A DNA stretch of 64,000 bases from Actinopolyspora xinjiangensis (GTDB lineage: Bacteria; Actinomycetota; Actinomycetes; Mycobacteriales; Pseudonocardiaceae): positions 1 through 64,000 of the forward strand of contig NZ_FNJR01000015.1 in the NCBI RefSeq assembly GCF_900104475.1, given 5' to 3'. The translations under genes and the position numbers were made by a program. Each line of letters starts with the position of its first letter. The first letter of the stretch is position 1. A model generated the notes under the pieces. It was not told the origin of the DNA. It made no database searches and saw nothing but the letters and a program-made list of their open reading frames with translations. Shown in pieces: positions 1 to 64,000 of this stretch.

Positions 1-60
1 CCACCACCCCCCATCACCCCAATTGAACACAACCGGCTGGCACACAGCCCCCAACACTTG

Positions 61-179
61 GGTCGGTGGCCACAGCGGAGGAGACACGCCCGGACCCCAT
101 CCCGAACCCGGCAGCTAAGCCCTCCAGCGCCCCAGGTACTGCACCCCCACGGGTGTGGGAGACACGGACACCGCCGACC
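61..179 (+). rRNA. rrf: 5S ribosomal RNA
   Basis: The ends GGTCGGTGG (61-69) and CCGCCGACC (171-179) pair over nine bases with one G-T wobble, forming 5S helix I. Between them lies typical actinobacterial 5S sequence, including the CCCATCCCGAACCCGG loop region near 96-111. The length of about 119 nt is normal. The first 60 bases would be the 23S-5S spacer; the 23S gene itself lies upstream of the window. A strong hairpin follows at 192-223, so 5S ends the operon. Confidence 0.96.
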
Positions 180-191
180 CAACCCCCCACC

Positions 192-223
192 GGCCCCACC
201 CCCACCACAAAGGGGGTGGGGCC
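192..223 (+). terminator. rRNA operon terminator hairpin
   Basis: GGCCCCACCCCC (192-203) pairs perfectly with GGGGGTGGGGCC (212-223) around an 8-nt loop. It lies 12 nt after 5S. No U-tract follows, which is usual for actinobacterial terminators. Confidence 0.85.
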
Positions 224-360
224 AAAACACGTCCCCACTTCCCTAAACGCCCCCACCGTCGTATGACTGCGATTCCACCCCCATAGTCGGGTTGGCGGCC
301 CCTCCCGGATATGACTCGTCCATCCCACTGGCAGGGGGCTTACCCGGCTAAGCTGGGGGG

Positions 361-366
361 TATCAT
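361..366 (+). promoter_or_regulatory. Possible -10 box for the TPR gene
   Basis: TATCAT lies 23 nt before the GTG start at 390, in an otherwise geneless stretch after the rRNA terminator. AGGAGG at 380-385 is the ribosome binding site. No convincing -35 box is visible. Confidence 0.35.
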
Positions 367-389
367 GTGCATAAGTTTCAGGAGGTCCG

Positions 390-1691
390 GTGTCCAGTTC
401 TGATGACAAGCGTGATGCTCGGCGTCGTGCCAACGACACCGGTGGCGGACCAGGCAAGGCCCGCAGGCCGAACCGTTCCCACACGGGAGGTTCCGGTGGG
501 GGGCCGCCTGGAGCCAGAAACAGCGGCGGAGGTGAACGCCGCTCGAGTCGTTACGGTTCCGGATCCACTGGGCAACGCCGTGATCAGGCTCCGGGCCAGC
601 GCGACGATTCCCGTGGTGGAAACAACCGCGTAGGACGTAATGACCGGAGGCGAAAGCCGGACGACCATCGTGCCGGGAACAACCGGGGACAGGCCGCTCA
701 CTCGCGAGACGCCTCCGCCCCACGGCAGGACCGCCGTTCGCGGGATGACCGCCCGCCGAAGCGGAAGGATCCCGCCTCCGGTTCGGCGGGCGGTGGAGCG
801 GGACGTTCCCGCCGTGACGCGGAGCAGTCGAACGCGACGACCGACGAAGATCGCGCCCGGGCTCCGAAGCTGCCGGAGGAAGCCAACGCCTCACAACTCG
901 ATCCGGAAGTACGCAGGGACTTCCGCGCGCTGCCCAAGATGGTCGCCGAAGACGTGGGTGCCCACGTGGTGGCTGTCGGGATGTTGTTGGAGTCAGAGCC
1001 GGAAAAGGCGCTGGAACACGCTCGGTACGCCCGCCGGAAGGCTTCCCGGTCCCCAGCGGCCAGGGAGGCCAACGGACTGGCCGCTTACTACGTCGGGAAC
1101 TGGAGCGAGGCGCTTTCCGAACTGCGTGCGGCACGAAGGATGGGGGGGCAGTCCCACTTGGCCACCATCGCCGACTGCGAACGTGCCCTCGGCAAACCAC
1201 AGCGAGCCCTGGAGCTCACGCGTGAGGAGGAAGCCGCTCGGTTGCCCAAGGACGAGGCGATCGAACTGCTCATCGTGGGTGCTGGAGCACGCCGTGATCT
1301 CGGCCAGGTGGAAGCGGCTGTCGTGAGCCTGCAGGTCCCCGAGCTGGATCCGCAGCGGAACGAGTCGTGGAGTGCTCGGCTGTTCTACGCCTACGCGGAC
1401 AATCTGCTGGCGGCCGGGCGTACCAGGGAGGCCTTCACCTGGTTCGTGCATGCCGCGAACGCAGATGACGATGAAGTCACCGATGCTCCCGAACGGCTCG
1501 AGGAACTCGTCTCCGAACTCGGTGGACCCGAGGAGGCGGAACGGTTGGCCGCGCACGCCGAAACCGAGATCGCCGTTTCGCAGGAACAGGAAGGCGCCAT
1601 CGGAGAGGAAGGTGGACCGGATTCCGGACGTATTCCGCAGCACGATCGGTCCCCCGCCTCCCATGATGTCGATCTGGGGATCTGGGACTGA
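390..1691 (+). CDS. TPR-repeat protein with Arg/Gly-rich N-terminus
   Basis: 433 residues from a GTG start with AGGAGG 4 nt upstream. Residues 1 to about 140 are low complexity and rich in Arg, Gly, Asp and Ser, probably disordered and possibly RNA-binding. Residues from about 150 on are helical with TPR-like pairs (for example LEHARYARRKASRSPAAREA and ALELTREEEAARL). The acidic C-terminus ends in DLGIWD. The position between the rRNA operon and the HAD/tlyA genes matches the conserved TPR protein of mycobacteria (Rv1691). No enzymatic motif is seen. The location and basic tail make a ribosome-related role attractive, but that is inference. Confidence 0.85.
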   Translation: MSSSDDKRDARRRANDTGGGPGKARRPNRSHTGGSGGGPPGARNSGGGERRSSRYGSGSTGQRRDQAPGQRDDSRGGNNRVGRNDRRRKPDDHRAGNNRGQAAHSRDASAPRQDRRSRDDRPPKRKDPASGSAGGGAGRSRRDAEQSNATTDEDRARAPKLPEEANASQLDPEVRRDFRALPKMVAEDVGAHVVAVGMLLESEPEKALEHARYARRKASRSPAAREANGLAAYYVGNWSEALSELRAARRMGGQSHLATIADCERALGKPQRALELTREEEAARLPKDEAIELLIVGAGARRDLGQVEAAVVSLQVPELDPQRNESWSARLFYAYADNLLAAGRTREAFTWFVHAANADDDEVTDAPERLEELVSELGGPEEAERLAAHAETEIAVSQEQEGAIGEEGGPDSGRIPQHDRSPASHDVDLGIWD

Positions 1692-1735
1692 TTCCGTAAC
1701 CGACGACGGTCCAGCGACGATCCGGAAGGAGTACC

Positions 1736-2812
1736 GTGCGGCAATCGCTCGGTGCCGAACACGACGCCCTGCTGTTCGATCTGGACGGCACGGTTTATCG
1801 CGGTGGTGAGGTCATCGAAGGAGCCGAGTCGACTATTTCCCGTGTTCGTCAGGCGGGTGTGTCGGTTCGGTACGTCACCAACAATGCCTCCAAACCTCCC
1901 GAGGAGGTGGCGGCCGCTCTGAACGAGCTCGGGGTGGCAGCCACGGTTCCCGAGGTCAGCACCAGCGCCCAGGCCGGAGCCGCGTTGCTGGCCGAACGAG
2001 TGCCCCCAGGTTCCCCCGTCCTCGTGGTCGGTACCGGTGCTCTCGCCGAGGAGCTCGCCAATGTCGGGCTGTCCCCGGTGCGCGGCGCCGACTCGGCTCC
2101 GGTGGCCGTGATACAAGGACACTCCCCGCACACCACGTGGGCCGATCTCGCCGAAGCCTGCTTGGCGATACGTGGTGGTGCGGTCTGGGTGGCTTGCAAT
2201 CGCGATGCGACTCTTCCCACCGAGCGGGGTGAGTTACCCGGTAACGGGGCGCTGGTGACAGCGTTGGGGGAGGCGACCGGCAGTAGTCCCCTGGTGGCGG
2301 GAAAGCCGGAACGTACTCTGCTGGACCGGGCTGTGAACACGGCCGACGCGCTGCGGCCCATGCTGGTGGGAGATCGGCTGGAGACCGATATCCTCGGAGC
2401 GTATCGTGCCGGTATTCCGTCGATGATGGTGCTCAGCGGTGTCAGCACTCCCGCCGAGTTGCTGGCCGCCCCGGTCGAATGCCGCCCCACCTACGTCGCG
2501 GCCGACCTGACGGCCCTCGAAGCCCCGGCCGAAACGACGATGATCGCGGAGCAGGCCGGGTGGAAGGTCGATGTCACCGGTTCCGGGCTGTCATTGGCCG
2601 CGGTCAGCGCGGCCGGATTCGGAGCAGCGATCGGATCGCCGGGGGAGTGGACCGGGCTGACGGCCCTGCGGGCCCTGTGTACCGCACGGTGGGCTGTGGG
2701 GAGCGGAGAAACCACGGTGACCCCCGAGGACTCCACCGCAGAGGCAGTACTGCGTGAGTTGGGCCTGCTTGGGTTCGATGACGAGCGTTTCGGTACTTCC
2801 GCGGTCGGCTGA
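1736..2812 (+). CDS. HAD-superfamily IIA phosphatase (NagD-like)
   Basis: 358 residues from GTG, with GGAAGGAG just upstream. Motif I is FDLDGTVYRGG at about residue 14, with the two catalytic Asp at 15 and 17. Motif II is TNNASKPP, and the late acidic motif is GDRLETDILGAYRAG. The cap lies between motifs II and III, as in subfamily IIA sugar or nucleotide phosphatases. About 80 residues follow the hydrolase core, an extension found in actinobacterial members. The substrate cannot be told from sequence. It lies 44 bp after the TPR gene and is probably cotranscribed with it. Confidence 0.88.
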   Translation: MRQSLGAEHDALLFDLDGTVYRGGEVIEGAESTISRVRQAGVSVRYVTNNASKPPEEVAAALNELGVAATVPEVSTSAQAGAALLAERVPPGSPVLVVGTGALAEELANVGLSPVRGADSAPVAVIQGHSPHTTWADLAEACLAIRGGAVWVACNRDATLPTERGELPGNGALVTALGEATGSSPLVAGKPERTLLDRAVNTADALRPMLVGDRLETDILGAYRAGIPSMMVLSGVSTPAELLAAPVECRPTYVAADLTALEAPAETTMIAEQAGWKVDVTGSGLSLAAVSAAGFGAAIGSPGEWTGLTALRALCTARWAVGSGETTVTPEDSTAEAVLRELGLLGFDDERFGTSAVG

Positions 2813-3008
2813 GTCACCTACCTGTCCTTGGCCTCTCTGCCGTGCGCTGCCCGTGTGCCGTTCCAGCTGAGACGAGAGGAGACCGAAGGGCGGCCAGCGG
2901 GGTGATCCGATAGCGTGGAATACCCGTCCGTCCTTTGGACCGTTCTTTCGATGCCTTCGTGGCATGGTGTTCGGCCCGTGTGATTGGTATCACTGTGAGT
3001 GGTGTGTG

Positions 3009-3266
3009 ATGAAGCAGGAGGAGATGGAGTCCGCGGGGCAACATGGCGAGGGAGCGGCTGATTCGGTGGCTGCCGCCGATTCGGTCGTGGACCGGATCCA
3101 GGAAGCCGAGGAGGCCGTGGAACGGTCCCTGGCGGATCTGCGTGAACTGGAGCGGCTGCCTGTTTCCGAGCACGTCGCCCGGTTCGACGCTGTTCACGAC
3201 GCGTTGACCGATGCCCTCAACCGGGCCGAAGAACTGCTGTCCGGACCGAGCAGTAGCGGGAGTTGA
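3009..3266 (+). CDS. Small acidic helical protein before tlyA
   Basis: 85 residues from ATG 3009; starts at 2964 or 3024 are possible and none has a well-spaced ribosome binding site. The sequence is acidic and almost entirely helical (RIQEAEEAVERSLADLREL), with no Cys and no membrane segment. It sits between the HAD phosphatase and tlyA, 4 bp before the tlyA start, where mycobacteria carry the small unknown protein Rv1693. Function is unknown; it may be a coiled-coil partner of a neighbour. Confidence 0.7.
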   Translation: MKQEEMESAGQHGEGAADSVAAADSVVDRIQEAEEAVERSLADLRELERLPVSEHVARFDAVHDALTDALNRAEELLSGPSSSGS

Positions 3267-3270
3267 AGCG

Positions 3271-4152
3271 GTGCCTCGAAAAGCACGACTGGATGCCGAG
3301 CTCGTACGGCGCAAGCTCGCGCGGTCGAGGGAACACGCCGGCGAGCTGATCGAGGCCGGGCGTGTGACTGTACGTGGTTTCGTGGCACGGAAGTCGGCGA
3401 CCTCGGTGGAAAACGATGCCTCGATCGTCGTCGCCGACGATGTCGAGGACCCCAAGTGGGCCTCCCGAGGCGCCTACAAGCTGCTCGGCGCGCTGGAGGT
3501 GTTCGAGAAGGAGGGCCTGCGGGTCGAGGGCAGGCGGTGCCTGGACGCGGGTGCTTCCACCGGAGGGTTCACCGATGTGCTGCTGCGACGGCGGGCCGAG
3601 GAGGTCGTGGCCGTCGATGTCGGCTACGGTCAGTTGGACTGGAAGCTGCGCACCGATGAACGTGTGACGGTGTGTGAGCGCAAGAACGTGCGCAACCTGA
3701 CCCCCGAGGACATCGGGGAGGCCACGGACCTGGTGGTCGCCGACCTGTCCTTCATCTCGTTGCGGCTGGTTCTGCCCGCCCTGAGTGAGTGCGTGCACAG
3801 AGGCTCCGACCTGGTGCTCATGGTCAAACCCCAGTTCGAGGTCGGTAAGGAGCGCCTCGGTGCGGGAGGGGTTGTGCGGGATCCGGCGTTGCGCGCCGAG
3901 GCGGTGCTCGGTGTGGTCGCGGCGGCGGCCGAGCACGGGCTGCGACTGCAGGCCGTCGTGGCGAGCCCGTTGCCCGGCCCGTCGGGAAACGTCGAGTATT
4001 TCGTCTGGCTGCACCGCCGCGGCGACCAGGCACCTCGTGACGTGACCACCATGGTCACCGAGGCGGTAACGGTTTCCTCGACCGACGCCACCACGGCTTC
4101 CCGGTCGGCGGAGACCGACACCGAGACCCTCGGAGGGGATGACGCCGGTTGA
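3271..4152 (+). CDS. tlyA: TlyA rRNA cytidine-2'-O-methyltransferase
   Basis: 293 residues from GTG 3271. An S4 RNA-binding domain covers about residues 1-65 (RLDAELVRRKLARSREHAGE). An FtsJ/RrmJ-type methyltransferase follows, with SAM motif LDAGASTGGFTDVLLRR, then VADLSFISLRLVLP and KPQFEVGKE. TlyA methylates 2'-OH of cytidines in 16S and 23S rRNA, which creates sensitivity to capreomycin-type drugs. A Thr/Ser-rich tail of about 30 residues extends beyond the usual end. It overlaps nadK by 4 bp, so the two are translationally coupled. Confidence 0.93.
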   Translation: MPRKARLDAELVRRKLARSREHAGELIEAGRVTVRGFVARKSATSVENDASIVVADDVEDPKWASRGAYKLLGALEVFEKEGLRVEGRRCLDAGASTGGFTDVLLRRRAEEVVAVDVGYGQLDWKLRTDERVTVCERKNVRNLTPEDIGEATDLVVADLSFISLRLVLPALSECVHRGSDLVLMVKPQFEVGKERLGAGGVVRDPALRAEAVLGVVAAAAEHGLRLQAVVASPLPGPSGNVEYFVWLHRRGDQAPRDVTTMVTEAVTVSSTDATTASRSAETDTETLGGDDAG

Positions 4153-5042
4153 CCCGTGACGTACTTCTGGTGATACATACCGGCAGGCAGTACAACCTGG
4201 GCACCGCTGAGAAAGTCGCCGGGAGGCTGATCGGTGCCGGTATGCGGGTGCGTGTCCTGGCCGAGGAGGCTCCGCAACTCAGTCCGGCCTGCTACAGCCG
4301 GGTGGTCGCGCCGGGGCCCCTCGCCGCCGAAGGCACCGAGCTCGTACTGGTGCTCGGTGGTGACGGAACCCTGCTGCGCGCGGCCGAACTCGCGAGGATG
4401 GCGGGTGTGCCGGTCTTCGGGATCAACCTGGGGCGGGTCGGTTTCCTGGCGGGAGCCGACTTCGACGCGCTCGACGAGGCCGTCGACGCGGTGGTGGAGG
4501 GACGCTACCACGTGGACGAGCGCATGACCATCGACATCACCGCGAGGATGGGCAACCAGGTGCTGGCCACCACCTGGTCGCTCAACGAAGCCAGTGTGGA
4601 GAAGAGCAGTCGCGAACGCATCCTCGACGTCGTCGTCGAGGTGGACGGTCATCCGGTTTCCACTTTCGGCTGCGACGGGGTGCTGTGCTCAACCCCGACC
4701 GGCTCCACCGCCTACGCGTTCTCGGCGGGCGGGCCCGTCATCTGGCCACAGGTGGAGGCTCTGCTGGTGGTCCCCAGCAACGCGCACGCGCTCTTCGCGC
4801 GCCCGCTGGTTCTGGCGCGGGACTCCGCGCTGGCCCTCGAGATCGATCAGAACGGTCACGACGCCGTGCTGTGCTGCGACGGACAGCGCCATTTCGACCT
4901 GCCGGCGGGCTCCCGGGTGGAAGTGGTGGCTTCGGAGAGTCCGCTGCGGTTGGTGCGCCTGCACGACACCTCGTTCACCGACCGGTTGGTGCGTAAGTTC
5001 GAGCTTCCTGTGCACGGTTGGCGAGGGCCAGTATCCGAATAG
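4149..5042 (+). CDS. nadK: NAD kinase
   Basis: 297 residues from TTG 4149, overlapping the tlyA stop (TTGA). Family signatures are all present: GGDGTLLRAAELA, the NAD-contacting NLGRVGFLA, the NEAS segment and TPTGSTAYAFSAGGP. The enzyme phosphorylates NAD to NADP in the cytosol. The order tlyA-nadK-recN is conserved across actinobacteria. The length is typical, and the start is fixed by the overlap and the absence of a nearby alternative. Confidence 0.95.
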   Translation: MTRDVLLVIHTGRQYNLGTAEKVAGRLIGAGMRVRVLAEEAPQLSPACYSRVVAPGPLAAEGTELVLVLGGDGTLLRAAELARMAGVPVFGINLGRVGFLAGADFDALDEAVDAVVEGRYHVDERMTIDITARMGNQVLATTWSLNEASVEKSSRERILDVVVEVDGHPVSTFGCDGVLCSTPTGSTAYAFSAGGPVIWPQVEALLVVPSNAHALFARPLVLARDSALALEIDQNGHDAVLCCDGQRHFDLPAGSRVEVVASESPLRLVRLHDTSFTDRLVRKFELPVHGWRGPVSE

Positions 5043-5213
5043 AACTCGGTTCCGTTGTGCGACTCGCCCTGCCCGACTCCGTCACGCGCACCGTCCGGCG
5101 GCGGAGTCGCCCGCCCGTGACTTCGGTGCTCCTCCGGTCCCGGTGAGAGCGGAACCGATCGGGAAACGCGCCTAACCGTCTCGCCGGGCCTCCTGAGGCG
5201 AGGCGGCGCCAGC

Positions 5214-5219
5214 TAGGGT
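5214..5219 (+). promoter_or_regulatory. Putative leaderless -10 box of recN
   Basis: TAGGGT is followed by 7 nt and then GTG 5227. Transcription would start on the start codon. No Shine-Dalgarno sequence suits GTG 5227 otherwise, except the AGGG within the box itself. Confidence 0.45.
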
Positions 5220-5226
5220 GCTTGCT

Positions 5227-6978
5227 GTGTTGGCGGAGATGCACATCCAAGGGCTGGGCGTGATCGACAGCGCCACGCTGGAGCTGCACCCGGGGCTGAC
5301 GGTGGTGACCGGTGAGACGGGTGCGGGAAAGACGATGGTGGTCACGGGCCTGCACCTGCTGAGCGGTGGCCGAGCCGACAGTTCCAGGGTGAGGTCGGGT
5401 GCCCAGCGAGCCGTGGTGGAAGGCCGGTTCGTCACCACTCCCGATTCCGGGGCCGTCGAAGTGGCGGGCGAGGCGGGAGCCGAACCCGACGAGGACGGCA
5501 GCCTGATCGCCGTTCGCAGCGTCGGTTCGCAGGGACGTTCGCGGGCTCACCTCGGGGGACGTTCGGTCCCGAACACGGTGTTGGCCGAGCTCGCGGACCG
5601 GGTGCTGGCGGTACACGGCCAGAACGACCAGTTGCGGTTGTTACGCGCCGATGAGCAACGTCGTGCGCTGGACCGGTTCGCGGGTAAGGCAGTCGAGGAA
5701 CCACTCGCGCGGTACCGCGCGGTGCGGGCGGAATGGCTTGAGACCGTCCGGGAACTGTCCGACCGCACCCAACGTTCGCGGGAACTGGAACGCGAGGCCG
5801 ATCTGCTGCGTCACGGACTGTCGGAGATCGACAGCGCCGGCCCCGAGAGGGGCGAGGACGTCAAGCTGGTGGAACAGGCCCGCAGACTTTCCGACATCGA
5901 CCAGTTGCGCGAGGTCGCGACCGGTGCCCGAACCGCCATCAGCGGTTCGGAGGAGGACCCGGACGTTTCCGGGGCCGTGAGTCTGGTGGGGCAGGCCCGC
6001 AGACTGCTGAACTCCTCCGAGGACCCCCGGCTGCGCGAGATCGCCGACAGGCTTTCCGAAGCGGACGCCCTGCTCGGAGATGCCGGCGCCGAGTTGAGCG
6101 GGTACCTCGATGAGCTGCACGCGGACCCGGCCGAGCTGGAGCGGGTGCTGGCGAGGCAGGCGCAGCTCAAGCAGCTCACCAAGAAGTACGCCGAGGACAT
6201 CGACGGTGTCCTCGAATGGGCCGAGCAGGCGCGTGAGAGGTTGCGGAGGATGGACACCTCCGAGGAGGCCCTCGCGGAGCTGGCCGCGCGTCGGGACCGG
6301 CTCGCGGCCGAGCTCACCGAGCACGCGCGCGAGCTCACCCGAATCCGAACGGAGGCGGCGGGCGAACTGGCCGCCGCGGTGAGCGAGGAACTGTCCGGGC
6401 TCGCCATGGCCCAGGCAGAGCTCGAGGTGACGGTGACGCGGCGTCGAGGCGGCGAGGGTGGGCACGAGACGATCGTGATGGATGGACAGCCGACGCACGC
6501 GGGACCGGACGGAGTCGACGACGTGGAGCTGCGCCTCCGAGCGCATCAGGGGGCTCCGACACTGCCCATCCAGAAGGGAGCCTCCGGCGGAGAGCTATCC
6601 AGGGTGATGCTGGGGCTCGAAGTGGTGCTGGCCGATTCGGACACCGTTCCCACACTCGTGTTCGACGAGGTCGACGCCGGAGTCGGTGGGCGAGCCGCGG
6701 TGGAGATCGGGCGACGGCTCTCGCGCCTGGCCCGGAGCCATCAGGTCGTGGTCGTCACCCACCTGCCGCAGGTGGCGGCCTACGCGGATCGGCACCTGGT
6801 GGTCGACAAGGCGACCGGTGACGCCGGACTCACCCACAGCGACGTGCGCACGGTCTCCGACGGGCAGCGTGTCACCGAGCTCGCCCGCATGCTGGCGGGG
6901 CTCGACTCCACCGAGACGGGGCGCGCTCACGCCGAGGAACTGCTCGAGGTCGCCGACCGCTACAAGGCAGGTTCCTGA
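5227..6978 (+). CDS. recN: DNA repair protein RecN
   Basis: 583 residues. GTG 5227 is preferred to GTG 5218 because a TAGGGT -10-like box (5214-5219) ends 7 nt before it, and RecN usually begins LAEM.IQGLGVID. Walker A is TGETGAGKT near residue 30. A long coiled-coil middle (about 150-420) is followed by the ABC signature GASGGELSRVMLGLE and Walker B LVFDEVDAGVGG. RecN is an SMC-like ATPase that works in recombinational repair of double-strand breaks. A TTA Leu codon lies early in the gene (near 5641), a rare codon in such high-GC DNA. Confidence 0.94.
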   Translation: MLAEMHIQGLGVIDSATLELHPGLTVVTGETGAGKTMVVTGLHLLSGGRADSSRVRSGAQRAVVEGRFVTTPDSGAVEVAGEAGAEPDEDGSLIAVRSVGSQGRSRAHLGGRSVPNTVLAELADRVLAVHGQNDQLRLLRADEQRRALDRFAGKAVEEPLARYRAVRAEWLETVRELSDRTQRSRELEREADLLRHGLSEIDSAGPERGEDVKLVEQARRLSDIDQLREVATGARTAISGSEEDPDVSGAVSLVGQARRLLNSSEDPRLREIADRLSEADALLGDAGAELSGYLDELHADPAELERVLARQAQLKQLTKKYAEDIDGVLEWAEQARERLRRMDTSEEALAELAARRDRLAAELTEHARELTRIRTEAAGELAAAVSEELSGLAMAQAELEVTVTRRRGGEGGHETIVMDGQPTHAGPDGVDDVELRLRAHQGAPTLPIQKGASGGELSRVMLGLEVVLADSDTVPTLVFDEVDAGVGGRAAVEIGRRLSRLARSHQVVVVTHLPQVAAYADRHLVVDKATGDAGLTHSDVRTVSDGQRVTELARMLAGLDSTETGRAHAEELLEVADRYKAGS

Positions 6979-7056
6979 CCGGGACCGACCGGCGGAGGGC
7001 GACGCGGCGCGGATTCGCGGTGGCCGGGCGAGGTGGGCCCGGCCGCGGATGAACGC

Positions 7057-7090
7057 CGTCGGAGCGTGCTGTCGACGGCACGCTCCGGCG
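7057..7090 (+). terminator. Hairpin after recN
   Basis: The arms CGTCGGAGCGTGC (7057-7069) and GCACGCTCCGGCG (7078-7090) pair over 13 bp with one G-T wobble and an 8-nt loop. The hairpin lies between the recN stop and steA, so steA probably has its own promoter. Confidence 0.65.
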
Positions 7091-7132
7091 TGGCGTTGAA
7101 ACAATCGGTCACTGTTTTGTCACCATCGGTGC

Positions 7133-8329
7133 ATGCGACTCAGTGGCCTGGTCGGAAGTCGGCAGGAAGCATTGCCGGGGCTCATCGGTACAGCGCGCGT
7201 CCAGCGGCGGATCGGCGAACTCCCACCTCGGATCGGAGCTCGGGAGATCGTCGTCCTCGACGAGCCCGATCTCGACCGGCGTACCGCTGAGTCGCTGGTC
7301 GCCCACGAGGTGGCCGCCGTAGTCAACGCCGCTCCCTCCATCTCGGGCAAGTATCCCAACCTCGGGCCTGAGGTTCTGCTCGCGGCGGGCACAGTGCTCG
7401 TGGACGACGTCGGTCCCGAAGCCCTGGAGCGGGTCAGAGACGGCGCCACGTTGCGGTTGTACAACGGCGATGTGTTCCTCACCGGCAAGCGCGGCGAGGA
7501 GCTTCTGCTGCACGGTTCGGAGCAGGACACCGAGAGCGTCTCAGCTCGGATGGCGGAGGCGAAGTCGGCGATGTCCGCGCAGCTGGAGGCGTTCTCAGCC
7601 AACACCATCGAGTTCCTGCGCAACGAACGCATGCTCGTGCTGGACGGCATCGGCGTTCCCGACGTCGGTGTGGCGATGGCGGGACGTCACGTGTTGGTGG
7701 TGGCCCCGGGACGTGGTCACGCCGAAGAGCTCAGGCGGCTGCGTCGCTACATCCGGGAGTACCGCCCGGTGCTGTTCGGGGTCGGCGCCGCGGCGGACAC
7801 GCTGCACGAGGCGGGGCTGTCCCCGGACGTGATAGTGGGAGATCCGGCCGTGCTCGACGTGAGCACGCTCAAGGCGGCGGAAGAGGTGGTCATCCCCGCC
7901 GACACCGACGGCTACGCTCCGGGAATCGAACGGATCCAGGACCTCGGTATCGGGGCGGTCACCTTTCCGGCCTCGGGAAATCCCGAGGATCTCGCGCTGC
8001 TGCTCGCCGACACGCACGACGCGGCGCTCGTCGCGACGGTGGGGATGCGCGCCACGCTGGACGAGTTCCTGGATCGTACGCGGGCCGGGACCAACCCCTC
8101 CACGTTTCTGACCAGGCTTCGGTTGGGTGGCAAGGTCGTGCACGGCTCGGCCGTGCTCGAACTGCAGCGCAACCGGGTTCCCACCCTCGCCGTGCTGTTG
8201 TTGGTGCTGAGCGTGATGCTCGCGATGTTCACGGTGGTGAGCACCTCGGGGATGTTCGGCTCCTACCTGACCGTGCTCGGGGCCTTCGGCGACACCGTGG
8301 TCGAGTTCTGCAGGGGGCTGATCACGTGA
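7133..8329 (+). CDS. steA: Cytokinetic ring protein SteA
   Basis: 398 residues from ATG 7133, with no Shine-Dalgarno sequence. The middle (about residues 170-300) resembles a thiamine-pyrophosphokinase-like fold, including GVGAAADTLHEAGL and DVIVGDPAVLDVS. A single C-terminal membrane helix (about 345-367, TLAVLLLVLSVMLAMFTVVS) anchors it. In Corynebacterium SteA and SteB form a complex at the division site that affects envelope integrity and cell separation. It overlaps steB by 4 bp (GTGA). The order recN-steA-steB-pyrG matches mycobacteria (Rv1696-Rv1699). Confidence 0.9.
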   Translation: MRLSGLVGSRQEALPGLIGTARVQRRIGELPPRIGAREIVVLDEPDLDRRTAESLVAHEVAAVVNAAPSISGKYPNLGPEVLLAAGTVLVDDVGPEALERVRDGATLRLYNGDVFLTGKRGEELLLHGSEQDTESVSARMAEAKSAMSAQLEAFSANTIEFLRNERMLVLDGIGVPDVGVAMAGRHVLVVAPGRGHAEELRRLRRYIREYRPVLFGVGAAADTLHEAGLSPDVIVGDPAVLDVSTLKAAEEVVIPADTDGYAPGIERIQDLGIGAVTFPASGNPEDLALLLADTHDAALVATVGMRATLDEFLDRTRAGTNPSTFLTRLRLGGKVVHGSAVLELQRNRVPTLAVLLLVLSVMLAMFTVVSTSGMFGSYLTVLGAFGDTVVEFCRGLIT

Positions 8330-9300
8330 TCTCGGTGCGTTACCACGTCGTCTCGATCGCGGCGGTGTTTCTGGCCCTGGCACTGGGGGTGCTGCTCGGC
8401 TCGAACTCGGTCAGCCGAAGTCTGCTGACGACCGTCGGCGGGCAACGTGAGGAGCTGCGCCAACAGCTGCGGCAGCTCCGCTCGGAACGTGACACGCTGC
8501 GCGACGAGCTGGCCGGTGCCACGGCCCTGACCGACTCGATCGCTCCGCGAGCCGTACGGGGGGAGCTGCGCGGGACGAAGGTGGCGCTGCTGGTGGCGCC
8601 GGGGGGTGACAGTGCCCGGCCTCGTGCCGTGCGGCGGATGATCGAGGTCGCGGGGGGTTCGGTGACCGGGACGCTGCGGCTGACGGATAAGCTCACCGGC
8701 CCGAACACGGCCGCGGGGGTGCGCGAGCTCGCCCCGCGGCTGCTTCCGGCCGGTGCTCGTCTCCCCGTGACTTCCGATCCGGGGACGCTGGCGGGTGGGA
8801 TGCTGTCCCCGTTGATCCTGCTCGACGGGGGCGACGGCGAACCGAGAGCCACCGAGCGGGAGCGTACAGTCGCTTTCGAAGAGCTGCGTGACAATGGTTT
8901 CGTGCGGGTCTCGCCCGGATTCGGCCCGGCGGAGCTCGCGGTGGTGCTGACCGGTGACGGTGAGCGTCGGGACCCGCTCGGGATCGTGCCCCGCCTCGCG
9001 GCGCGACTGGATCGCGGGAGTTCCGGAGTGGTGCTCGCGGGCGCGACCGGCTCGGCTCGAGGGAACGGAACGATCGGGATCGCCAGGTCGGACGATTCGG
9101 TCGTTTCGAGCGTTTCCACGGTCGACAACGCCGAAACCACCGGGGGACGTGTGGCGACGGTGCTGGCGCTGCGGGGTGAGCTCCGCGAGCGGGTGGGAAG
9201 TTACGGTATCGGGGCGGGCGCCGAGAGGCGGCTTCCGGAACCGTTCTGCGAGCACCTTCGTGGTGTGGCCGCGCGGTCCGGCGACTGCTCCGAGCGATGA
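8326..9300 (+). CDS. steB: SteB / MctB-family envelope protein
   Basis: 324 residues from GTG 8326, overlapping the steA stop. An N-terminal membrane segment (about 5-25, VSIAAVFLALALGVLLGS) leads into a heptad coiled coil (about 35-65, REELRQQLRQLRSERDTLRD), then a globular domain outside the membrane. The family was first named for the mycobacterial copper-associated protein MctB (Rv1698) and later as SteB, partner of SteA in cytokinesis. The coiled coil is consistent with SteA-SteB interaction. No Cys or His cluster for copper is visible, which favours the division role. Confidence 0.88.
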   Translation: MISVRYHVVSIAAVFLALALGVLLGSNSVSRSLLTTVGGQREELRQQLRQLRSERDTLRDELAGATALTDSIAPRAVRGELRGTKVALLVAPGGDSARPRAVRRMIEVAGGSVTGTLRLTDKLTGPNTAAGVRELAPRLLPAGARLPVTSDPGTLAGGMLSPLILLDGGDGEPRATERERTVAFEELRDNGFVRVSPGFGPAELAVVLTGDGERRDPLGIVPRLAARLDRGSSGVVLAGATGSARGNGTIGIARSDDSVVSSVSTVDNAETTGGRVATVLALRGELRERVGSYGIGAGAERRLPEPFCEHLRGVAARSGDCSER

Positions 9301-9397
9301 CCGCTCCTCCGTGCACCACGTGGCGCACCAGGGGTTGTTTACCCGCTTCGTCCGCGGGACGGTCCACGGGCCCGGACGAACTCGTGCTCGTGATGCG

Positions 9398-9430
9398 CCG
9401 GGCGGCGCGACCAGGGGTGGCGCCGCCCGG
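9398..9430 (+). terminator. Hairpin after steB
   Basis: CCGGGCGGCGC (9398-9408) pairs perfectly with GCGCCGCCCGG (9420-9430) over 11 bp with an 11-nt loop. It lies about 100 nt downstream of steB. Confidence 0.7.
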
Positions 9431-9434
9431 CAGG

Positions 9435-9471
9435 GGTCCGGCGCGAATGGGGAGGGGCGCCGCGCCGGACC
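9435..9471 (+). terminator. Second hairpin after steB
   Basis: GGTCCGGCGCG (9435-9445) pairs with CGCGCCGGACC (9461-9471) over 11 bp. With the hairpin at 9398-9430 it forms a tandem termination region separating steAB from pyrG. Confidence 0.6.
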
Positions 9472-11533
<2,062 letters not shown>

Positions 11534-11706
11534 GCGTCCCACCGGTTCCGCTGCCTCGTCGGCTGCCGCCGCGGAGCGGGAACCATCACGGGCCCCGGGA
11601 GTTCCGGGCTCGCCCGGAACTCCCCTCGGGGGAGTGGCTCAACGACGGCCGGCCCGTCCGGTAGACAGGTCGGCACGTGATAACACCGAGATCGTTCAGG
11701 AGTGTC

Positions 11707-12375
11707 ATGTCCGCCAACCCCGAACAGCCCGACGCGCCGGTTACCCGTACGAACGGTCGGCACGAATTCACCACGGTGTCCAGTTCCGACGTCTACGTGG
11801 GGGGCATCCTGGCGCTGCGCGCGGACGAGGTCGCCATGCCGGGTGGGGGGCGTTCGCGTCGCGAGGTCGTCGAGCACCAGGGTGCGGTGGCGGTGGTGGC
11901 TCTGGACGAGCGGGAGCGCGTCGTGCTGATCCATCAGTACCGTTACCCGCTGGATCGCAGACTTTGGGAGCTCCCGGCGGGGCTGCTCGACGTCGCCGGG
12001 GAATCCCCGCTGAACACCGCTCGACGGGAGCTGGCCGAGGAGGTCGGTCTCGCGGCCGAGGAGTGGTCGGTGCTGGTGGACGTCGCCGCTTCCCCCGGTT
12101 TCACCGATCAGGCCGAACGGGTCTACCTCGCCCGCGGACTGTCCGAGGTCGGTCTCCCGGAGCCGGTGGGTGACGAGGAGGCGGATCTCGTGGTGCGTCG
12201 ATTCGAGCTGGACCGCGCCGTCGAGATGGTGTTCGCGGGCGAGATCGTCAACGCTCCCGCTGTTTCGGGGCTGTTGGCGGCCCGGGCCGTGCTGCGGGGG
12301 GAAGCCCGGCCGAGGGAGCCGGAGGCGGAGTGGGGGGATCGTCCCACCCGATTCGCCGCCCGCTCCCGACGTTGA
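11707..12375 (+). CDS. Nudix hydrolase (ADP-ribose pyrophosphatase type)
   Basis: 222 residues from ATG 11707 with AGGAG just upstream. The Nudix box reads [20 protein letters not shown] followed by EVGL, a full match to GX5EX7REUXEEXGU. The upstream WELPAG and downstream [13 protein letters not shown] fit ADP-ribose or sugar-nucleotide pyrophosphatases. In mycobacteria the same gene (Rv1700) sits between pyrG and xerD and encodes an ADP-ribose pyrophosphatase. The exact substrate here is inferred. Confidence 0.9.
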
Positions 12376-12445
12376 CGGCTTTCCCGGCGATTCGGCCGCG
12401 CCGCCCCGGCGTTCGTGTGAGGGTGGTCCCGGAGGGAGGTCACCG

Positions 12446-13390
12446 ATGCGCGATCTCGACGACGTTCCCGACGAACTGCGTCGGGTGATCACGGCTTATC
12501 TGGATCACCTCGTCGTGGAGCGGGGAACCGCTCCCAGCACGCTGGAGGCCTACACCAGGGATCTGCGACGCTACGGCCTCCATCTGGCCGGGGCGGGGGT
12601 GGGCACGGCGAGTGCGGTCTCCGCCGATCACGTTGGTGAGTTCCTCGCCACACTGCGTCGGGGTGGGCACGACGGGGGCACAGCCCTGGCGCCGGCCTCG
12701 GCCGCCAGGACGATCGTGGCGGTGCGGGGGCTGCACCGGTTCGCTTTCCTGGAAGGACTCACGGCTCACGATCCCGCGCGCGAGGTGACGCCACCAGCCC
12801 TGCCGCGACGCCTGCCGAAGGCGCTACCCGTCGACGAGGTCATGCGGCTGTTGGAGAAGGGTACTGTCGAAGGCATGCGCGGATTGCGGGACCGTGCCTT
12901 GCTGGAATTGCTCTACTCCACTGGAGCACGAATCTCCGAAGTGATCGCCCTGGACGCGGACGACCTCGACGAACGGGAACGTACCGTGCTCCTGAACGGC
13001 AAAGGAGGCGTTCAACGCCGGGTTCCGGTGGGGCGTCCGGCACTGGCCGCGGTCGAGTCCTACCTGGTCCGCGCGCGTCCGGCCCTGGCGAACAGGGGGC
13101 GAGGCGACCCGGCGTTGTTCCTCAATTCCCGCGGAAGCAGACTCTCCCGGCAAAGCGCTTGGACAGTCCTGAAGACGGCGGCCGAACGTGCCGGTGTGTC
13201 CACCTCGGTCTCACCGCACGTGCTTCGGCATTCCTTCGCGACTCACCTACTGGAAGGAGGAGCCGATGTACGCGTCGTGCAGGAGCTGCTCGGACACTCG
13301 TCCGTCGCGACGACTCAGATGTACACAATGGTCACCATGAACACGTTGCGCGAGATCTACGCCACCACGCATCCGCGAGCGCACGACTGA
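12446..13390 (+). CDS. xerD: Tyrosine recombinase XerD
   Basis: 314 residues from ATG 12446 with GGAGGGAGG upstream; the reading frame extends further 5' but lacks a start signal there. The N-terminal SAM-like core-binding domain covers about 1-110. The catalytic domain has Arg162 in [41 protein letters not shown] and Tyr293 as nucleophile. XerD acts with XerC at dif to resolve chromosome dimers. Its position before parA-scpAB is the normal actinobacterial one. Confidence 0.94.
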
Positions 13391-13401
13391 ATTCGACGGG
13401 T

Positions 13402-13425
13402 TCACCCGAGATGAGTTCCGGGTGA
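13402..13425 (+). terminator. Weak hairpin after xerD
   Basis: TCACCCG (13402-13408) pairs with CGGGTGA (13419-13425) over 7 bp. It lies 11 nt after the xerD stop. It is a short stem, so a weak call. Confidence 0.35.
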
Positions 13426-13556
13426 GCGAGCGGCACCGCCGAGCGTTTCGACCGATCAACGGCGAGGCGCGTTGCCGCCGTGTGCGCGTGCCGCTTAGGC
13501 TGCGCACCGAACGAGGTTTTTCGAATGCCGTCGCACACGAAGGAGTCACCACCGCC

Positions 13557-14504
13557 ATGTCGACGCCGCAGCCCTCCGCCGGTGGGCGGTACCGGGGCGC
13601 GGTCGACCTGAGCATCACCCCGGACACCTCGGAAATCGCCAGTGGCGACGGGATGGGACCCGATCCCAACGACGCGAATATCGGACCGACCGGTAGGCCG
13701 CGTCGGCACATTCCCGAGCCCGCAGTGTTGGACGCGCACGGGCCCGCCTCGGTACTGGCGATGTGCAACCAGAAGGGCGGTGTCGGCAAGACCACGTCCA
13801 CGATCAATCTGGGGGCGGCGCTTGCCGAGTACGGCCGCAAGGTGTTGCTGGTCGATTTCGATCCACAAGGTGCACTGTCGGTAGGTCTCGGCGTGCAACC
13901 GCACCAGCTGGAGCAGACCATCTACAACGTCATCATGGAGCGCTCCGCCGAACTCCGGGACGTGATCAGATCCACCAGCGTGGCCGGGATGGACCTGTTG
14001 CCGAGCAACATCGACCTCTCCGCGGCCGAGGTGCAGCTCGTCGCCGAGGTCGGGCGGGAACAGGCGCTGGAGCGCGCGCTGCGTCCGGTGCGGGCGGAGT
14101 ACGACTTCGTGCTGATCGACTGCCAGCCTTCGCTGGGGTTGCTGACGGTCAACGCGCTGGCCGCCGCCCACGGCGTGATGATTCCGCTGGAGTGCGAGTT
14201 CTTCAGTCTGCGCGGGGTGGCGCTGCTGATCGACACGATCGAGAAGGTCCGGGAACGGTTGAACCCCGACCTGGAGATCAGCGGCATCCTCGCCACGATG
14301 TTCGATCCTCGTACGCTGCATTCGCGAGAGGTCATGTCGCGCGTGGTCGACGCCTTCGGGGATATAGTGTTCGACAGCGTGATAAACCGTACGGTTCGTT
14401 TCCCGGAAACCACCGTTGCGGGCGAGCCCATCACCCGGTGGGCGCCGCGCTCTTCCGGCTCGAAGGCCTACCGTTCGCTCGCCCGCGAGGTCATCGCGAG
14501 ATGA
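13557..14504 (+). CDS. parA: ParA-family ATPase
   Basis: 315 residues from ATG 13557, with AAGGAG about 12 nt upstream. The open frame reaches back to 13422 but that segment is Arg-rich and unlike the family. A disordered N-terminus of about 60 residues precedes the deviant Walker A NQKGGVGKTTSTINLG and VLLVDFDPQGALSVGLG. This is the orphan ParA next to scpAB (Rv1708 type), not the one paired with parB near oriC; no parB or parS site is present here. It probably supports chromosome organisation together with ScpAB. Confidence 0.88.
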   Translation: MSTPQPSAGGRYRGAVDLSITPDTSEIASGDGMGPDPNDANIGPTGRPRRHIPEPAVLDAHGPASVLAMCNQKGGVGKTTSTINLGAALAEYGRKVLLVDFDPQGALSVGLGVQPHQLEQTIYNVIMERSAELRDVIRSTSVAGMDLLPSNIDLSAAEVQLVAEVGREQALERALRPVRAEYDFVLIDCQPSLGLLTVNALAAAHGVMIPLECEFFSLRGVALLIDTIEKVRERLNPDLEISGILATMFDPRTLHSREVMSRVVDAFGDIVFDSVINRTVRFPETTVAGEPITRWAPRSSGSKAYRSLAREVIAR

Positions 14505-14540
14505 GGCCCGCGGGCGAGCCACTGCTGCTGATGAGGAGAA

Positions 14541-15413
14541 GTGACCGAGGCACGAACAGCCGCCGAATCGGTGCACGAGATGCCCGGGCTGGCCGCCGCC
14601 CAGGAGACCCAGGGCGGGCGCTTCACCGTACGGCTGGAGAACTTCGAGGGGCCGTTCGACCTGCTGTTGCAGTTGATCTCCCAGCATCAGCTCGACGTGA
14701 CCGAGGTGGCCCTGCATCGCGTCACCGACGACTTCATCGCCTACACCAAGGAACTGGGGCAGCGTTCCGAGCTGGACGAGATCAGTGAGTTCCTCGTGGT
14801 GGCGGCCACGTTGCTGGACCTCAAGGCCGCCCGGCTGGTGCCCGCCGCCGAGGTCGAGGACGAGGAGGACCTGGCCTTGTTGGAGGCGCGCGACCTGCTG
14901 TTCGCGCGGTTGTTGCAGTACAGGGCTTACAAGCGGGTCGCCGAGCTCTTCCGCGAGCTCGAGGCCAACGCGTTGGGACGTTACCCCCGTGCGGTGTCGC
15001 TGGAGCAGCGCTACCTCGACCTGATGCCCGACGTGGTTCTGGGGGTCGACGCCGCGGGCCTGGCCGAGACGGCCGCCGCGGTCTTCCGGCCCAAACCTCC
15101 GCCGACCGTTTCACTGGAGCACCTGCACCAACAACGCGTCTCGGTGCGCGAACACGCGGCCGTGCTCAGGGTACTGCTGGCGGAGCGGGGCAGTGCGCGG
15201 TTCGCCGAGCTGGTCGAGGAGTGCGGTGCGACCCTCGAGATCGTCGCGCGGTTCCTGGCGCTGCTGGAGTTGTTCCGCGAGACGGTGGTCGCTTTCGACC
15301 AGCCCGAGCCGCTCGGTGAGCTCACGGTGCGCTGGGTGGGCGGGAGCGCCGAGCAGGCCCGTGCGGCCGCCGAGGCGGACCGGGACCGAGATGAGGAAGA
15401 GGAATACGGGTGA
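14541..15413 (+). CDS. scpA: Segregation and condensation protein A
   Basis: 290 residues from GTG 14541 with GAGGAG just upstream. It is the kleisin subunit of the SMC condensin complex. The N-terminal kleisin segment FEGPFDLLLQLISQHQLDV is diagnostic. The middle is acidic and the C-terminal winged helix contains FAELVEECGATLEIVARFLA. It overlaps scpB by 4 bp (GTGA), as expected for partners made in fixed ratio. The smc gene itself is not in the window. Confidence 0.94.
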   Translation: MTEARTAAESVHEMPGLAAAQETQGGRFTVRLENFEGPFDLLLQLISQHQLDVTEVALHRVTDDFIAYTKELGQRSELDEISEFLVVAATLLDLKAARLVPAAEVEDEEDLALLEARDLLFARLLQYRAYKRVAELFRELEANALGRYPRAVSLEQRYLDLMPDVVLGVDAAGLAETAAAVFRPKPPPTVSLEHLHQQRVSVREHAAVLRVLLAERGSARFAELVEECGATLEIVARFLALLELFRETVVAFDQPEPLGELTVRWVGGSAEQARAAAEADRDRDEEEEYG

Positions 15414-16057
15414 GCAGCGAAACACACCCGGATGGGGCAGAGCCCCCTCAGGACGACACGGCCACCGAGCAGTCGGTCGTCACGGATCGAGGCGGCGGCC
15501 GCGAGTGGCCCGATCTGGCCTCCGACACCGCCCTCGACTCCGCTCTGGAGGCGGTGCTGCTGGTGGTGGACTCCCCCGCCGGGGAGGAACTGCTGGCAGA
15601 GGTGCTCGATCAACCGGTAGCGCGGGTCACCACCGCTCTGCACCGGCTGGCGGAGGGCTACACGGCCGCTGCCAGCGGTATCGAGCTGCGCAGGGTGGGC
15701 GATGGCTGGCGGTTCTACACGCGTGACGTCTACGCTCCCGTCGTGGAGCGCTACCTGCTCGACGGGCAACGCGCCAAGCTCACCAAGGCCGCGCTGGAAA
15801 CGCTCGCGGTGATCGCCTATCGGCAACCGGTGACTCGCTCGAAGGTGGCCGCGGTGCGCGGTGTTAACGTGGACGGGGTCGTACGTACCCTGCTGGCGCG
15901 TGGACTGATCCACGAAGCCGGTACCGACCCGGAATCGGGCGGCACTTCCTATCGCACGACCGAGTTGTTCCTGGAGCGGCTCGGTTTGTCCTCGTTGCGG
16001 GAACTGCCGCCGTTGGCCCCCCTGTTGCCCGAAGTGGATGCGATCGACGATGTCTGA
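15410..16057 (+). CDS. scpB: Segregation and condensation protein B
   Basis: 215 residues from GTG 15410. An acidic disordered N-terminus of about 40 residues is followed by two winged-helix domains, with the conserved LTKAALETLAVIAYRQPVTR and VRGVNVDGVVRTLLARGLI. ScpB dimers bind ScpA and the SMC heads. It overlaps scpA by 4 bp and rluB by 8 bp, placing scpA-scpB-rluB in one coupled unit. Confidence 0.94.
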   Translation: MSSETHPDGAEPPQDDTATEQSVVTDRGGGREWPDLASDTALDSALEAVLLVVDSPAGEELLAEVLDQPVARVTTALHRLAEGYTAAASGIELRRVGDGWRFYTRDVYAPVVERYLLDGQRAKLTKAALETLAVIAYRQPVTRSKVAAVRGVNVDGVVRTLLARGLIHEAGTDPESGGTSYRTTELFLERLGLSSLRELPPLAPLLPEVDAIDDV

Positions 16058-16826
16058 ACTGCGTGACCCGACGAGCCGAAGCGGCCGGAAAGCGGCGGAG
16101 GGCGTCCGGCTGCAGAAAGTGCTTTCCCAGGCGGGCGTGGCTTCGCGTCGCTCCGCCGAGGAGATGATCGTCGAGGGCCGTGTGGAGGTCGACGGCGCTC
16201 CGGTCACCACCCTCGGCACCCGGGTGGACCCGGAGACCTCGGTCATCCACGTCGACGGCACCAGGGTGGTGATCGACCGCGAGGCCACTCACCTGCTGCT
16301 GAACAAGCCGGCGGGCATCCTGTGCAGCATGTCCGACGATCAGGACCGTCCCTGCATCGGCGACTACCTGCCGAAGCGCGACGGCAAGCTCTTCCATATC
16401 GGGCGGCTGGACTTCAACACCGAGGGCCTGCTGTTGATCAGCAACGACGGTGAGCTGGCCAACCGGTTGATGCACCCCTCCTACCGGGTTCCCAAGACGT
16501 ATCTCGTCGAACTGCAGGGCCCGATTCCCAAGGACCTGGGGCGCACCGTCAAGTCCGGTCTGGAGCTGGAGGACGGGCTCGCCCGGGTCGATTCCTTCCG
16601 TTTCGTCGACACCAACCAGAAGGGCACTCGTGTCCTGGCGCAGGTGGTGCTGCACGAGGGGCGCAAGCGAATCGTCCGCAGGTTGTTCAAGGAGGCGGGC
16701 TATCCGGTCCAGCGACTGGTCAGGACCGGAATCGGCGAGGTGCGGTTGACCAACGAGCGCCCCGGCGCGATCCGTCCCCTGGACAACAAGGAGCTCGGCT
16801 CGCTCTACCGGGCGGTCGGGCTGTAG
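16050..16826 (+). CDS. rluB: 23S rRNA pseudouridine synthase RluB-type
   Basis: 258 residues from ATG 16050; ATG 16038 in the same frame is possible. An S4 domain (GVRLQKVLSQAGVASRRSAE) is followed by the RsuA/RluB catalytic fold: LLNKPAGILCSMSD, the catalytic Asp motif GRLDFNTEGLLLISNDGELA and GRKRIVRRLFKEAGYPV. It converts a specific uridine of 23S rRNA (position 2605 in E. coli) to pseudouridine. It follows scpB with an 8-bp overlap, the usual arrangement in Gram-positives. Confidence 0.92.
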   Translation: MSELRDPTSRSGRKAAEGVRLQKVLSQAGVASRRSAEEMIVEGRVEVDGAPVTTLGTRVDPETSVIHVDGTRVVIDREATHLLLNKPAGILCSMSDDQDRPCIGDYLPKRDGKLFHIGRLDFNTEGLLLISNDGELANRLMHPSYRVPKTYLVELQGPIPKDLGRTVKSGLELEDGLARVDSFRFVDTNQKGTRVLAQVVLHEGRKRIVRRLFKEAGYPVQRLVRTGIGEVRLTNERPGAIRPLDNKELGSLYRAVGL

Positions 16827-16858
16827 GCGTTCGGCCCTCGCCACTCGTGGGCCCGGGG

Positions 16859-18037
16859 TCAACGCTTCGCGGCGGGCCGCAGTGTGACCAATCGTTGCGC
16901 GGCCGGTTCCACGACACGGGCCGCCACCGGGCCGAGGACGGCCATCAACAGGACGTAGGTGGTGGAGAGCGCTGCCAGTTCACCGCTCACCGCTCCGGAA
17001 CCCACCGCGAGCCCTGCGATCACGATGGAGAACTCACCTCGGGCGACCAGGGCGGCGCCCGCTCGGGCCCTTCCCATCCGTCGGACGCCCTGCGAGCTCG
17101 CCGCGAACCACCCGGTGGCGAGTTTCGTGATCGTGGTCAGCAACGCCAGCAGCAGTGCGAACGGGAGAACCGGGGGAATCTCGGACGGATCGGTGTTGAG
17201 CCCGAACACCACGAAGAACACCGCCGCGAACAGGTCCCGCAGCGGCGCGAGCGTTCGTGTGGCGTTGGCAGCCGTCGAGCCCGATATGGCGATCCCGAGC
17301 AGGAAGGCACCCACGGCGGCCGAGACCTGGAGTTGGGACGCCACCCCGGCGACGAGCAACGCCGCCCCGAGCAGCCGCAGCAGGAAGACCTCCGGGTCCG
17401 GGCTGTCCACCAGCGCCGAGACGTAGCGCCCGTAGCGTAGCGCGAGCAACAGCACCAGAGTGATCACCAGGACGGAGACCCCTACGGCGCCGAGTCCTCC
17501 CACGAATCCCACTCCGGCCAGTAACGCCGTCAGTATCGGCAGGTATATGGCCATGGCCAGGTCCTCGAACACCAGTATCGACAGCACCACCGGTGTTTCG
17601 CGGTTGCCCAGCCGTCCCAGATCGCCGAGAACCTTCGCCACGATCCCCGACGAGGAGATGTAGGTGACCCCGGCCAGTGCGATCGCCCCGATGGGGCCCC
17701 AACCGAGCAGGAGGGCGATCACGGCGCCGGGGGAGGCGTTGAGGACGACGTCGACCAGGCCGGCCATCCAGGAACGCCGCAGGCCCGTCACCAGTTCCCC
17801 CGCCGAGTACTCCAACCCCAGCAGCAGCAACAGCAGCACGACACCGATCTCCGAGGCGATCTCGGTGAACGGTTGGATGCCGCCCAGCGGGATCAGACCT
17901 CCCTGCCCGAAGGCCAGCCCGCCCAGCAGGTACAGCGGGATCGGTGAGATCCCGATGCGCCAGGCGAGTCGCCCGAGCACTCCCAGGCCGAAGAAGACGG
18001 CCCCCAGTTCGATCAACGTGACCGCAGTGTGTTGCAC
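16859..18037 (-). CDS. CPA2 cation:proton antiporter (KhtU-like)
   Basis: 392 residues, mostly membrane helices (about 12). GTG 18037 has GAGGGG just upstream and starts directly before the first helix; the frame continues back to 18067. The Na_H_Exchanger fold is clear: GISPIPLYLLGGLAFGQ, LLLLGLEYSAGELV, and the central LVFEDLAMAIYLP containing the conserved acidic residues. There is no RCK domain in the same chain. That role is played by the upstream TrkA-C protein, as in the KhtTU K+/H+ antiporter. The pair interrupts the conserved rluB-cmk junction. Confidence 0.85.
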   Translation of the reverse strand: MQHTAVTLIELGAVFFGLGVLGRLAWRIGISPIPLYLLGGLAFGQGGLIPLGGIQPFTEIASEIGVVLLLLLLGLEYSAGELVTGLRRSWMAGLVDVVLNASPGAVIALLLGWGPIGAIALAGVTYISSSGIVAKVLGDLGRLGNRETPVVLSILVFEDLAMAIYLPILTALLAGVGFVGGLGAVGVSVLVITLVLLLALRYGRYVSALVDSPDPEVFLLRLLGAALLVAGVASQLQVSAAVGAFLLGIAISGSTAANATRTLAPLRDLFAAVFFVVFGLNTDPSEIPPVLPFALLLALLTTITKLATGWFAASSQGVRRMGRARAGAALVARGEFSIVIAGLAVGSGAVSGELAALSTTYVLLMAVLGPVAARVVEPAAQRLVTLRPAAKR

Positions 18038-18143
18038 CTGGTTCCCCTCGCCCGCGCGGACGTCCACCGGATCCGGTCGTGCCGGGACTCCGTGTTCGAC
18101 GCGATTCGGCGGCCCCGACGGATCCGGGCCGGTTCGAGCCGAA

Positions 18144-18626
18144 TCAGCCGTTTTCCATGATCTCGCCGGCTGCGCGCAGACCTTCGGCGGTACCCACGAC
18201 GACCACGAGGTCGCCCGCCGCGAAGACGAAGTCGGGACGAGGTGAGGGTAGTACCGAGCCGTCCCGTATGACGGCCACGATCGAAACGGAGGTGCGGGTG
18301 CGCATCTCGGTCTCGCCGAGGGTGCGACCGTCGAACGGTGATCCCGGCGGCAACGGAAGCTGCCAGGTCGTCACACCGGTGACCTCACGTTGCTGCTCGC
18401 TGAGCTGCCGCACCAGCTGGGGCGCGCCGAGCAGGTTGGCCAGCGTGTTGGTCTCCTCCCCGGTGAGGTCGGTCGCGGCGCAGATCTTGTCCGGGTCCCT
18501 GGGGTCGGAGACGATCAGTTCCATCCGGCCGTCGCGGTAGGTGATAACTCCGATGCGGCGGCCGGAGTCGGTGGTGAATTCCTGCTGCGTGCCCAGCCCC
18601 GGCAGCGGGGTCACGGTGACGTCCAC
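18144..18626 (-). CDS. TrkA-C antiporter regulatory subunit (KhtT-like)
   Basis: 160 residues from GTG 18626. The N-terminal half has a GVITYRDGRMELIVSD segment. The C-terminal RCK_C/TrkA-C domain (about residues 85-160) includes TSVSIVAVIRDGSVLPSPRP and FAAGDLVVVVGT. KhtT is the peripheral regulator of the KhtU antiporter and binds nucleotides such as c-di-AMP in Bacillus. It lies 106 bp upstream of the antiporter on the same strand. The start codon sits 7 nt after a TAAGAT box, suggesting a leaderless message. Confidence 0.85.
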   Translation of the reverse strand: MDVTVTPLPGLGTQQEFTTDSGRRIGVITYRDGRMELIVSDPRDPDKICAATDLTGEETNTLANLLGAPQLVRQLSEQQREVTGVTTWQLPLPPGSPFDGRTLGETEMRTRTSVSIVAVIRDGSVLPSPRPDFVFAAGDLVVVVGTAEGLRAAGEIMENG

Positions 18627-18633
18627 ACGACCG

Positions 18634-18639
18634 ATCTTA
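18634..18639 (-). promoter_or_regulatory. Leaderless -10 box of the antiporter pair
   Basis: On the minus strand TAAGAT is followed by 7 nt and then the GTG start at 18626. No Shine-Dalgarno sequence is present and no clear -35 box is seen. Confidence 0.5.
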
Positions 18640-18783
18640 AAACGTCTCGCGGCGTGCGGGTAGCCGGCCGAGTGATCCCGGGGACGCGATTGAGCCGCCC
18701 GCTTCGCGGACAGGCAGAATGAGGCACTGTCGGTTAGCCCGACCGAGCGACGTGGTCAATCGTGTTCGAGGAGGTCAGTCGAG

Positions 18784-19509
18784 GTGTCCCAGCCCGAGCT
18801 CAACGGAATCGTGGCGGTGGACGGGCCGTCCGGGACGGGGAAATCCACGGCGGCCCGAGGGCTGGCCCGCGCGCTCGGTGCTGCTTATCTGGATACCGGT
18901 GCGATGTACCGGGCTGTGACGCTGGCCGTTCTGCGTGCCGGGGTCGCGCTGGACGACGCGACGGGGCTCGCCCGCGTCGCCGGGGAGACACGGCTGGGGA
19001 TGCGTACGCATCCCGATGATCCGGGGGTGTTGCTCGACGGTGTCGACGTGCGGCAGGAGATCCGTGAGCAGGAGGTGACGGGGGCCGTTTCCGCCGTCTC
19101 GGCAGTGCCCGAGATCCGTGAGCTGCTGGTGGAGCGGCAGCGCTCACTGATCGACGCGTCCACCCGCCCCCGAGGTGGGATCGTGGTCGAGGGACGCGAT
19201 GTGGGGACCGTGGTGGCTCCTGACGCGGGGCTGAAGGTGTACCTGACCGCCTCGGCGGACGCCCGGGCCCATCGCCGTACCGCTCAGGACGCGGCCGAGG
19301 GACGACCCGCCGACCGGGAACGGGTGCACGCCGACGTGCGCCGCAGGGACACTCTCGACTCGAACCGGGCCGTCGCCCCGCTGCGGATGGCCGAGGACGC
19401 GGTCTCGCTGGACACGACCGAGCTCTCGCTGGAACAGGTGCTGTCGCGGCTGCGAGAGCTGGCCGACGGGCGAGGACTGCTGGTCACCGACGAACGAGCC
19501 GGGCGATGA
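18784..19509 (+). CDS. cmk: Cytidylate kinase
   Basis: 241 residues from GTG 18784 with GAGGAGG upstream. The P-loop is VDGPSGTGKSTAARGLA, followed by YLDTGAMYRAVTLAVL, VVEGRDVGTVVAPDA and RRDTLDSNRAVAPL. It phosphorylates CMP and dCMP. It overlaps the acyltransferase by 4 bp (ATGA), starting a three-gene coupled unit with der. The family is well matched over its full length. Confidence 0.95.
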   Translation: MSQPELNGIVAVDGPSGTGKSTAARGLARALGAAYLDTGAMYRAVTLAVLRAGVALDDATGLARVAGETRLGMRTHPDDPGVLLDGVDVRQEIREQEVTGAVSAVSAVPEIRELLVERQRSLIDASTRPRGGIVVEGRDVGTVVAPDAGLKVYLTASADARAHRRTAQDAAEGRPADRERVHADVRRRDTLDSNRAVAPLRMAEDAVSLDTTELSLEQVLSRLRELADGRGLLVTDERAGR

Positions 19510-20219
19510 CGCCAGGGGGGAGTCACCCACGGCGTTCTCGTCTCACGCAGGGTATGCTTCCGTCGGGCAGTTCGCTCGGTTCACGTCGATTCGCGCGTGG
19601 CGTCGGCGGGATCGTGCTGCGGATGTCGTATCGGATCCGTGTTCGACACGGGGGGCGGTTCCCCGCGGCCGGCCCCGTGGTTCTCGTCGCCAACCACAGT
19701 TCGCTCGCGGACGGTCCGGTGCTGTTCGGGACGCTGCCACGCGGCGCGGTGTTTCTGATCAAAAGGGAACTGTTCCACGGCCCGCTCGGCTGGGCACTGG
19801 GTAAGCTGGGGCATCTTCCGGTTCGTCGTGGCGCCCCCGATCGCCAGTCGCTTTCGGCGGCCCTGCGGATACTGCGTTCGGGTGGTGTGATCGGGGTGTT
19901 CCCGGAAGGGACACGTGCTGGATCGGTGGACACCGCGCAGCACGGTGCCGCTTGGTTGGCCCGTTCGACGGGGGCGTGGTTGCTGCCGGTCGTGTGCCGG
20001 GGTACCGCCCGGGAAGCGGGGCGAGCGCCTCGCTTCCGGCCGCGCGTGGACGTTCTCGTCGGCCACCCCCTCCGGCTTCCGGGAGGTGGGGGCAGGGCGG
20101 GACTGGCCGCGGCGACCGAACGCGTGCGCGGCGAGCTGGTCGATCTGCTCGCCGAACTCGACGGGAGCACGACCGGCTCCGACGAACCAGACGATGATGT
20201 GAGAGGGAACGAGGCGTGA
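19506..20219 (+). CDS. PlsC-like 1-acyl-glycerol-3-phosphate acyltransferase
   Basis: 237 residues from ATG 19506. The acyltransferase box NHSSLADGP (HX4D) lies near residue 64 and FPEGTR near 137, the glycerol-phosphate-contacting motif. A short N-terminal hydrophobic stretch may attach it to the membrane. It would make phosphatidic acid from lysophosphatidic acid. It overlaps both cmk (4 bp) and der (4 bp); a cmk-plsC-der order recurs in actinobacteria, while mycobacteria lack the middle gene here. Confidence 0.88.
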
Positions 20220-21661
20220 GCGAAGAGCTGTTTGCCGACGCCGCCGAGGGTGCCGGACTCGACGGCACCTGGTCCGACGAGACGGACTGGGCCGACTACG
20301 ACCAGTTGGACGAGGAGTTCGACGAGGACTCGGAGGCCGGAGGGGGGCGCCCCGTGCTCGCGGTCGTCGGGAGACCGAACGTGGGCAAGTCCACCCTGGT
20401 GAACCGGCTGCTGGGTAGCAGGCAGGCCGTGGTCAAGGACACCCCCGGCGTCACCCGCGACCGGGTGAGCTACGACGCGGTGTGGAGTGGCCGCGCCTTC
20501 AGCGTGGTCGACACCGGCGGTTGGGACCCCGATGCCGACGGCATGTACGCCAGCGTCACCTCCCAGGCCGAGATGGCCATGTCCACCGCCGACGCGATCC
20601 TGTTCGTCGTCGATGCCAACGTGGGCGTCAGCGGCACCGACGAGGCCGCGGCCAGAGTGCTGCGGCGATCCAAGCGCCCCGTGATCGTGGTCGCGAACAA
20701 GGTCGACAGCCAGGGAGCAGAGGCCGGCACGGCCGAGCTGTGGTCCCTCGGCCTGGGGGAGCCGCACCCGGTGAGCGCGTTGCACGGTCGCGGTTCCGGG
20801 GACCTGCTCGACGAGGTGCTGCGCGTGCTGCCGGATACCCCTCGGGAACGCTTCGGCGGCGCGGCGGGGCCGCGCCGCGTTGCCCTGGTGGGCAAGCCGA
20901 ACGTCGGCAAGTCCAGCATGCTCAACCGCCTCGTCGGGGAGCAGCGGGCGGTCGTCGACGAGGTGGCGGGTACCACCGTCGATCCCGTCGATTCGCTGGT
21001 CGAGCTCGATGACGAGGTGTGGCGGTTCGTGGACACGGCCGGGCTGCGCAAGCGCGTCAAGACGGCCGACGGCACCGAGTACTACGCCTCGCTGCGGACC
21101 AAGGCCGCCATCGAGGCCGCCGAGGTCGCCATCGTGCTGATCGACGGTTCGAACCCGCTGACCGAGCAGGACCTGCGCATCATCAGCATGGTCATCGAGG
21201 CCGGTCGGGCGTTGGTGATCGCCTACAACAAGTGGGACATGGTCGACGACGAGCGCAGGCGGAGCCTGGAGAAGGAGATCGACCGTGATCTCGTTCGGGT
21301 GCGCTGGGCCGAGCGGGTGAACGTTTCGGCGTTGACCGGACGTGCCGTCGCCAAGCTGGCCCCAGCGTTGCGGGGGGCACTCGAGTCCTGGGACCAGCGC
21401 GTGTCCACCGGACAGATCAACTCCTGGTTGTCGGACATCGTCGCCGCCCACCCGCCGCCGGTGCGCGGCGGCAAGCAGCCCAAGATCATGTTCGCCACCC
21501 AGGCCCACTCTCGGCCGCCGACACTGGTGCTGTTCAGCTCCGGCTTCCTGGAGGCCGGTTACCGCAGGTTCCTGGAGCGTAAGTTCCGAGAGGCGTTCGG
21601 TTTCACCGGTAGTCCGGTTCGGGTCGTCGTCCGAGTCAGGGAACGCAAGAGCTCCCGCTGA
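20216..21661 (+). CDS. der: Ribosome-assembly GTPase Der (EngA)
   Basis: 481 residues from GTG 20216. An acidic N-terminal extension of about 45 residues precedes two tandem G domains: G1 motifs GRPNVGKST and [10 protein letters not shown]3 DTGGW and DTAGL, G4 NKVD and NKWD. A KH-like domain follows (about 375-481, ending in [10 protein letters not shown]). Der is essential for 50S subunit assembly. It is the last gene of the conserved block that began at the TPR gene. Confidence 0.96.
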
Positions 21662-21751
21662 CCACCGACCGCTCCGGCGGCCGCCGTTCGTGGTGTAGTG
21701 TGACGCGGAGCCCGGCACCTGTCCGAGTTCCGAGACGACAAGGTGCGAGTC

Positions 21752-22585
21752 ATGCGTCGACTACCGCTGCCCGGCGGTGGGGAACTGCCCGTGCTCGGGC
21801 AGGGAACCTGGGGAATGGGAGAGCGCAACGCGCGGCGTGACGCCGAGGTCGAGGCGTTGCGTCGTGGTCTCGACGTGGGGATCGAACTGATCGACACCGC
21901 CGAGATGTACGGCGGTGGCGGTGCGGAGCGGGTCGTGGGAACCGCGCTCGAAGGACGTCGGGACGAGGCGTTCCTCGTCTCCAAGGTGTTCCCGCACAAC
22001 GCCGACCGTTCCGGCACCGTGGCCGCCTGCGAACGAAGTCTGCGCCGGTTGGACACGGACAGGTTGGATCTCTACCTGCTGCACTGGCGCGGTTCTACCC
22101 CGCTGGAGGAGACGATGGAAGCGTTCGAACGTCTCCAGCGTGACGGCAAGATCCGCCACTTCGGCGTGAGCAACTTCGACGTCGCGGACATGAACGATCT
22201 CTTCGTCGCCGGAGCGGGTACCAGGGCGGTGACCGACCAGGTGCTGTACAACCTCACCCGGCGCGGTCCCGAGTTCGACCTGTTGCCCTGGTGTCGGGAG
22301 CGAGACCTGCCGGTGATGGCGTACTCGCCGATCGAGCAGGGCAGACTGCTCGATGATCCGGTGCTCGGTGCGGTCGCCGCCGAACGCGGTGTCACCCCTG
22401 CCCAGGTGGCGCTGGCCTGGGTACTGCGCCAGGACGGCGTGTGCGCCATCCCCAAGGCGGCCACGGTGGAGCACGTCGACCACAACCGAGCCGCCGTGGA
22501 CCTCTCGCTCTCCGACGACGAGCTCACTCGTCTCGAAGCCCGCTTCCCGCCGCCCGACGCTCCCGAGCCGCTGGAGATACTCTGA
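21752..22585 (+). CDS. Aldo/keto reductase
   Basis: 277 residues from ATG 21752 with AAGGTG 6 nt upstream; GTG 21743 is a less likely alternative. The TIM-barrel AKR family motifs are present: LIDTAEMYGGGGAERVVG with the catalytic Asp and Tyr, VSKVF with the Lys, and LLHWRG with the His. NADPH-binding IPKAATVEHVDHN lies near the C-terminus. The substrate is unknown. It stands alone, facing the S9 peptidase gene, with a shared terminator at 22796-22836. Confidence 0.9.
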   Translation: MRRLPLPGGGELPVLGQGTWGMGERNARRDAEVEALRRGLDVGIELIDTAEMYGGGGAERVVGTALEGRRDEAFLVSKVFPHNADRSGTVAACERSLRRLDTDRLDLYLLHWRGSTPLEETMEAFERLQRDGKIRHFGVSNFDVADMNDLFVAGAGTRAVTDQVLYNLTRRGPEFDLLPWCRERDLPVMAYSPIEQGRLLDDPVLGAVAAERGVTPAQVALAWVLRQDGVCAIPKAATVEHVDHNRAAVDLSLSDDELTRLEARFPPPDAPEPLEIL

Positions 22586-22711
22586 ACGGCGATCGTCCCC
22601 GGCCGCGGGGCCGGCATCACCGCACCCCGTCGAGCTGAAGGGGAGGGCGAACGGCCGGCGGGCCCACGCCTCGTGCCGCCTGTCACCGCCCGGATCGTCT
22701 CCTGACGCGAA

Positions 22712-22743
22712 AGTCGTACCCCGCCGGAGTCGTACCCCGCCGG
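22712..22743. repeat. 16-bp tandem duplication
   Basis: AGTCGTACCCCGCCGG occurs twice head to tail (22712-22727 and 22728-22743) in the space between two convergent genes. It looks like simple local duplication; no function is suggested. Confidence 0.8.
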
Positions 22744-22795
22744 GTACGTCCCCCTCGAGGGAACACGACGCGGGGGTTCCGGCGCCGGTACGGTT

Positions 22796-22836
22796 CGCGT
22801 GGTGCCTTCGGCGGGATACGTCGAAGGCACCACGCG
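22796..22836. terminator. Bidirectional terminator
   Basis: CGCGTGGTGCCTTCG (22796-22810) and CGAAGGCACCACGCG (22822-22836) form a perfect 15-bp stem with an 11-nt loop. It lies between the convergent aldo/keto reductase and S9 peptidase genes. Confidence 0.85.
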
Positions 22837-22860
22837 GTGGACGGCCCGACGGGCGAGGGG

Positions 22861-24990
22861 TCAGTCGGTCGGCCCGCTGTCCCCCGGGGAACTCGCCGAC
22901 AGCCCGAGAGCGCGGCGCAGGAAGTCCAGCTGCAGCAACAGCAGGTTCTCGCTCTTGCTCTCCGAGGTCGGCATGTGGGTGACGCCTGGCAGCGGCAACA
23001 GGGTGTGCGGCCTGCCAGCCGCTGTCAGCGCTTCGGACAGCCGCAGGGAGTGCGCGAACACCACGTTGTCGTCGACGGTGCCGTGCACCAGCATCAGGTC
23101 CCTGCGCAGCTCGGGTGCCATCTCGAGCAGTGAGTTCGCCGCGTACGTCTCGGGGTTTAGCTTCGGGTCACCGAGATAGCGTTCGGTGTAGTGCGTGTCG
23201 TAGAGCCGAAAGTCGCAGACCGGCGCTCCCGCCACGGCCGCGTGGAAGACGTCCGGGCGCCGCAGCACCGCCAGCGCGGCCAGGTAGCCACCGAACGACC
23301 ACCCCCTGATCCCCACTCGGTCGAGGTCCAGGTCGGTGCGTTCGGCCGCGCAGGCGTGCAGCGCGTCCACCTGGTCGTGCAGCGGAACCCCGGCGAAGTC
23401 ACCGGCGATCGCGCGGTCCCATTCCGGGCCGCGCCCGGCCATACCCCGGCCGTCCGTGACGAGCACGGCGAATCCCTGATCGGCGAACCACTGCGGTGTC
23501 AGGTAGCCCTGCTGCTTCCGCAGCACCCGCTGCGCCTGCGGGCCCCCGTAGGGATCCAGCAGCACCGGAAGCTTCCCGTGCTCGGGACGGTGTCCGTGTG
23601 GCAGCAGCAACGCGCTGCACAACTCGCGCGCGCCGAGCCGTAGCAGCTCCACACGTGGCGTGATCGTGCTCGACTCGGCCAGCGAGGCGATCTCTCCTAT
23701 CGGGGTGTCCTCGCGCAGCACGCGCACCGTGGTGTGCAGCTGCCGCAACCCGCTCGAGGACAGGACCGTCACCGGGCCGCCACGCCTGGCACCGTGTACC
23801 CCTGCCTCGTCGGACAGTCTCCGCACCCCGGCTTCGGTCACACGGTAGACGTGGGACTGGGTGGGGTCCCATTCCGAGGCGGTCACCAGGATGTCGTGGG
23901 GGCCGACGTCCAGCACCGCACGGACCTGCAGTTCAGGGCCCGTCCAGTCAGCTCCGTCGACCAGCAGCCGGTAGGCGCCGTCCAGCGCGGCGATCCGAAC
24001 CAGGCGTCCGTCGGGGGTCCAGGCGGGCCAGCCGGTTTTGATCTCGATCCAGTGCGGGTCAGTGTCGCGGTGCAGTTCCGTCGTGTCACCGGTCTCGGGA
24101 TCCACCGCCAGCACCAGCTGGCTGCGCTGGTCGCGGCTCTGCACCGCCAGCAGTGGCCTGCCGTGTGGCGACCAGTGAACCTCCACCAGGTACGGATGAC
24201 TCCCGCGGTCCCAGCGCACCGGAAGCCGTTCGCCGAACCCCGCGTCGTCCACCCGCAGCAGTTCCAGCGTGACGTCGGCGTTGGCCTCGCCGGCCGCCGG
24301 GTACGCCATCGTCCTCGGTGCTCGTGCGGGATGGGTGGGATCGGCCAGGCTCCACCGCGCCACTTCGGACTCGTCCACCCGGGCGGCCAGGACCGTCGAA
24401 CCGTCGGGGGACCACCAGTAGCCGCGGGCACGGTTCATCTCCTCGGCCGCGACGAACTCCGCGATGCCCCACTGGACCCGTTCGTGCTCGGGCTCGGCCA
24501 GTGCTCTGTCACCGGAGCCGTCGAAACCGATCACGCGCAGTTCGCCCCGCGAGGTGTAGGCCACGCGGGCGCCCGAGCCGTCCGGACGCGGGTCGGCGGC
24601 CGGATACTGTGCCGGCAACCTGCGGACCAGCCCGGTTTCCGGTTCGCTGACGAACAACTCACCCGAGAGTGTGAAAACCACCCGTCGGGCGTTGTCGTCC
24701 ACCGCATAGGCGGTGATCCCGGAGGCGCGCTCCCGGACGCGTTCCCGTCGTGCCAGCTCCGCTTCCGAGACGACATCGGTGTCTTCGAGCTGTGCGGGAT
24801 CGGCCAGGAGGCGTTCCGTCGCTTCGGTGGTGTCGAACAACCAGAGTGCGTTGCTCCGATCGGTACCGCTGGACGACCGCAGGAACAGCACCCGTTGCCC
24901 GTCCGGTGCGACGGTGAAACTGCGAGGGGCGCCCAGTGTGAATCCTTGGGTCCGGGCGCTGTGGCGAGGGAACGTATCGGCTGCGGTCAT
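22861..24990 (-). CDS. S9 family (dipeptidyl peptidase IV type) peptidase
   Basis: 709 residues from ATG 24990. The N-terminal two thirds form a DPP-IV type beta propeller, with repeated WSPDG and WTPDGR blades and the substrate-contacting EFVAAEEMNRARGYWW. The C-terminal alpha/beta hydrolase has Ser565 in GWSFGGYLA, an Asp in TVDDNV and His672 in GVTHMP. There is no signal peptide or membrane anchor, so it is probably cytosolic. It would release N-terminal dipeptides, often after Pro or Ala. It stands alone, 120 bp from the nucleoside transporter gene. Confidence 0.92.
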   Translation of the reverse strand: MTAADTFPRHSARTQGFTLGAPRSFTVAPDGQRVLFLRSSSGTDRSNALWLFDTTEATERLLADPAQLEDTDVVSEAELARRERVRERASGITAYAVDDNARRVVFTLSGELFVSEPETGLVRRLPAQYPAADPRPDGSGARVAYTSRGELRVIGFDGSGDRALAEPEHERVQWGIAEFVAAEEMNRARGYWWSPDGSTVLAARVDESEVARWSLADPTHPARAPRTMAYPAAGEANADVTLELLRVDDAGFGERLPVRWDRGSHPYLVEVHWSPHGRPLLAVQSRDQRSQLVLAVDPETGDTTELHRDTDPHWIEIKTGWPAWTPDGRLVRIAALDGAYRLLVDGADWTGPELQVRAVLDVGPHDILVTASEWDPTQSHVYRVTEAGVRRLSDEAGVHGARRGGPVTVLSSSGLRQLHTTVRVLREDTPIGEIASLAESSTITPRVELLRLGARELCSALLLPHGHRPEHGKLPVLLDPYGGPQAQRVLRKQQGYLTPQWFADQGFAVLVTDGRGMAGRGPEWDRAIAGDFAGVPLHDQVDALHACAAERTDLDLDRVGIRGWSFGGYLAALAVLRRPDVFHAAVAGAPVCDFRLYDTHYTERYLGDPKLNPETYAANSLLEMAPELRRDLMLVHGTVDDNVVFAHSLRLSEALTAAGRPHTLLPLPGVTHMPTSESKSENLLLLQLDFLRRALGLSASSPGDSGPTD

Positions 24991-25110
24991 GACCGCAGCC
25001 TGTCAAAAGGCTCCGGGGTAGTGACCGGGTGGTCCGGTCGACCGTGCCGGGCATCCGCCGGTGGGCGGTCACCGTGACGCGAGTTACACGTACGGTGACC
25101 GCCGCTTCGC

Positions 25111-26445
25111 TCAACCGATGACCATCCCCGCGATGGTGGCGCTCATCAAATTGGCCAGTGTTCCCGCCAGCACGGCTCTGAGCCCGAGCTTGGCTATCAG
25201 CGGCCTGCGGCTCGGTACCAGACCGCCCAGTCCGCCCAACAGGATCGCCAACGAGCTGAAGTTGGCGAACCCGGTCAGGGCGAACGTAATGATCACGGTG
25301 GTGCGCTCGGTGAAGGCGCCCGCCTCGGCCTGGGGGCCGAAGTCGGCGAAGGCGACGAACTCGTTGAGGACCAGCTTCTGCCCCAGGAAGGTGCCGGCCT
25401 CGATCGCCTCGTTGAACGGGATGCCGACCGCGACCATGACGGGAGAGAAAACGTAGCCGAGGATCTGCTGGAAGGTGAGGTCCTCCAGGCCGAACAGCCC
25501 GCCGACGCCACCGATGATCAGATTGAGCAGCGCGATCAGCGAGATGAACGCGAACAGCATCGCTCCCACGTTGAGGGCGAGCTTGAGCCCGTCGGAGGCC
25601 CCCACGGCGGCGGCGTCGATGACGTTGCGGGGTTTTTCGGTCTCCTGCTCGTGTTCGGTGGCCGAGCTCGCGGCTCCGCCTCCGGTTTCGGCTTCCTCCG
25701 CCGGTCCGGCGGCAGGCTCCTCCGGAGGCTTGGCCGCGCCCGTGGTGCTGGCGACGACGGCCTCGTCACTGCGGGGTTGCTCGGTCTCGGGCACGATGAT
25801 CTTGGCCATCAGCAGTCCGGCGGGTGCGGCCATGAAGCTGGCGGCGATCAGGTACTCCAGGTCGGCCCCCAGCAATGAGTAACCGACGAGCACGGTGCCT
25901 GCCACTGTGGACAGCCCGCCCGCCATCACCGCGAAGAACTCGGAGCGGGTCATCCCGGCCAGGTAAGGCCGGATCACCAGTGGAGCCTCGGTCTGTCCCA
26001 CGAAGATGTTGGCCGTGGCGTTGAGTGACTCGGCCTTGGTGGTGCCCAGTATCTTCTGCAGTCCGCCGCCGATGATGCGGACCACCCACTGCAGGATGTT
26101 CCAATGGTAGAGCACCGCGCTCAGCGAAGCGATGAACACGATGATCGGCAGTACCTGGAAGGCGAACAGCGTGGTCCCCTCGTCCATCAGGTCCAGCAGC
26201 GGCCCCACCATGAAGTCGATGCCCTCGTTGGCCGAGTCGATCACCTTGCCCACGCCGTCGGCGACCCCTTCCAGGGCCCGCTTCCCGGTTTCCCAGCGCA
26301 GCACGAGAAACCCGAAGACCACTTGGAGAGCCAGGGCCCCCAGAACCGTGCGAGGCCTTATCGAGCGCGGGCTGGTCGACAGGGCGACCGCGATCAGCAG
26401 CAGTATGATCATGCCGCCGATACCCCATAGCACGTGCACGAGCAT
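25111..26445 (-). CDS. NupC-type concentrative nucleoside transporter
   Basis: 444 residues from ATG 26445 with AAAGGA 3 to 4 nt upstream; the longer open frame back to 26754 does not look coding. Family motifs include [20 protein letters not shown] and [20 protein letters not shown], plus the C-terminal [20 protein letters not shown]. It couples nucleoside uptake to Na+ or H+. An acidic Ala/Glu/Pro-rich insert of about 70 residues lies before [19 protein letters not shown], unlike the short loop of E. coli NupC. Confidence 0.9.
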
Positions 26446-26817
26446 CGTCCTTTCACGCTGTTCCGATCGCGCGGCGGGGTCTCGCCCGAGGCGAACCGGA
26501 ACTGTCGACGCCACGGATGGTTTGGTCGCCGAATATTGGCATGCGGCGGGTTGGCACGACATCTCGGGAGCGGCTTCGTTTCTCTTCGGAAACAAATTTT
26601 TCCGTATCGCGGAAAAGATTCGTTCGTGTTCGGCACAGTACCGGATCACGTGCCGTCGCCGGGGGTCCTGCCGTTCGTCGATGTGACGACTGCGCTCAGG
26701 CATGGTGGTGGGCCGGCGACGGGCCGGGGGAGCGATCAGAGCGAGGGGCGTCACCCGGCCGGAGAAACCTCTCAGATGAGTGAGAGGCTGCCTCGCGCGG
26801 AGTGATGGAAGGCTGGG
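26446..26817 (-). promoter_or_regulatory. nupC upstream region with operator-like repeats
   Basis: 372 bp without a gene. The inverted repeat TTTTCCG-TATCG-CGGAAAA (26598-26616) overlaps a second one formed by CGGAAA (26587-26592) and TTTCCG (26599-26604). The area is markedly AT-richer than its surroundings. It lies about 150 bp upstream of the nupC start and may bind a regulator of nucleoside uptake. No open frame here looks real. Confidence 0.4.
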
Positions 26818-27135
26818 TCAGCGGCGCTGCTCGATCGCGGCCGCCAGTTTGCGAATGAATACGAACATCAGCGGAAACGCCCCCAGGATCGCCCAGCGTG
26901 CGTCATCGAGCCACAGCCACAGCAGCAGGCCGATCAGCAGGGCGAACAGCCCCGCTCGCGCCGCCCAGTCGGCCCCGGCGTGTCGTAACCGGGCCCACAC
27001 CAGAGCGATGGCCGCGATCAGTATCCCGGCGAGCAGCCAGTCCCAGTGCAGCGTGAACATCGCCACGAGCAGGCCCAATGCTGGTCCTGCCGCCGCGATG
27101 TAGATGTCGTTGCGGGTGATGGCGGGTTTTTTCAT
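26818..27135 (-). CDS. Small integral membrane protein
   Basis: 105 residues from ATG 27135. Four hydrophobic segments: IYIAAAGPALGLLVAMFTL, WLLAGILIAAIALVWA, AGLFALLIGLLLWLWL and AILGAFPLMFVFI. The tail AAAIEQRR is basic and probably cytosolic. No family was recognised with certainty. It lies 372 bp upstream of nupC on the same strand and 225 bp downstream of cutA. Function unknown. Confidence 0.7.
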   Translation of the reverse strand: MKKPAITRNDIYIAAAGPALGLLVAMFTLHWDWLLAGILIAAIALVWARLRHAGADWAARAGLFALLIGLLLWLWLDDARWAILGAFPLMFVFIRKLAAAIEQRR

Positions 27136-27360
27136 CCGGCTGGGTCCTTGCCTCGCCGCGGGCGCGACGCGTGTTGCTGCCAGTCCGACCGTGTTCCCGC
27201 GAGCACGTGCCGTGGGGAACCGGCATCGAGGTTGGAAGTGTTCGCCGGGGAGTCTACGACGGCTGCGGAGCGGTGATCGTCGGGCGGACCCCCGCTGGGA
27301 CGGGAATGTCGGCAGGGAGGGGCCGCCGCGTGCCGATCGCGGGGACAGGCTCGACTCCGT

Positions 27361-27678
27361 TCAGGGAGTGGTTTCCTCCTTTACCCAGGAGAGGTACTGG
27401 TCGTTGCCGGTCACGATGGGGACGGCGATGATCTCGGGAACGTCGTAGTTGTGCCGCTCCTCGAGGTGTTCACGCAGTTCCGTCACCCGGTCCCGGGATG
27501 TTTTGATCTGAAGCTGCCACTCCTGCTCGTCCTCGACGCCTCCCTCCCACCGGAAGAAGCTGCGGATGGGCACGACCTGTACGCACGCACCGAGCCGGGC
27601 GTCGACGACACCGCGGGCCAGTTCTCCCGCGGCGTGTTCGGAATCTGTGGTGGTGACAACCTGCACGTATTCGGTCAT
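27361..27678 (-). CDS. cutA: CutA divalent-cation tolerance protein
   Basis: 105 residues from ATG 27678, the normal length. CutA signatures are YVQVVTTTDSEHAAGELARG, ARLGACVQVVPIRSFFRWEG and EIIAVPIVTGNDQYLSWVKE. CutA forms very stable trimers with a ferredoxin-like fold. Despite its name, its link to copper tolerance is weak and its role is unsettled. It diverges from the DUF2795 gene; the 197 bp between them must hold both promoters. Confidence 0.93.
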   Translation of the reverse strand: MTEYVQVVTTTDSEHAAGELARGVVDARLGACVQVVPIRSFFRWEGGVEDEQEWQLQIKTSRDRVTELREHLEERHNYDVPEIIAVPIVTGNDQYLSWVKEETTP

Positions 27679-27875
27679 GTCGTCAGGCTAGCGACCGCGT
27701 TGCCGAAATGATCCCACCCACCGAGGCGCTCGGCACGAACGCGGAGCGCTCCGTGTGCGAACAGGTGTCGAACCCTGCTCACCGGGGTAACCCGTTCGGC
27801 GGGAAACGTCGTGTGCTGCCGGGCGGCGTTGTGAGACTGTCGTTTCCGCAGCGCGTACTGAGGAAGGATCGAGTG

Positions 27876-28088
27876 ATGACCGATGCCGACGAACGTCGGG
27901 TGAGCAAGGCGCTGCAGGGACTGGAGTTCCCCGCGGACAAGGCGGATCTGATCCGCTACGCAGAGGACGGGGAGGCCGATCCCCGTACATTGCGCGCGCT
28001 GCGGGCGCTGCCGGAGGGCGCATACCAGGACAGCGGCGAGGTCGAGCGCTGTGTTCCACAACGCCCGGAGCAGGCACCGGGGCGCTGA
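27876..28088 (+). CDS. DUF2795 small protein
   Basis: 70 residues from ATG 27876, with AGGAAGGA at 27861-27868 as a good ribosome binding site. The upstream open frame to 27708 lacks start signals. The sequence has the DUF2795 pattern: ALQGLEFPADKADLIRYA then LRALRALPEGAYQDSGEV. These short helical proteins are widespread in actinobacteria with no known function. It shares an orientation with the pterin dehydratase gene 152 bp downstream. Confidence 0.82.
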   Translation: MTDADERRVSKALQGLEFPADKADLIRYAEDGEADPRTLRALRALPEGAYQDSGEVERCVPQRPEQAPGR

Positions 28089-28240
28089 GTCCGCCGCGCG
28101 GTTCGACACGCCGACGCGAAGTCCGTTTCCGCGTCGGCGCGCCGGGCAGGGTGATCATCGGGGTGCCGGTTCCTCTGGTACAACTCCCGAGCCGGCACCA
28201 CGTCCGGTGACCGTCGACGAGCAGCGTTGAGGAGAGCTCG

Positions 28241-28534
28241 ATGCCCGAACTGTTGTCGCAGGACACGATCGAGAACAGGCTCGCGGAGCTGGAAGACTGG
28301 CATTACCGGGACTCGGCCGTGCACAAGACTTGGAAGCTCAAGGGCTTCCTCACCGCGATGAGCTTCGCCAACGCGATCGCCCATCTCGCCAACGAGGCCG
28401 ACCACCACCCCGATCTGTCCGTGCACGACTACAACCGACTCACCGTGCGGATCACCACTCACTCGGCGGGCGGGGTCACCGAGAACGATCTGTCGATGGC
28501 CGAGCGGATAGAACGGCTGCGTCACGGTGGTTGA
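28241..28534 (+). CDS. Pterin-4a-carbinolamine dehydratase
   Basis: 97 residues from ATG 28241 with GAGGAGAG upstream. The family motif is HHPDLSVHDYNRLTVRITTH, where the His pair acts in dehydration, preceded by FANAIAHLANEADHHP. The enzyme recycles tetrahydropterin cofactor after aromatic amino acid hydroxylation. No hydroxylase gene is nearby, so the physiological partner is unknown here. Full length for the family. Confidence 0.93.
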   Translation: MPELLSQDTIENRLAELEDWHYRDSAVHKTWKLKGFLTAMSFANAIAHLANEADHHPDLSVHDYNRLTVRITTHSAGGVTENDLSMAERIERLRHGG

Positions 28535-28548
28535 GTCGCGGGCGTGCC

Positions 28549-29913
28549 TTACCAACGTGTGATGATCAGGTGGTTGATCAGCAGTGCCAGTGCCGCCTGC
28601 GCGGCCAGCCACCAGCGGTGCTGTCCGCGTGGCAGCACCGCGCACGGCACCGCGAGCCACATGGTGAACGGTAGCCAGATCCGCTCCACTTCGGCCTTGC
28701 TCATGCCCGAGAGATCGGCGGCCGCTATCGCCAGCAGTGCGGCGACAGTGAGCAGGCGCGCTCCGAGGGCCAGACGTCGAGGGGCCATCGCGAGTCGCCG
28801 CAGCCCGGCGAGGACAGCCGGGCCGGCGACGAGCACCACGCAGGCCAGATTCGCCCACACGAAGTAGCTGTAAGGCCGGGTGGCGGCTATTCCCTGGTAG
28901 TAGCGGATACGGACGAGCTCGTAGCCTTCCAGCCACCAGAAACCGTGCACGGTGAACAGCACCACGACCACCGCGGCCCCGGCGATCGCGAACAGGGTCG
29001 GACGCAGCCTGCGTGTCAGGGCCAGCACCACCAGCGCGAAGACCCCGGCCAGTACCAGCCCGTACGACAGGTACAGGGTGAAGCCGAGCAGTATACCGCC
29101 GGCCAGCGCCGCCAGGTCACCACGCCGGTCTCCCCGGCTCGTTCCCACGGCAAGCAGTGCGATCCCGCACGCCGTGACCCCCGCGAACATCGCGTCGGCG
29201 CTGACCCCCATCCACACCATGCCGGGCAGTAGTACACCGAAGGGCAGCACAGCCCGGGCGATGTGCTCCTCACCGAGGGCACGCAAGGTGGTCGCGATCG
29301 CTAGCACGGTCGTGGAGCCGACCAGCATGCAGAACACGGATGCCGCGATGCCCCCACCGAGTCCGATGCGGTCCAGCCACACGAACACCATGAGCACGCC
29401 CGGTGGATGACCGGATACGTGCACCGCCCACGAGCCCGGCTCCAGCAGGATGCGCTCGGTGAAGTGCCGCAGCATCGACGCGACGGTCTCCACCCGGTCT
29501 ATCTCGGCGAGGTAGTTCTTCGGATTGGACAGCTTGGTGACCACACCGAAGCTCCAGCCCTCGATCATGGTCAGGCTGAACATCCAACCCAACGTGACCG
29601 GATAGGTCACCGCCAGCAGCGGTCCCCAGCGCATGCGCGAGGCCACGGTCGGCCCGGCGATGACCACCAGCAACGCGAGCACGATCGCGGGTACCGTCCC
29701 GGGGCCGGTGTGCGGGGCCCAACTGGCGAACAACGGCGGCAGATCCAGGTAGATGTTGACCCCGCGAGCCAGCAGCCGTTCGCCCACCACCCAGGCACGC
29801 CAGACCAACAGCGCCCCGGCCAGGAACACGAGCAGATCGCTGAGCGGCGAGAGCAGTGCAGGCCAGCTCCTGCGCTCGTGCTCCGCCGACGGTGACTGTT
29901 TCAACTCGGTCAT
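28549..29913 (-). CDS. Multi-spanning membrane protein, mannosyltransferase-like
   Basis: 454 residues from ATG 29913, with GAGAG just upstream. About 10 to 12 membrane helices. A long first extracytoplasmic loop contains NIYLDLPPLFASWAPHTGPG, and a later conserved segment reads HVSGHPPGVLMVFVWLDRIG. The layout suggests a GT-C type glycosyltransferase using a lipid-linked sugar, as for mycobacterial integral membrane mannosyltransferase relatives, but no GT-C Asp motif could be assigned with certainty. It converges on the pterin dehydratase gene, with only 14 bp between them. Confidence 0.65.
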   Translation of the reverse strand: MTELKQSPSAEHERRSWPALLSPLSDLLVFLAGALLVWRAWVVGERLLARGVNIYLDLPPLFASWAPHTGPGTVPAIVLALLVVIAGPTVASRMRWGPLLAVTYPVTLGWMFSLTMIEGWSFGVVTKLSNPKNYLAEIDRVETVASMLRHFTERILLEPGSWAVHVSGHPPGVLMVFVWLDRIGLGGGIAASVFCMLVGSTTVLAIATTLRALGEEHIARAVLPFGVLLPGMVWMGVSADAMFAGVTACGIALLAVGTSRGDRRGDLAALAGGILLGFTLYLSYGLVLAGVFALVVLALTRRLRPTLFAIAGAAVVVVLFTVHGFWWLEGYELVRIRYYQGIAATRPYSYFVWANLACVVLVAGPAVLAGLRRLAMAPRRLALGARLLTVAALLAIAAADLSGMSKAEVERIWLPFTMWLAVPCAVLPRGQHRWWLAAQAALALLINHLIITRW

Positions 29914-30417
29914 CACTCTCGAAAGGTAGACGGCCCTGGATCTTAGACACCAAACGGAGCCCCTTCGGTACCGCTCGTGTCCGTGGGTTGTGGACAACTG
30001 TCCCCGGTGGTTCGGAGCAGGGCGGGTACGGGACGGGTCGGTCGGAGAACCTCTCCCGCGGCCGACGGCCGTCGTCGTGTTCGGCTCGCGGCTCGCGGCG
30101 GACCGGTGACCGCCTCCGCTGCCCGCCGTTGCGCTCGTCGTCGTGAAACGCGGAAGGCCTCCGATACCGCAGTGCTTCGTTCGTGCGGCTTCGTGGGAAG
30201 AAACCGGAACCGCTCGACGGGTTCGGTTCGGAGCTTCGTGAGGTCGCTGCCGACGCTGATTCGTGTCCGGGCGAGTCCGGGTAACGGCACCGAGCCGCTC
30301 CAAGGAAATGGCGGATTGGTCGATGGAGCGGTCGCCGGGTGGATCCCGGTACAACGCGAGTCCGCTCCATCCACCGAGGGAGACAAACAGTGTGAGCGAG
30401 TTCGGGGAGAGCCGGAT
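29914..30417. other. 504-bp gap without a gene
   Basis: It separates the GNAT stop from the start of the membrane protein. On the minus strand TAAGAT (29940-29945) is a possible -10 box 26 nt before the ATG at 29913. A single DnaA-box-like site is at 29988-29997. The long open frames through here are compositionally like noise (Arg- and Pro-rich). Confidence 0.5.
29988..29997 (-). promoter_or_regulatory. Lone DnaA-box-like sequence
   Basis: TTGTGGACAA on the plus strand reads TTGTCCACAA on the minus strand, a full match to the actinobacterial DnaA box TTGTCCACA. It lies 75 bp upstream of the membrane protein gene. It is single, with no cluster, so it is not an origin. Confidence 0.45.
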
Positions 30418-30957
30418 TCAGGGGAGGGTGGGCACGTACCGGTACCGGACCTCCTCCACCCGAACGCCGCTGTCTCCGAGCGTGTCCACCCGGGTGGTTC
30501 CGAGGCACGCCCAACCACTGCGCTCGTAGAACCGGCGGGCGTGATCGTTCGCGGTCAGCACCCAGAGCGTGATGCTCGCGTAGCCCTCGTGGCTCAGGAC
30601 GCGCAGCGCCCGCTCGTGGAGTCGAGATCCCCATCCGCGTCGCCAGTGCCGCGGGTGCAGGTACAGCGACTGCAGTTCCCCGGTGTCCTGTCCCGCGTCA
30701 CGGTCCCGGCTCGGACCGGTAACCGCGAATCCGACCACGTGCTCGCGCTCTTCCGCGACCAGGACCGTGACTTCGTCCGGCAGCGTCCGCAACCGTTCCT
30801 GCCAGGCTCGTCGCCGGTCGGTCACGGACAGCCGTGTCAGGAACTCCGCGGGGAGTACTTCGGCGTAGGCGGCTCGCCAGGAGGCCACGTGGATCTCCCC
30901 GATGGCGTGAGCGTCGTGGTGCCGCGCCGGGCGGACGTTCGTTGTGACAGGCCGCAC
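30418..30957 (-). CDS. GNAT family N-acetyltransferase
   Basis: 179 residues from GTG 30957; the frame is open much further upstream but that part is not protein-like. GGGAGG abuts the start, which is unusually close. The GNAT fold shows IGEIHVASWRAAYAEVLPAE at the N-terminus, then acetyl-CoA motif A LQSLYLHPRHWRRGWGSRLH and motif B LWVLTANDHARRFYERSGWA. The pattern is RimI/Ard1-like. The substrate is unknown. Confidence 0.85.
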   Translation of the reverse strand: MRPVTTNVRPARHHDAHAIGEIHVASWRAAYAEVLPAEFLTRLSVTDRRRAWQERLRTLPDEVTVLVAEEREHVVGFAVTGPSRDRDAGQDTGELQSLYLHPRHWRRGWGSRLHERALRVLSHEGYASITLWVLTANDHARRFYERSGWACLGTTRVDTLGDSGVRVEEVRYRYVPTLP

Positions 30958-31092
30958 CCTCCCGAGTGTTCCACGGTCGAGCGGTGGCGCCCCGAGTCCC
31001 GGCTGTACTGATCGTTCCGCGGGCGATGAGCCCTCTTCTGTCGGCGCTGTCGGTGGAGGAGTCAGTAATCCACGTATTCGTGGTTTTGTAAC

Positions 31093-31125
31093 TACTGCTA
31101 TTTCAGTGTTTACTGAAATAAAATC
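31093..31125. repeat. Three-copy intergenic element, copy 1
   Basis: It starts TACTG and has the core ATTTCAGTGTTTACTGAAAT, an 8-bp inverted repeat around GTTT. It aligns without gaps over about 27 bp to copies at 41721 and 61400. Here it lies between the GNAT gene (minus) and gltB (plus). Confidence 0.7.
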
Positions 31126-31310
31126 GATCAAATGGACGTAGCAAGTTATCCTGAGAACAACACAGCATCGAGAAGGCGGGTAATCCCCGTGGTGGCTCTT
31201 CCGAGGTCGGCTCGGCGCGACGGCGACCCTGTCGTGCGGTGCTCGAAGTGCGTGCGCCACTACGTTTCGCGTTCACGCTGTCCCAGACTCCGGGAACAGG
31301 ACGTGCGGGT

Positions 31311-31324
31311 GTAACACGTGTTAC
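31311..31324. promoter_or_regulatory. Palindromic operator candidate for gltBD
   Basis: GTAACACGTGTTAC is a perfect 14-bp palindrome. It sits about 30 bp upstream of a TATAGT -10 box. It contains GTAAC half-sites, reminiscent of the GlnR a-site GTnAC, but not the full GlnR spacing. Confidence 0.5.
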
Positions 31325-31354
31325 TTACTCGTAGTCGAACAACCCGGAAATCTG

Positions 31355-31360
31355 TATAGT
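31355..31360 (+). promoter_or_regulatory. -10 box of the gltBD promoter
   Basis: TGTATAGT gives an extended -10 element. No good -35 box is present, which suits an activated promoter. A start near 31367 leaves a 115-nt leader. Confidence 0.5.
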
Positions 31361-31420
31361 TCCGCAAACTGACCAAGAGTGCAACGGCGCATCCTTCTTG
31401 TCAGCTCCGGAGAGGTTTCT

Positions 31421-31457
31421 ACGATCTCGCCCCCACTGTCCGCGTGGCTGAGATCGT
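31421..31457 (+). other. Hairpin in the gltB leader
   Basis: ACGATCTC (31421-31428) pairs with GAGATCGT (31450-31457) over 8 bp; CCAC and GTGG can pair inside. It ends 12 nt before the gltB ribosome binding site GGGAGGA. It may be a control structure or only a spacer. Confidence 0.4.
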
Positions 31458-31480
31458 TGCCTGACGACGGGAGGATCCGA

Positions 31481-36047
<4,567 letters not shown>

Positions 36048-36055
<8 letters not shown>

Positions 36056-37499
36056 CCCGAAGGGCTTTCTGACCACGCCGCGCGAGACGCCGCGGCGCCG
36101 GCCGGTCGACATCCGGCTCAAGGACTGGCGCGAGGTCTACGAGGAGTTCTCCCACCAGAAGCTGCAGCAGCAGGCCGGTCGCTGCATGGACTGCGGTATC
36201 CCGTTCTGCCACCAGGGATGTCCCCTGGGAAACCTCATTCCGGAGTGGAACGACCTGGTTTGGCGGGAGGACTGGCGCGGCGCCATCGAGCGGCTGCACG
36301 CCACCAACAACTTCCCCGAGTTCACCGGGACGTTGTGCCCGGCACCCTGCGAGGCCGCCTGTGTGCTGGGGATCAACTCGGACGCGGTGAGCATCAAGCA
36401 GGTCGAGATCGAGATCATCGACCGTGCCTGGGAAGAGGGCTGGGTGCGTCCGGAGACCCCCGCCGCCGCGACCGGCCGCACGGTGGCCGTGGTCGGTTCC
36501 GGTCCCGCCGGGCTCGCGGCCGCGCAACAGCTCACCCGTGCCGGGCACCGGGTGATCGTCTACGAGCGTGCCGACCGGATCGGTGGGTTGCTGCGTTACG
36601 GCATCCCCGAGTTCAAGATGGAGAAGTTCCGCCTCGACCGCAGGCTCGAACAGATGCGGGCCGAGGGGACCGAGTTCCGCACCGGCGTCAACGTCGGGGT
36701 GGATCTCACCGTGGAGCAGCTGCGTTCCGAGCACGACGCCGTGGTGCTGGCGGGTGGGTCCACCGTTTCCCGCGACCTGCCGATCACCGGCAGGGAGCTC
36801 GGGGGCATCCACCAGGCGATGGAGTACCTGCCGCCGGCCAACCGCGTGCAGCAGGGCGACCTGTCGCACTCGCCCATCAGCGCCGAGGGCAAGAACGTGG
36901 TCATCATCGGTGGTGGGGACACGGGCGCGGACTGCTTGGGAACCGCCCACCGGCAGGGTGCGGCCTCCGTCACCCAGCTGGAGATCATGCCGACCCCGCC
37001 GAACGAGCGGCCGGACAACCAGCCCTGGCCCACTTATCCGATGCTCTACCGGGTCTCCTCGGCGCACGAGGAGGGCGGCAACCGCATGTTCTCCGTCAAC
37101 ACGCAGGAGTTCCTCGGTGACGAGAACGGGAATCTGCGTGCGCTGCGGCTGGTCGAGGTCCGCAGGGAGAACGGCGGGTTCGTCCCGGTCGAGGGGACCG
37201 AACGGGAGTTGCCGTGCGAGCTGGTGCTGTTGGCGATGGGATTCGTGGGCCCGGAACGAGCCGGCATGATCGACGAACTCGGCGTGGAGCTCGACGCGCG
37301 CGGCAACGTCGCGCGGGACCGTTCCTTCATGACCAGTGTGGACGGTGTGTTCAGCGCTGGTGACATGGGACGTGGCCAGTCCCTGATCGTCTGGGCCATC
37401 TCGGAGGGCCGTTCCGTCGCGGCCGGTGTCGACCAGTACCTGATGGGGCGTGACGCGCTTCCCGCGCCCATCGGTCCCAACGACCGTCCGCTGACCTGA
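36048..37499 (+). CDS. gltD: Glutamate synthase small subunit
   Basis: 483 residues from ATG 36048, overlapping gltB by 8 bp. The N-terminal 4Fe-4S cysteines are in [20 protein letters not shown] and [16 protein letters not shown]. The FAD site is [17 protein letters not shown] and the NADPH site [15 protein letters not shown], with [10 protein letters not shown] and [20 protein letters not shown] near the end. It passes electrons from NADPH through FAD and Fe-S clusters to GltB. The order and overlap ensure equal production of the two subunits. Confidence 0.97.
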
Positions 37500-37519
37500 T
37501 GCTCCGGTGACGAGACGTC

Positions 37520-37561
37520 GTGGGTGGGGTGCCTTCGCCGCTGGCGAGGTGCCCCACCCAC
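37520..37561 (+). terminator. gltBD terminator
   Basis: GTGGGTGGGG (37520-37529) pairs perfectly with CCCCACCCAC (37552-37561). The inner part CCTTCGCC and GGCGAGG extends the stem. It begins 21 nt after the gltD stop. Confidence 0.85.
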
Positions 37562-38041
37562 GTTCGTCCGGTGCCGTGCTCGCGGCGGGACCTCGGTTCC
37601 CGTGCCCTCACCCGTTCATACCAACACCGCGAGAATTGATCATACTTTTTCTTTCCCATTTTACGCGTTCGGTTCCGAGCTCGTGAAAGAGTTGCGGGAT
37701 GTTCGGACACATAACGTGATCCGGCCGCTCGGATCGGTGGCGACCCCCGGTGTTTCCCGGAGTCGGTCCCGGAATCGCTGCTCACGAGGTTGTTCGCCGG
37801 AAAGGAAAAGCGTAAAGCCTAAGATGCATGGAATGCGATGTCAATGCGCTGACCGGTTCGGTGCCGACACTTCACCCGCATTCTGCGGTTTTCGGTCTCC
37901 GCTCTGCACGGATCGTGTTCTGATTTCGTGTGCTCCGATTGCGAATCGCTGCTGCAAACGCAGTATTGTCGCGGGATCCTCTTCCCAGGAAACTTCCCTG
38001 CCACCGAAGACAAACCGTTTTCGCGCACAGGGAGATCACAG
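37562..38041 (+). promoter_or_regulatory. Protease gene upstream region
   Basis: 480 bp without a gene, partly AT-rich around 37620-37670. Two possible -10 boxes precede the protease: TAAGAT near 37820 and TATTGT near 37965, the latter with TTGCGA about 19 bp upstream. GGGAGAT at 38030-38036 is the ribosome binding site. No coding signal was recognised. Confidence 0.35.
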
Positions 38042-39181
38042 ATGCAGCGGAAAATGCCCGGCCGAATCGCGGCGAGCGCGATTCTCGCCGCGGGGACGCT
38101 GACCGCCATGACCGCACCGGCCACAGCGGACACCACGAGCGTTTCCCAGGAACAGAGCCCGCAGTACGCGAGCACGATGATGCAGGCCATGCAGCGCGAT
38201 CTCGGTCTGAGCCGCGCACAGGCCGAACAGCGGCTCGACGCCGAAGCGGCGGCGCGCCAGGCCGCCGACGGGATGGCCGACAAGCTCGGCGAGAGTTTCG
38301 GCGGATTCCACTACGACGCCGGACTCGGAAAACTGGTCGTGGGTGTTACCGACCGCGCCGAATTCGGCAGCGTGCGGGCCAAGGGCGCCGTTCCTCGTCT
38401 GGTCGACGACAGCAGAGCGCAACTGCGCGAGGCCAGCACCACGCTGAATCAGCACTCCCAGCGGGCACCGGAATCGGTCACCGGTTGGTACGTCGACACC
38501 ACGAGCAATTCCGTGGTGCTGACCACGCGGAAGGGTACGGCCGGCAGCGCGGCGGAATTCGTCCGTTCCACCGGTGTCGACAGTGACGCGGTACGCGTGG
38601 TCGAGTCCGCCGAGCGGCCCCGCACCTACGCCGACGTGATCGGCGGACAGCGTTACGTCATCAACAACTCCACGGTCTGCTCGGTCGGATTCGCCGTCTC
38701 CGGTGGGTTCGTCTCGGCGGGGCACTGCGGAGACTACGGCGACAGCACCAGCAGCCCCAGCGGGACCTTCGCCGGATCGTCGTTCCCCGGCAACGACTAC
38801 TCCTACGTGCGGACCGGCTCCGACGACACGCTGCGTCCCTGGGTCGACCAGTACAACGGCTCCGCCAGGACCGTGAGCGGTTCCCAGGAAGCCGCGGTCG
38901 GCTCCTCGGTGTGCCGCTCCGGTCAGACCACGGGCTGGCACTGTGGCACCATCCAGGCCAAGAACCAGACGGTCAGCTACCCCAGCGGCACCGTCTACGG
39001 CATGACCCGCACCGATGTCTGCGCCGAGCCCGGTGACTCCGGAGGATCGTTCATCTCCGGCAACCAGGCCCAGGGAATGACCTCCGGCGGCTCGGGTGAC
39101 TGCACCTGGGGCGGAACCACGTACTTCCAGCCCGTCAACGAGGCCCTCAACGCCTACGGCGTGAGCCTGGTGACCAGCTGA
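38042..39181 (+). CDS. Secreted streptogrisin-type serine protease (S1E)
   Basis: 379 residues from ATG 38042. A signal peptide (RKMPGR, then an Ala-rich core) is probably cut after Ala29 (TAPATA-D). Residues of about 30-190 form an alpha-lytic type prodomain (PF02983-like) that assists folding. The mature chymotrypsin-like domain has His228 in SAGHCG, Asp252 in GNDYSY and Ser333 in GDSGGS, with Cys pairs suited to disulfides. The specificity pocket was not assigned. It is likely a monocistronic exoenzyme gene, bounded by terminators on both sides. Confidence 0.93.
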   Translation: MQRKMPGRIAASAILAAGTLTAMTAPATADTTSVSQEQSPQYASTMMQAMQRDLGLSRAQAEQRLDAEAAARQAADGMADKLGESFGGFHYDAGLGKLVVGVTDRAEFGSVRAKGAVPRLVDDSRAQLREASTTLNQHSQRAPESVTGWYVDTTSNSVVLTTRKGTAGSAAEFVRSTGVDSDAVRVVESAERPRTYADVIGGQRYVINNSTVCSVGFAVSGGFVSAGHCGDYGDSTSSPSGTFAGSSFPGNDYSYVRTGSDDTLRPWVDQYNGSARTVSGSQEAAVGSSVCRSGQTTGWHCGTIQAKNQTVSYPSGTVYGMTRTDVCAEPGDSGGSFISGNQAQGMTSGGSGDCTWGGTTYFQPVNEALNAYGVSLVTS

Positions 39182-39230
39182 GCCACCGGTCGAACCGCCG
39201 GGGCGCCGTCACGCGCCCCGGCCTCCACCA

Positions 39231-39274
39231 CGGTTTTCGGGGCCGCCCGCGCGAGCGGGCGGCCCCGAAAACCG
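39231..39274. terminator. Very strong hairpin after the protease
   Basis: A perfect 20-bp stem, CGGTTTTCGGGGCCGCCCGC (39231-39250) with its complement at 39255-39274, closed by a GCGA (GNRA) tetraloop. An A-rich/T-rich base makes it a terminator in both directions. A smaller hairpin, GGGGCG/CGCCCC, precedes it near 39200-39220. Confidence 0.9.
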
Positions 39275-39423
39275 CTCCGGGACGGTGCGGGAAGCGCTTC
39301 GGCGCACGCCGCCGCTCCCGATCGGGCGTTCTCCCCGGCGTGGGCCCGGACCGGGCCCGCCGAGGTGGTGCCTTTCGAAGGGCTGGGGCTTCGTCGGGCC
39401 CGGATGTGATGAACAATCGAGCC

Positions 39424-39879
39424 ATGCGGATTTCGGCCAAGGTGGACTACGCGCTGCGCGCGCTGGTTGAGATAGCCCGTGCACAGGCCGGGCCGGTCAG
39501 TGCCGAGGACGTCGCTGCCGCTCAGGACATTCCACGCAACTTCCTGCAGGCCGTGCTCAGCGACCTGCGGCGTGCCGGTTTCGTCGCCAGCAGGCGCGGC
39601 CAAGCAGGAGGGTGGGTGCTGGCCCGCGATCCCGGCACGATCTCCATAGCGGATGTGATCCGGGCCACCGATGGCCCACTGGTCAGCATCCACGGCTCCC
39701 GAGCCGAGGACGTGCGCTACGACCCTTCGGTGGCGGTGCTGCAGTGGGTCTGGATCGCCGTGCGCAGCAGCCTGCGCGAAGTGCTCGAGAATGTCACCAT
39801 AGCCCAACTCGTCTCCGGCGAGCTTCCATCGGACGTTGTGGCGCGCACCAGTGAAACAGGGGTGTGGGAGTCGCGCTGA
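39424..39879 (+). CDS. Rrf2-family regulator without cluster cysteines
   Basis: 151 residues from ATG 39424 (MRISAKVDYALRALVEIA, the usual family start); ATG 39409 is an alternative. The winged helix covers about 1-65 (QDIPRNFLQAVLSDLRRAGF, RGQAGGWVLARDP). There is no Cys in the whole protein, so it cannot hold an Fe-S cluster as IscR or NsrR do; this resembles the cysteine-metabolism regulator CymR. It lies directly before a TSUP permease, a family that includes sulfite and sulfonate carriers, so control of sulfur metabolism is a reasonable inference. Confidence 0.85.
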   Translation: MRISAKVDYALRALVEIARAQAGPVSAEDVAAAQDIPRNFLQAVLSDLRRAGFVASRRGQAGGWVLARDPGTISIADVIRATDGPLVSIHGSRAEDVRYDPSVAVLQWVWIAVRSSLREVLENVTIAQLVSGELPSDVVARTSETGVWESR

Positions 39880-39918
39880 ACGTGCTCGCGGGGCACTGTC
39901 CCGAACGCTGGGAGCGTG

Positions 39919-39967
39919 TTGACCGGCCCGTTGGAAAGTGTACCGTTTTTATCAACTTAGTTGGAAA
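39919..39967 (+). promoter_or_regulatory. TSUP promoter with operator-like repeats
   Basis: TTGACC (39919-39924), 16 bp, then TACCGT (39941-39946). GTTGGAAA occurs twice, at 39930-39937 and 39960-39967, exactly 30 bp apart (about three helical turns). The inverted repeat CAACT-T-AGTTG spans 39953-39963. These could be sites for the adjacent Rrf2 protein. Confidence 0.5.
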
Positions 39968-40015
39968 AGCCGCTCGTGGCTTCCGATCACGGGCGGGAAC
40001 GGTCTGGAGGCATTG

Positions 40016-40939
40016 GTGCCCACTCTGTTGCTCGTGGCGATAGCCGGATTCCTCGCTCAGTTGGTCGACGGCTCGCTGGGGATGGGATTCGGCGTGACAG
40101 CCACAACCGGCCTGCTGGCCGTGGGCACCGCGCCTGTGATGGCTTCGGCGTCGGTGCACCTGGCCAAGATCGGGACAGCGGTCGTTTCCGGCGCGGCGCA
40201 CTGGCGGATGCGCAACGTCGATTGGCGCATGGTCGGCTGGTTGGCGCTGCCCGGCGGCCTCGGAGGCTTCCTGGGGGCTTCCGCGCTCTCTTCGATAGCG
40301 GCGGGAGCCGCCCGTGGCTGGATGGCACTGTTGTTGGTCGTGCTGGGAAGCTACGTGGTGCTGCGGTTCTCAGCGTGGTCGACACCGGTGCGTGGCAGCG
40401 GCCTCACGCCGGCTGGGCGACGCTGGTTGATTCCGCTCGGCGGCGTCGGCGGTTTCGTCGACTCGGTGGGCGGCGGCGGTTGGGGGCCGGTCACCACCTC
40501 GACACTGCTCAGCACGGGCCGGATCCTGCCCCGGCGCACCGTCGGCACCGTCAACACCAGTGAGCTGATCGTCTCACTGGGAGCCACATGTGGGTTCTTG
40601 CTGCACAACGGTGGTTCGGCTTGGAAGTGGCCGGTGACCCTCGGCTTGCTCGTGGGTGGGGTAGTGGCCGCGCCGCTCGCGGCGTGGCTCGTTCGCATCC
40701 TGCCGGTCCGCGTGCTGGGGGTGGGCGCCGGTGGGCTCATCGTGTTCAGCAATTCGCGGTTGCTGCTCGATTCGATCGGTGTGCCTTCCTTGCCGGGGAT
40801 GTTGCTCACCGCCCTGCTGGGGGCGGCCTGGCTGGTCGGGTTGACCTGGGCGATTCGGGCGGAGATCCGGCAGCGCCGCTCGGCCAGGTCGGGAGCGTCC
40901 GAGGTCGGGGACCCGGACTACGCCTACGAGGTGAGGTGA
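40016..40939 (+). CDS. TSUP (TauE/SafE) family permease
   Basis: 307 residues from GTG 40016 with GGAGG 6 nt upstream; the frame stays open back to 39938, inside the promoter. Eight or so membrane helices in two repeats, with the family motifs GFLAQLVDGSLGMGFGVTAT and GGFVDSVGGGGWGPVTTSTL. TSUP proteins move sulfite, sulfonates or sulfoacetate across the membrane. The tail from about residue 283 is basic, then acidic and cytosolic. Its partner Rrf2 gene lies 136 bp upstream. Confidence 0.88.
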   Translation: MPTLLLVAIAGFLAQLVDGSLGMGFGVTATTGLLAVGTAPVMASASVHLAKIGTAVVSGAAHWRMRNVDWRMVGWLALPGGLGGFLGASALSSIAAGAARGWMALLLVVLGSYVVLRFSAWSTPVRGSGLTPAGRRWLIPLGGVGGFVDSVGGGGWGPVTTSTLLSTGRILPRRTVGTVNTSELIVSLGATCGFLLHNGGSAWKWPVTLGLLVGGVVAAPLAAWLVRILPVRVLGVGAGGLIVFSNSRLLLDSIGVPSLPGMLLTALLGAAWLVGLTWAIRAEIRQRRSARSGASEVGDPDYAYEVR

Positions 40940-41071
40940 CTTCCGGCGCGGACTTCCCGACGATCGGCGAATGCAGTGACCCCGCGAGCGGGAAGTGACG
41001 CGGGTCGATGCCACGTAGCGACACGGCGGTTCGGGAACGTTTCCCGAACGGAAGTGGCGAACCAGGGCACG

Positions 41072-41077
41072 TAGGCT
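41072..41077 (+). promoter_or_regulatory. Leaderless -10 box of mobA
   Basis: TAGGCT is followed by 6 nt and then ATG 41084. No Shine-Dalgarno sequence is present. Confidence 0.45.
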
Positions 41078-41083
41078 GCCCGT

Positions 41084-41665
41084 ATGGCCTCGACGAGTGG
41101 ATTCGCCGGGATCGTGCTGGCGGGCGGCGCGGGCAGCAGGCTGGGGGGACGGGACAAGCCGGCGATCCGTCTCGCTGGCCGCTCCCTGCTGGATCGCACC
41201 CTGGAGGCGGCTTCGGAGGCAGAATCGCTCGTGGTGGTCGGGCCGCGACGACCGACCACTCGTCCGGTCCGCTGGACCCGGGAACAACCTGAGGGGAGCG
41301 GTCCCGTGGCCGCCCTGTCCGCCGGTCTGGCCGCCCTGCCGTCCGTCGCCTCGTTGGTCGCCGTGCTGGCCGCGGATCATCCCTGGTTGAGCCGTGACAC
41401 GCTACGTCGGCTGCTGGAAGCCTGCCGGGCTGTTCCGGACAGCGGGGGAGCGATGCTGGTCGATCCGGGTGACAGGCCGCAGTGGTTGGTCGGGGTGTGG
41501 TGGGTGGAGCCGTTGCGTGGGGCCGTGCCGGCCCGGCCACAAAACGTCGCGCTGCGCGATGTACTGAATCGACTCCGTCCGCTGCGGGTGCCCGCCGCCC
41601 CCGGAGAGGCGAGTGACGTGGACACCCCGCAGGACCTGCGCCGGGCGCTGCGTGAGATGCGCTGA
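41084..41665 (+). CDS. mobA: Molybdenum cofactor guanylyltransferase MobA-like
   Basis: 193 residues from ATG 41084. The nucleotidyltransferase signature is GIVLAGGAGSRLGGRDKPAI, followed by GSGPVAALSAGLAALP and VLAADHPWL, then DVDTPQDLRRAL. MobA adds GMP to molybdopterin to make the guanine dinucleotide cofactor. The two halves are typical, but some relatives act on cytidine for other Mo enzymes, so the nucleotide is inferred. No molybdoenzyme gene is nearby. Confidence 0.85.
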   Translation: MASTSGFAGIVLAGGAGSRLGGRDKPAIRLAGRSLLDRTLEAASEAESLVVVGPRRPTTRPVRWTREQPEGSGPVAALSAGLAALPSVASLVAVLAADHPWLSRDTLRRLLEACRAVPDSGGAMLVDPGDRPQWLVGVWWVEPLRGAVPARPQNVALRDVLNRLRPLRVPAAPGEASDVDTPQDLRRALREMR

Positions 41666-41720
41666 GCTCATCGAGGGAGAAATCGGGAGTCGCCCCGTGG
41701 TCGTTCGCTGTGTTTGTTAT

Positions 41721-41754
41721 TACTGTGATTTCAGTGTTGAACGAAATTAAACTT
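41721..41754. repeat. Three-copy intergenic element, copy 2
   Basis: It starts TACTG and has the core ATTTCAGTGTTGAACGAAAT; the 3' arm is only partly complementary. It lies in an AT-rich patch (41711-41770) about 160 bp upstream of moxR and 55 bp after mobA. Confidence 0.7.
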
Positions 41755-41911
41755 CACAACACACATACGTCCAACGAGATGAAATAGGCAGAACAAAACG
41801 CCCCGACGCGTGATCAGTACGGTCACGTGCCAATATCGGCAACAACAACGATCACCCTGTGGTGGTATCCGCGCCTCACGGGGTGCCGAGCACTCAGTTG
41901 GAGGTTTCCCA

Positions 41912-43063
41912 GTGACCGATCCGGGGCAGGGCGGTAACGGCGATGGCGCGGGGGCGGCCGGGACGGCCCACCCGGCGGATCACACCAGCACGCCCGCCAG
42001 GGACGCGCAGCTGCTCGAACGGACCGTCTTCGAGGTCAAACGCGTGATCGTCGGCCAGGACCGACTCGTGGAGCGCATTCTGGTGGGTCTGCTGGCGGGC
42101 GGGCACATCCTGCTGGAGGGAATCCCGGGCGTCGCCAAGACACTGGCCGTGGAGACCTTTTCCACGGTGGTCGGCGGGAGCTTCTCGCGGTTGCAGTTCA
42201 CACCGGACCTCGTGCCCGCCGACCTGCTGGGAACCAGGATCTATCGACAGGGCAGCGAACGGTTCGACGTCGAACTCGGCCCCGTCATGGCCAATTTCGT
42301 GCTGGCCGACGAGGTCAACCGGGCCCCCGCCAAGATCCAGTCGGCCCTGCTGGAGGTCATGGCCGAGCAGCACGTCTCCCTGGGCGGGCACAGCTATCCC
42401 ACGCCCAAACCCTTCCAGGTGCTGGCCACGCAGAACCCCATCGAGAACGAGGGTGTGTACCCGCTGCCGGAGGCGCAGCGGGACCGCTTCCTGTTCAAAC
42501 TCCTGGTGGAGTACCCCACGGCGGAGGAGGAACGCGAGATCGTCTACCGGATGGGGGTCACCCCACCCGAACCGCAGACCGTGCTCGATCCGGCGGAGCT
42601 GATCCGGTTGCAGCAGGTGGCCTCCAACGTGTTCGTGCACCACGCTCTGGTCGACTACGTGGTCCGGCTGGTGCTGGCCACCCGTGGGCCGAACGAACAC
42701 GGCCTGTCGGACATCGCCGCCTGGGTCTCCTACGGTGCCTCGCCGCGCGCGACCCTCGGCGTCGTAGGGGCGGCCCGCGCGCTCGCGCTGCTGCGTGGCC
42801 GTGACTACGTGCTCCCCCAGGACGTCGTCGACGTGGTTCCGGACGTGTTCCGGCACCGCATCGTGCTGTCCTACGACGCGGTGGCCGACGGAGTCCCCGT
42901 GGACCACATCGTCAACCGGGTGCTGCAGACCGTTCCGCTGCCCCAGGTGTCCGCACGACCCCAGGGACCCGCGCCGCAGAACGGGGCTCCGAACCCCGCC
43001 GGTCCCGCGGTGACGGGAGCGGCGTACGGGCAGCAACCGTCCCCCGGCATCGCCAACCAGTGA
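41912..43063 (+). CDS. moxR: MoxR-family AAA+ ATPase
   Basis: 383 residues from GTG 41912 with GGAGG 7 nt upstream. Walker A GIPGVAKT is at residues 70-77, Walker B is NFVLADEVNRAPAK, and sensor 1 is QVLATQNPIENEGVYPLPEA. A Pro/Gln-rich tail of about 40 residues follows the lid. MoxR proteins act with a DUF58 and VWA protein as a chaperone-like system for metal or complex insertion and envelope stress. Here all three genes are in order (Rv1479-Rv1481 type). Confidence 0.93.
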   Translation: MTDPGQGGNGDGAGAAGTAHPADHTSTPARDAQLLERTVFEVKRVIVGQDRLVERILVGLLAGGHILLEGIPGVAKTLAVETFSTVVGGSFSRLQFTPDLVPADLLGTRIYRQGSERFDVELGPVMANFVLADEVNRAPAKIQSALLEVMAEQHVSLGGHSYPTPKPFQVLATQNPIENEGVYPLPEAQRDRFLFKLLVEYPTAEEEREIVYRMGVTPPEPQTVLDPAELIRLQQVASNVFVHHALVDYVVRLVLATRGPNEHGLSDIAAWVSYGASPRATLGVVGAARALALLRGRDYVLPQDVVDVVPDVFRHRIVLSYDAVADGVPVDHIVNRVLQTVPLPQVSARPQGPAPQNGAPNPAGPAVTGAAYGQQPSPGIANQ

Positions 43064-43077
43064 GGAGCCGATTCACC

Positions 43078-44016
43078 GTGTCGACTGGCGGTGACCGCCC
43101 CGAATGGGCGCCGCCCGCGTTGCACACCGGACGTGTGCGGGAAGCGCTGCGTTCCCTGGAACTGACGGTGCGCGGCAGGCTGGACGGCCTGCTGCAGGGC
43201 AATCACCTGGGGCTCGTCCCCGGTCCGGGCACGGAACCGGGAGAAGCCAGGGCCTACCAGCCCGGTGACGACGTGCGCAGGATGGACTGGGCGGTGACCG
43301 CGCGCACCACCGAGCCGCACATCCGCGAGACGGTCGCCGATCGCGAGCTGGAAACCTGGGCGGCCGTGGACCTGTCCGCCAGCCTGGATTTCGGAACCGC
43401 GGGATGCACCAAGCGTGAGCTCGCGATAGCGGGACTCGCCGCGGTGGGACACCTGACGGCGGGGGGCGGCAACCGGCTCGGTGCCGTGGTTTCCAACGGC
43501 CAGGAACTCACTCGTGTCCCCGCCAGAGGTGGGGCCGACTACGCGAGAGCGTTGCTCAGGCGGGTCGCCGAAGTGCCGCACCCGGAGGAGGGAGTATCGG
43601 GCGATCTGGCCTCACTGGTGGAGGCGCTGCGCAGACCGCCACGCAGGCGGGGACTGGCCGTGGTGGTCTCCGACTTCCTGGGGCGGATCGAGTGGCAGCG
43701 GGCGATGCGCGGGCTGTCGGCGCGACACTCGCTGCTGGCGATCGAGGTCGTCGATCCGCGCGACCTCGAACTTCCGAGTGTGGGAACCGTCCAGCTGAGT
43801 GATCCCGAGACCGGCAAACAACGCGAGGTGACCACCACACCATTGTTACGACGTGAGTTCGCCGCCGCCGCGGCAGCACACCGGGAACGTGTCGCCGCGG
43901 AGCTGAGGCGGGTCGGAGCGGCCCATCTGGTGCTGCGGACCGATTCGGACTGGATCGCCGACATTGTCCGGTTCGTCGTCGCCCGCAAACGCGGCTGGTC
44001 CGGGGGAGTAGTGTGA
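43078..44016 (+). CDS. DUF58 protein of the MoxR system
   Basis: 312 residues from GTG 43078 with GAGGAG 10 nt upstream; GTG 43060, overlapping the moxR stop, is also possible. The DUF58 signature is EARAYQPGDDVRRMDWAVTA, about 65 residues in. A degenerate VWA-like fold follows (WAAVDLSASLDFG, GLAVVVSDFLGRIEW). It has no membrane segment. It is a likely adaptor between MoxR and the membrane VWA protein. It overlaps the next gene by 4 bp. It carries a TTA codon (near 43845), uncommon in this genome. Confidence 0.9.
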   Translation: MSTGGDRPEWAPPALHTGRVREALRSLELTVRGRLDGLLQGNHLGLVPGPGTEPGEARAYQPGDDVRRMDWAVTARTTEPHIRETVADRELETWAAVDLSASLDFGTAGCTKRELAIAGLAAVGHLTAGGGNRLGAVVSNGQELTRVPARGGADYARALLRRVAEVPHPEEGVSGDLASLVEALRRPPRRRGLAVVVSDFLGRIEWQRAMRGLSARHSLLAIEVVDPRDLELPSVGTVQLSDPETGKQREVTTTPLLRREFAAAAAAHRERVAAELRRVGAAHLVLRTDSDWIADIVRFVVARKRGWSGGVV

Positions 44017-44999
44017 TGCCCAGTCTGAGCGGATTCACCAGCCCGGCGTGGTTCCTGCTGCTGATTCTGGTGGGCGTTCTCGTCGCCGGATACCTGTGGG
44101 CTCAGCGCAGACGTAGGCGTAGCACGATGCGCTTCAGCAATCTCGCGCTGCTGGACCGCGTCGCCCCCAGCCGTCAGGGATGGCGCAAGCATGTGCCGAT
44201 GGCGCTGCTCGGGGTGGCGTTGGTCCTGTTGACCGTCGGTCTGGCCGGTCCCACCTCGGAGCAGCGTGTTCCCCGCAACCGCGCCACCGTGCTGCTGACG
44301 ATGGACGTCTCGCTGTCGATGAAGGCCCAGGACGTCGACCCCAGCCGGTTGCGCGCCGCCAAGCAGGCGGCCAAGGAGTTCGCGGACAAGCTCACCCCGG
44401 GGATCAACCTCGGGTTGGTCTCCTTCGCCGGTACCGCCACCGTGATGGTCATGCCCACCACGGACCGGCCCAGCGTCAAGCAGGCCATCGACAGCCTCCA
44501 GCTGTCCGAGGCCACCGCCACGGGGGAGGGGATCAAGGCTTCGCTGTCGGCCATCGACTCCTTCGGGAGGATGATCGGCGGAGGGCAGGGGCCGCCACCG
44601 GCCAGGATCGTGCTGATGGCCGACGGTGGGCAGACCATCCCGCGTGAGCTGGACGCGCCGCGCGGCGCCTACACCCAGGCCAAGGCCGCCAAGCAGGCCG
44701 GGGTTCCCATCTCCACCATCTCGTTCGGCACCGAGCACGGCAGCATCCGGATCCAGGGTCAGCGCCAGCCGGTTGAGGTCGACGATCAGGCCATGCGGCA
44801 CATCGCCGATCTCGCCGGTGGTGAGTTCTACAAGGCGGCCAGCGCGGAGCAGCTGCGGTCGGTCTACGACACCCTGCAGGAGCAGATCGGTTACGAGGTC
44901 AAGCGGACCGACGCGAGCAAACCGTGGTTCGTGCTGGGGACGTTGGCCGCGATCGTGGCGGCGGGCGCTGCGTTGCTGGTGGGGCAGCGGTTGCCCTGA
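44013..44999 (+). CDS. Membrane VWA-domain protein
   Basis: 328 residues from GTG 44013, overlapping the DUF58 gene. Two N-terminal helices (about 14-30 and 62-80), a VWA domain of about 90-280 with an intact MIDAS motif (TMDVSLSMKA, then a conserved Thr/Asp region ADGGQT), and one C-terminal helix (WFVLGTLAAIVAAGAALLVG). The domain should bind a metal ion and face the cytosol, working with MoxR and DUF58. The layout matches Rv1481 and BatA-like proteins. Confidence 0.9.
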   Translation: MMPSLSGFTSPAWFLLLILVGVLVAGYLWAQRRRRRSTMRFSNLALLDRVAPSRQGWRKHVPMALLGVALVLLTVGLAGPTSEQRVPRNRATVLLTMDVSLSMKAQDVDPSRLRAAKQAAKEFADKLTPGINLGLVSFAGTATVMVMPTTDRPSVKQAIDSLQLSEATATGEGIKASLSAIDSFGRMIGGGQGPPPARIVLMADGGQTIPRELDAPRGAYTQAKAAKQAGVPISTISFGTEHGSIRIQGQRQPVEVDDQAMRHIADLAGGEFYKAASAEQLRSVYDTLQEQIGYEVKRTDASKPWFVLGTLAAIVAAGAALLVGQRLP

Positions 45000-45086
45000 G
45001 CGGTGGGTGATCTCCGGTGGGAGGACCCTCCGGCACGCCGTCGCGCGTTCCCGCCGAACTCGGCGGAGTGGCGGTAACTTCGGTGG

Positions 45087-45806
45087 ATGACCTCGTCGAT
45101 CACGGGCCTCGGTGAGCTGCCACTGCTCGTCGAGCTGGGGGCGGCCCTGTTGCTGTCCAGCCTGATCGGCCTGGAGCGGGAGGTTCGCGCCAAAAGCGCG
45201 GGCCTGCGCACGCACGCGCTGGTCGGGGTCGGTGCGGCGCTGTTCGTGCTGGTGTCCAAATACGGTTTCCTCGACACCCTGACCTGGCCCAACGTGCAGC
45301 TCGGACCGTCCAGGGTGGCGGCGCAGATCGTCTCCGGAATCGGCTTCATCGGTGGCGGGCTCATCTTCGTTCGTCGTGACGCCGTTCGGGGGCTGACCAC
45401 GGCCGCCACGGTGTGGGTGGTGGCGGCGGTGGGGATGGCCTGCGGTGGTGGGTTGTTGTTGCTGGCGGCGGCGACCACGCTGGCGCACTTCATCGTGGTG
45501 GTCGGTTACCAGCGGCTGGTGGCGGTGCTGCGCAGGGCGATGCGAGAGCCTCGGATTGTGCGCATCGGTTATCTGGACGGGCACGGGGTGCTGCGCAACG
45601 TGCTGACGCTGTGCACCAGTCGGGGGTGGGCGGTGCTGGACCTGCAGGTCGAGCGGGAGGACAGTGACGACAACCGGCAGCGTACCGCGGTGGTGGCGCT
45701 GCGGCTGCGGGGGAAGCACGACGTCTCCGCGCTGGTCGACGAGCTGGCCGTACTGCCGGGGGTGTTGCACGCTTCGGCGGGTGACGCGGGGGAGAACGGG
45801 TTCTAG
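45087..45806 (+). CDS. mgtC: MgtC/SapB family membrane protein
   Basis: 239 residues from ATG 45087. The N-terminal half has four to five helices with the family motif SLIGLEREVRAKSAGLRTHA and GIGFIGGGLIFVRRD. The C-terminal half (about 155-239) is a soluble ACT-like domain (VLRNVLTLCTSRGWAVLDLQ). MgtC proteins help growth in low magnesium and modulate membrane energetics. It is absent from this place in mycobacteria and seems inserted after the VWA gene. Confidence 0.88.
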   Translation: MTSSITGLGELPLLVELGAALLLSSLIGLEREVRAKSAGLRTHALVGVGAALFVLVSKYGFLDTLTWPNVQLGPSRVAAQIVSGIGFIGGGLIFVRRDAVRGLTTAATVWVVAAVGMACGGGLLLLAAATTLAHFIVVVGYQRLVAVLRRAMREPRIVRIGYLDGHGVLRNVLTLCTSRGWAVLDLQVEREDSDDNRQRTAVVALRLRGKHDVSALVDELAVLPGVLHASAGDAGENGF

Positions 45807-45841
45807 TTTCCGTGCTGTTCCACGGGGGCGTCGGCGTGTCC

Positions 45842-48820
45842 CTATGTGGTTACCCCCAGCGTGCGTGCGAGCAGGCTCGCCAGGTGGAGGGGTTCGCTGT
45901 TGGTGGCGTGCCGGAGTTGGGTCCGGCAGCTGAACCCGTCGGCGAGCACCGTCGTGTGCTCTCCAGCCGCGCGTACTTGCGGCAGCAGGCTGTCTTCGGC
46001 ACAGGCCATCGACACTTCGTAGTGGCCGCGCTCGAAGCCGAAGTTGCCCGCCAGTCCGCAGCACCCGGAGTCCAGTATTCGTGTGCGCAGTCCGGTGGCT
46101 TCCACCGCGGCGCGGTCCGGCTCGAAGCCGGACTCGGCGTATTGGTGGCAGTGAATCTGGACCAGTGCCTGCCCGCTCGTGCCGGTACTGTCCCGCCGCC
46201 ACAGGTCCCGTCGCGGCGCGACCTGTTCGGCGAACGTGGTGACCGCAGCGGCCATGGCGCTCACGTCCTCGTCGTCGGGACACAGTTCGAGCGCGTCGTT
46301 GCGCAGGAAGGCGGTGCAGCTGGGTTCGAGTCCCACCAGCGGTATGCCCGCGCCGGTCCGGGGACGCAGCCGACGCGCGGTGCGGCGGACCATCTCTCGG
46401 GCGATGCCGAGTTGCCCGGTGGAGTGCCAGGTCAGTCCGCAGCACACGGGTCCGGGGGGCAGCTCGACCCGGTGTCCCAGTCGGCGTAGTACCGCGATCG
46501 CGTCCAGGCCGAGGTCCGGTTCGAGGTAGTTGGTGAACGTGTCCGGCAGCAGCACCACCGTTTCGCCGTCGGCGCCGGGTTCGCCGCGTTCGCGGTACCG
46601 TTCGCGCAGGGTTCGGTGGGCCAGTGGAGGTAGTTCCCGTTCGGGGGTTATGCCGCCGAGCCGTTTGAGTAGCGGGGCGAGTCCGCCCCGGGTGATCCGG
46701 TTGGCCAGGCCCGGTGTCCGGCTGGCGAGGTGAAGCCACAGTGGCAGGAAGCCCATCGAGTAGTGGCTGGCCGGGCGTGGCCGGTGGTGGTAGTGCCGGT
46801 GCAGGAACTCGGCTTTGTAGGAGGCCATGTCCACGCCCACCGGGCAGTCGGTTTTGCAGCCCTTGCAGGACAGGCACAGGTCCAGCGCTTCGCGCACCTG
46901 AGGGGAGCGCCAGCCGCCTCGTACGGTCTGGCCCGCCAGCATCTCGAACAGCAGGTGGGCTCGGCCGCGTGTGGAGTGCTTCTCGTCGTGGGTGGCCCGG
47001 TAGCTCGGGCACATGACTCCACCCGAGGTGTTGAGGCACTTGCCCATTCCGACGCATCTTCGGGTGGCGGGAGCGAGGTCGCCGTCGTCGGGCCGCAGCG
47101 CCAGGGTGGTTCTGCTGGGGATGCGGGGTGGTGCCACCAGCAGTCGCAGATCACCGTCGACCGGTCTCGGTCGGGTCAGCACGCCGGGGTTGTGCAGCCC
47201 TTCGGGGTCGAACGCGGTTTTGAAGCGTTCGAAGGCGGTCAGTATCGGCTGCGGGTACATTTGGGACAGTAGTTCCGAGCGGGCCCGGCCGTCGCCGTGT
47301 TCCCCGGACAGGGAGCCGCCGTGTGCCACGGTCAGCTCGGCGGCCGATTCCAGGAACCTGCGGTAGTCGGCCGCGCCTGCGCGTGACATCAGGTCGAAGT
47401 CGATGCGCACGTGCACGCATCCGTCCCCGTAGTGGCCGTAGCTGGCTCCGTGGTAGCCGAAGTGTCGCAGCAGTTCGTCGAACTCGCGCAGGTACGCGCC
47501 GAGGTTGCGGGGTGGGACGGCGGCGTCCTCCCAGCCGGACCAGCGTTCCGAGCCATCGGCCATCCGGGTGGCGTAGCCGGAGCCCTCCTCCCGGATCTTC
47601 CACAACGCGGCCATGTGTCGCGGGTCGGTGTGTATCGCGGTGGTGGCGCGGGTGCCGAGGGAGTTCGCGATCGTTTCCGCGGCCTGTCGGGCCGTGTCCT
47701 GGTCGGTGCCGCCGGTTTCGACCAGCAGCCAGCTTTTCGCCTCGGGCAGTAGGGACAGCGCGGGCGAGTCGGGGTTGCGGTTCCTGACGACGTCGACCAG
47801 TTCGCCGCTGACGCCCTCGATGGCGAGGGTGTCCTGTTCGAGCAGGTGGGTGACTTCGTCGGCGGCGGCGTAGGTGGTGTCGAAGCCCAGTACCACCATC
47901 GCGCGGGCGGTGGGGAGCTCGACGAGTTCCACTGTGGCGGACAGGATCGTCGCGCAGGTTCCCTCCGAACCGACCAGGGCCCGTGCGAGGTGGAACCCGT
48001 TCTCGGGCAGCAGTTGCTGCAGGTTGTAGCCGGATACGCGTCTGGGCAGCTCGGGTGTGTTCTCGCGCAGGTTCGTGCCGAATTCCTCGGCCAGTGCGCG
48101 CAGCTGGTGGTACAGCCTGCCGGTGCGGTCGCCCCGCGCGCACAGGGTGTCCAGTGTGTCCGGTGGTGTGGGGCCGAGTGTCAGGCGGGTGCCGTCGGCG
48201 AGCAGCACGTCCAGCTCGTGGACGTTGTCCGCCGTTTTCCCCCAGGCCACCGAGTGGGTGCCGCAGGAGTTGTTGCCGATCATGCCGCCGAGGGTGCAGC
48301 GGCTGTGGGTGGAGGGGTCGGGGCCGAAGGTCAGTCCGTACGGCTGCGCGGCCGCGCGCAGCGTGTCCAGCACCACCCCGGGTTGTACCCGGGCGAGCCG
48401 TCGATCGGGGTCGAGGTGTTCGATCCGGTTCATGTGCCGGGAGAAGTCCAGTACCAGGCCGGGGCCCATGGCGTTGCCCGCGATGCTGGTGCCCGCTCCC
48501 CGCGAGGTGACCGAGAGTCCGTGTTCCCGTGCCACGGCGAGGGTGGCCGCCACGTCGGAGGCGTGGCGGGGAAACACCACACCGACGGGCACCTGCCGGT
48601 AGTTGGAGGCGTCGGTGGCGTACAGGGCGCGGGTGCCCGGGTCGAAGCGGGCCTGCCCCGAGAGCGCGGAACGCAGTGGGGCCGCGAACTCCGGGAGGTG
48701 CGCGGCGGTGGGGACCGTTCTGCTCAACGCGAGGCCTCCTCCCGGGGGGCGTGGGGCCGGTGTCGTGCCGGAGGTCGGTGTCCGCCCTGTGTGGTCTCGA
48801 TCGACGTTGTTCACGGGCAT
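45842..48820 (-). CDS. FAD-linked oxidase fused to Fe-S reductase
   Basis: 992 residues from ATG 48820 (no strong ribosome binding site; the start is uncertain by a few residues). The N-terminal FAD-binding PCMH domain has TSRGAGTSIAGNAMGPGLV and GGMIGNNSCGTHS. A C-terminal oxidase cap follows (GYGHYGDGCVHV-like YGHYGDGCVHVRIDFD). Two 4Fe-4S motifs are CVGMGKCLNTSGGVMCPSYR and CLSCKGCKTDCPVG, and two CCG motifs (CCGLTWHSTGQ, CCGLAGNFG) mark a heterodisulfide-reductase type module. This is the D-lactate/D-2-hydroxyglutarate dehydrogenase type. Substrate and electron acceptor are not known. Confidence 0.87.
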   Translation of the reverse strand: MPVNNVDRDHTGRTPTSGTTPAPRPPGGGLALSRTVPTAAHLPEFAAPLRSALSGQARFDPGTRALYATDASNYRQVPVGVVFPRHASDVAATLAVAREHGLSVTSRGAGTSIAGNAMGPGLVLDFSRHMNRIEHLDPDRRLARVQPGVVLDTLRAAAQPYGLTFGPDPSTHSRCTLGGMIGNNSCGTHSVAWGKTADNVHELDVLLADGTRLTLGPTPPDTLDTLCARGDRTGRLYHQLRALAEEFGTNLRENTPELPRRVSGYNLQQLLPENGFHLARALVGSEGTCATILSATVELVELPTARAMVVLGFDTTYAAADEVTHLLEQDTLAIEGVSGELVDVVRNRNPDSPALSLLPEAKSWLLVETGGTDQDTARQAAETIANSLGTRATTAIHTDPRHMAALWKIREEGSGYATRMADGSERWSGWEDAAVPPRNLGAYLREFDELLRHFGYHGASYGHYGDGCVHVRIDFDLMSRAGAADYRRFLESAAELTVAHGGSLSGEHGDGRARSELLSQMYPQPILTAFERFKTAFDPEGLHNPGVLTRPRPVDGDLRLLVAPPRIPSRTTLALRPDDGDLAPATRRCVGMGKCLNTSGGVMCPSYRATHDEKHSTRGRAHLLFEMLAGQTVRGGWRSPQVREALDLCLSCKGCKTDCPVGVDMASYKAEFLHRHYHHRPRPASHYSMGFLPLWLHLASRTPGLANRITRGGLAPLLKRLGGITPERELPPLAHRTLRERYRERGEPGADGETVVLLPDTFTNYLEPDLGLDAIAVLRRLGHRVELPPGPVCCGLTWHSTGQLGIAREMVRRTARRLRPRTGAGIPLVGLEPSCTAFLRNDALELCPDDEDVSAMAAAVTTFAEQVAPRRDLWRRDSTGTSGQALVQIHCHQYAESGFEPDRAAVEATGLRTRILDSGCCGLAGNFGFERGHYEVSMACAEDSLLPQVRAAGEHTTVLADGFSCRTQLRHATNSEPLHLASLLARTLGVTT

Positions 48821-49068
48821 GTTACCGGCCGGGCGTGGGGTCTCGCCCAGTCCGGTGCCGGTGGGGTCGTCGTGGTGACGAGGGTGTTCCTGGCGCCGCG
48901 GTGGACAGCGGTGCCGCTCGTCGAGGGCGGGATTCTCTCGTCGTCGCACCACGTCCGATCCGATGTCGGAGCGCATCGGCACGGCCGATAGCCTCAGCGA
49001 GGGTTCGGGTGAACATCGCTGGACGACGAACGGCGGTTGACAGTGTTTTTGGAAAGGGAGTTGCGGCA

Positions 49069-49773
49069 GTGACACGGTCCGTGTTGGTCACCGGCGGCAA
49101 TCGGGGGATCGGGCTGGCGATAGCCCAGGCGTTCCAGGCGGCCGGTGACAACGTGGCGGTCACCCATCGTGGATCGGGAGCGCCTGACGGGATGCTCGGT
49201 GTGCGGTGCGATGTGACCGATCCCGACCAGGTGGCGGCCGCTTTCGACGAGGTCGAGGCCGCCCACGGGAGGGTGGAGGTGGTGGTGGCCAACGCGGGCA
49301 TCACTGACGACGGGTTGCTGTTGCGCATGGGGGAGCAGCAGTTCCAGCGGGTCGTGGACGCCAATCTCACCGGCGCCTACCGGGTGGCCAAACGCGCGGC
49401 CAGCAGCATGCTGCGCAACAGGAAAGGCCGGATGATCTTCATCTCGTCCACGGTCGCCCTTTCCGGCGCGCCCGGCCAGGCGAATTACGCGGCGAGCAAG
49501 GCCGGGTTGATCGGTTTCGCCCGCTCGTTGGCCCGGGAACTCGGCTCGCGCGGTATCACCTCCAACGTGGTCACCCCGGGATTCGTGGCCACCGACATGA
49601 CGGAGGAGCTGTCCGAGGAGCGCAAGCAGCAGATCCTCGATCAGGTGCCGTTGGGGCGTTATGCCGAGCCGGACGAGGTCGCGGGGGCCGTGCGGTGGTT
49701 GGCCTCGGAAAGCGCGGGCTATGTCACCGGAGCGGTGATCCCGGTCGACGGTGGGGTCGGTATGGGGCACTGA
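49069..49773 (+). CDS. fabG: 3-oxoacyl-ACP reductase
   Basis: 234 residues from GTG 49069 with AAGGGAG 8 nt upstream. A short-chain dehydrogenase: NADP site VTGGNRGIGLAIAQ, NAGI, catalytic Ser in FISSTVALSG and YAASK for the Tyr and Lys. The place directly before the enoyl reductase corresponds to MabA (Rv1483) of mycobacteria, which reduces beta-ketoacyl-ACP in FAS-II. This organism may use it for ordinary fatty acids. The 248 bp upstream, shared with the divergent oxidoreductase, must contain both promoters. Confidence 0.92.
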   Translation: MTRSVLVTGGNRGIGLAIAQAFQAAGDNVAVTHRGSGAPDGMLGVRCDVTDPDQVAAAFDEVEAAHGRVEVVVANAGITDDGLLLRMGEQQFQRVVDANLTGAYRVAKRAASSMLRNRKGRMIFISSTVALSGAPGQANYAASKAGLIGFARSLARELGSRGITSNVVTPGFVATDMTEELSEERKQQILDQVPLGRYAEPDEVAGAVRWLASESAGYVTGAVIPVDGGVGMGH

Positions 49774-49907
49774 TCATCCCGAGGGTGCCGGTGTCATGCC
49801 CCCGTTCGTCGCCGTCCTTCCCGGTGGGGTCGTGCGTGAGGGCGGGGCACGTCGTGGCACCTCTTGCGATCCGAGCAAACAGAACGATCAGTAGAAGGAA
49901 GCGGCAA

Positions 49908-50675
49908 GTGAGTGGACTGCTGGAAGGCAAGCGAATCCTGATCACCGGTGTGATCACCGATTCCTCGATCGCGTTTCACACGGCCAGGGTCGCCCAGCAA
50001 CAAGGGGCCCAGGTGGTGCTCACCGGGTTCGGGCGGCTCAAGCTGGTGGAGCGGATCGCCGCCAGACTGCCCGAGAAGGCCCCGGTAATCGAGCTGGATG
50101 TCACCAACGACCAGCACCTGGCCGGTCTGGCCGATTCGGTCTCCGAACACGTCGACGGCCTCGACGGTGTGGTTCATTCGATCGGCTACGCTCCCGAGTC
50201 CTGCCTGGGGGCGGAGTTCATGGCAGCCCCGTGGGAGGACGTGTCCAACACGCTGCAGATCTCGGCGTATTCGTTGAATTCGCTGACCAGGGCATGCCTG
50301 CCCCTGCTGGGTGAGGGCGCCTCCGTGGTGGGGATGGATTTCGACGCCCGGGTGGCTTGGCCCGCCTACGACTGGATGGGGGTGGCCAAGGCCGCCCTGG
50401 AGTCCACCTCGCGGTACCTGGCGCGCGAGCTCGGCCCACGCGGCATCCGGGTCAACCTGGTCAGCGCGGGCCCGGTCCGCACCATGGCCGCCAAGTCGAT
50501 CCCGGGCTTCCAACAGCTGGAGGACACCTGGGGTGAGCGCGCCCCGCTGGGGTGGGACGTGGAGGATCCGGAGCCGGTGGGCCGCACCGTGTGCACCGTG
50601 CTGTCGGACTGGCTCCCGAAGACCACCGGCTCCATGATCATGACCGACGGCGGGTTCCACGCGCTGGGGGCCTGA
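49908..50675 (+). CDS. fabI: Enoyl-ACP reductase (InhA/FabI)
   Basis: 255 residues from GTG 49908 with GAAGGA upstream. InhA-type features: [20 protein letters not shown] at the N-terminus, [14 protein letters not shown] and the active-site [13 protein letters not shown] (Tyr-X6-Lys). It reduces the enoyl-ACP double bond with NADH in the last step of each elongation cycle and is the target of isoniazid adducts in mycobacteria. It lies 134 bp after fabG, as in the mabA-inhA operon. Confidence 0.95.
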
Positions 50676-50718
50676 CCACCGGAGGTGTTCACCCCTCGGT
50701 GAGGAGGGGCACATCGGG

Positions 50719-50749
50719 CTCGGCCGCGCACCCCGCCTGTGCGGCCGAG
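50719..50749 (+). terminator. Terminator after fabG-fabI
   Basis: CTCGGCCGCGCA (50719-50730) pairs with TGTGCGGCCGAG (50738-50749) over 12 bp with one G-T wobble and a 7-nt loop. It separates fabI from the hemH promoter. Confidence 0.7.
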
Positions 50750-50763
50750 GGCCCTCCCCGGCC

Positions 50764-50769
50764 TATCAT
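50764..50769 (+). promoter_or_regulatory. Leaderless -10 box of hemH
   Basis: TATCAT is followed by 6 nt and GTG 50776. No Shine-Dalgarno sequence is seen. It starts 15 nt after the terminator hairpin. Confidence 0.55.
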
Positions 50770-50775
50770 GGTCGC

Positions 50776-51816
50776 GTGAACAGCTCGGATGACGTTGACG
50801 CGCTGCTGTACCTCTCCTTCGGTGGCCCGGAAGGACACCAGGAGGTACGGCCTTTCCTGGAAAACGTGACTCGCGGTCGCAATGTTCCCCCGGAACGGCT
50901 CGACGAGGTAGCCGAGCATTACCACCACTTCGGCGGTGTGTCACCGCTCAACCGCCTCAACCGCGACATCATGAGCTCCCTGGAGGGAGAGCTCGCCGAG
51001 CGCGGGCTGAACCTGCCGGTGTATTTCGGCAACCGCAACTGGCACCCGATGGTCGAGGACACCGTCGAGCGAATGGCCGCCGACGGGGTGCGGCGGGCCC
51101 TGGTCTTCGCCACCTCCGCGTGGGGTGGCTACTCGGGGTGTCGGCAGTATCACGAGGACATCGCGCGAGCCAGGGACGCGATCGGGCAACAGCGGGCTCC
51201 CGAGTTGGTCAAGCTCCGGCAGTTCTACGACCACCCGTTGTTCGTCGCCGCCAACGCCGACGCGGTGACGCGAGCCTACGCCCACCTGCCCGAGGATGTT
51301 CGTACCCAGGCCCGGTTGGTGTTCACGGCCCACTCGGTGCCGTTGAGCGCGGAGGAACGAAGCGGCGCCGACGGACGCCCGCGGTGGTACTCCAGGCAGG
51401 TTCACGAGTCCGCCCGCCTGGTCGCCGAGGCCGTCGGTGTCACCGGGTACGACGTGGTCTGGCAGTCCCGTTCCGGCCCGGCGAGCGTGCCGTGGCTGGA
51501 GCCCGACGTCTGCGACCATCTGGATCAGCTGTCGGCCAGGTCGGTGCCCGCCGTGGTCACCAGCCCTGTCGGGTTCGTCTCCGATCACCTCGAGGTGATC
51601 TGGGACCTGGACAACGAGGCCGCGGAGAAGGCCGGGGAGCTCGGGATGGGCTTCGCCCGGGCCGACACCGCCGGTACGGACCCCCGCTATGCGCGGATGA
51701 TCGCCGAGCTGGTTTCCGAGCACGTCGAGAACCAGCGGGTTCGCAAGCTGTCCCCGCTGGTCACGGCGGGCTGTACGGCCAACGGTCAGTTGTGCGTGGC
51801 GCAGGGGTGCTGCTGA
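50776..51816 (+). CDS. hemH: Ferrochelatase (coproporphyrin III type)
   Basis: 346 residues from GTG 50776. The ferrochelatase fold shows [37 protein letters not shown] and [19 protein letters not shown], which includes the catalytic His and Glu regions. The C-terminal [14 protein letters not shown] together with the internal Cys of SGCRQY supplies ligands for the 2Fe-2S cluster seen in actinobacterial enzymes. In Gram-positives this enzyme inserts iron into coproporphyrin III (CpfC). The place after fabI equals Rv1485. Confidence 0.95.
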
Positions 51817-51839
51817 GCGCTCGACAGGAGTGATCTCCC

Positions 51840-51886
51840 GCGGTGGTGGTTCGTGGGCACTCGCCGGCGGCGGCAACCACCACCGC
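51840..51886. terminator. Bidirectional terminator after hemH
   Basis: GCGGTGGTGGTT (51840-51851) pairs perfectly with AACCACCACCGC (51875-51886) over 12 bp with a 23-nt GC-rich loop. It lies between the convergent hemH and the minus-strand gene. Confidence 0.75.
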
Positions 51887-51922
51887 CCGCCCCATGCGGC
51901 CGGGGCCGCGCACGCGGCGTGC

Positions 51923-52783
51923 TCAGTGCTGCTCGGCCCGCTGACGCAGTACCCGCACCATCTCGTCCACCGCCGCGCGTCGGGCGGTTCGCACCGATTC
52001 GAACAGCGGGTTGAGTGCTTGACTGCGCACCCTGTCCGCCGAGGCGGACACGGCTCCTCCGGGGGCGTCGTCAGCGGCCACTCGCAGGATCGCCTCGAGT
52101 TCGGTGGAGCGTTGCAGCACCCGCAGGCAGCGTTGTGGCACTCCCTCTGGCCAGGAGGGCTGGGGACGGGCCGAGACGGATTCGGCGATCTCCCCGCGAA
52201 CTCCCGGGCGTCGGCGCGAGACGTCCAGTTCGGTCAGCGTGCTGGCGGCTTCCCGCATGGCCGAGGACATGCCGTGCTCGGCCTCACCGACCGGGACGTG
52301 CTCTGCTGGGGCGAGCTCGCCGATCTGGTGGATCGTCCAACGCAGCATCCCCTCCACGTGCCGCTCCGGGACCAGCCCCAGCCGGGCGTCGGGGAAGACA
52401 GCGGCCTCACCCCGCCGCAGGGCGTGGCGGGAGAACTCGGAGGCACCGTCGAGGCCGCGCACGTCGCCCGCCACCGGCAACGCGAGGCCTCCGGATCCAC
52501 CTCCGGCCCTGCGCACCGCCGCCAGCAGCAGCGCGAGCCCCGCCGGGGTCTCACCGGGCTCGGGGAGTTCGAGTCGCGTCGCCGTCTCCGCGTCCGCGGC
52601 ACACACCTGATGAACCTCGGCCCACGCCTGTGCGGCGTCGAGCACGTCATCCGAGGCGGCCGCGCCGTGCAGCCACGCGGACGTCCACACCACCATCGTT
52701 GCGCTCGGACATGGCACGTCCACCGACGATACCGACGTGGCCGTGATCGTCGCCAGCGGGTCGAATCCCCGTCGTGGTCGCAT
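51923..52783 (-). CDS. Conserved hypothetical protein (Rv1486c-like)
   Basis: 286 residues from ATG 52783 with GAGGG upstream; a later ATG (MVVWTSAWLHGAAASDD) is possible. It is Ala-rich and helical, with no signal peptide, no membrane helix and no known catalytic motif. The C-terminal third is basic (LFESVRTARRAAVDEMVRVL). It sits between hemH and the DUF3097 gene, the same place and orientation as Rv1486c in mycobacteria. Function unknown. Confidence 0.8.
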   Translation of the reverse strand: MRPRRGFDPLATITATSVSSVDVPCPSATMVVWTSAWLHGAAASDDVLDAAQAWAEVHQVCAADAETATRLELPEPGETPAGLALLLAAVRRAGGGSGGLALPVAGDVRGLDGASEFSRHALRRGEAAVFPDARLGLVPERHVEGMLRWTIHQIGELAPAEHVPVGEAEHGMSSAMREAASTLTELDVSRRRPGVRGEIAESVSARPQPSWPEGVPQRCLRVLQRSTELEAILRVAADDAPGGAVSASADRVRSQALNPLFESVRTARRAAVDEMVRVLRQRAEQH

Positions 52784-52834
52784 CGCGTGAACACCCTCGC
52801 GGCACGTCGCCGGCCTCCGAGCGGCCGGGGAGGA

Positions 52835-52840
52835 TAGAGT
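52835..52840 (+). promoter_or_regulatory. Leaderless -10 box of the DUF3097 gene
   Basis: TAGAGT is followed by 7 nt and GTG 52848. This decides the start in favour of 52848 over GTG 52839, which overlaps the box. Confidence 0.5.
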
Positions 52841-52847
52841 GATCCCC

Positions 52848-53678
52848 GTGCGTTCGACCGACTACGGCCGCGATGTGCTCGCCACCGGCCGCGACCGGCG
52901 CGAGTCCCCGCCCGAGCTGCCCGCCGAGCCCGGCACGGTCGTCGAGGACGCGACCGGCGAGTTCTGCGGCGCGGTCGTGCGGCTGGAGCGCGGGGAGTTC
53001 ACCAAGCACAACGTGATCCTGGAGGACCGCCACGGGTGCCAGCGTGCCTTCCCGATGCGCACCGGTGGTTTCCGCCACGAGGGCAGGAGGGTCACGCTCG
53101 TTCCCGCCGTCGCGGCCACGGACCGCTTCTCGCGCCGCTCGGCCTCGGGTTCGCTCGCGGTCGCCGACGCTCCGGCGCGCACCGCTCGCGCCAGCAGGAT
53201 CTGGGTCGAGGGTCTGCACGACGCCGAACTGCTCGAACGGGTTTGGGGGCATGATCTGCGTGTCGCCGGTGTAGTGGTCGAACCGCTGCACGGGCTGGAC
53301 GACCTGCCGCGGCAGGTCGCCGAGTTCGAGGCCGGTCCCGAGCGCAGGTTGGGGGTACTGGTGGACCACTTCGTCACCGGCAGCAAGGAGACCCGCCTCG
53401 CCGAACGGGTCGACACCGCCGATGTGCTGGTGACGGGGCATCCCTACGTGGATGTTTGGCAGGCCGTGCGCCCGGCCGCTGTGGGCATCACCGAATGGCC
53501 GGAGGTCGACAGGCGCTACGACTGGAAAACCGGGGTGTGCCGCGAACTGGGGTGGGCGGATCCTACCGAGGGGTGGCGCAGGGTCCTGGCCGGGGTGCGT
53601 GACTTCCGGGACCTGCGGCCCCCGCTGCTCGGTGCCGTGGAACGCCTCATCGACTTCGTCACCCTCGCCGGGGACTAG
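52848..53678 (+). CDS. DUF3097 family protein
   Basis: 276 residues from GTG 52848. The N-terminal part (about 25-85) is a small beta domain ending in RHEGRRVTLVPA. From about 110 a TOPRIM-like pattern appears: IWVEGLHDAELLERVWG, then LGVLVDHFVTGSKETRLAE and VLVTGHPYVDVWQAV. That suggests a nucleic-acid or phosphotransfer role, but no member has a proven function. The family is confined mostly to actinobacteria. It diverges from the Rv1486c-like gene. Confidence 0.85.
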   Translation: MRSTDYGRDVLATGRDRRESPPELPAEPGTVVEDATGEFCGAVVRLERGEFTKHNVILEDRHGCQRAFPMRTGGFRHEGRRVTLVPAVAATDRFSRRSASGSLAVADAPARTARASRIWVEGLHDAELLERVWGHDLRVAGVVVEPLHGLDDLPRQVAEFEAGPERRLGVLVDHFVTGSKETRLAERVDTADVLVTGHPYVDVWQAVRPAAVGITEWPEVDRRYDWKTGVCRELGWADPTEGWRRVLAGVRDFRDLRPPLLGAVERLIDFVTLAGD

Positions 53679-53752
53679 CCTTTTCCTCCGGGAACGATCC
53701 CGCGAGCCACTTGACCGGTCACGAAGATGATTCGATCTGTCACCATGGGTGT

Positions 53753-54193
53753 ATGGCCGCGTTGGTGTGGTTGCTCGCCGGAGTGCTGCTGGTGGCGGCC
53801 GAAGTCACTTCCGGCGAGCTGGTGCTGCTGATGCTGGGGCTCGCCGCCATGGGCACCGCCGGTGCGGCGGCGCTCGGTGCCCCGTTGTGGCTGGACGCGG
53901 TTGTTTTCGTCGCCCTGTCCGGTGGCCTGGTCTTCCTGGCCCGCCCCGCGCTCAAACGCAGGTTGCTGCGGGAGACGAGTGAGGGGATCGAGCCACGCAC
54001 GAACGTGGACGCGCTGATCGGCAAGCGTGCCACTGTGGAGTCCACGGTGGATGCTCGGGACGGTCGGGTGCGTATCGACGGTGACGTGTGGTCGGCGCGT
54101 TCCTTCGACGAGACGCAGGTGTTGGACGTGGGGCGCACGGTGATGGTCATGGAGATCTCGGGCGCCGTCGCCGTGGTGTGGGCCGAACCTTGA
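53753..54193 (+). CDS. nfeD: NfeD-like membrane protein
   Basis: 146 residues from ATG 53753. Two or three N-terminal helices (about 3-70, ALVWLLAGVLLVAAEVTSGE and DAVVFVALSGGLVFLA), then a soluble OB-fold domain (about 85-146, NVDALIGKRATVESTVDARD). NfeD proteins pair with SPFH/stomatin proteins in membrane microdomains. The SPFH gene follows by 10 bp. The 18-nt start context is almost identical to that of steA. Confidence 0.88.
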   Translation: MAALVWLLAGVLLVAAEVTSGELVLLMLGLAAMGTAGAAALGAPLWLDAVVFVALSGGLVFLARPALKRRLLRETSEGIEPRTNVDALIGKRATVESTVDARDGRVRIDGDVWSARSFDETQVLDVGRTVMVMEISGAVAVVWAEP

Positions 54194-54203
54194 GGAGGCG
54201 GAC

Positions 54204-55397
54204 GTGGAGCCTGCCGTGTGGATTGTGCTGCTGGTGATTGTGCTGCTGGTGGCGGTGCTGCTGGCCAAGACCATCCTGGTCGTGCCGCAGGCCACCAGCG
54301 CGGTCATCGAACGTTTGGGACGGTTCCGCACCGTGGCCTCTCCGGGGCTGAACATGTTGTTTCCGTTCCTCGACCGGGTGCGCGCCAAGATCGACCTGCG
54401 GGAACAGGTGGTCTCGTTTCCCCCGCAGTCGGTGATCACCCAGGACAACCTAACCGTGTCCATCGACACCGTGGTGTACTTCCAGGTCACCGAGTCCCGT
54501 TCGGCGGTGTACGAGATCTCCAACTACATCGAGGGAGTCGAACAGCTGACCACCACCACACTGCGCAACGTGGTCGGCGGTATGAGTTTGGAGGAGACGC
54601 TGACCTCGCGTGACCAGATCAACAGCCAGCTGCGCGGGGTGCTGGACAGCGAGACCAGCCGGTGGGGAATCCGGGTCGCCCGGGTCGAGCTCAAGGCGAT
54701 CGACCCACCGCCGTCGATCCAGGACTCGATGGAGAAGCAGATGCGCGCCGACCGGGAGAAGCGCGCCATGATCCTCAACGCCGAGGGGGAACGCGAGTCC
54801 GCCATCAAAACGGCGGAGGGGCAGAAGCAGTCTCAGATCCTCGCCGCCGAGGGCTCCAAGCAGGCCGCCATCCTCAACGCCGAGGGGGAACGGCAGTCCA
54901 ACATCCTGCGTTCGCAGGGGGAGCGGGCCAGCAAGTACCTCACCGCCCAGGGCGAGGCCAAGGCGATCGAGAAGACGTTCGCCGCCGTCAAACGGGCCAA
55001 ACCCACCCCGGAGATGCTGGCCTACCAGTACCTGCAGACCCTGCCCGAGATGGCTCAGGGCGATGCCAACAAGGTCTGGGTCGTGCCCAGCGAGTTCAGC
55101 AAGTCGTTGGAGGGCTTCGCCCGGATGCTGGGCACCCCCGACGAGGAGGGCGTGTTCCGCTACGAACCGCCGGAGCAGGAAATGCCCCACGAACCGCCGG
55201 AGCAGGACGACCCCTCGGTGGCCAACTGGTTCGACATGTCCTCCAACCCCGAGGTCGCCGAAGCCGTGCGCGCGGCCGAGGCGGTGGCCCGCAAGGAGGT
55301 GCCCACCGATCTGAGCAGCACGCCGCGCGCGGGAGGTCCGGGAGACCGGCAGGCGCTCGGCGGGCGTTCCGGGGACGCTGACCAGACCGGTGGGTGA
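54204..55397 (+). CDS. SPFH/band-7 (stomatin-like) protein
   Basis: 397 residues from GTG 54204 with AGGAGG upstream. One N-terminal helix (about 4-22), the SPFH domain (about 25-180, VVPQATSAVIERLGRFRTVA, SIDTVVYFQVT), then a long coiled coil with repeated ILNAEGERES / ILAAEGSKQ / ILNAEGERQS units. The tail from about 305 is Pro/Glu-rich with two copies of EPPEQ. It should form large membrane-bound rings with NfeD and may scaffold a protease. It equals Rv1488. Confidence 0.93.
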   Translation: MEPAVWIVLLVIVLLVAVLLAKTILVVPQATSAVIERLGRFRTVASPGLNMLFPFLDRVRAKIDLREQVVSFPPQSVITQDNLTVSIDTVVYFQVTESRSAVYEISNYIEGVEQLTTTTLRNVVGGMSLEETLTSRDQINSQLRGVLDSETSRWGIRVARVELKAIDPPPSIQDSMEKQMRADREKRAMILNAEGERESAIKTAEGQKQSQILAAEGSKQAAILNAEGERQSNILRSQGERASKYLTAQGEAKAIEKTFAAVKRAKPTPEMLAYQYLQTLPEMAQGDANKVWVVPSEFSKSLEGFARMLGTPDEEGVFRYEPPEQEMPHEPPEQDDPSVANWFDMSSNPEVAEAVRAAEAVARKEVPTDLSSTPRAGGPGDRQALGGRSGDADQTGG

Positions 55398-55476
55398 TCC
55401 CCCCTGGGCGGTTGGGAACCGGTGTGGATGTTCCGCGATCGGATTCCACTGTGTTTGCGAACAGCGCGGGGCCGTC

Positions 55477-55496
55477 GTCGGACCTGTCGCCTCGGG
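55477..55496 (+). repeat. Left 20-bp direct repeat of the small island
   Basis: GTCGGACCTGTCGCCTCGGG is identical to 56691-56710. Both copies are preceded within a few bases by GGGGCC and followed by G or A then CG. Spacing between copies is 1214 bp. Confidence 0.85.
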
Positions 55497-55681
55497 GCGA
55501 AGATTCATTGCCTCGCTAGCGGGTCCATCACCCACCGCAACTGCCACATCCTTCGCGCGGGGCGTAGTCGTCCTCGCCCTGGACCGCGCACCACTCCCGA
55601 ACAAGAAGTGGCACGAGATGTTCGGCCCGTCGGTGCCGTTGAAGAAGGTCAGCGAATCCTCGCGCTCGTTCGACGCCCCCC

Positions 55682-55804
55682 CAGGAATTCATCGAGGACA
55701 AGTTCCCAGCCGACATCACTCCCGACCACGTCCCCGAGACTCACCAGCTACGCACCACCGCGCTGGTGGCGCTGCTGATCGGCACCGGCTGCCGCGTGGA
55801 ACCT
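55682..55804 (+). pseudogene. Tyrosine-recombinase-like fragment
   Basis: In one frame the fragment reads QEFIEDKFPADITPDHVPET then HQLRTTALVALLIGTGCRVE. The second part resembles the start of the integrase catalytic domain, where (R)ALL.LL..TG.R..E surrounds the first catalytic Arg. No Arg-His-X-X-Arg-Tyr remainder follows, and the frame upstream breaks at a run of seven C (55676-55682). It is probably a decayed phage or element integrase. Confidence 0.35.
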
Positions 55805-55966
55805 TCGGCTGCAGCGACACAACAAGGCCAGCCCTCTCACCTCACAACGGGGAAGAACGGGCCCGGTGCTGAACGCGGTGCGGTCTCGAGGGGTGTCTCG
55901 GTCATTCTGTCCGCTGCGGGCGTCGAGTCACTGGCGGATCACGCGGCCTTCGCCGGTGCCGGTCTC

Positions 55967-56515
55967 TCAGGGGGCCAGGTAACCGATCCAGCCGTTGTCC
56001 TGCACTCCCGTCCTCATGCCCTGGGCCAGTGGTGCGGGCTCCAGCAGCGCCGCGGCCGCCGCGGGAAGTTGTTCGTCGACGAAGCCGCCTGTCGGCCCGC
56101 TGCTGCTGAAATCATGCGTGATGAAGAACTGGCGGTCGACGATACCGAGTGGGCTGCCGGTGGTGTAGCTCGGTATGGCGCCGCCCGACACGGGGCGGTG
56201 AACTGTGCCGTCGGCGTCGACGGCCCAGGACGGGCCGTCAAACCGCGTGACTGCCTCGATCCACTCGCAAGCCACGACGTACACCTCGTCGGTCCGTTCG
56301 TAGCGCGTCTGCCGCCCCTCGAAGCCGGCATCCCGCGCGATATAGCGGGGCAGCGCAGGCGCACCATGGCGGCGGGCGAAGGCGAAGAACTCCTGCACCT
56401 GGCGGCGCTGCCGGGCCTCCTCCCGTGCGTCGGTCCGTTCGGTCTCAGCCTTCTGCGCGGCGCGCTCCCTCAGCCAGCGCGCGTACTTGGTGGCTTTCTC
56501 CTCGAACCCTGACAC
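55967..56515 (-). CDS. Hypothetical protein of the small island
   Basis: 182 residues from GTG 56515 with GGGAGGGG upstream. The N-terminal 50 residues are a charged helix (ARWLRERAAQKAETERTDAR). The rest is mixed, with PRYIARDAGFEGRQTRYERT and WAVDADGTVHRPVSGGA. No membrane segment, signal peptide or known family was recognised. It lies wholly between the two 20-bp direct repeats, beside the integrase-like fragment, so it may be cargo of a small integrated element. Confidence 0.65.
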   Translation of the reverse strand: MSGFEEKATKYARWLRERAAQKAETERTDAREEARQRRQVQEFFAFARRHGAPALPRYIARDAGFEGRQTRYERTDEVYVVACEWIEAVTRFDGPSWAVDADGTVHRPVSGGAIPSYTTGSPLGIVDRQFFITHDFSSSGPTGGFVDEQLPAAAAALLEPAPLAQGMRTGVQDNGWIGYLAP

Positions 56516-56998
56516 GATCCCCTCCCTCAGCTCTGGGCTTCCCCACCCAGGCCCCCGGGGGGAGGCTCAGATGTTTCCACGCCTGGACAACATCATCCAC
56601 CCCTGAACCAGACCTTCCAACCGCTCAGCAACAGATATTCCCGAAAATTGTCTACAAGGGGGTGGAACCGGATACGCCGAAAAGGGGCCAGTCGGACCTG
56701 TCGCCTCGGGACGTCGAAGAGCCAGCCTGGCTGGCGCCATCAAGCCGTGGTCGAGCGCAGTGCGTTCAACCGAGCGCTGGCCGGCGTCGGGGCGTCCGGA
56801 TCCTCAGGTGCGCAGGATCGGATCGACACCGCGCCGCGGTGTCCTTGCCGTCCCCTTTTCCCGAGGTATCCGGTTCCCACCGCTACTGCTGTAGCCGGTG
56901 ACCGCACGCATCCGTGTGTCACCGCCGTGCAGTAGCCGCAGACCGCCTCGGCAGCACCGCTTTCTCGTGGAGGACCGGTGGACCCGAACCTGCGGGAG
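56516..56998. other. 483-bp gap with the right repeat
   Basis: It separates the island gene from the DUF421 gene stop. It contains the right copy of the 20-bp repeat at 56691-56710 and an AT-richer stretch around 56570-56680. No coding or RNA feature was recognised. Confidence 0.5.
56691..56710 (+). repeat. Right 20-bp direct repeat of the small island
   Basis: Identical to 55477-55496 over 20 bp (GTCGGACCTGTCGCCTCGGG), with a partly shared flank. No tRNA gene end is associated with either copy. Confidence 0.85.
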
Positions 56999-57697
56999 TT
57001 ACCGGTCCTCGCCCGGCCGTGTGGGCGGTTCGGAGGAGGGGTCCGCGGACTCGGACGAGTCCGAGGTGTGGGTGGACAGATCGTCGCGTACCGGCGGTTG
57101 TGGTCCGTCCACACTGGCTAGCAGCTTGCTGTCCACGGGACGACCCTCGGGGTCGACGGTCAGCACCGATACCTCTCCGGTGGTCTCCAGCACGACCGCC
57201 TCGACCTGTTCCAGCCGGGTGATGCCCGCCAGCCGCAGTTTCGCGTAGAGGTCGTTGCGGGTCATCTGCGCCTGGTCCAGGTTCTCGCGCAGTTCCCGGC
57301 AACCGTCCATGAGAAGCAGCGGTCGGTTGTCGGAGAGCCGTTCGACCCTGCCGTGCTTGCGCAGGTACGCCAGCAGGCTCTGCGTGGTGAACAGCGCCGC
57401 CAACGCGAACATGCCCTGCAGCAACGAAACCTCGGAACTGACCGCGGTGGTGGCGGTGATGGAGCCGAACGCCACCGTCGCCGCGTAGTCGAAGTTCGTC
57501 ATCTGCGAGAACGAACGCAGCCCGGCTATGCGGGAGAACGCGATCAGCGCCACATAGATCGACACCGTCGATATCGCCACGAGCGCCAGTGTCTGCCACG
57601 AGACGTGCAAACCTGCGGTCACCGGGTTGCTCCTCGAACGAGCCGGGGTCGACGAACGAGTCGATTGCTCGTGCAAACTAGCATCGACGTAGGTCAC
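56999..57697 (-). CDS. DUF421 (YetF-like) membrane protein
   Basis: 232 residues from GTG 57697, with a weak ribosome binding site. Three helices in the first 120 residues, with the family motif SFSQMTNFDYAATVAFGSIT. The soluble domain that follows has NRPLLLMDGCRELRENLDQA and MTRNDLYAKLRLAGI. The tail from about 205 is acidic and disordered. YetF-type proteins are linked to spore and envelope functions in Bacillus, but the role in actinobacteria is unknown. Confidence 0.88.
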   Translation of the reverse strand: MTYVDASLHEQSTRSSTPARSRSNPVTAGLHVSWQTLALVAISTVSIYVALIAFSRIAGLRSFSQMTNFDYAATVAFGSITATTAVSSEVSLLQGMFALAALFTTQSLLAYLRKHGRVERLSDNRPLLLMDGCRELRENLDQAQMTRNDLYAKLRLAGITRLEQVEAVVLETTGEVSVLTVDPEGRPVDSKLLASVDGPQPPVRDDLSTHTSDSSESADPSSEPPTRPGEDR

Positions 57698-57795
57698 CGG
57701 GTTTCTTTTCGGTCGGCGGGTCGCTCGCCGCGCTTTTCGAGCACCGGCATGTCAGCGGGTTGGGTGATTCGTGGGTCACCTGGCAGCATCGGGGA

Positions 57796-58245
57796 GTGAC
57801 CAGCACCCCGTCGTCGGCGCGCCGTCTGGACGAACTCACCCGGCTGCGCCGGGTCCGGGACCGGATCGATCGGGAGTACGCGCGGCCACTGGACGTGGCG
57901 GCACTCGCCCGTGGCGTGCACATGTCCGCCGGCCACCTCAGCCGTGCCTTCCGGCGCGCCTACGGCGAGTCCCCGTACTCCTACCTGATGACACGGCGCA
58001 TCGAACGTGCCATGGCGCTGCTGCGACGGGGTGACCTCGGCGTCACCGAGGTCTGTTTCGCGGTCGGCTGCTCCTCCCTGGGCACCTTCAGCACCCGCTT
58101 CACCGAGCTGGTCGGCGTGCCGCCCAGCACGTACCGGCGCGAGGCGGTACGCGTCACGGCCGGAATGCCGGCGTGCGTGGCGAAACGGGTGACCAGACCG
58201 GTCAGGAATCGAGAAGCGCGGATCACCGATCCGCAACTACTCTGA
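57796..58245 (+). CDS. AraC-family transcription regulator (short)
   Basis: 149 residues from GTG 57796; GTG 57760 is an in-frame alternative. It consists almost only of the two helix-turn-helix motifs of AraC: PLDVAALARGVHMSAGHLSR and LGVTEVCFAVGCSSLGTFST, then FTELVGVPPSTYRR. There is no ligand-binding domain. It ends 5 bp before the VOC gene, whose promoter box overlaps its stop; the pair recurs in actinobacteria. It probably controls the VOC gene. Confidence 0.9.
   Translation: MTSTPSSARRLDELTRLRRVRDRIDREYARPLDVAALARGVHMSAGHLSRAFRRAYGESPYSYLMTRRIERAMALLRRGDLGVTEVCFAVGCSSLGTFSTRFTELVGVPPSTYRREAVRVTAGMPACVAKRVTRPVRNREARITDPQLL
58238..58243 (+). promoter_or_regulatory. Leaderless -10 box of the VOC gene
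   Basis: TACTCT is followed by 7 nt and ATG 58251. The box overlaps the AraC stop codon. Confidence 0.4.
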
Positions 58246-58250
58246 CCGGC

Positions 58251-58661
58251 ATGGGCATCACCATCCACTCGAGCTTCCTCCCGCACGAGGACCCCGACGC
58301 CTCCCTGGCCTTCTACCGCGACGTCCTCGGTTTCGAGGTCCGCAACGACGTCGGCAGCGGCAGAATGCGCTGGATCACGGTCGGACCCCCTGAGCAGCCC
58401 GGCACGTCCGTGGTCCTCGACCCGCCCGCCGCCGATCCCGGCGTCACCGACGAGGAACACCGCACCATCACCGAGATGATGGCCAAAGGCACCTACGCCA
58501 TGCTCCTGCTGGCCACCGACGATCTCGACGCCACCTTCGAGCGGCTGCGGCTCGCCGACGCCGATATCGTCCAGGAACCGGCCGAGCAGCCCTACGGCGT
58601 CCGCGACTGCGCCGTCCGTGACCCGGCGGGCAATCTGATCCGCGTCCAGCAGCGGCGCTGA
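58251..58661 (+). CDS. VOC (glyoxalase/bleomycin-resistance fold) protein
   Basis: 136 residues from ATG 58251, the normal length. Two beta-alpha-beta-beta-beta modules: PDASLAFYRDVLGFEVRNDV at the start and YGVRDCAVRDPAGNLIRVQQ at the end. Metal-ligand positions (His near residue 4 to 10, Glu in the second module) are not all evident. Such AraC-linked VOC proteins are often drug-binding or of unknown substrate. Confidence 0.88.
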   Translation: MGITIHSSFLPHEDPDASLAFYRDVLGFEVRNDVGSGRMRWITVGPPEQPGTSVVLDPPAADPGVTDEEHRTITEMMAKGTYAMLLLATDDLDATFERLRLADADIVQEPAEQPYGVRDCAVRDPAGNLIRVQQRR

Positions 58662-58838
58662 CCCGTCCGGTGACGGCGGCAACGCCGCGCACGGAGCGGT
58701 AACGGGGTCGGCGTGCCACAGCCGATGAGCACGGCCGACCGGTTACCGGACGAGACCGTCGAAAGCCGCTCAGCACCGAGCCCGGCCCCAGTCGACGGGG
58801 GCTGCCGAGAGCCCACGACCGAGGGAGACACGAGGAGC

Positions 58839-61223
<2,385 letters not shown>

Positions 61224-61399
61224 CCGCGGTGGGCGAAGAGCCCCGATGGGGCGTTCGTGTCGGTCGAAGGTCGGGCGATGAGTCGGTCGCGGCGGCGCGG
61301 GGCGACTTTTCGGCCGTGGCTTCGCGGTCGTCGAGACCCTCCCGAGGGGGCTGGACCGGCCTTGGCCGGGGCGCGGACAAGCCCTGAGGTGATAGTCGA

Positions 61400-61433
61400 G
61401 ACTGTCGTTTCAGTGCTGCACGAACACTACACA
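61400..61433. repeat. Three-copy intergenic element, copy 3
   Basis: It starts GACTG with the core GTTTCAGTGCTGCACGAAC. The TTTCAGTG core begins 8 bp after the element start, as in the copies at 31093 and 41721. It lies about 65 bp upstream of the terC promoter, in the gap after the UvrA-like gene. Confidence 0.65.
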
Positions 61434-61470
61434 CAAAGCGATGACCACGACGACGAAAAGCCGAACGAAT

Positions 61471-61501
61471 TTGGCGAAGCGGACTAATCATCCCCTATAC
61501 T
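61471..61501 (+). promoter_or_regulatory. Promoter of the terC transcript
   Basis: TTGGCG (61471-61476) and TATACT (61496-61501) are spaced by 19 bp. Transcription starting near 61508 would begin exactly at the P1 stem of the manganese riboswitch. Confidence 0.6.
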
Positions 61502-61507
61502 CAGCCA

Positions 61508-61626
61508 AGAGGGGAGTACTTCCGCGCGTTCACCCGGTCAGTACGGACATCACCACGGTGTCCCCGGGATCGGCCCCGCTGCCGGGGTGAAGGAGACCTC
61601 GAACGACGTTGTTCGGGAGGTCTCAA
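61508..61626 (+). ncRNA. yybP-ykoY manganese riboswitch
   Basis: The aptamer hallmarks are GAGG then GGAGTA (61509-61518) at the 5' end and GAGACCTC (61593-61600) at the 3' end; P1 pairs GAGG (61509-61512) with CCTC (61597-61600). The expression platform is clear: GAGACCTC can instead pair with GAGGTCTC (61617-61624), covering most of the ribosome binding site GGGAGG (61615-61620) of terC. When Mn2+ stabilises P1 the site would be free, giving an ON switch in translation. A yybP-ykoY aptamer before a TerC gene is a known association. Confidence 0.85.
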
Positions 61627-62634
61627 GTGTTCGGTGCCCCGTCTGCTCTGGCTGCCGCTCCGCAGTCGGTGGGCTCCCCGTGGTTGTGGGCGATCAGTAT
61701 CGGTGTGCTGCTGGCCCTGCTGGTTGCCGACTTCGCGGTCACGCACCGCCCGCACGAGGTCTCGCTGCGGGAGGCGGTCGGCTGGTCGGTGTTCTACCTG
61801 GCTCTGCCGCTGGCGTTCGGGCTCGGGCTGTGGTGGTGGTTCGGTACCGCTCAGGCACTGGAGTTCTTCGCCGGGTTCGTGGTGGAGAAGTCCCTGTCGG
61901 TGGACAACCTCTTCGTGTTCATGCTGCTGCTGACGGCCTTCGCCGTTCCCAAAGCGCTGGTACAGCGCGTGCTGCTCTACGGCATCGTGGGAGCGCTGGT
62001 GCTGCGCGGGGCGTTCATCGCGATGGGGGCGGCGTTGCTGCAGGCGGGCACCTGGGCCTTCCTCGTGTTCGGTGCGATCCTGTTCGTCACGGCCGTGAAG
62101 ATCCTGCGCGAAGCGCTGGGCGGTGAGTCGGTCGAACGGGACGTCTCGCGGATGCGTTCGGTGCGGTTGTTGCGTCGACTGATGCCCGTCACCGACGACT
62201 ACCACGGGACCCGTCTGACAGTGCGGCAGGTCGGGCGCCGTGCGTTGACCCCGATGACCGTCGTGGTAGTGGCGGTTTTCGCCACCGACGTGGTCTTCGC
62301 CGTGGATTCCGTACCCGCCGTGTACGGCATCACCGAGGATCCCTACCTGGTTTTCACGACCAACGCGTTCGCGCTGCTGGGGCTGCGGGCGTTGTATTTC
62401 GTGCTGCGTTCCGTGCTGGGTAAACTGGTGTATCTCAACCACGGGTTGGCGCTGATTCTGGCGTTCATCGGTGTGAAGTTGATGCTGCACTGGGCGCACG
62501 GGATCTGGCCCGCCGTTCCCGAGATCGCCACTCCGGTTTCGCTGTCGGTGATCCTGCTCATTCTCGTGGTGGTGACGGTGGCCAGCCTGCGGGCCGGGAG
62601 TCGAGCCGTGGATGAGGCCAGTCACGGGAGGTGA
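61627..62634 (+). CDS. TerC family membrane protein, probable Mn2+ exporter
   Basis: 335 residues from GTG 61627 with GGGAGG 6 nt upstream. Seven to nine helices with the family motifs FFAGFVVEKSLSVDNLFVFM and VFATDVVFAVDSVPAVYGIT, which carry the conserved acidic residues that bind metal. RALTPMTVVVVAVFATDVVF and GVKLMLHWAHGIWP follow. TerC and Alx/YkoY proteins export manganese and help load exoenzymes with metal. The riboswitch upstream supports Mn2+ over tellurite resistance as its role. The 57-residue gene downstream is coupled to it. Confidence 0.92.
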   Translation: MFGAPSALAAAPQSVGSPWLWAISIGVLLALLVADFAVTHRPHEVSLREAVGWSVFYLALPLAFGLGLWWWFGTAQALEFFAGFVVEKSLSVDNLFVFMLLLTAFAVPKALVQRVLLYGIVGALVLRGAFIAMGAALLQAGTWAFLVFGAILFVTAVKILREALGGESVERDVSRMRSVRLLRRLMPVTDDYHGTRLTVRQVGRRALTPMTVVVVAVFATDVVFAVDSVPAVYGITEDPYLVFTTNAFALLGLRALYFVLRSVLGKLVYLNHGLALILAFIGVKLMLHWAHGIWPAVPEIATPVSLSVILLILVVVTVASLRAGSRAVDEASHGR

Positions 62635-62636
62635 CC

Positions 62637-62810
62637 ATGCCCATCGGGGTTCTCGTCGAGATCGGCGCCACCGTGTTCGTGGTGGTGACACTGGTGATCA
62701 CGTGCGCGGTGTTGCTGGCGGCCCGACCGCCGCGCTCCTCACGTGATGCGACCTGCCGGCACCGCCGTTCGGGCAGGCCGCTGTTTCCTCGGGGGTCGAG
62801 CGCGGGCTGA
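62637..62810 (+). CDS. 57-residue single-helix membrane peptide after terC
   Basis: ATG 62637 lies 3 bp after the terC stop, with the perfect ribosome binding site GGGAGG (62626-62631) at 5 nt spacing and overlapping the end of terC. The peptide starts MPIGVLVEIGATVFVVVTLV, giving one membrane helix (about residues 4-29) with the basic tail ARPPRSSRDATCRHRRSGRP outside the membrane. No homologue was recognised. The arrangement suggests translational coupling to terC under the same riboswitch. Function is unknown; it may be a small partner of TerC. Confidence 0.65.
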   Translation: MPIGVLVEIGATVFVVVTLVITCAVLLAARPPRSSRDATCRHRRSGRPLFPRGSSAG

Positions 62811-62824
62811 CCCTTCGGATCGAG

Positions 62825-62853
62825 GTGGTCCCGGCCGATTCGGCCGCGACCAC
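62825..62853 (+). terminator. Hairpin after the terC unit
   Basis: GTGGTC (62825-62830) and GACCAC (62848-62853) pair, with GGCC/GGCC inside. It lies 14 nt after the small peptide gene. Confidence 0.5.
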
Positions 62854-62932
62854 GTGAGGGGGCTGGGGAGACCTCCGTGTGGAAGCCCCGGGGGCTCGGG
62901 GGCGGGCGCTCGCCGCGCGATCAGTTCGTGCC

Positions 62933-62979
62933 GGTTGGCCACGGCTACGGTGCGGTCGGCATCGCCGCCGTGGCCAACC
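62933..62979. terminator. 13-bp hairpin before gntR end
   Basis: GGTTGGCCACGGC (62933-62945) pairs perfectly with GCCGTGGCCAACC (62967-62979). It is the first of two strong adjacent hairpins between convergent transcription units. Confidence 0.65.
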
Positions 62980-62981
62980 AT

Positions 62982-63009
62982 CCGCACTCCGGCCGCGGCC
63001 GGAGTGCGG
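62982..63009. terminator. 28-bp perfect palindrome
   Basis: CCGCACTCCGGCCG with its complement CGGCCGGAGTGCGG forms a perfect 28-bp palindrome (14-bp half-sites) with no loop. It lies 2 bp after the hairpin at 62933-62979 and 82 bp beyond the 3' end of the gntR gene on the opposite strand. Confidence 0.65.
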
Positions 63010-63091
63010 ACTCGCCGTGCGCACGAGGTCGCCCCGCTCCGCGGACTCGTCCTTGCCCGGTTACACGACCGCGAGGGGCCCTCGATTCGCG

Positions 63092-63808
63092 TCAGGTGTC
63101 GAGGTGCGGCAGGTGTTCGCTGATGCCGATGGCGCGCATGGTGTGGGCGAGATGCTCGCGCAGCCTGTGCTTGGCCAGGGCCGCGTCCCCGTCCCGCAAC
63201 GCGGTGGCCAGCCCGTTGTGTTGTTCGGTGACCGCGGCTCGGCGGGAGGACTCGTGAGTCCGGGCGGTTGCGGTGATGCGTAGCTGACGGTCCCGCAGCG
63301 CGCTGTAGAGGTCGGTCACCACGGGATTGTCAGCGGCGGCGACCAGCCGCGCGTGGAAAGCGCGGTCGGCTTCGTGCGTTTCGGCGTCGGAGAGTTCGCC
63401 GGGGTGGCAGGCGGGGTGCTCGAGCAGTTCACGGCCGATCGCGGCGAGTCGTTGCCGTCCCAGAGCCGCGAGTTTGTCGATCGCGAAGCTCTCCAGGGTC
63501 AGGCGGGCCTCCATCAGGGAGTGCGCCTCGGCGGGGGTGATCGGTACGACCAGGGCTCCCCGTTTGGGGTACAGCCGCAGGAAACCTTCGCTCTGCAACC
63601 GCAGGAAGGCTTCCCGAACGGGGGTGCGTGACATCCGCAGGGTTTGGGCGATCTCCCCCTCGGACAGCAGGTGCCCGTCGGGGTAGCTGCCGTCCAGCAG
63701 GCCGGTTTTGACGTGCCGGTAGGCGCGGTCGGCGGCGGGTTCCCGCTCGTGGTCGCCCGTGCTGGTCGGGGACGCGGGGATCGTCTCCGAGGATGTTGTG
63801 TTCGACAC
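63092..63808 (-). CDS. GntR-family regulator (FCD/FadR type)
   Basis: 238 residues from GTG or ATG at 63808. The winged helix (about 25-95) has LLSEGEIAQTLRMSRTPVRE, then the FCD effector domain (about 105-225) with RLTLESFAIDKLAAL and HEADRAFHARLVAAADNPVV, which carries Asp/His metal-site residues. It diverges from the MFS gene and a palindrome lies between them, so it most likely represses that transporter and itself. The effector is not known; FCD members bind small organic acids. Confidence 0.9.
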   Translation of the reverse strand: MSNTTSSETIPASPTSTGDHEREPAADRAYRHVKTGLLDGSYPDGHLLSEGEIAQTLRMSRTPVREAFLRLQSEGFLRLYPKRGALVVPITPAEAHSLMEARLTLESFAIDKLAALGRQRLAAIGRELLEHPACHPGELSDAETHEADRAFHARLVAAADNPVVTDLYSALRDRQLRITATARTHESSRRAAVTEQHNGLATALRDGDAALAKHRLREHLAHTMRAIGISEHLPHLDT

Positions 63809-63831
63809 GGCGCCATTCTACTTCCGCCCGG

Positions 63832-63854
63832 CTTGTATCTAAGATGCATACAAG
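63832..63854. promoter_or_regulatory. GntR operator candidate
   Basis: CTTGTAT-(9 bp)-ATACAAG, a perfect 7-bp inverted repeat. It contains TAAGAT (63840-63845), a possible -10 box towards the MFS gene. It resembles FadR-type GntR operators with GTAT/ATAC half-sites. Confidence 0.55.
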
Positions 63855-63867
63855 TTTGGAGGTGGGT

Positions 63868-64000
63868 GTGCGCGTCACGATCGGTTCCTCGGAGTCCTCG
63901 ACCACGGCCCCCGAAACGGGGACGGGACCACCGCTGCGGCGAGCCTGGTTGGTGTGGTCGGTGGCGGCGGCGTGCTATTTCGTGGCGCTGTTTCACCGGG
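63868..64000 (+). CDS. MFS transporter, N-terminus only
   Basis: 44 codons are visible from GTG 63868, with GGAGG 5 nt upstream, before the window ends. A disordered start is followed by RRAWLVWSVAAACYFVALFH, the beginning of the first helix of major facilitator transporters of the aromatic-acid or drug-efflux kinds. It is divergent from gntR and probably controlled by it. Only the first helix is visible, so the family is a fair inference and the substrate is unknown. Confidence 0.6.
   Translation, partial: MRVTIGSSESSTTAPETGTGPPLRRAWLVWSVAAACYFVALFHR

Follow-up and report, generated by a model that had tools for sequence, protein, structure and literature searches.

A putative polar replication fork trap around dif in Pseudonocardiaceae, with a MarR-like winged-helix protein as candidate binder

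The short repeated element found in the stretch of DNA analysed here (the window, 64,000 nt, C27:1-64000 of its assembly) is, judging from sequence comparisons, very probably a Ter site, in other words a polar barrier to replication forks and part of a fork trap around dif, the site of dimer resolution. It consists of a polar motif of about 30 bp, CTGTnn-TTTCAGTGTTGAnYGAAA-TnAA, with about ten copies in an Actinopolyspora genome. The copies cluster around dif, which lies 23.8 kb beyond the window, and each of them reads from CTGT through the core to TnAA in the direction of dif. In complete genomes the strand of the copies switches once along the chromosome. One copy is followed immediately by the start of a gene for a MarR-like winged-helix protein of about 154-160 amino acids. 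This is probably the third chromosomal fork trap to have evolved independently and the first from Actinomycetota; it would occur in at least 21 genera of Pseudonocardiaceae and would have arisen by recruitment of a MarR-like autorepressor, with the operator of that repressor turning into a polar barrier. No earlier fork trap from Actinomycetota appeared among the open-licence papers listed, covered largely by titles and the beginnings of abstracts and without preprints, and none is described in passages from two actinobacterial papers.

The sequence ACTGNNNTTTCAGTGYTNNNNGAA was matched exactly at 31094, 41722 and 61401 of the window, all on the plus strand, compared with a mean of 0.04 matches expected by chance (100 dinucleotide shuffles), and no further copy was found in the window even with three mismatches. 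The earlier note had described an element in three copies with its parts at fixed offsets, and both descriptions were borne out. Site 1 (31092..31125, plus strand, core palindrome 31101-31118) is upstream of gltB at 56.7 kb from dif, scores 27.9 bits with the motif model R1, and contains the hairpin ATTTCAGT-GTTT-ACTGAAAT that had been reported for this copy; copies 2 and 3 are imperfect palindromes. Site 2 (41721..41752, plus strand, core 41729-41746) is upstream of moxR, 46.0 kb from dif, and scores 34.6 bits. Site 3 (61400..61425, plus strand, core 61408-61425), upstream of terC and 26.3 kb from dif, is the innermost left-arm site found and, with 19.2 bits, the weakest of the three in the window. 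The position of site 1 is kept in genomes G008 and G009, that of site 2 in other Actinopolyspora genomes, and that of site 3 in G003.

All three copies lie between genes, and the plus-strand open reading frames downstream match glutamate synthase, a MoxR-type AAA ATPase and TerC (Pfam), in agreement with the earlier note. Its observation that the copies sit in AT-rich patches applies to the first two, with a GC content of 0.29 and 0.31, but hardly to the third, with 0.52 (model-matched stretches). An RNA element was considered and rejected, Rfam at gathering scores giving only 5S rRNA in the window. The 5S rRNA gene is found at window positions 62-179, at the very start of the contig, and therefore an rRNA operon apparently lies about 88 kb from dif, near the replication terminus.

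In the genome from which the window was taken (5.04 Mb, 33 contigs), the 18-bp core occurs at 10 places with up to three mismatches, and the backward pattern at one. With up to two mismatches, the core was present in 18 of 61 relative genomes; all ten genomes of the genus carry 4-8 core copies, and the backward pattern matched once across all 61 genomes. Both checks that had been proposed earlier gave a positive result, since matches throughout the genome exceed the reversed-pattern control and the sites are kept at orthologous positions within the genus Actinopolyspora. Accidental similarity, or the remains of a mobile element, might be thought of for copies so few and so short, yet this idea is contradicted by the shuffled expectation, by the single reversed-pattern match, by the conserved positions and by the polarity described below, and we consider it to have next to no probability.

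The model R1 and the alignment A1 were built from 67 of 80 distinct sites, with 13 omitted as near duplicates, as having a shifted right end (two sites), as doubtful or as coming from distant genera. R1 finds sites in 24 of 36 family genomes, a comparison from which G020 (74% complete) was excluded, and genomes with sites have between 1 and 14 copies. The 83 sites that were fetched fall into 24 positional groups by the similarity of their flanks, and hence do not represent 83 independent events. When each group is represented by one site, conservation is seen in C/T-T-A/G-T at -6 to -3, in the core TTTCAGTGTTGA(A/C)(C/T)GAAA at 0-17, and in AA at 20-21. Conservation of the core is partly built in, because the core itself was used to find the sites; independent evidence comes from the conserved positions in the flanks. 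The core forms an imperfect palindrome, and an origin-side CTG, the mirror image of the CAG in its left half, makes the site as a whole asymmetric. In alignments the motif is retained at orthologous places, and next to it, further downstream, lies well-conserved sequence in which the promoters of gltB, moxR and terC may be located. At the place of the window's moxR site, two genomes have three sites of the same orientation within about 4 kb (G001:C1:1314345, 1314755 and 1318637; G002:C1:1232103, 1233362 and 1236013). A weak extra site of 14.6 bits was also seen at G000:C32:79618 (minus strand), 0.7 kb from a strong one and in the same orientation.

The position of dif was determined with a sequence pattern for this site. 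The pattern gave a single match in each of 17 of the 18 genomes and none in the control, and it agrees with the dif of Frankia (PMC3025954). Additional genomes were scanned with a shorter pattern; if this produced a second match with two mismatches, the exact match was taken. In single-contig genomes dnaA is located roughly opposite dif. Among the matches listed, all 105 sites that could be judged read towards dif (21 genomes, 12 genera); these are the ones on the dif contig out of at least 150 R1 matches, the other 45 being on contigs without dif and left unjudged. A hold-out set outside the training set comprised at least 66 sites in 34 genomes, with dif found in 32 of the 34 and 24 sites unjudged on contigs without dif. 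Again all 42 judgeable sites among the matches listed read towards dif (24 genomes, 9 genera, from some of which training sites had also come). For five sites of G025 and one of G101 the direction was read on the assumption that the record closes into a circle, and the lengths used for G025, G032 and the hold-out genomes were rounded.

For 59 sites in nine genomes treated as circles, the median distance to dif is 4.7% of half a chromosome, with the outer sites forming a tail of the distribution. The GC skew of G003 is positive as far as about 2.34 Mb and mostly negative from about 2.44 Mb on, and the mixed stretch in between falls inside the innermost sites at 2325678 (plus) and 2469949 (minus). 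The 11.8-Mb sequence G031:C1 also carries sites and the gene of the putative binder, and all six of the sites listed for it face away from the dnaA region; two dif patterns gave no match in G031. Several non-palindromic sites that flank the terminus and point to dif, the arrangement of a fork trap, are thus found among the judgeable matches listed.

All 83 fetched sites are intergenic according to a home-made codon-usage gene finder, which gives the regions as 76-79% coding. The downstream neighbour is on the same strand for 59 sites, on the opposite strand for 23, and was not found for one; ten sites lie between convergent genes. Genes left of dif are biased in direction (36 plus to 8 minus in G003), and therefore the left arm alone would prove little. 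Right of dif, genes show no bias (60 plus to 77 minus in G003, 48 plus to 51 minus in G000 C32), and all sites found there, in both genomes, are on the minus strand. Gene direction does not explain the polarity because 23 sites face no same-strand gene, and an exceptionless polarity over 24 groups and many genera does not follow from it.

These results bear on the possibility that the binder is no more than a common autoregulated repressor, with the sites as operators of its regulon and their polarity following from genes transcribed in the direction of replication. Resemblance to MarR regulators, the site in the protein's own promoter, the majority of sites with a same-strand gene downstream and the bias of left-arm genes would all fit with such a repressor. 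It is hard to keep, however, given that the sites with an opposite-strand gene in front still point at dif wherever this can be judged, that right-arm genes are unbiased, and that the 105 and 42 sites listed include no exception; we regard it as very improbable. A regulon made up of gltB, moxR and terC was rejected on the same grounds of polarity and gene context. From the earlier proposal, a binding-site family of one protein, distinct from a mobile element, is supported, but regulation of the neighbouring genes is not supported: orientation follows dif, and the sole site tied to a gene is the one before the gene of the putative binder itself.

That gene was identified from its position. In two family genomes a site lies a few bases 5' of the winged-helix gene start, and in every Actinopolyspora genome the gene follows the far site. 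Inspection by eye places the motif directly 5' of the gene in all 24 genomes, and the same is true for all 80 loci taken from named genomes, which represent the best 80 among 89 relatives. Using a matrix made without gene-proximal sites, each of the 80 loci outscores the best of 352 random stretches, although the lowest of the 80 scores are below the best opposite-strand score of the same near-palindromic stretches. Other candidates beside the paired C32 sites (a TetR-like gene and others) were dropped, because the far-site gene is the same winged-helix gene in all ten genomes of the genus. In the 14 genomes checked, the binder gene is always read in the direction of the fork.

The gene and the sites also occur together. 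Among 36 family genomes, strong orthologues (E < 1e-40) and sites were found in the same 24, and the remaining 12 had neither. Over 200 family genomes, with counts uncorrected for kinship and an orthologue defined by at least 225 bits (next matches at most 148 bits), 81 have gene and sites, 115 have neither, one (G118) has the gene and no site, and three have a single site without the gene, namely G020 (74% complete), G061 (86% complete) and G137 (E 0.06). The gene is present in every one of the 78 genomes that have at least two sites; 9 of the 82 gene-bearing genomes show fewer than three sites, including G118 with none. Gene and sites are found together in 21 genera. Some large gene-bearing genomes, G139, G140 and G170 among them, show only one or two sites with R1, and there either the motif has diverged or the array has been lost.

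Taken from these associations, the MarR-like winged-helix protein of about 160 amino acids likely binds the sites. All 40 orthologues match MarR_2 at E up to 0.1; the two proteins for which bits are given (24.2 and 19.5) are below the curated cut-off of 27. The nearest solved chain is 4nb5 (profile match with E 3.1e-27 over profile positions 6-144), a code that appears in papers on mmpR5/Rv0678 of Mycobacterium tuberculosis. RTP (PF02334) and Tus (PF05472) are absent from the 19 Pfam families matched by the 40 orthologues at E up to 0.1, and no RTP structure is among the 19 chains with E up to 1. The protein is thus like MarR-type regulators such as 4nb5 in its profile match, its MarR_2 matches and its putative autoregulatory palindrome, but its sites are arranged by replication polarity and not by target genes, and its orthologues form a group apart in bit score. 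Two distant homologues have palindromes of their own just upstream, TGCTAGTTGTGACTAGCA for L148 (G035:C38:38485-38502) and TTTCAGTTGTGACTGAAA for L149 (G040). In the G035 genome TGCTAGTTGTGACTAGCA occurs once, at the homologue's own gene, with no second copy at up to two mismatches; consequently no fork trap is claimed for G035, and putative autoregulation without a trap also occurs among more distant members of the family.

As a fork trap, the system would work as follows. A dimer of the MarR-like protein would occupy the imperfect palindrome TTTCAGT..../..AnYGAAA, and CTGT, an additional half-site towards the origin, would make the complex of protein and site asymmetric. Forks from oriC would meet the CTGT side first and pass, those that have gone past dif would meet the core side first and stop, and fusion of forks would occur between the innermost sites. 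The three copies in the window would be barriers of the left arm, stopping forks that escape leftward from the other arm. In RTP/Ter, according to PMC10331603, a fork that reaches the strong B site first is blocked and one that reaches the weak A site first can proceed, and by analogy the orientation of the sites described here agrees with this rule. The copy before the binder's own gene would provide autoregulation, as is reported for tus and rtp, each autoregulated through a ter site (PMC10331603).

Polarity and position are what sequence alone can give, and they would also suit sites that mark the terminus with polarity and do not stop forks, the MarR-like protein being a landmark that guides segregation, anchors the terminus or orients a translocase. 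We consider this unlikely. Translocase-orienting motifs such as KOPS/SRS are short and have very many copies along both arms, unlike the low number of copies of a site of about 30 bp seen here. The matS site of MatP is palindromic and has no consistent polarity, and a landmark of that type needs no strict orientation, whereas polarity is exceptionless in the sites judged here. Moreover, both known fork traps are built in this way, with a dedicated, autoregulated binder and a small number of sites spaced outwards (PMC10331603).

Compared with these two, the plan appears to be that of a fork trap and closest to RTP/Ter, with protein and sites apparently outside both known families. Shared with RTP/Ter of B. 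subtilis are a small DNA-binding protein (RTP has 14.5 kDa), asymmetric sites of about 30 bp that flank the terminus and point to dif, a strong core with a weaker auxiliary part, a site in the promoter of the terminator gene and, by analogy, forks that would be blocked when they meet the strong part first (PMC10331603, PMC3317982 and PMC6549158). The hosts are different, Actinomycetota here and a subgroup of Bacillales there, and the Bacillus Ter consensus has no match in the window at up to three mismatches. RTP is a winged-helix protein; none of the 40 orthologues has an RTP family match at E up to 0.1. With Tus/ter of E. coli the system has in common several oriented inner and outer sites around dif and the autoregulated terminator gene, autoregulation being putative here (PMC10331603 and PMC6549158). 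It differs in that Tus is a 36-kDa protein (PMC3317982). Tus also acts as a polar monomer, whereas the sites described here are palindrome-based, and the orthologues have no Tus family match; the E. coli ter consensus was matched nowhere in the window at up to three mismatches.

Two unrelated fork traps have been described; tus and rtp are confined to four clades, and the majority of bacteria are believed to lack a trap (PMC6549158). If true, a third trap, carried by a large family of halophiles and antibiotic producers, would add to the examples of convergent evolution and would show a route from a common type of repressor to a fork barrier. As about two fifths of the 200 family genomes have both gene and sites and the rest do not, the use of fork traps could be tested by comparing close relatives, and what fork traps are good for becomes a question that can be addressed in Pseudonocardiaceae with and without this gene and its sites.
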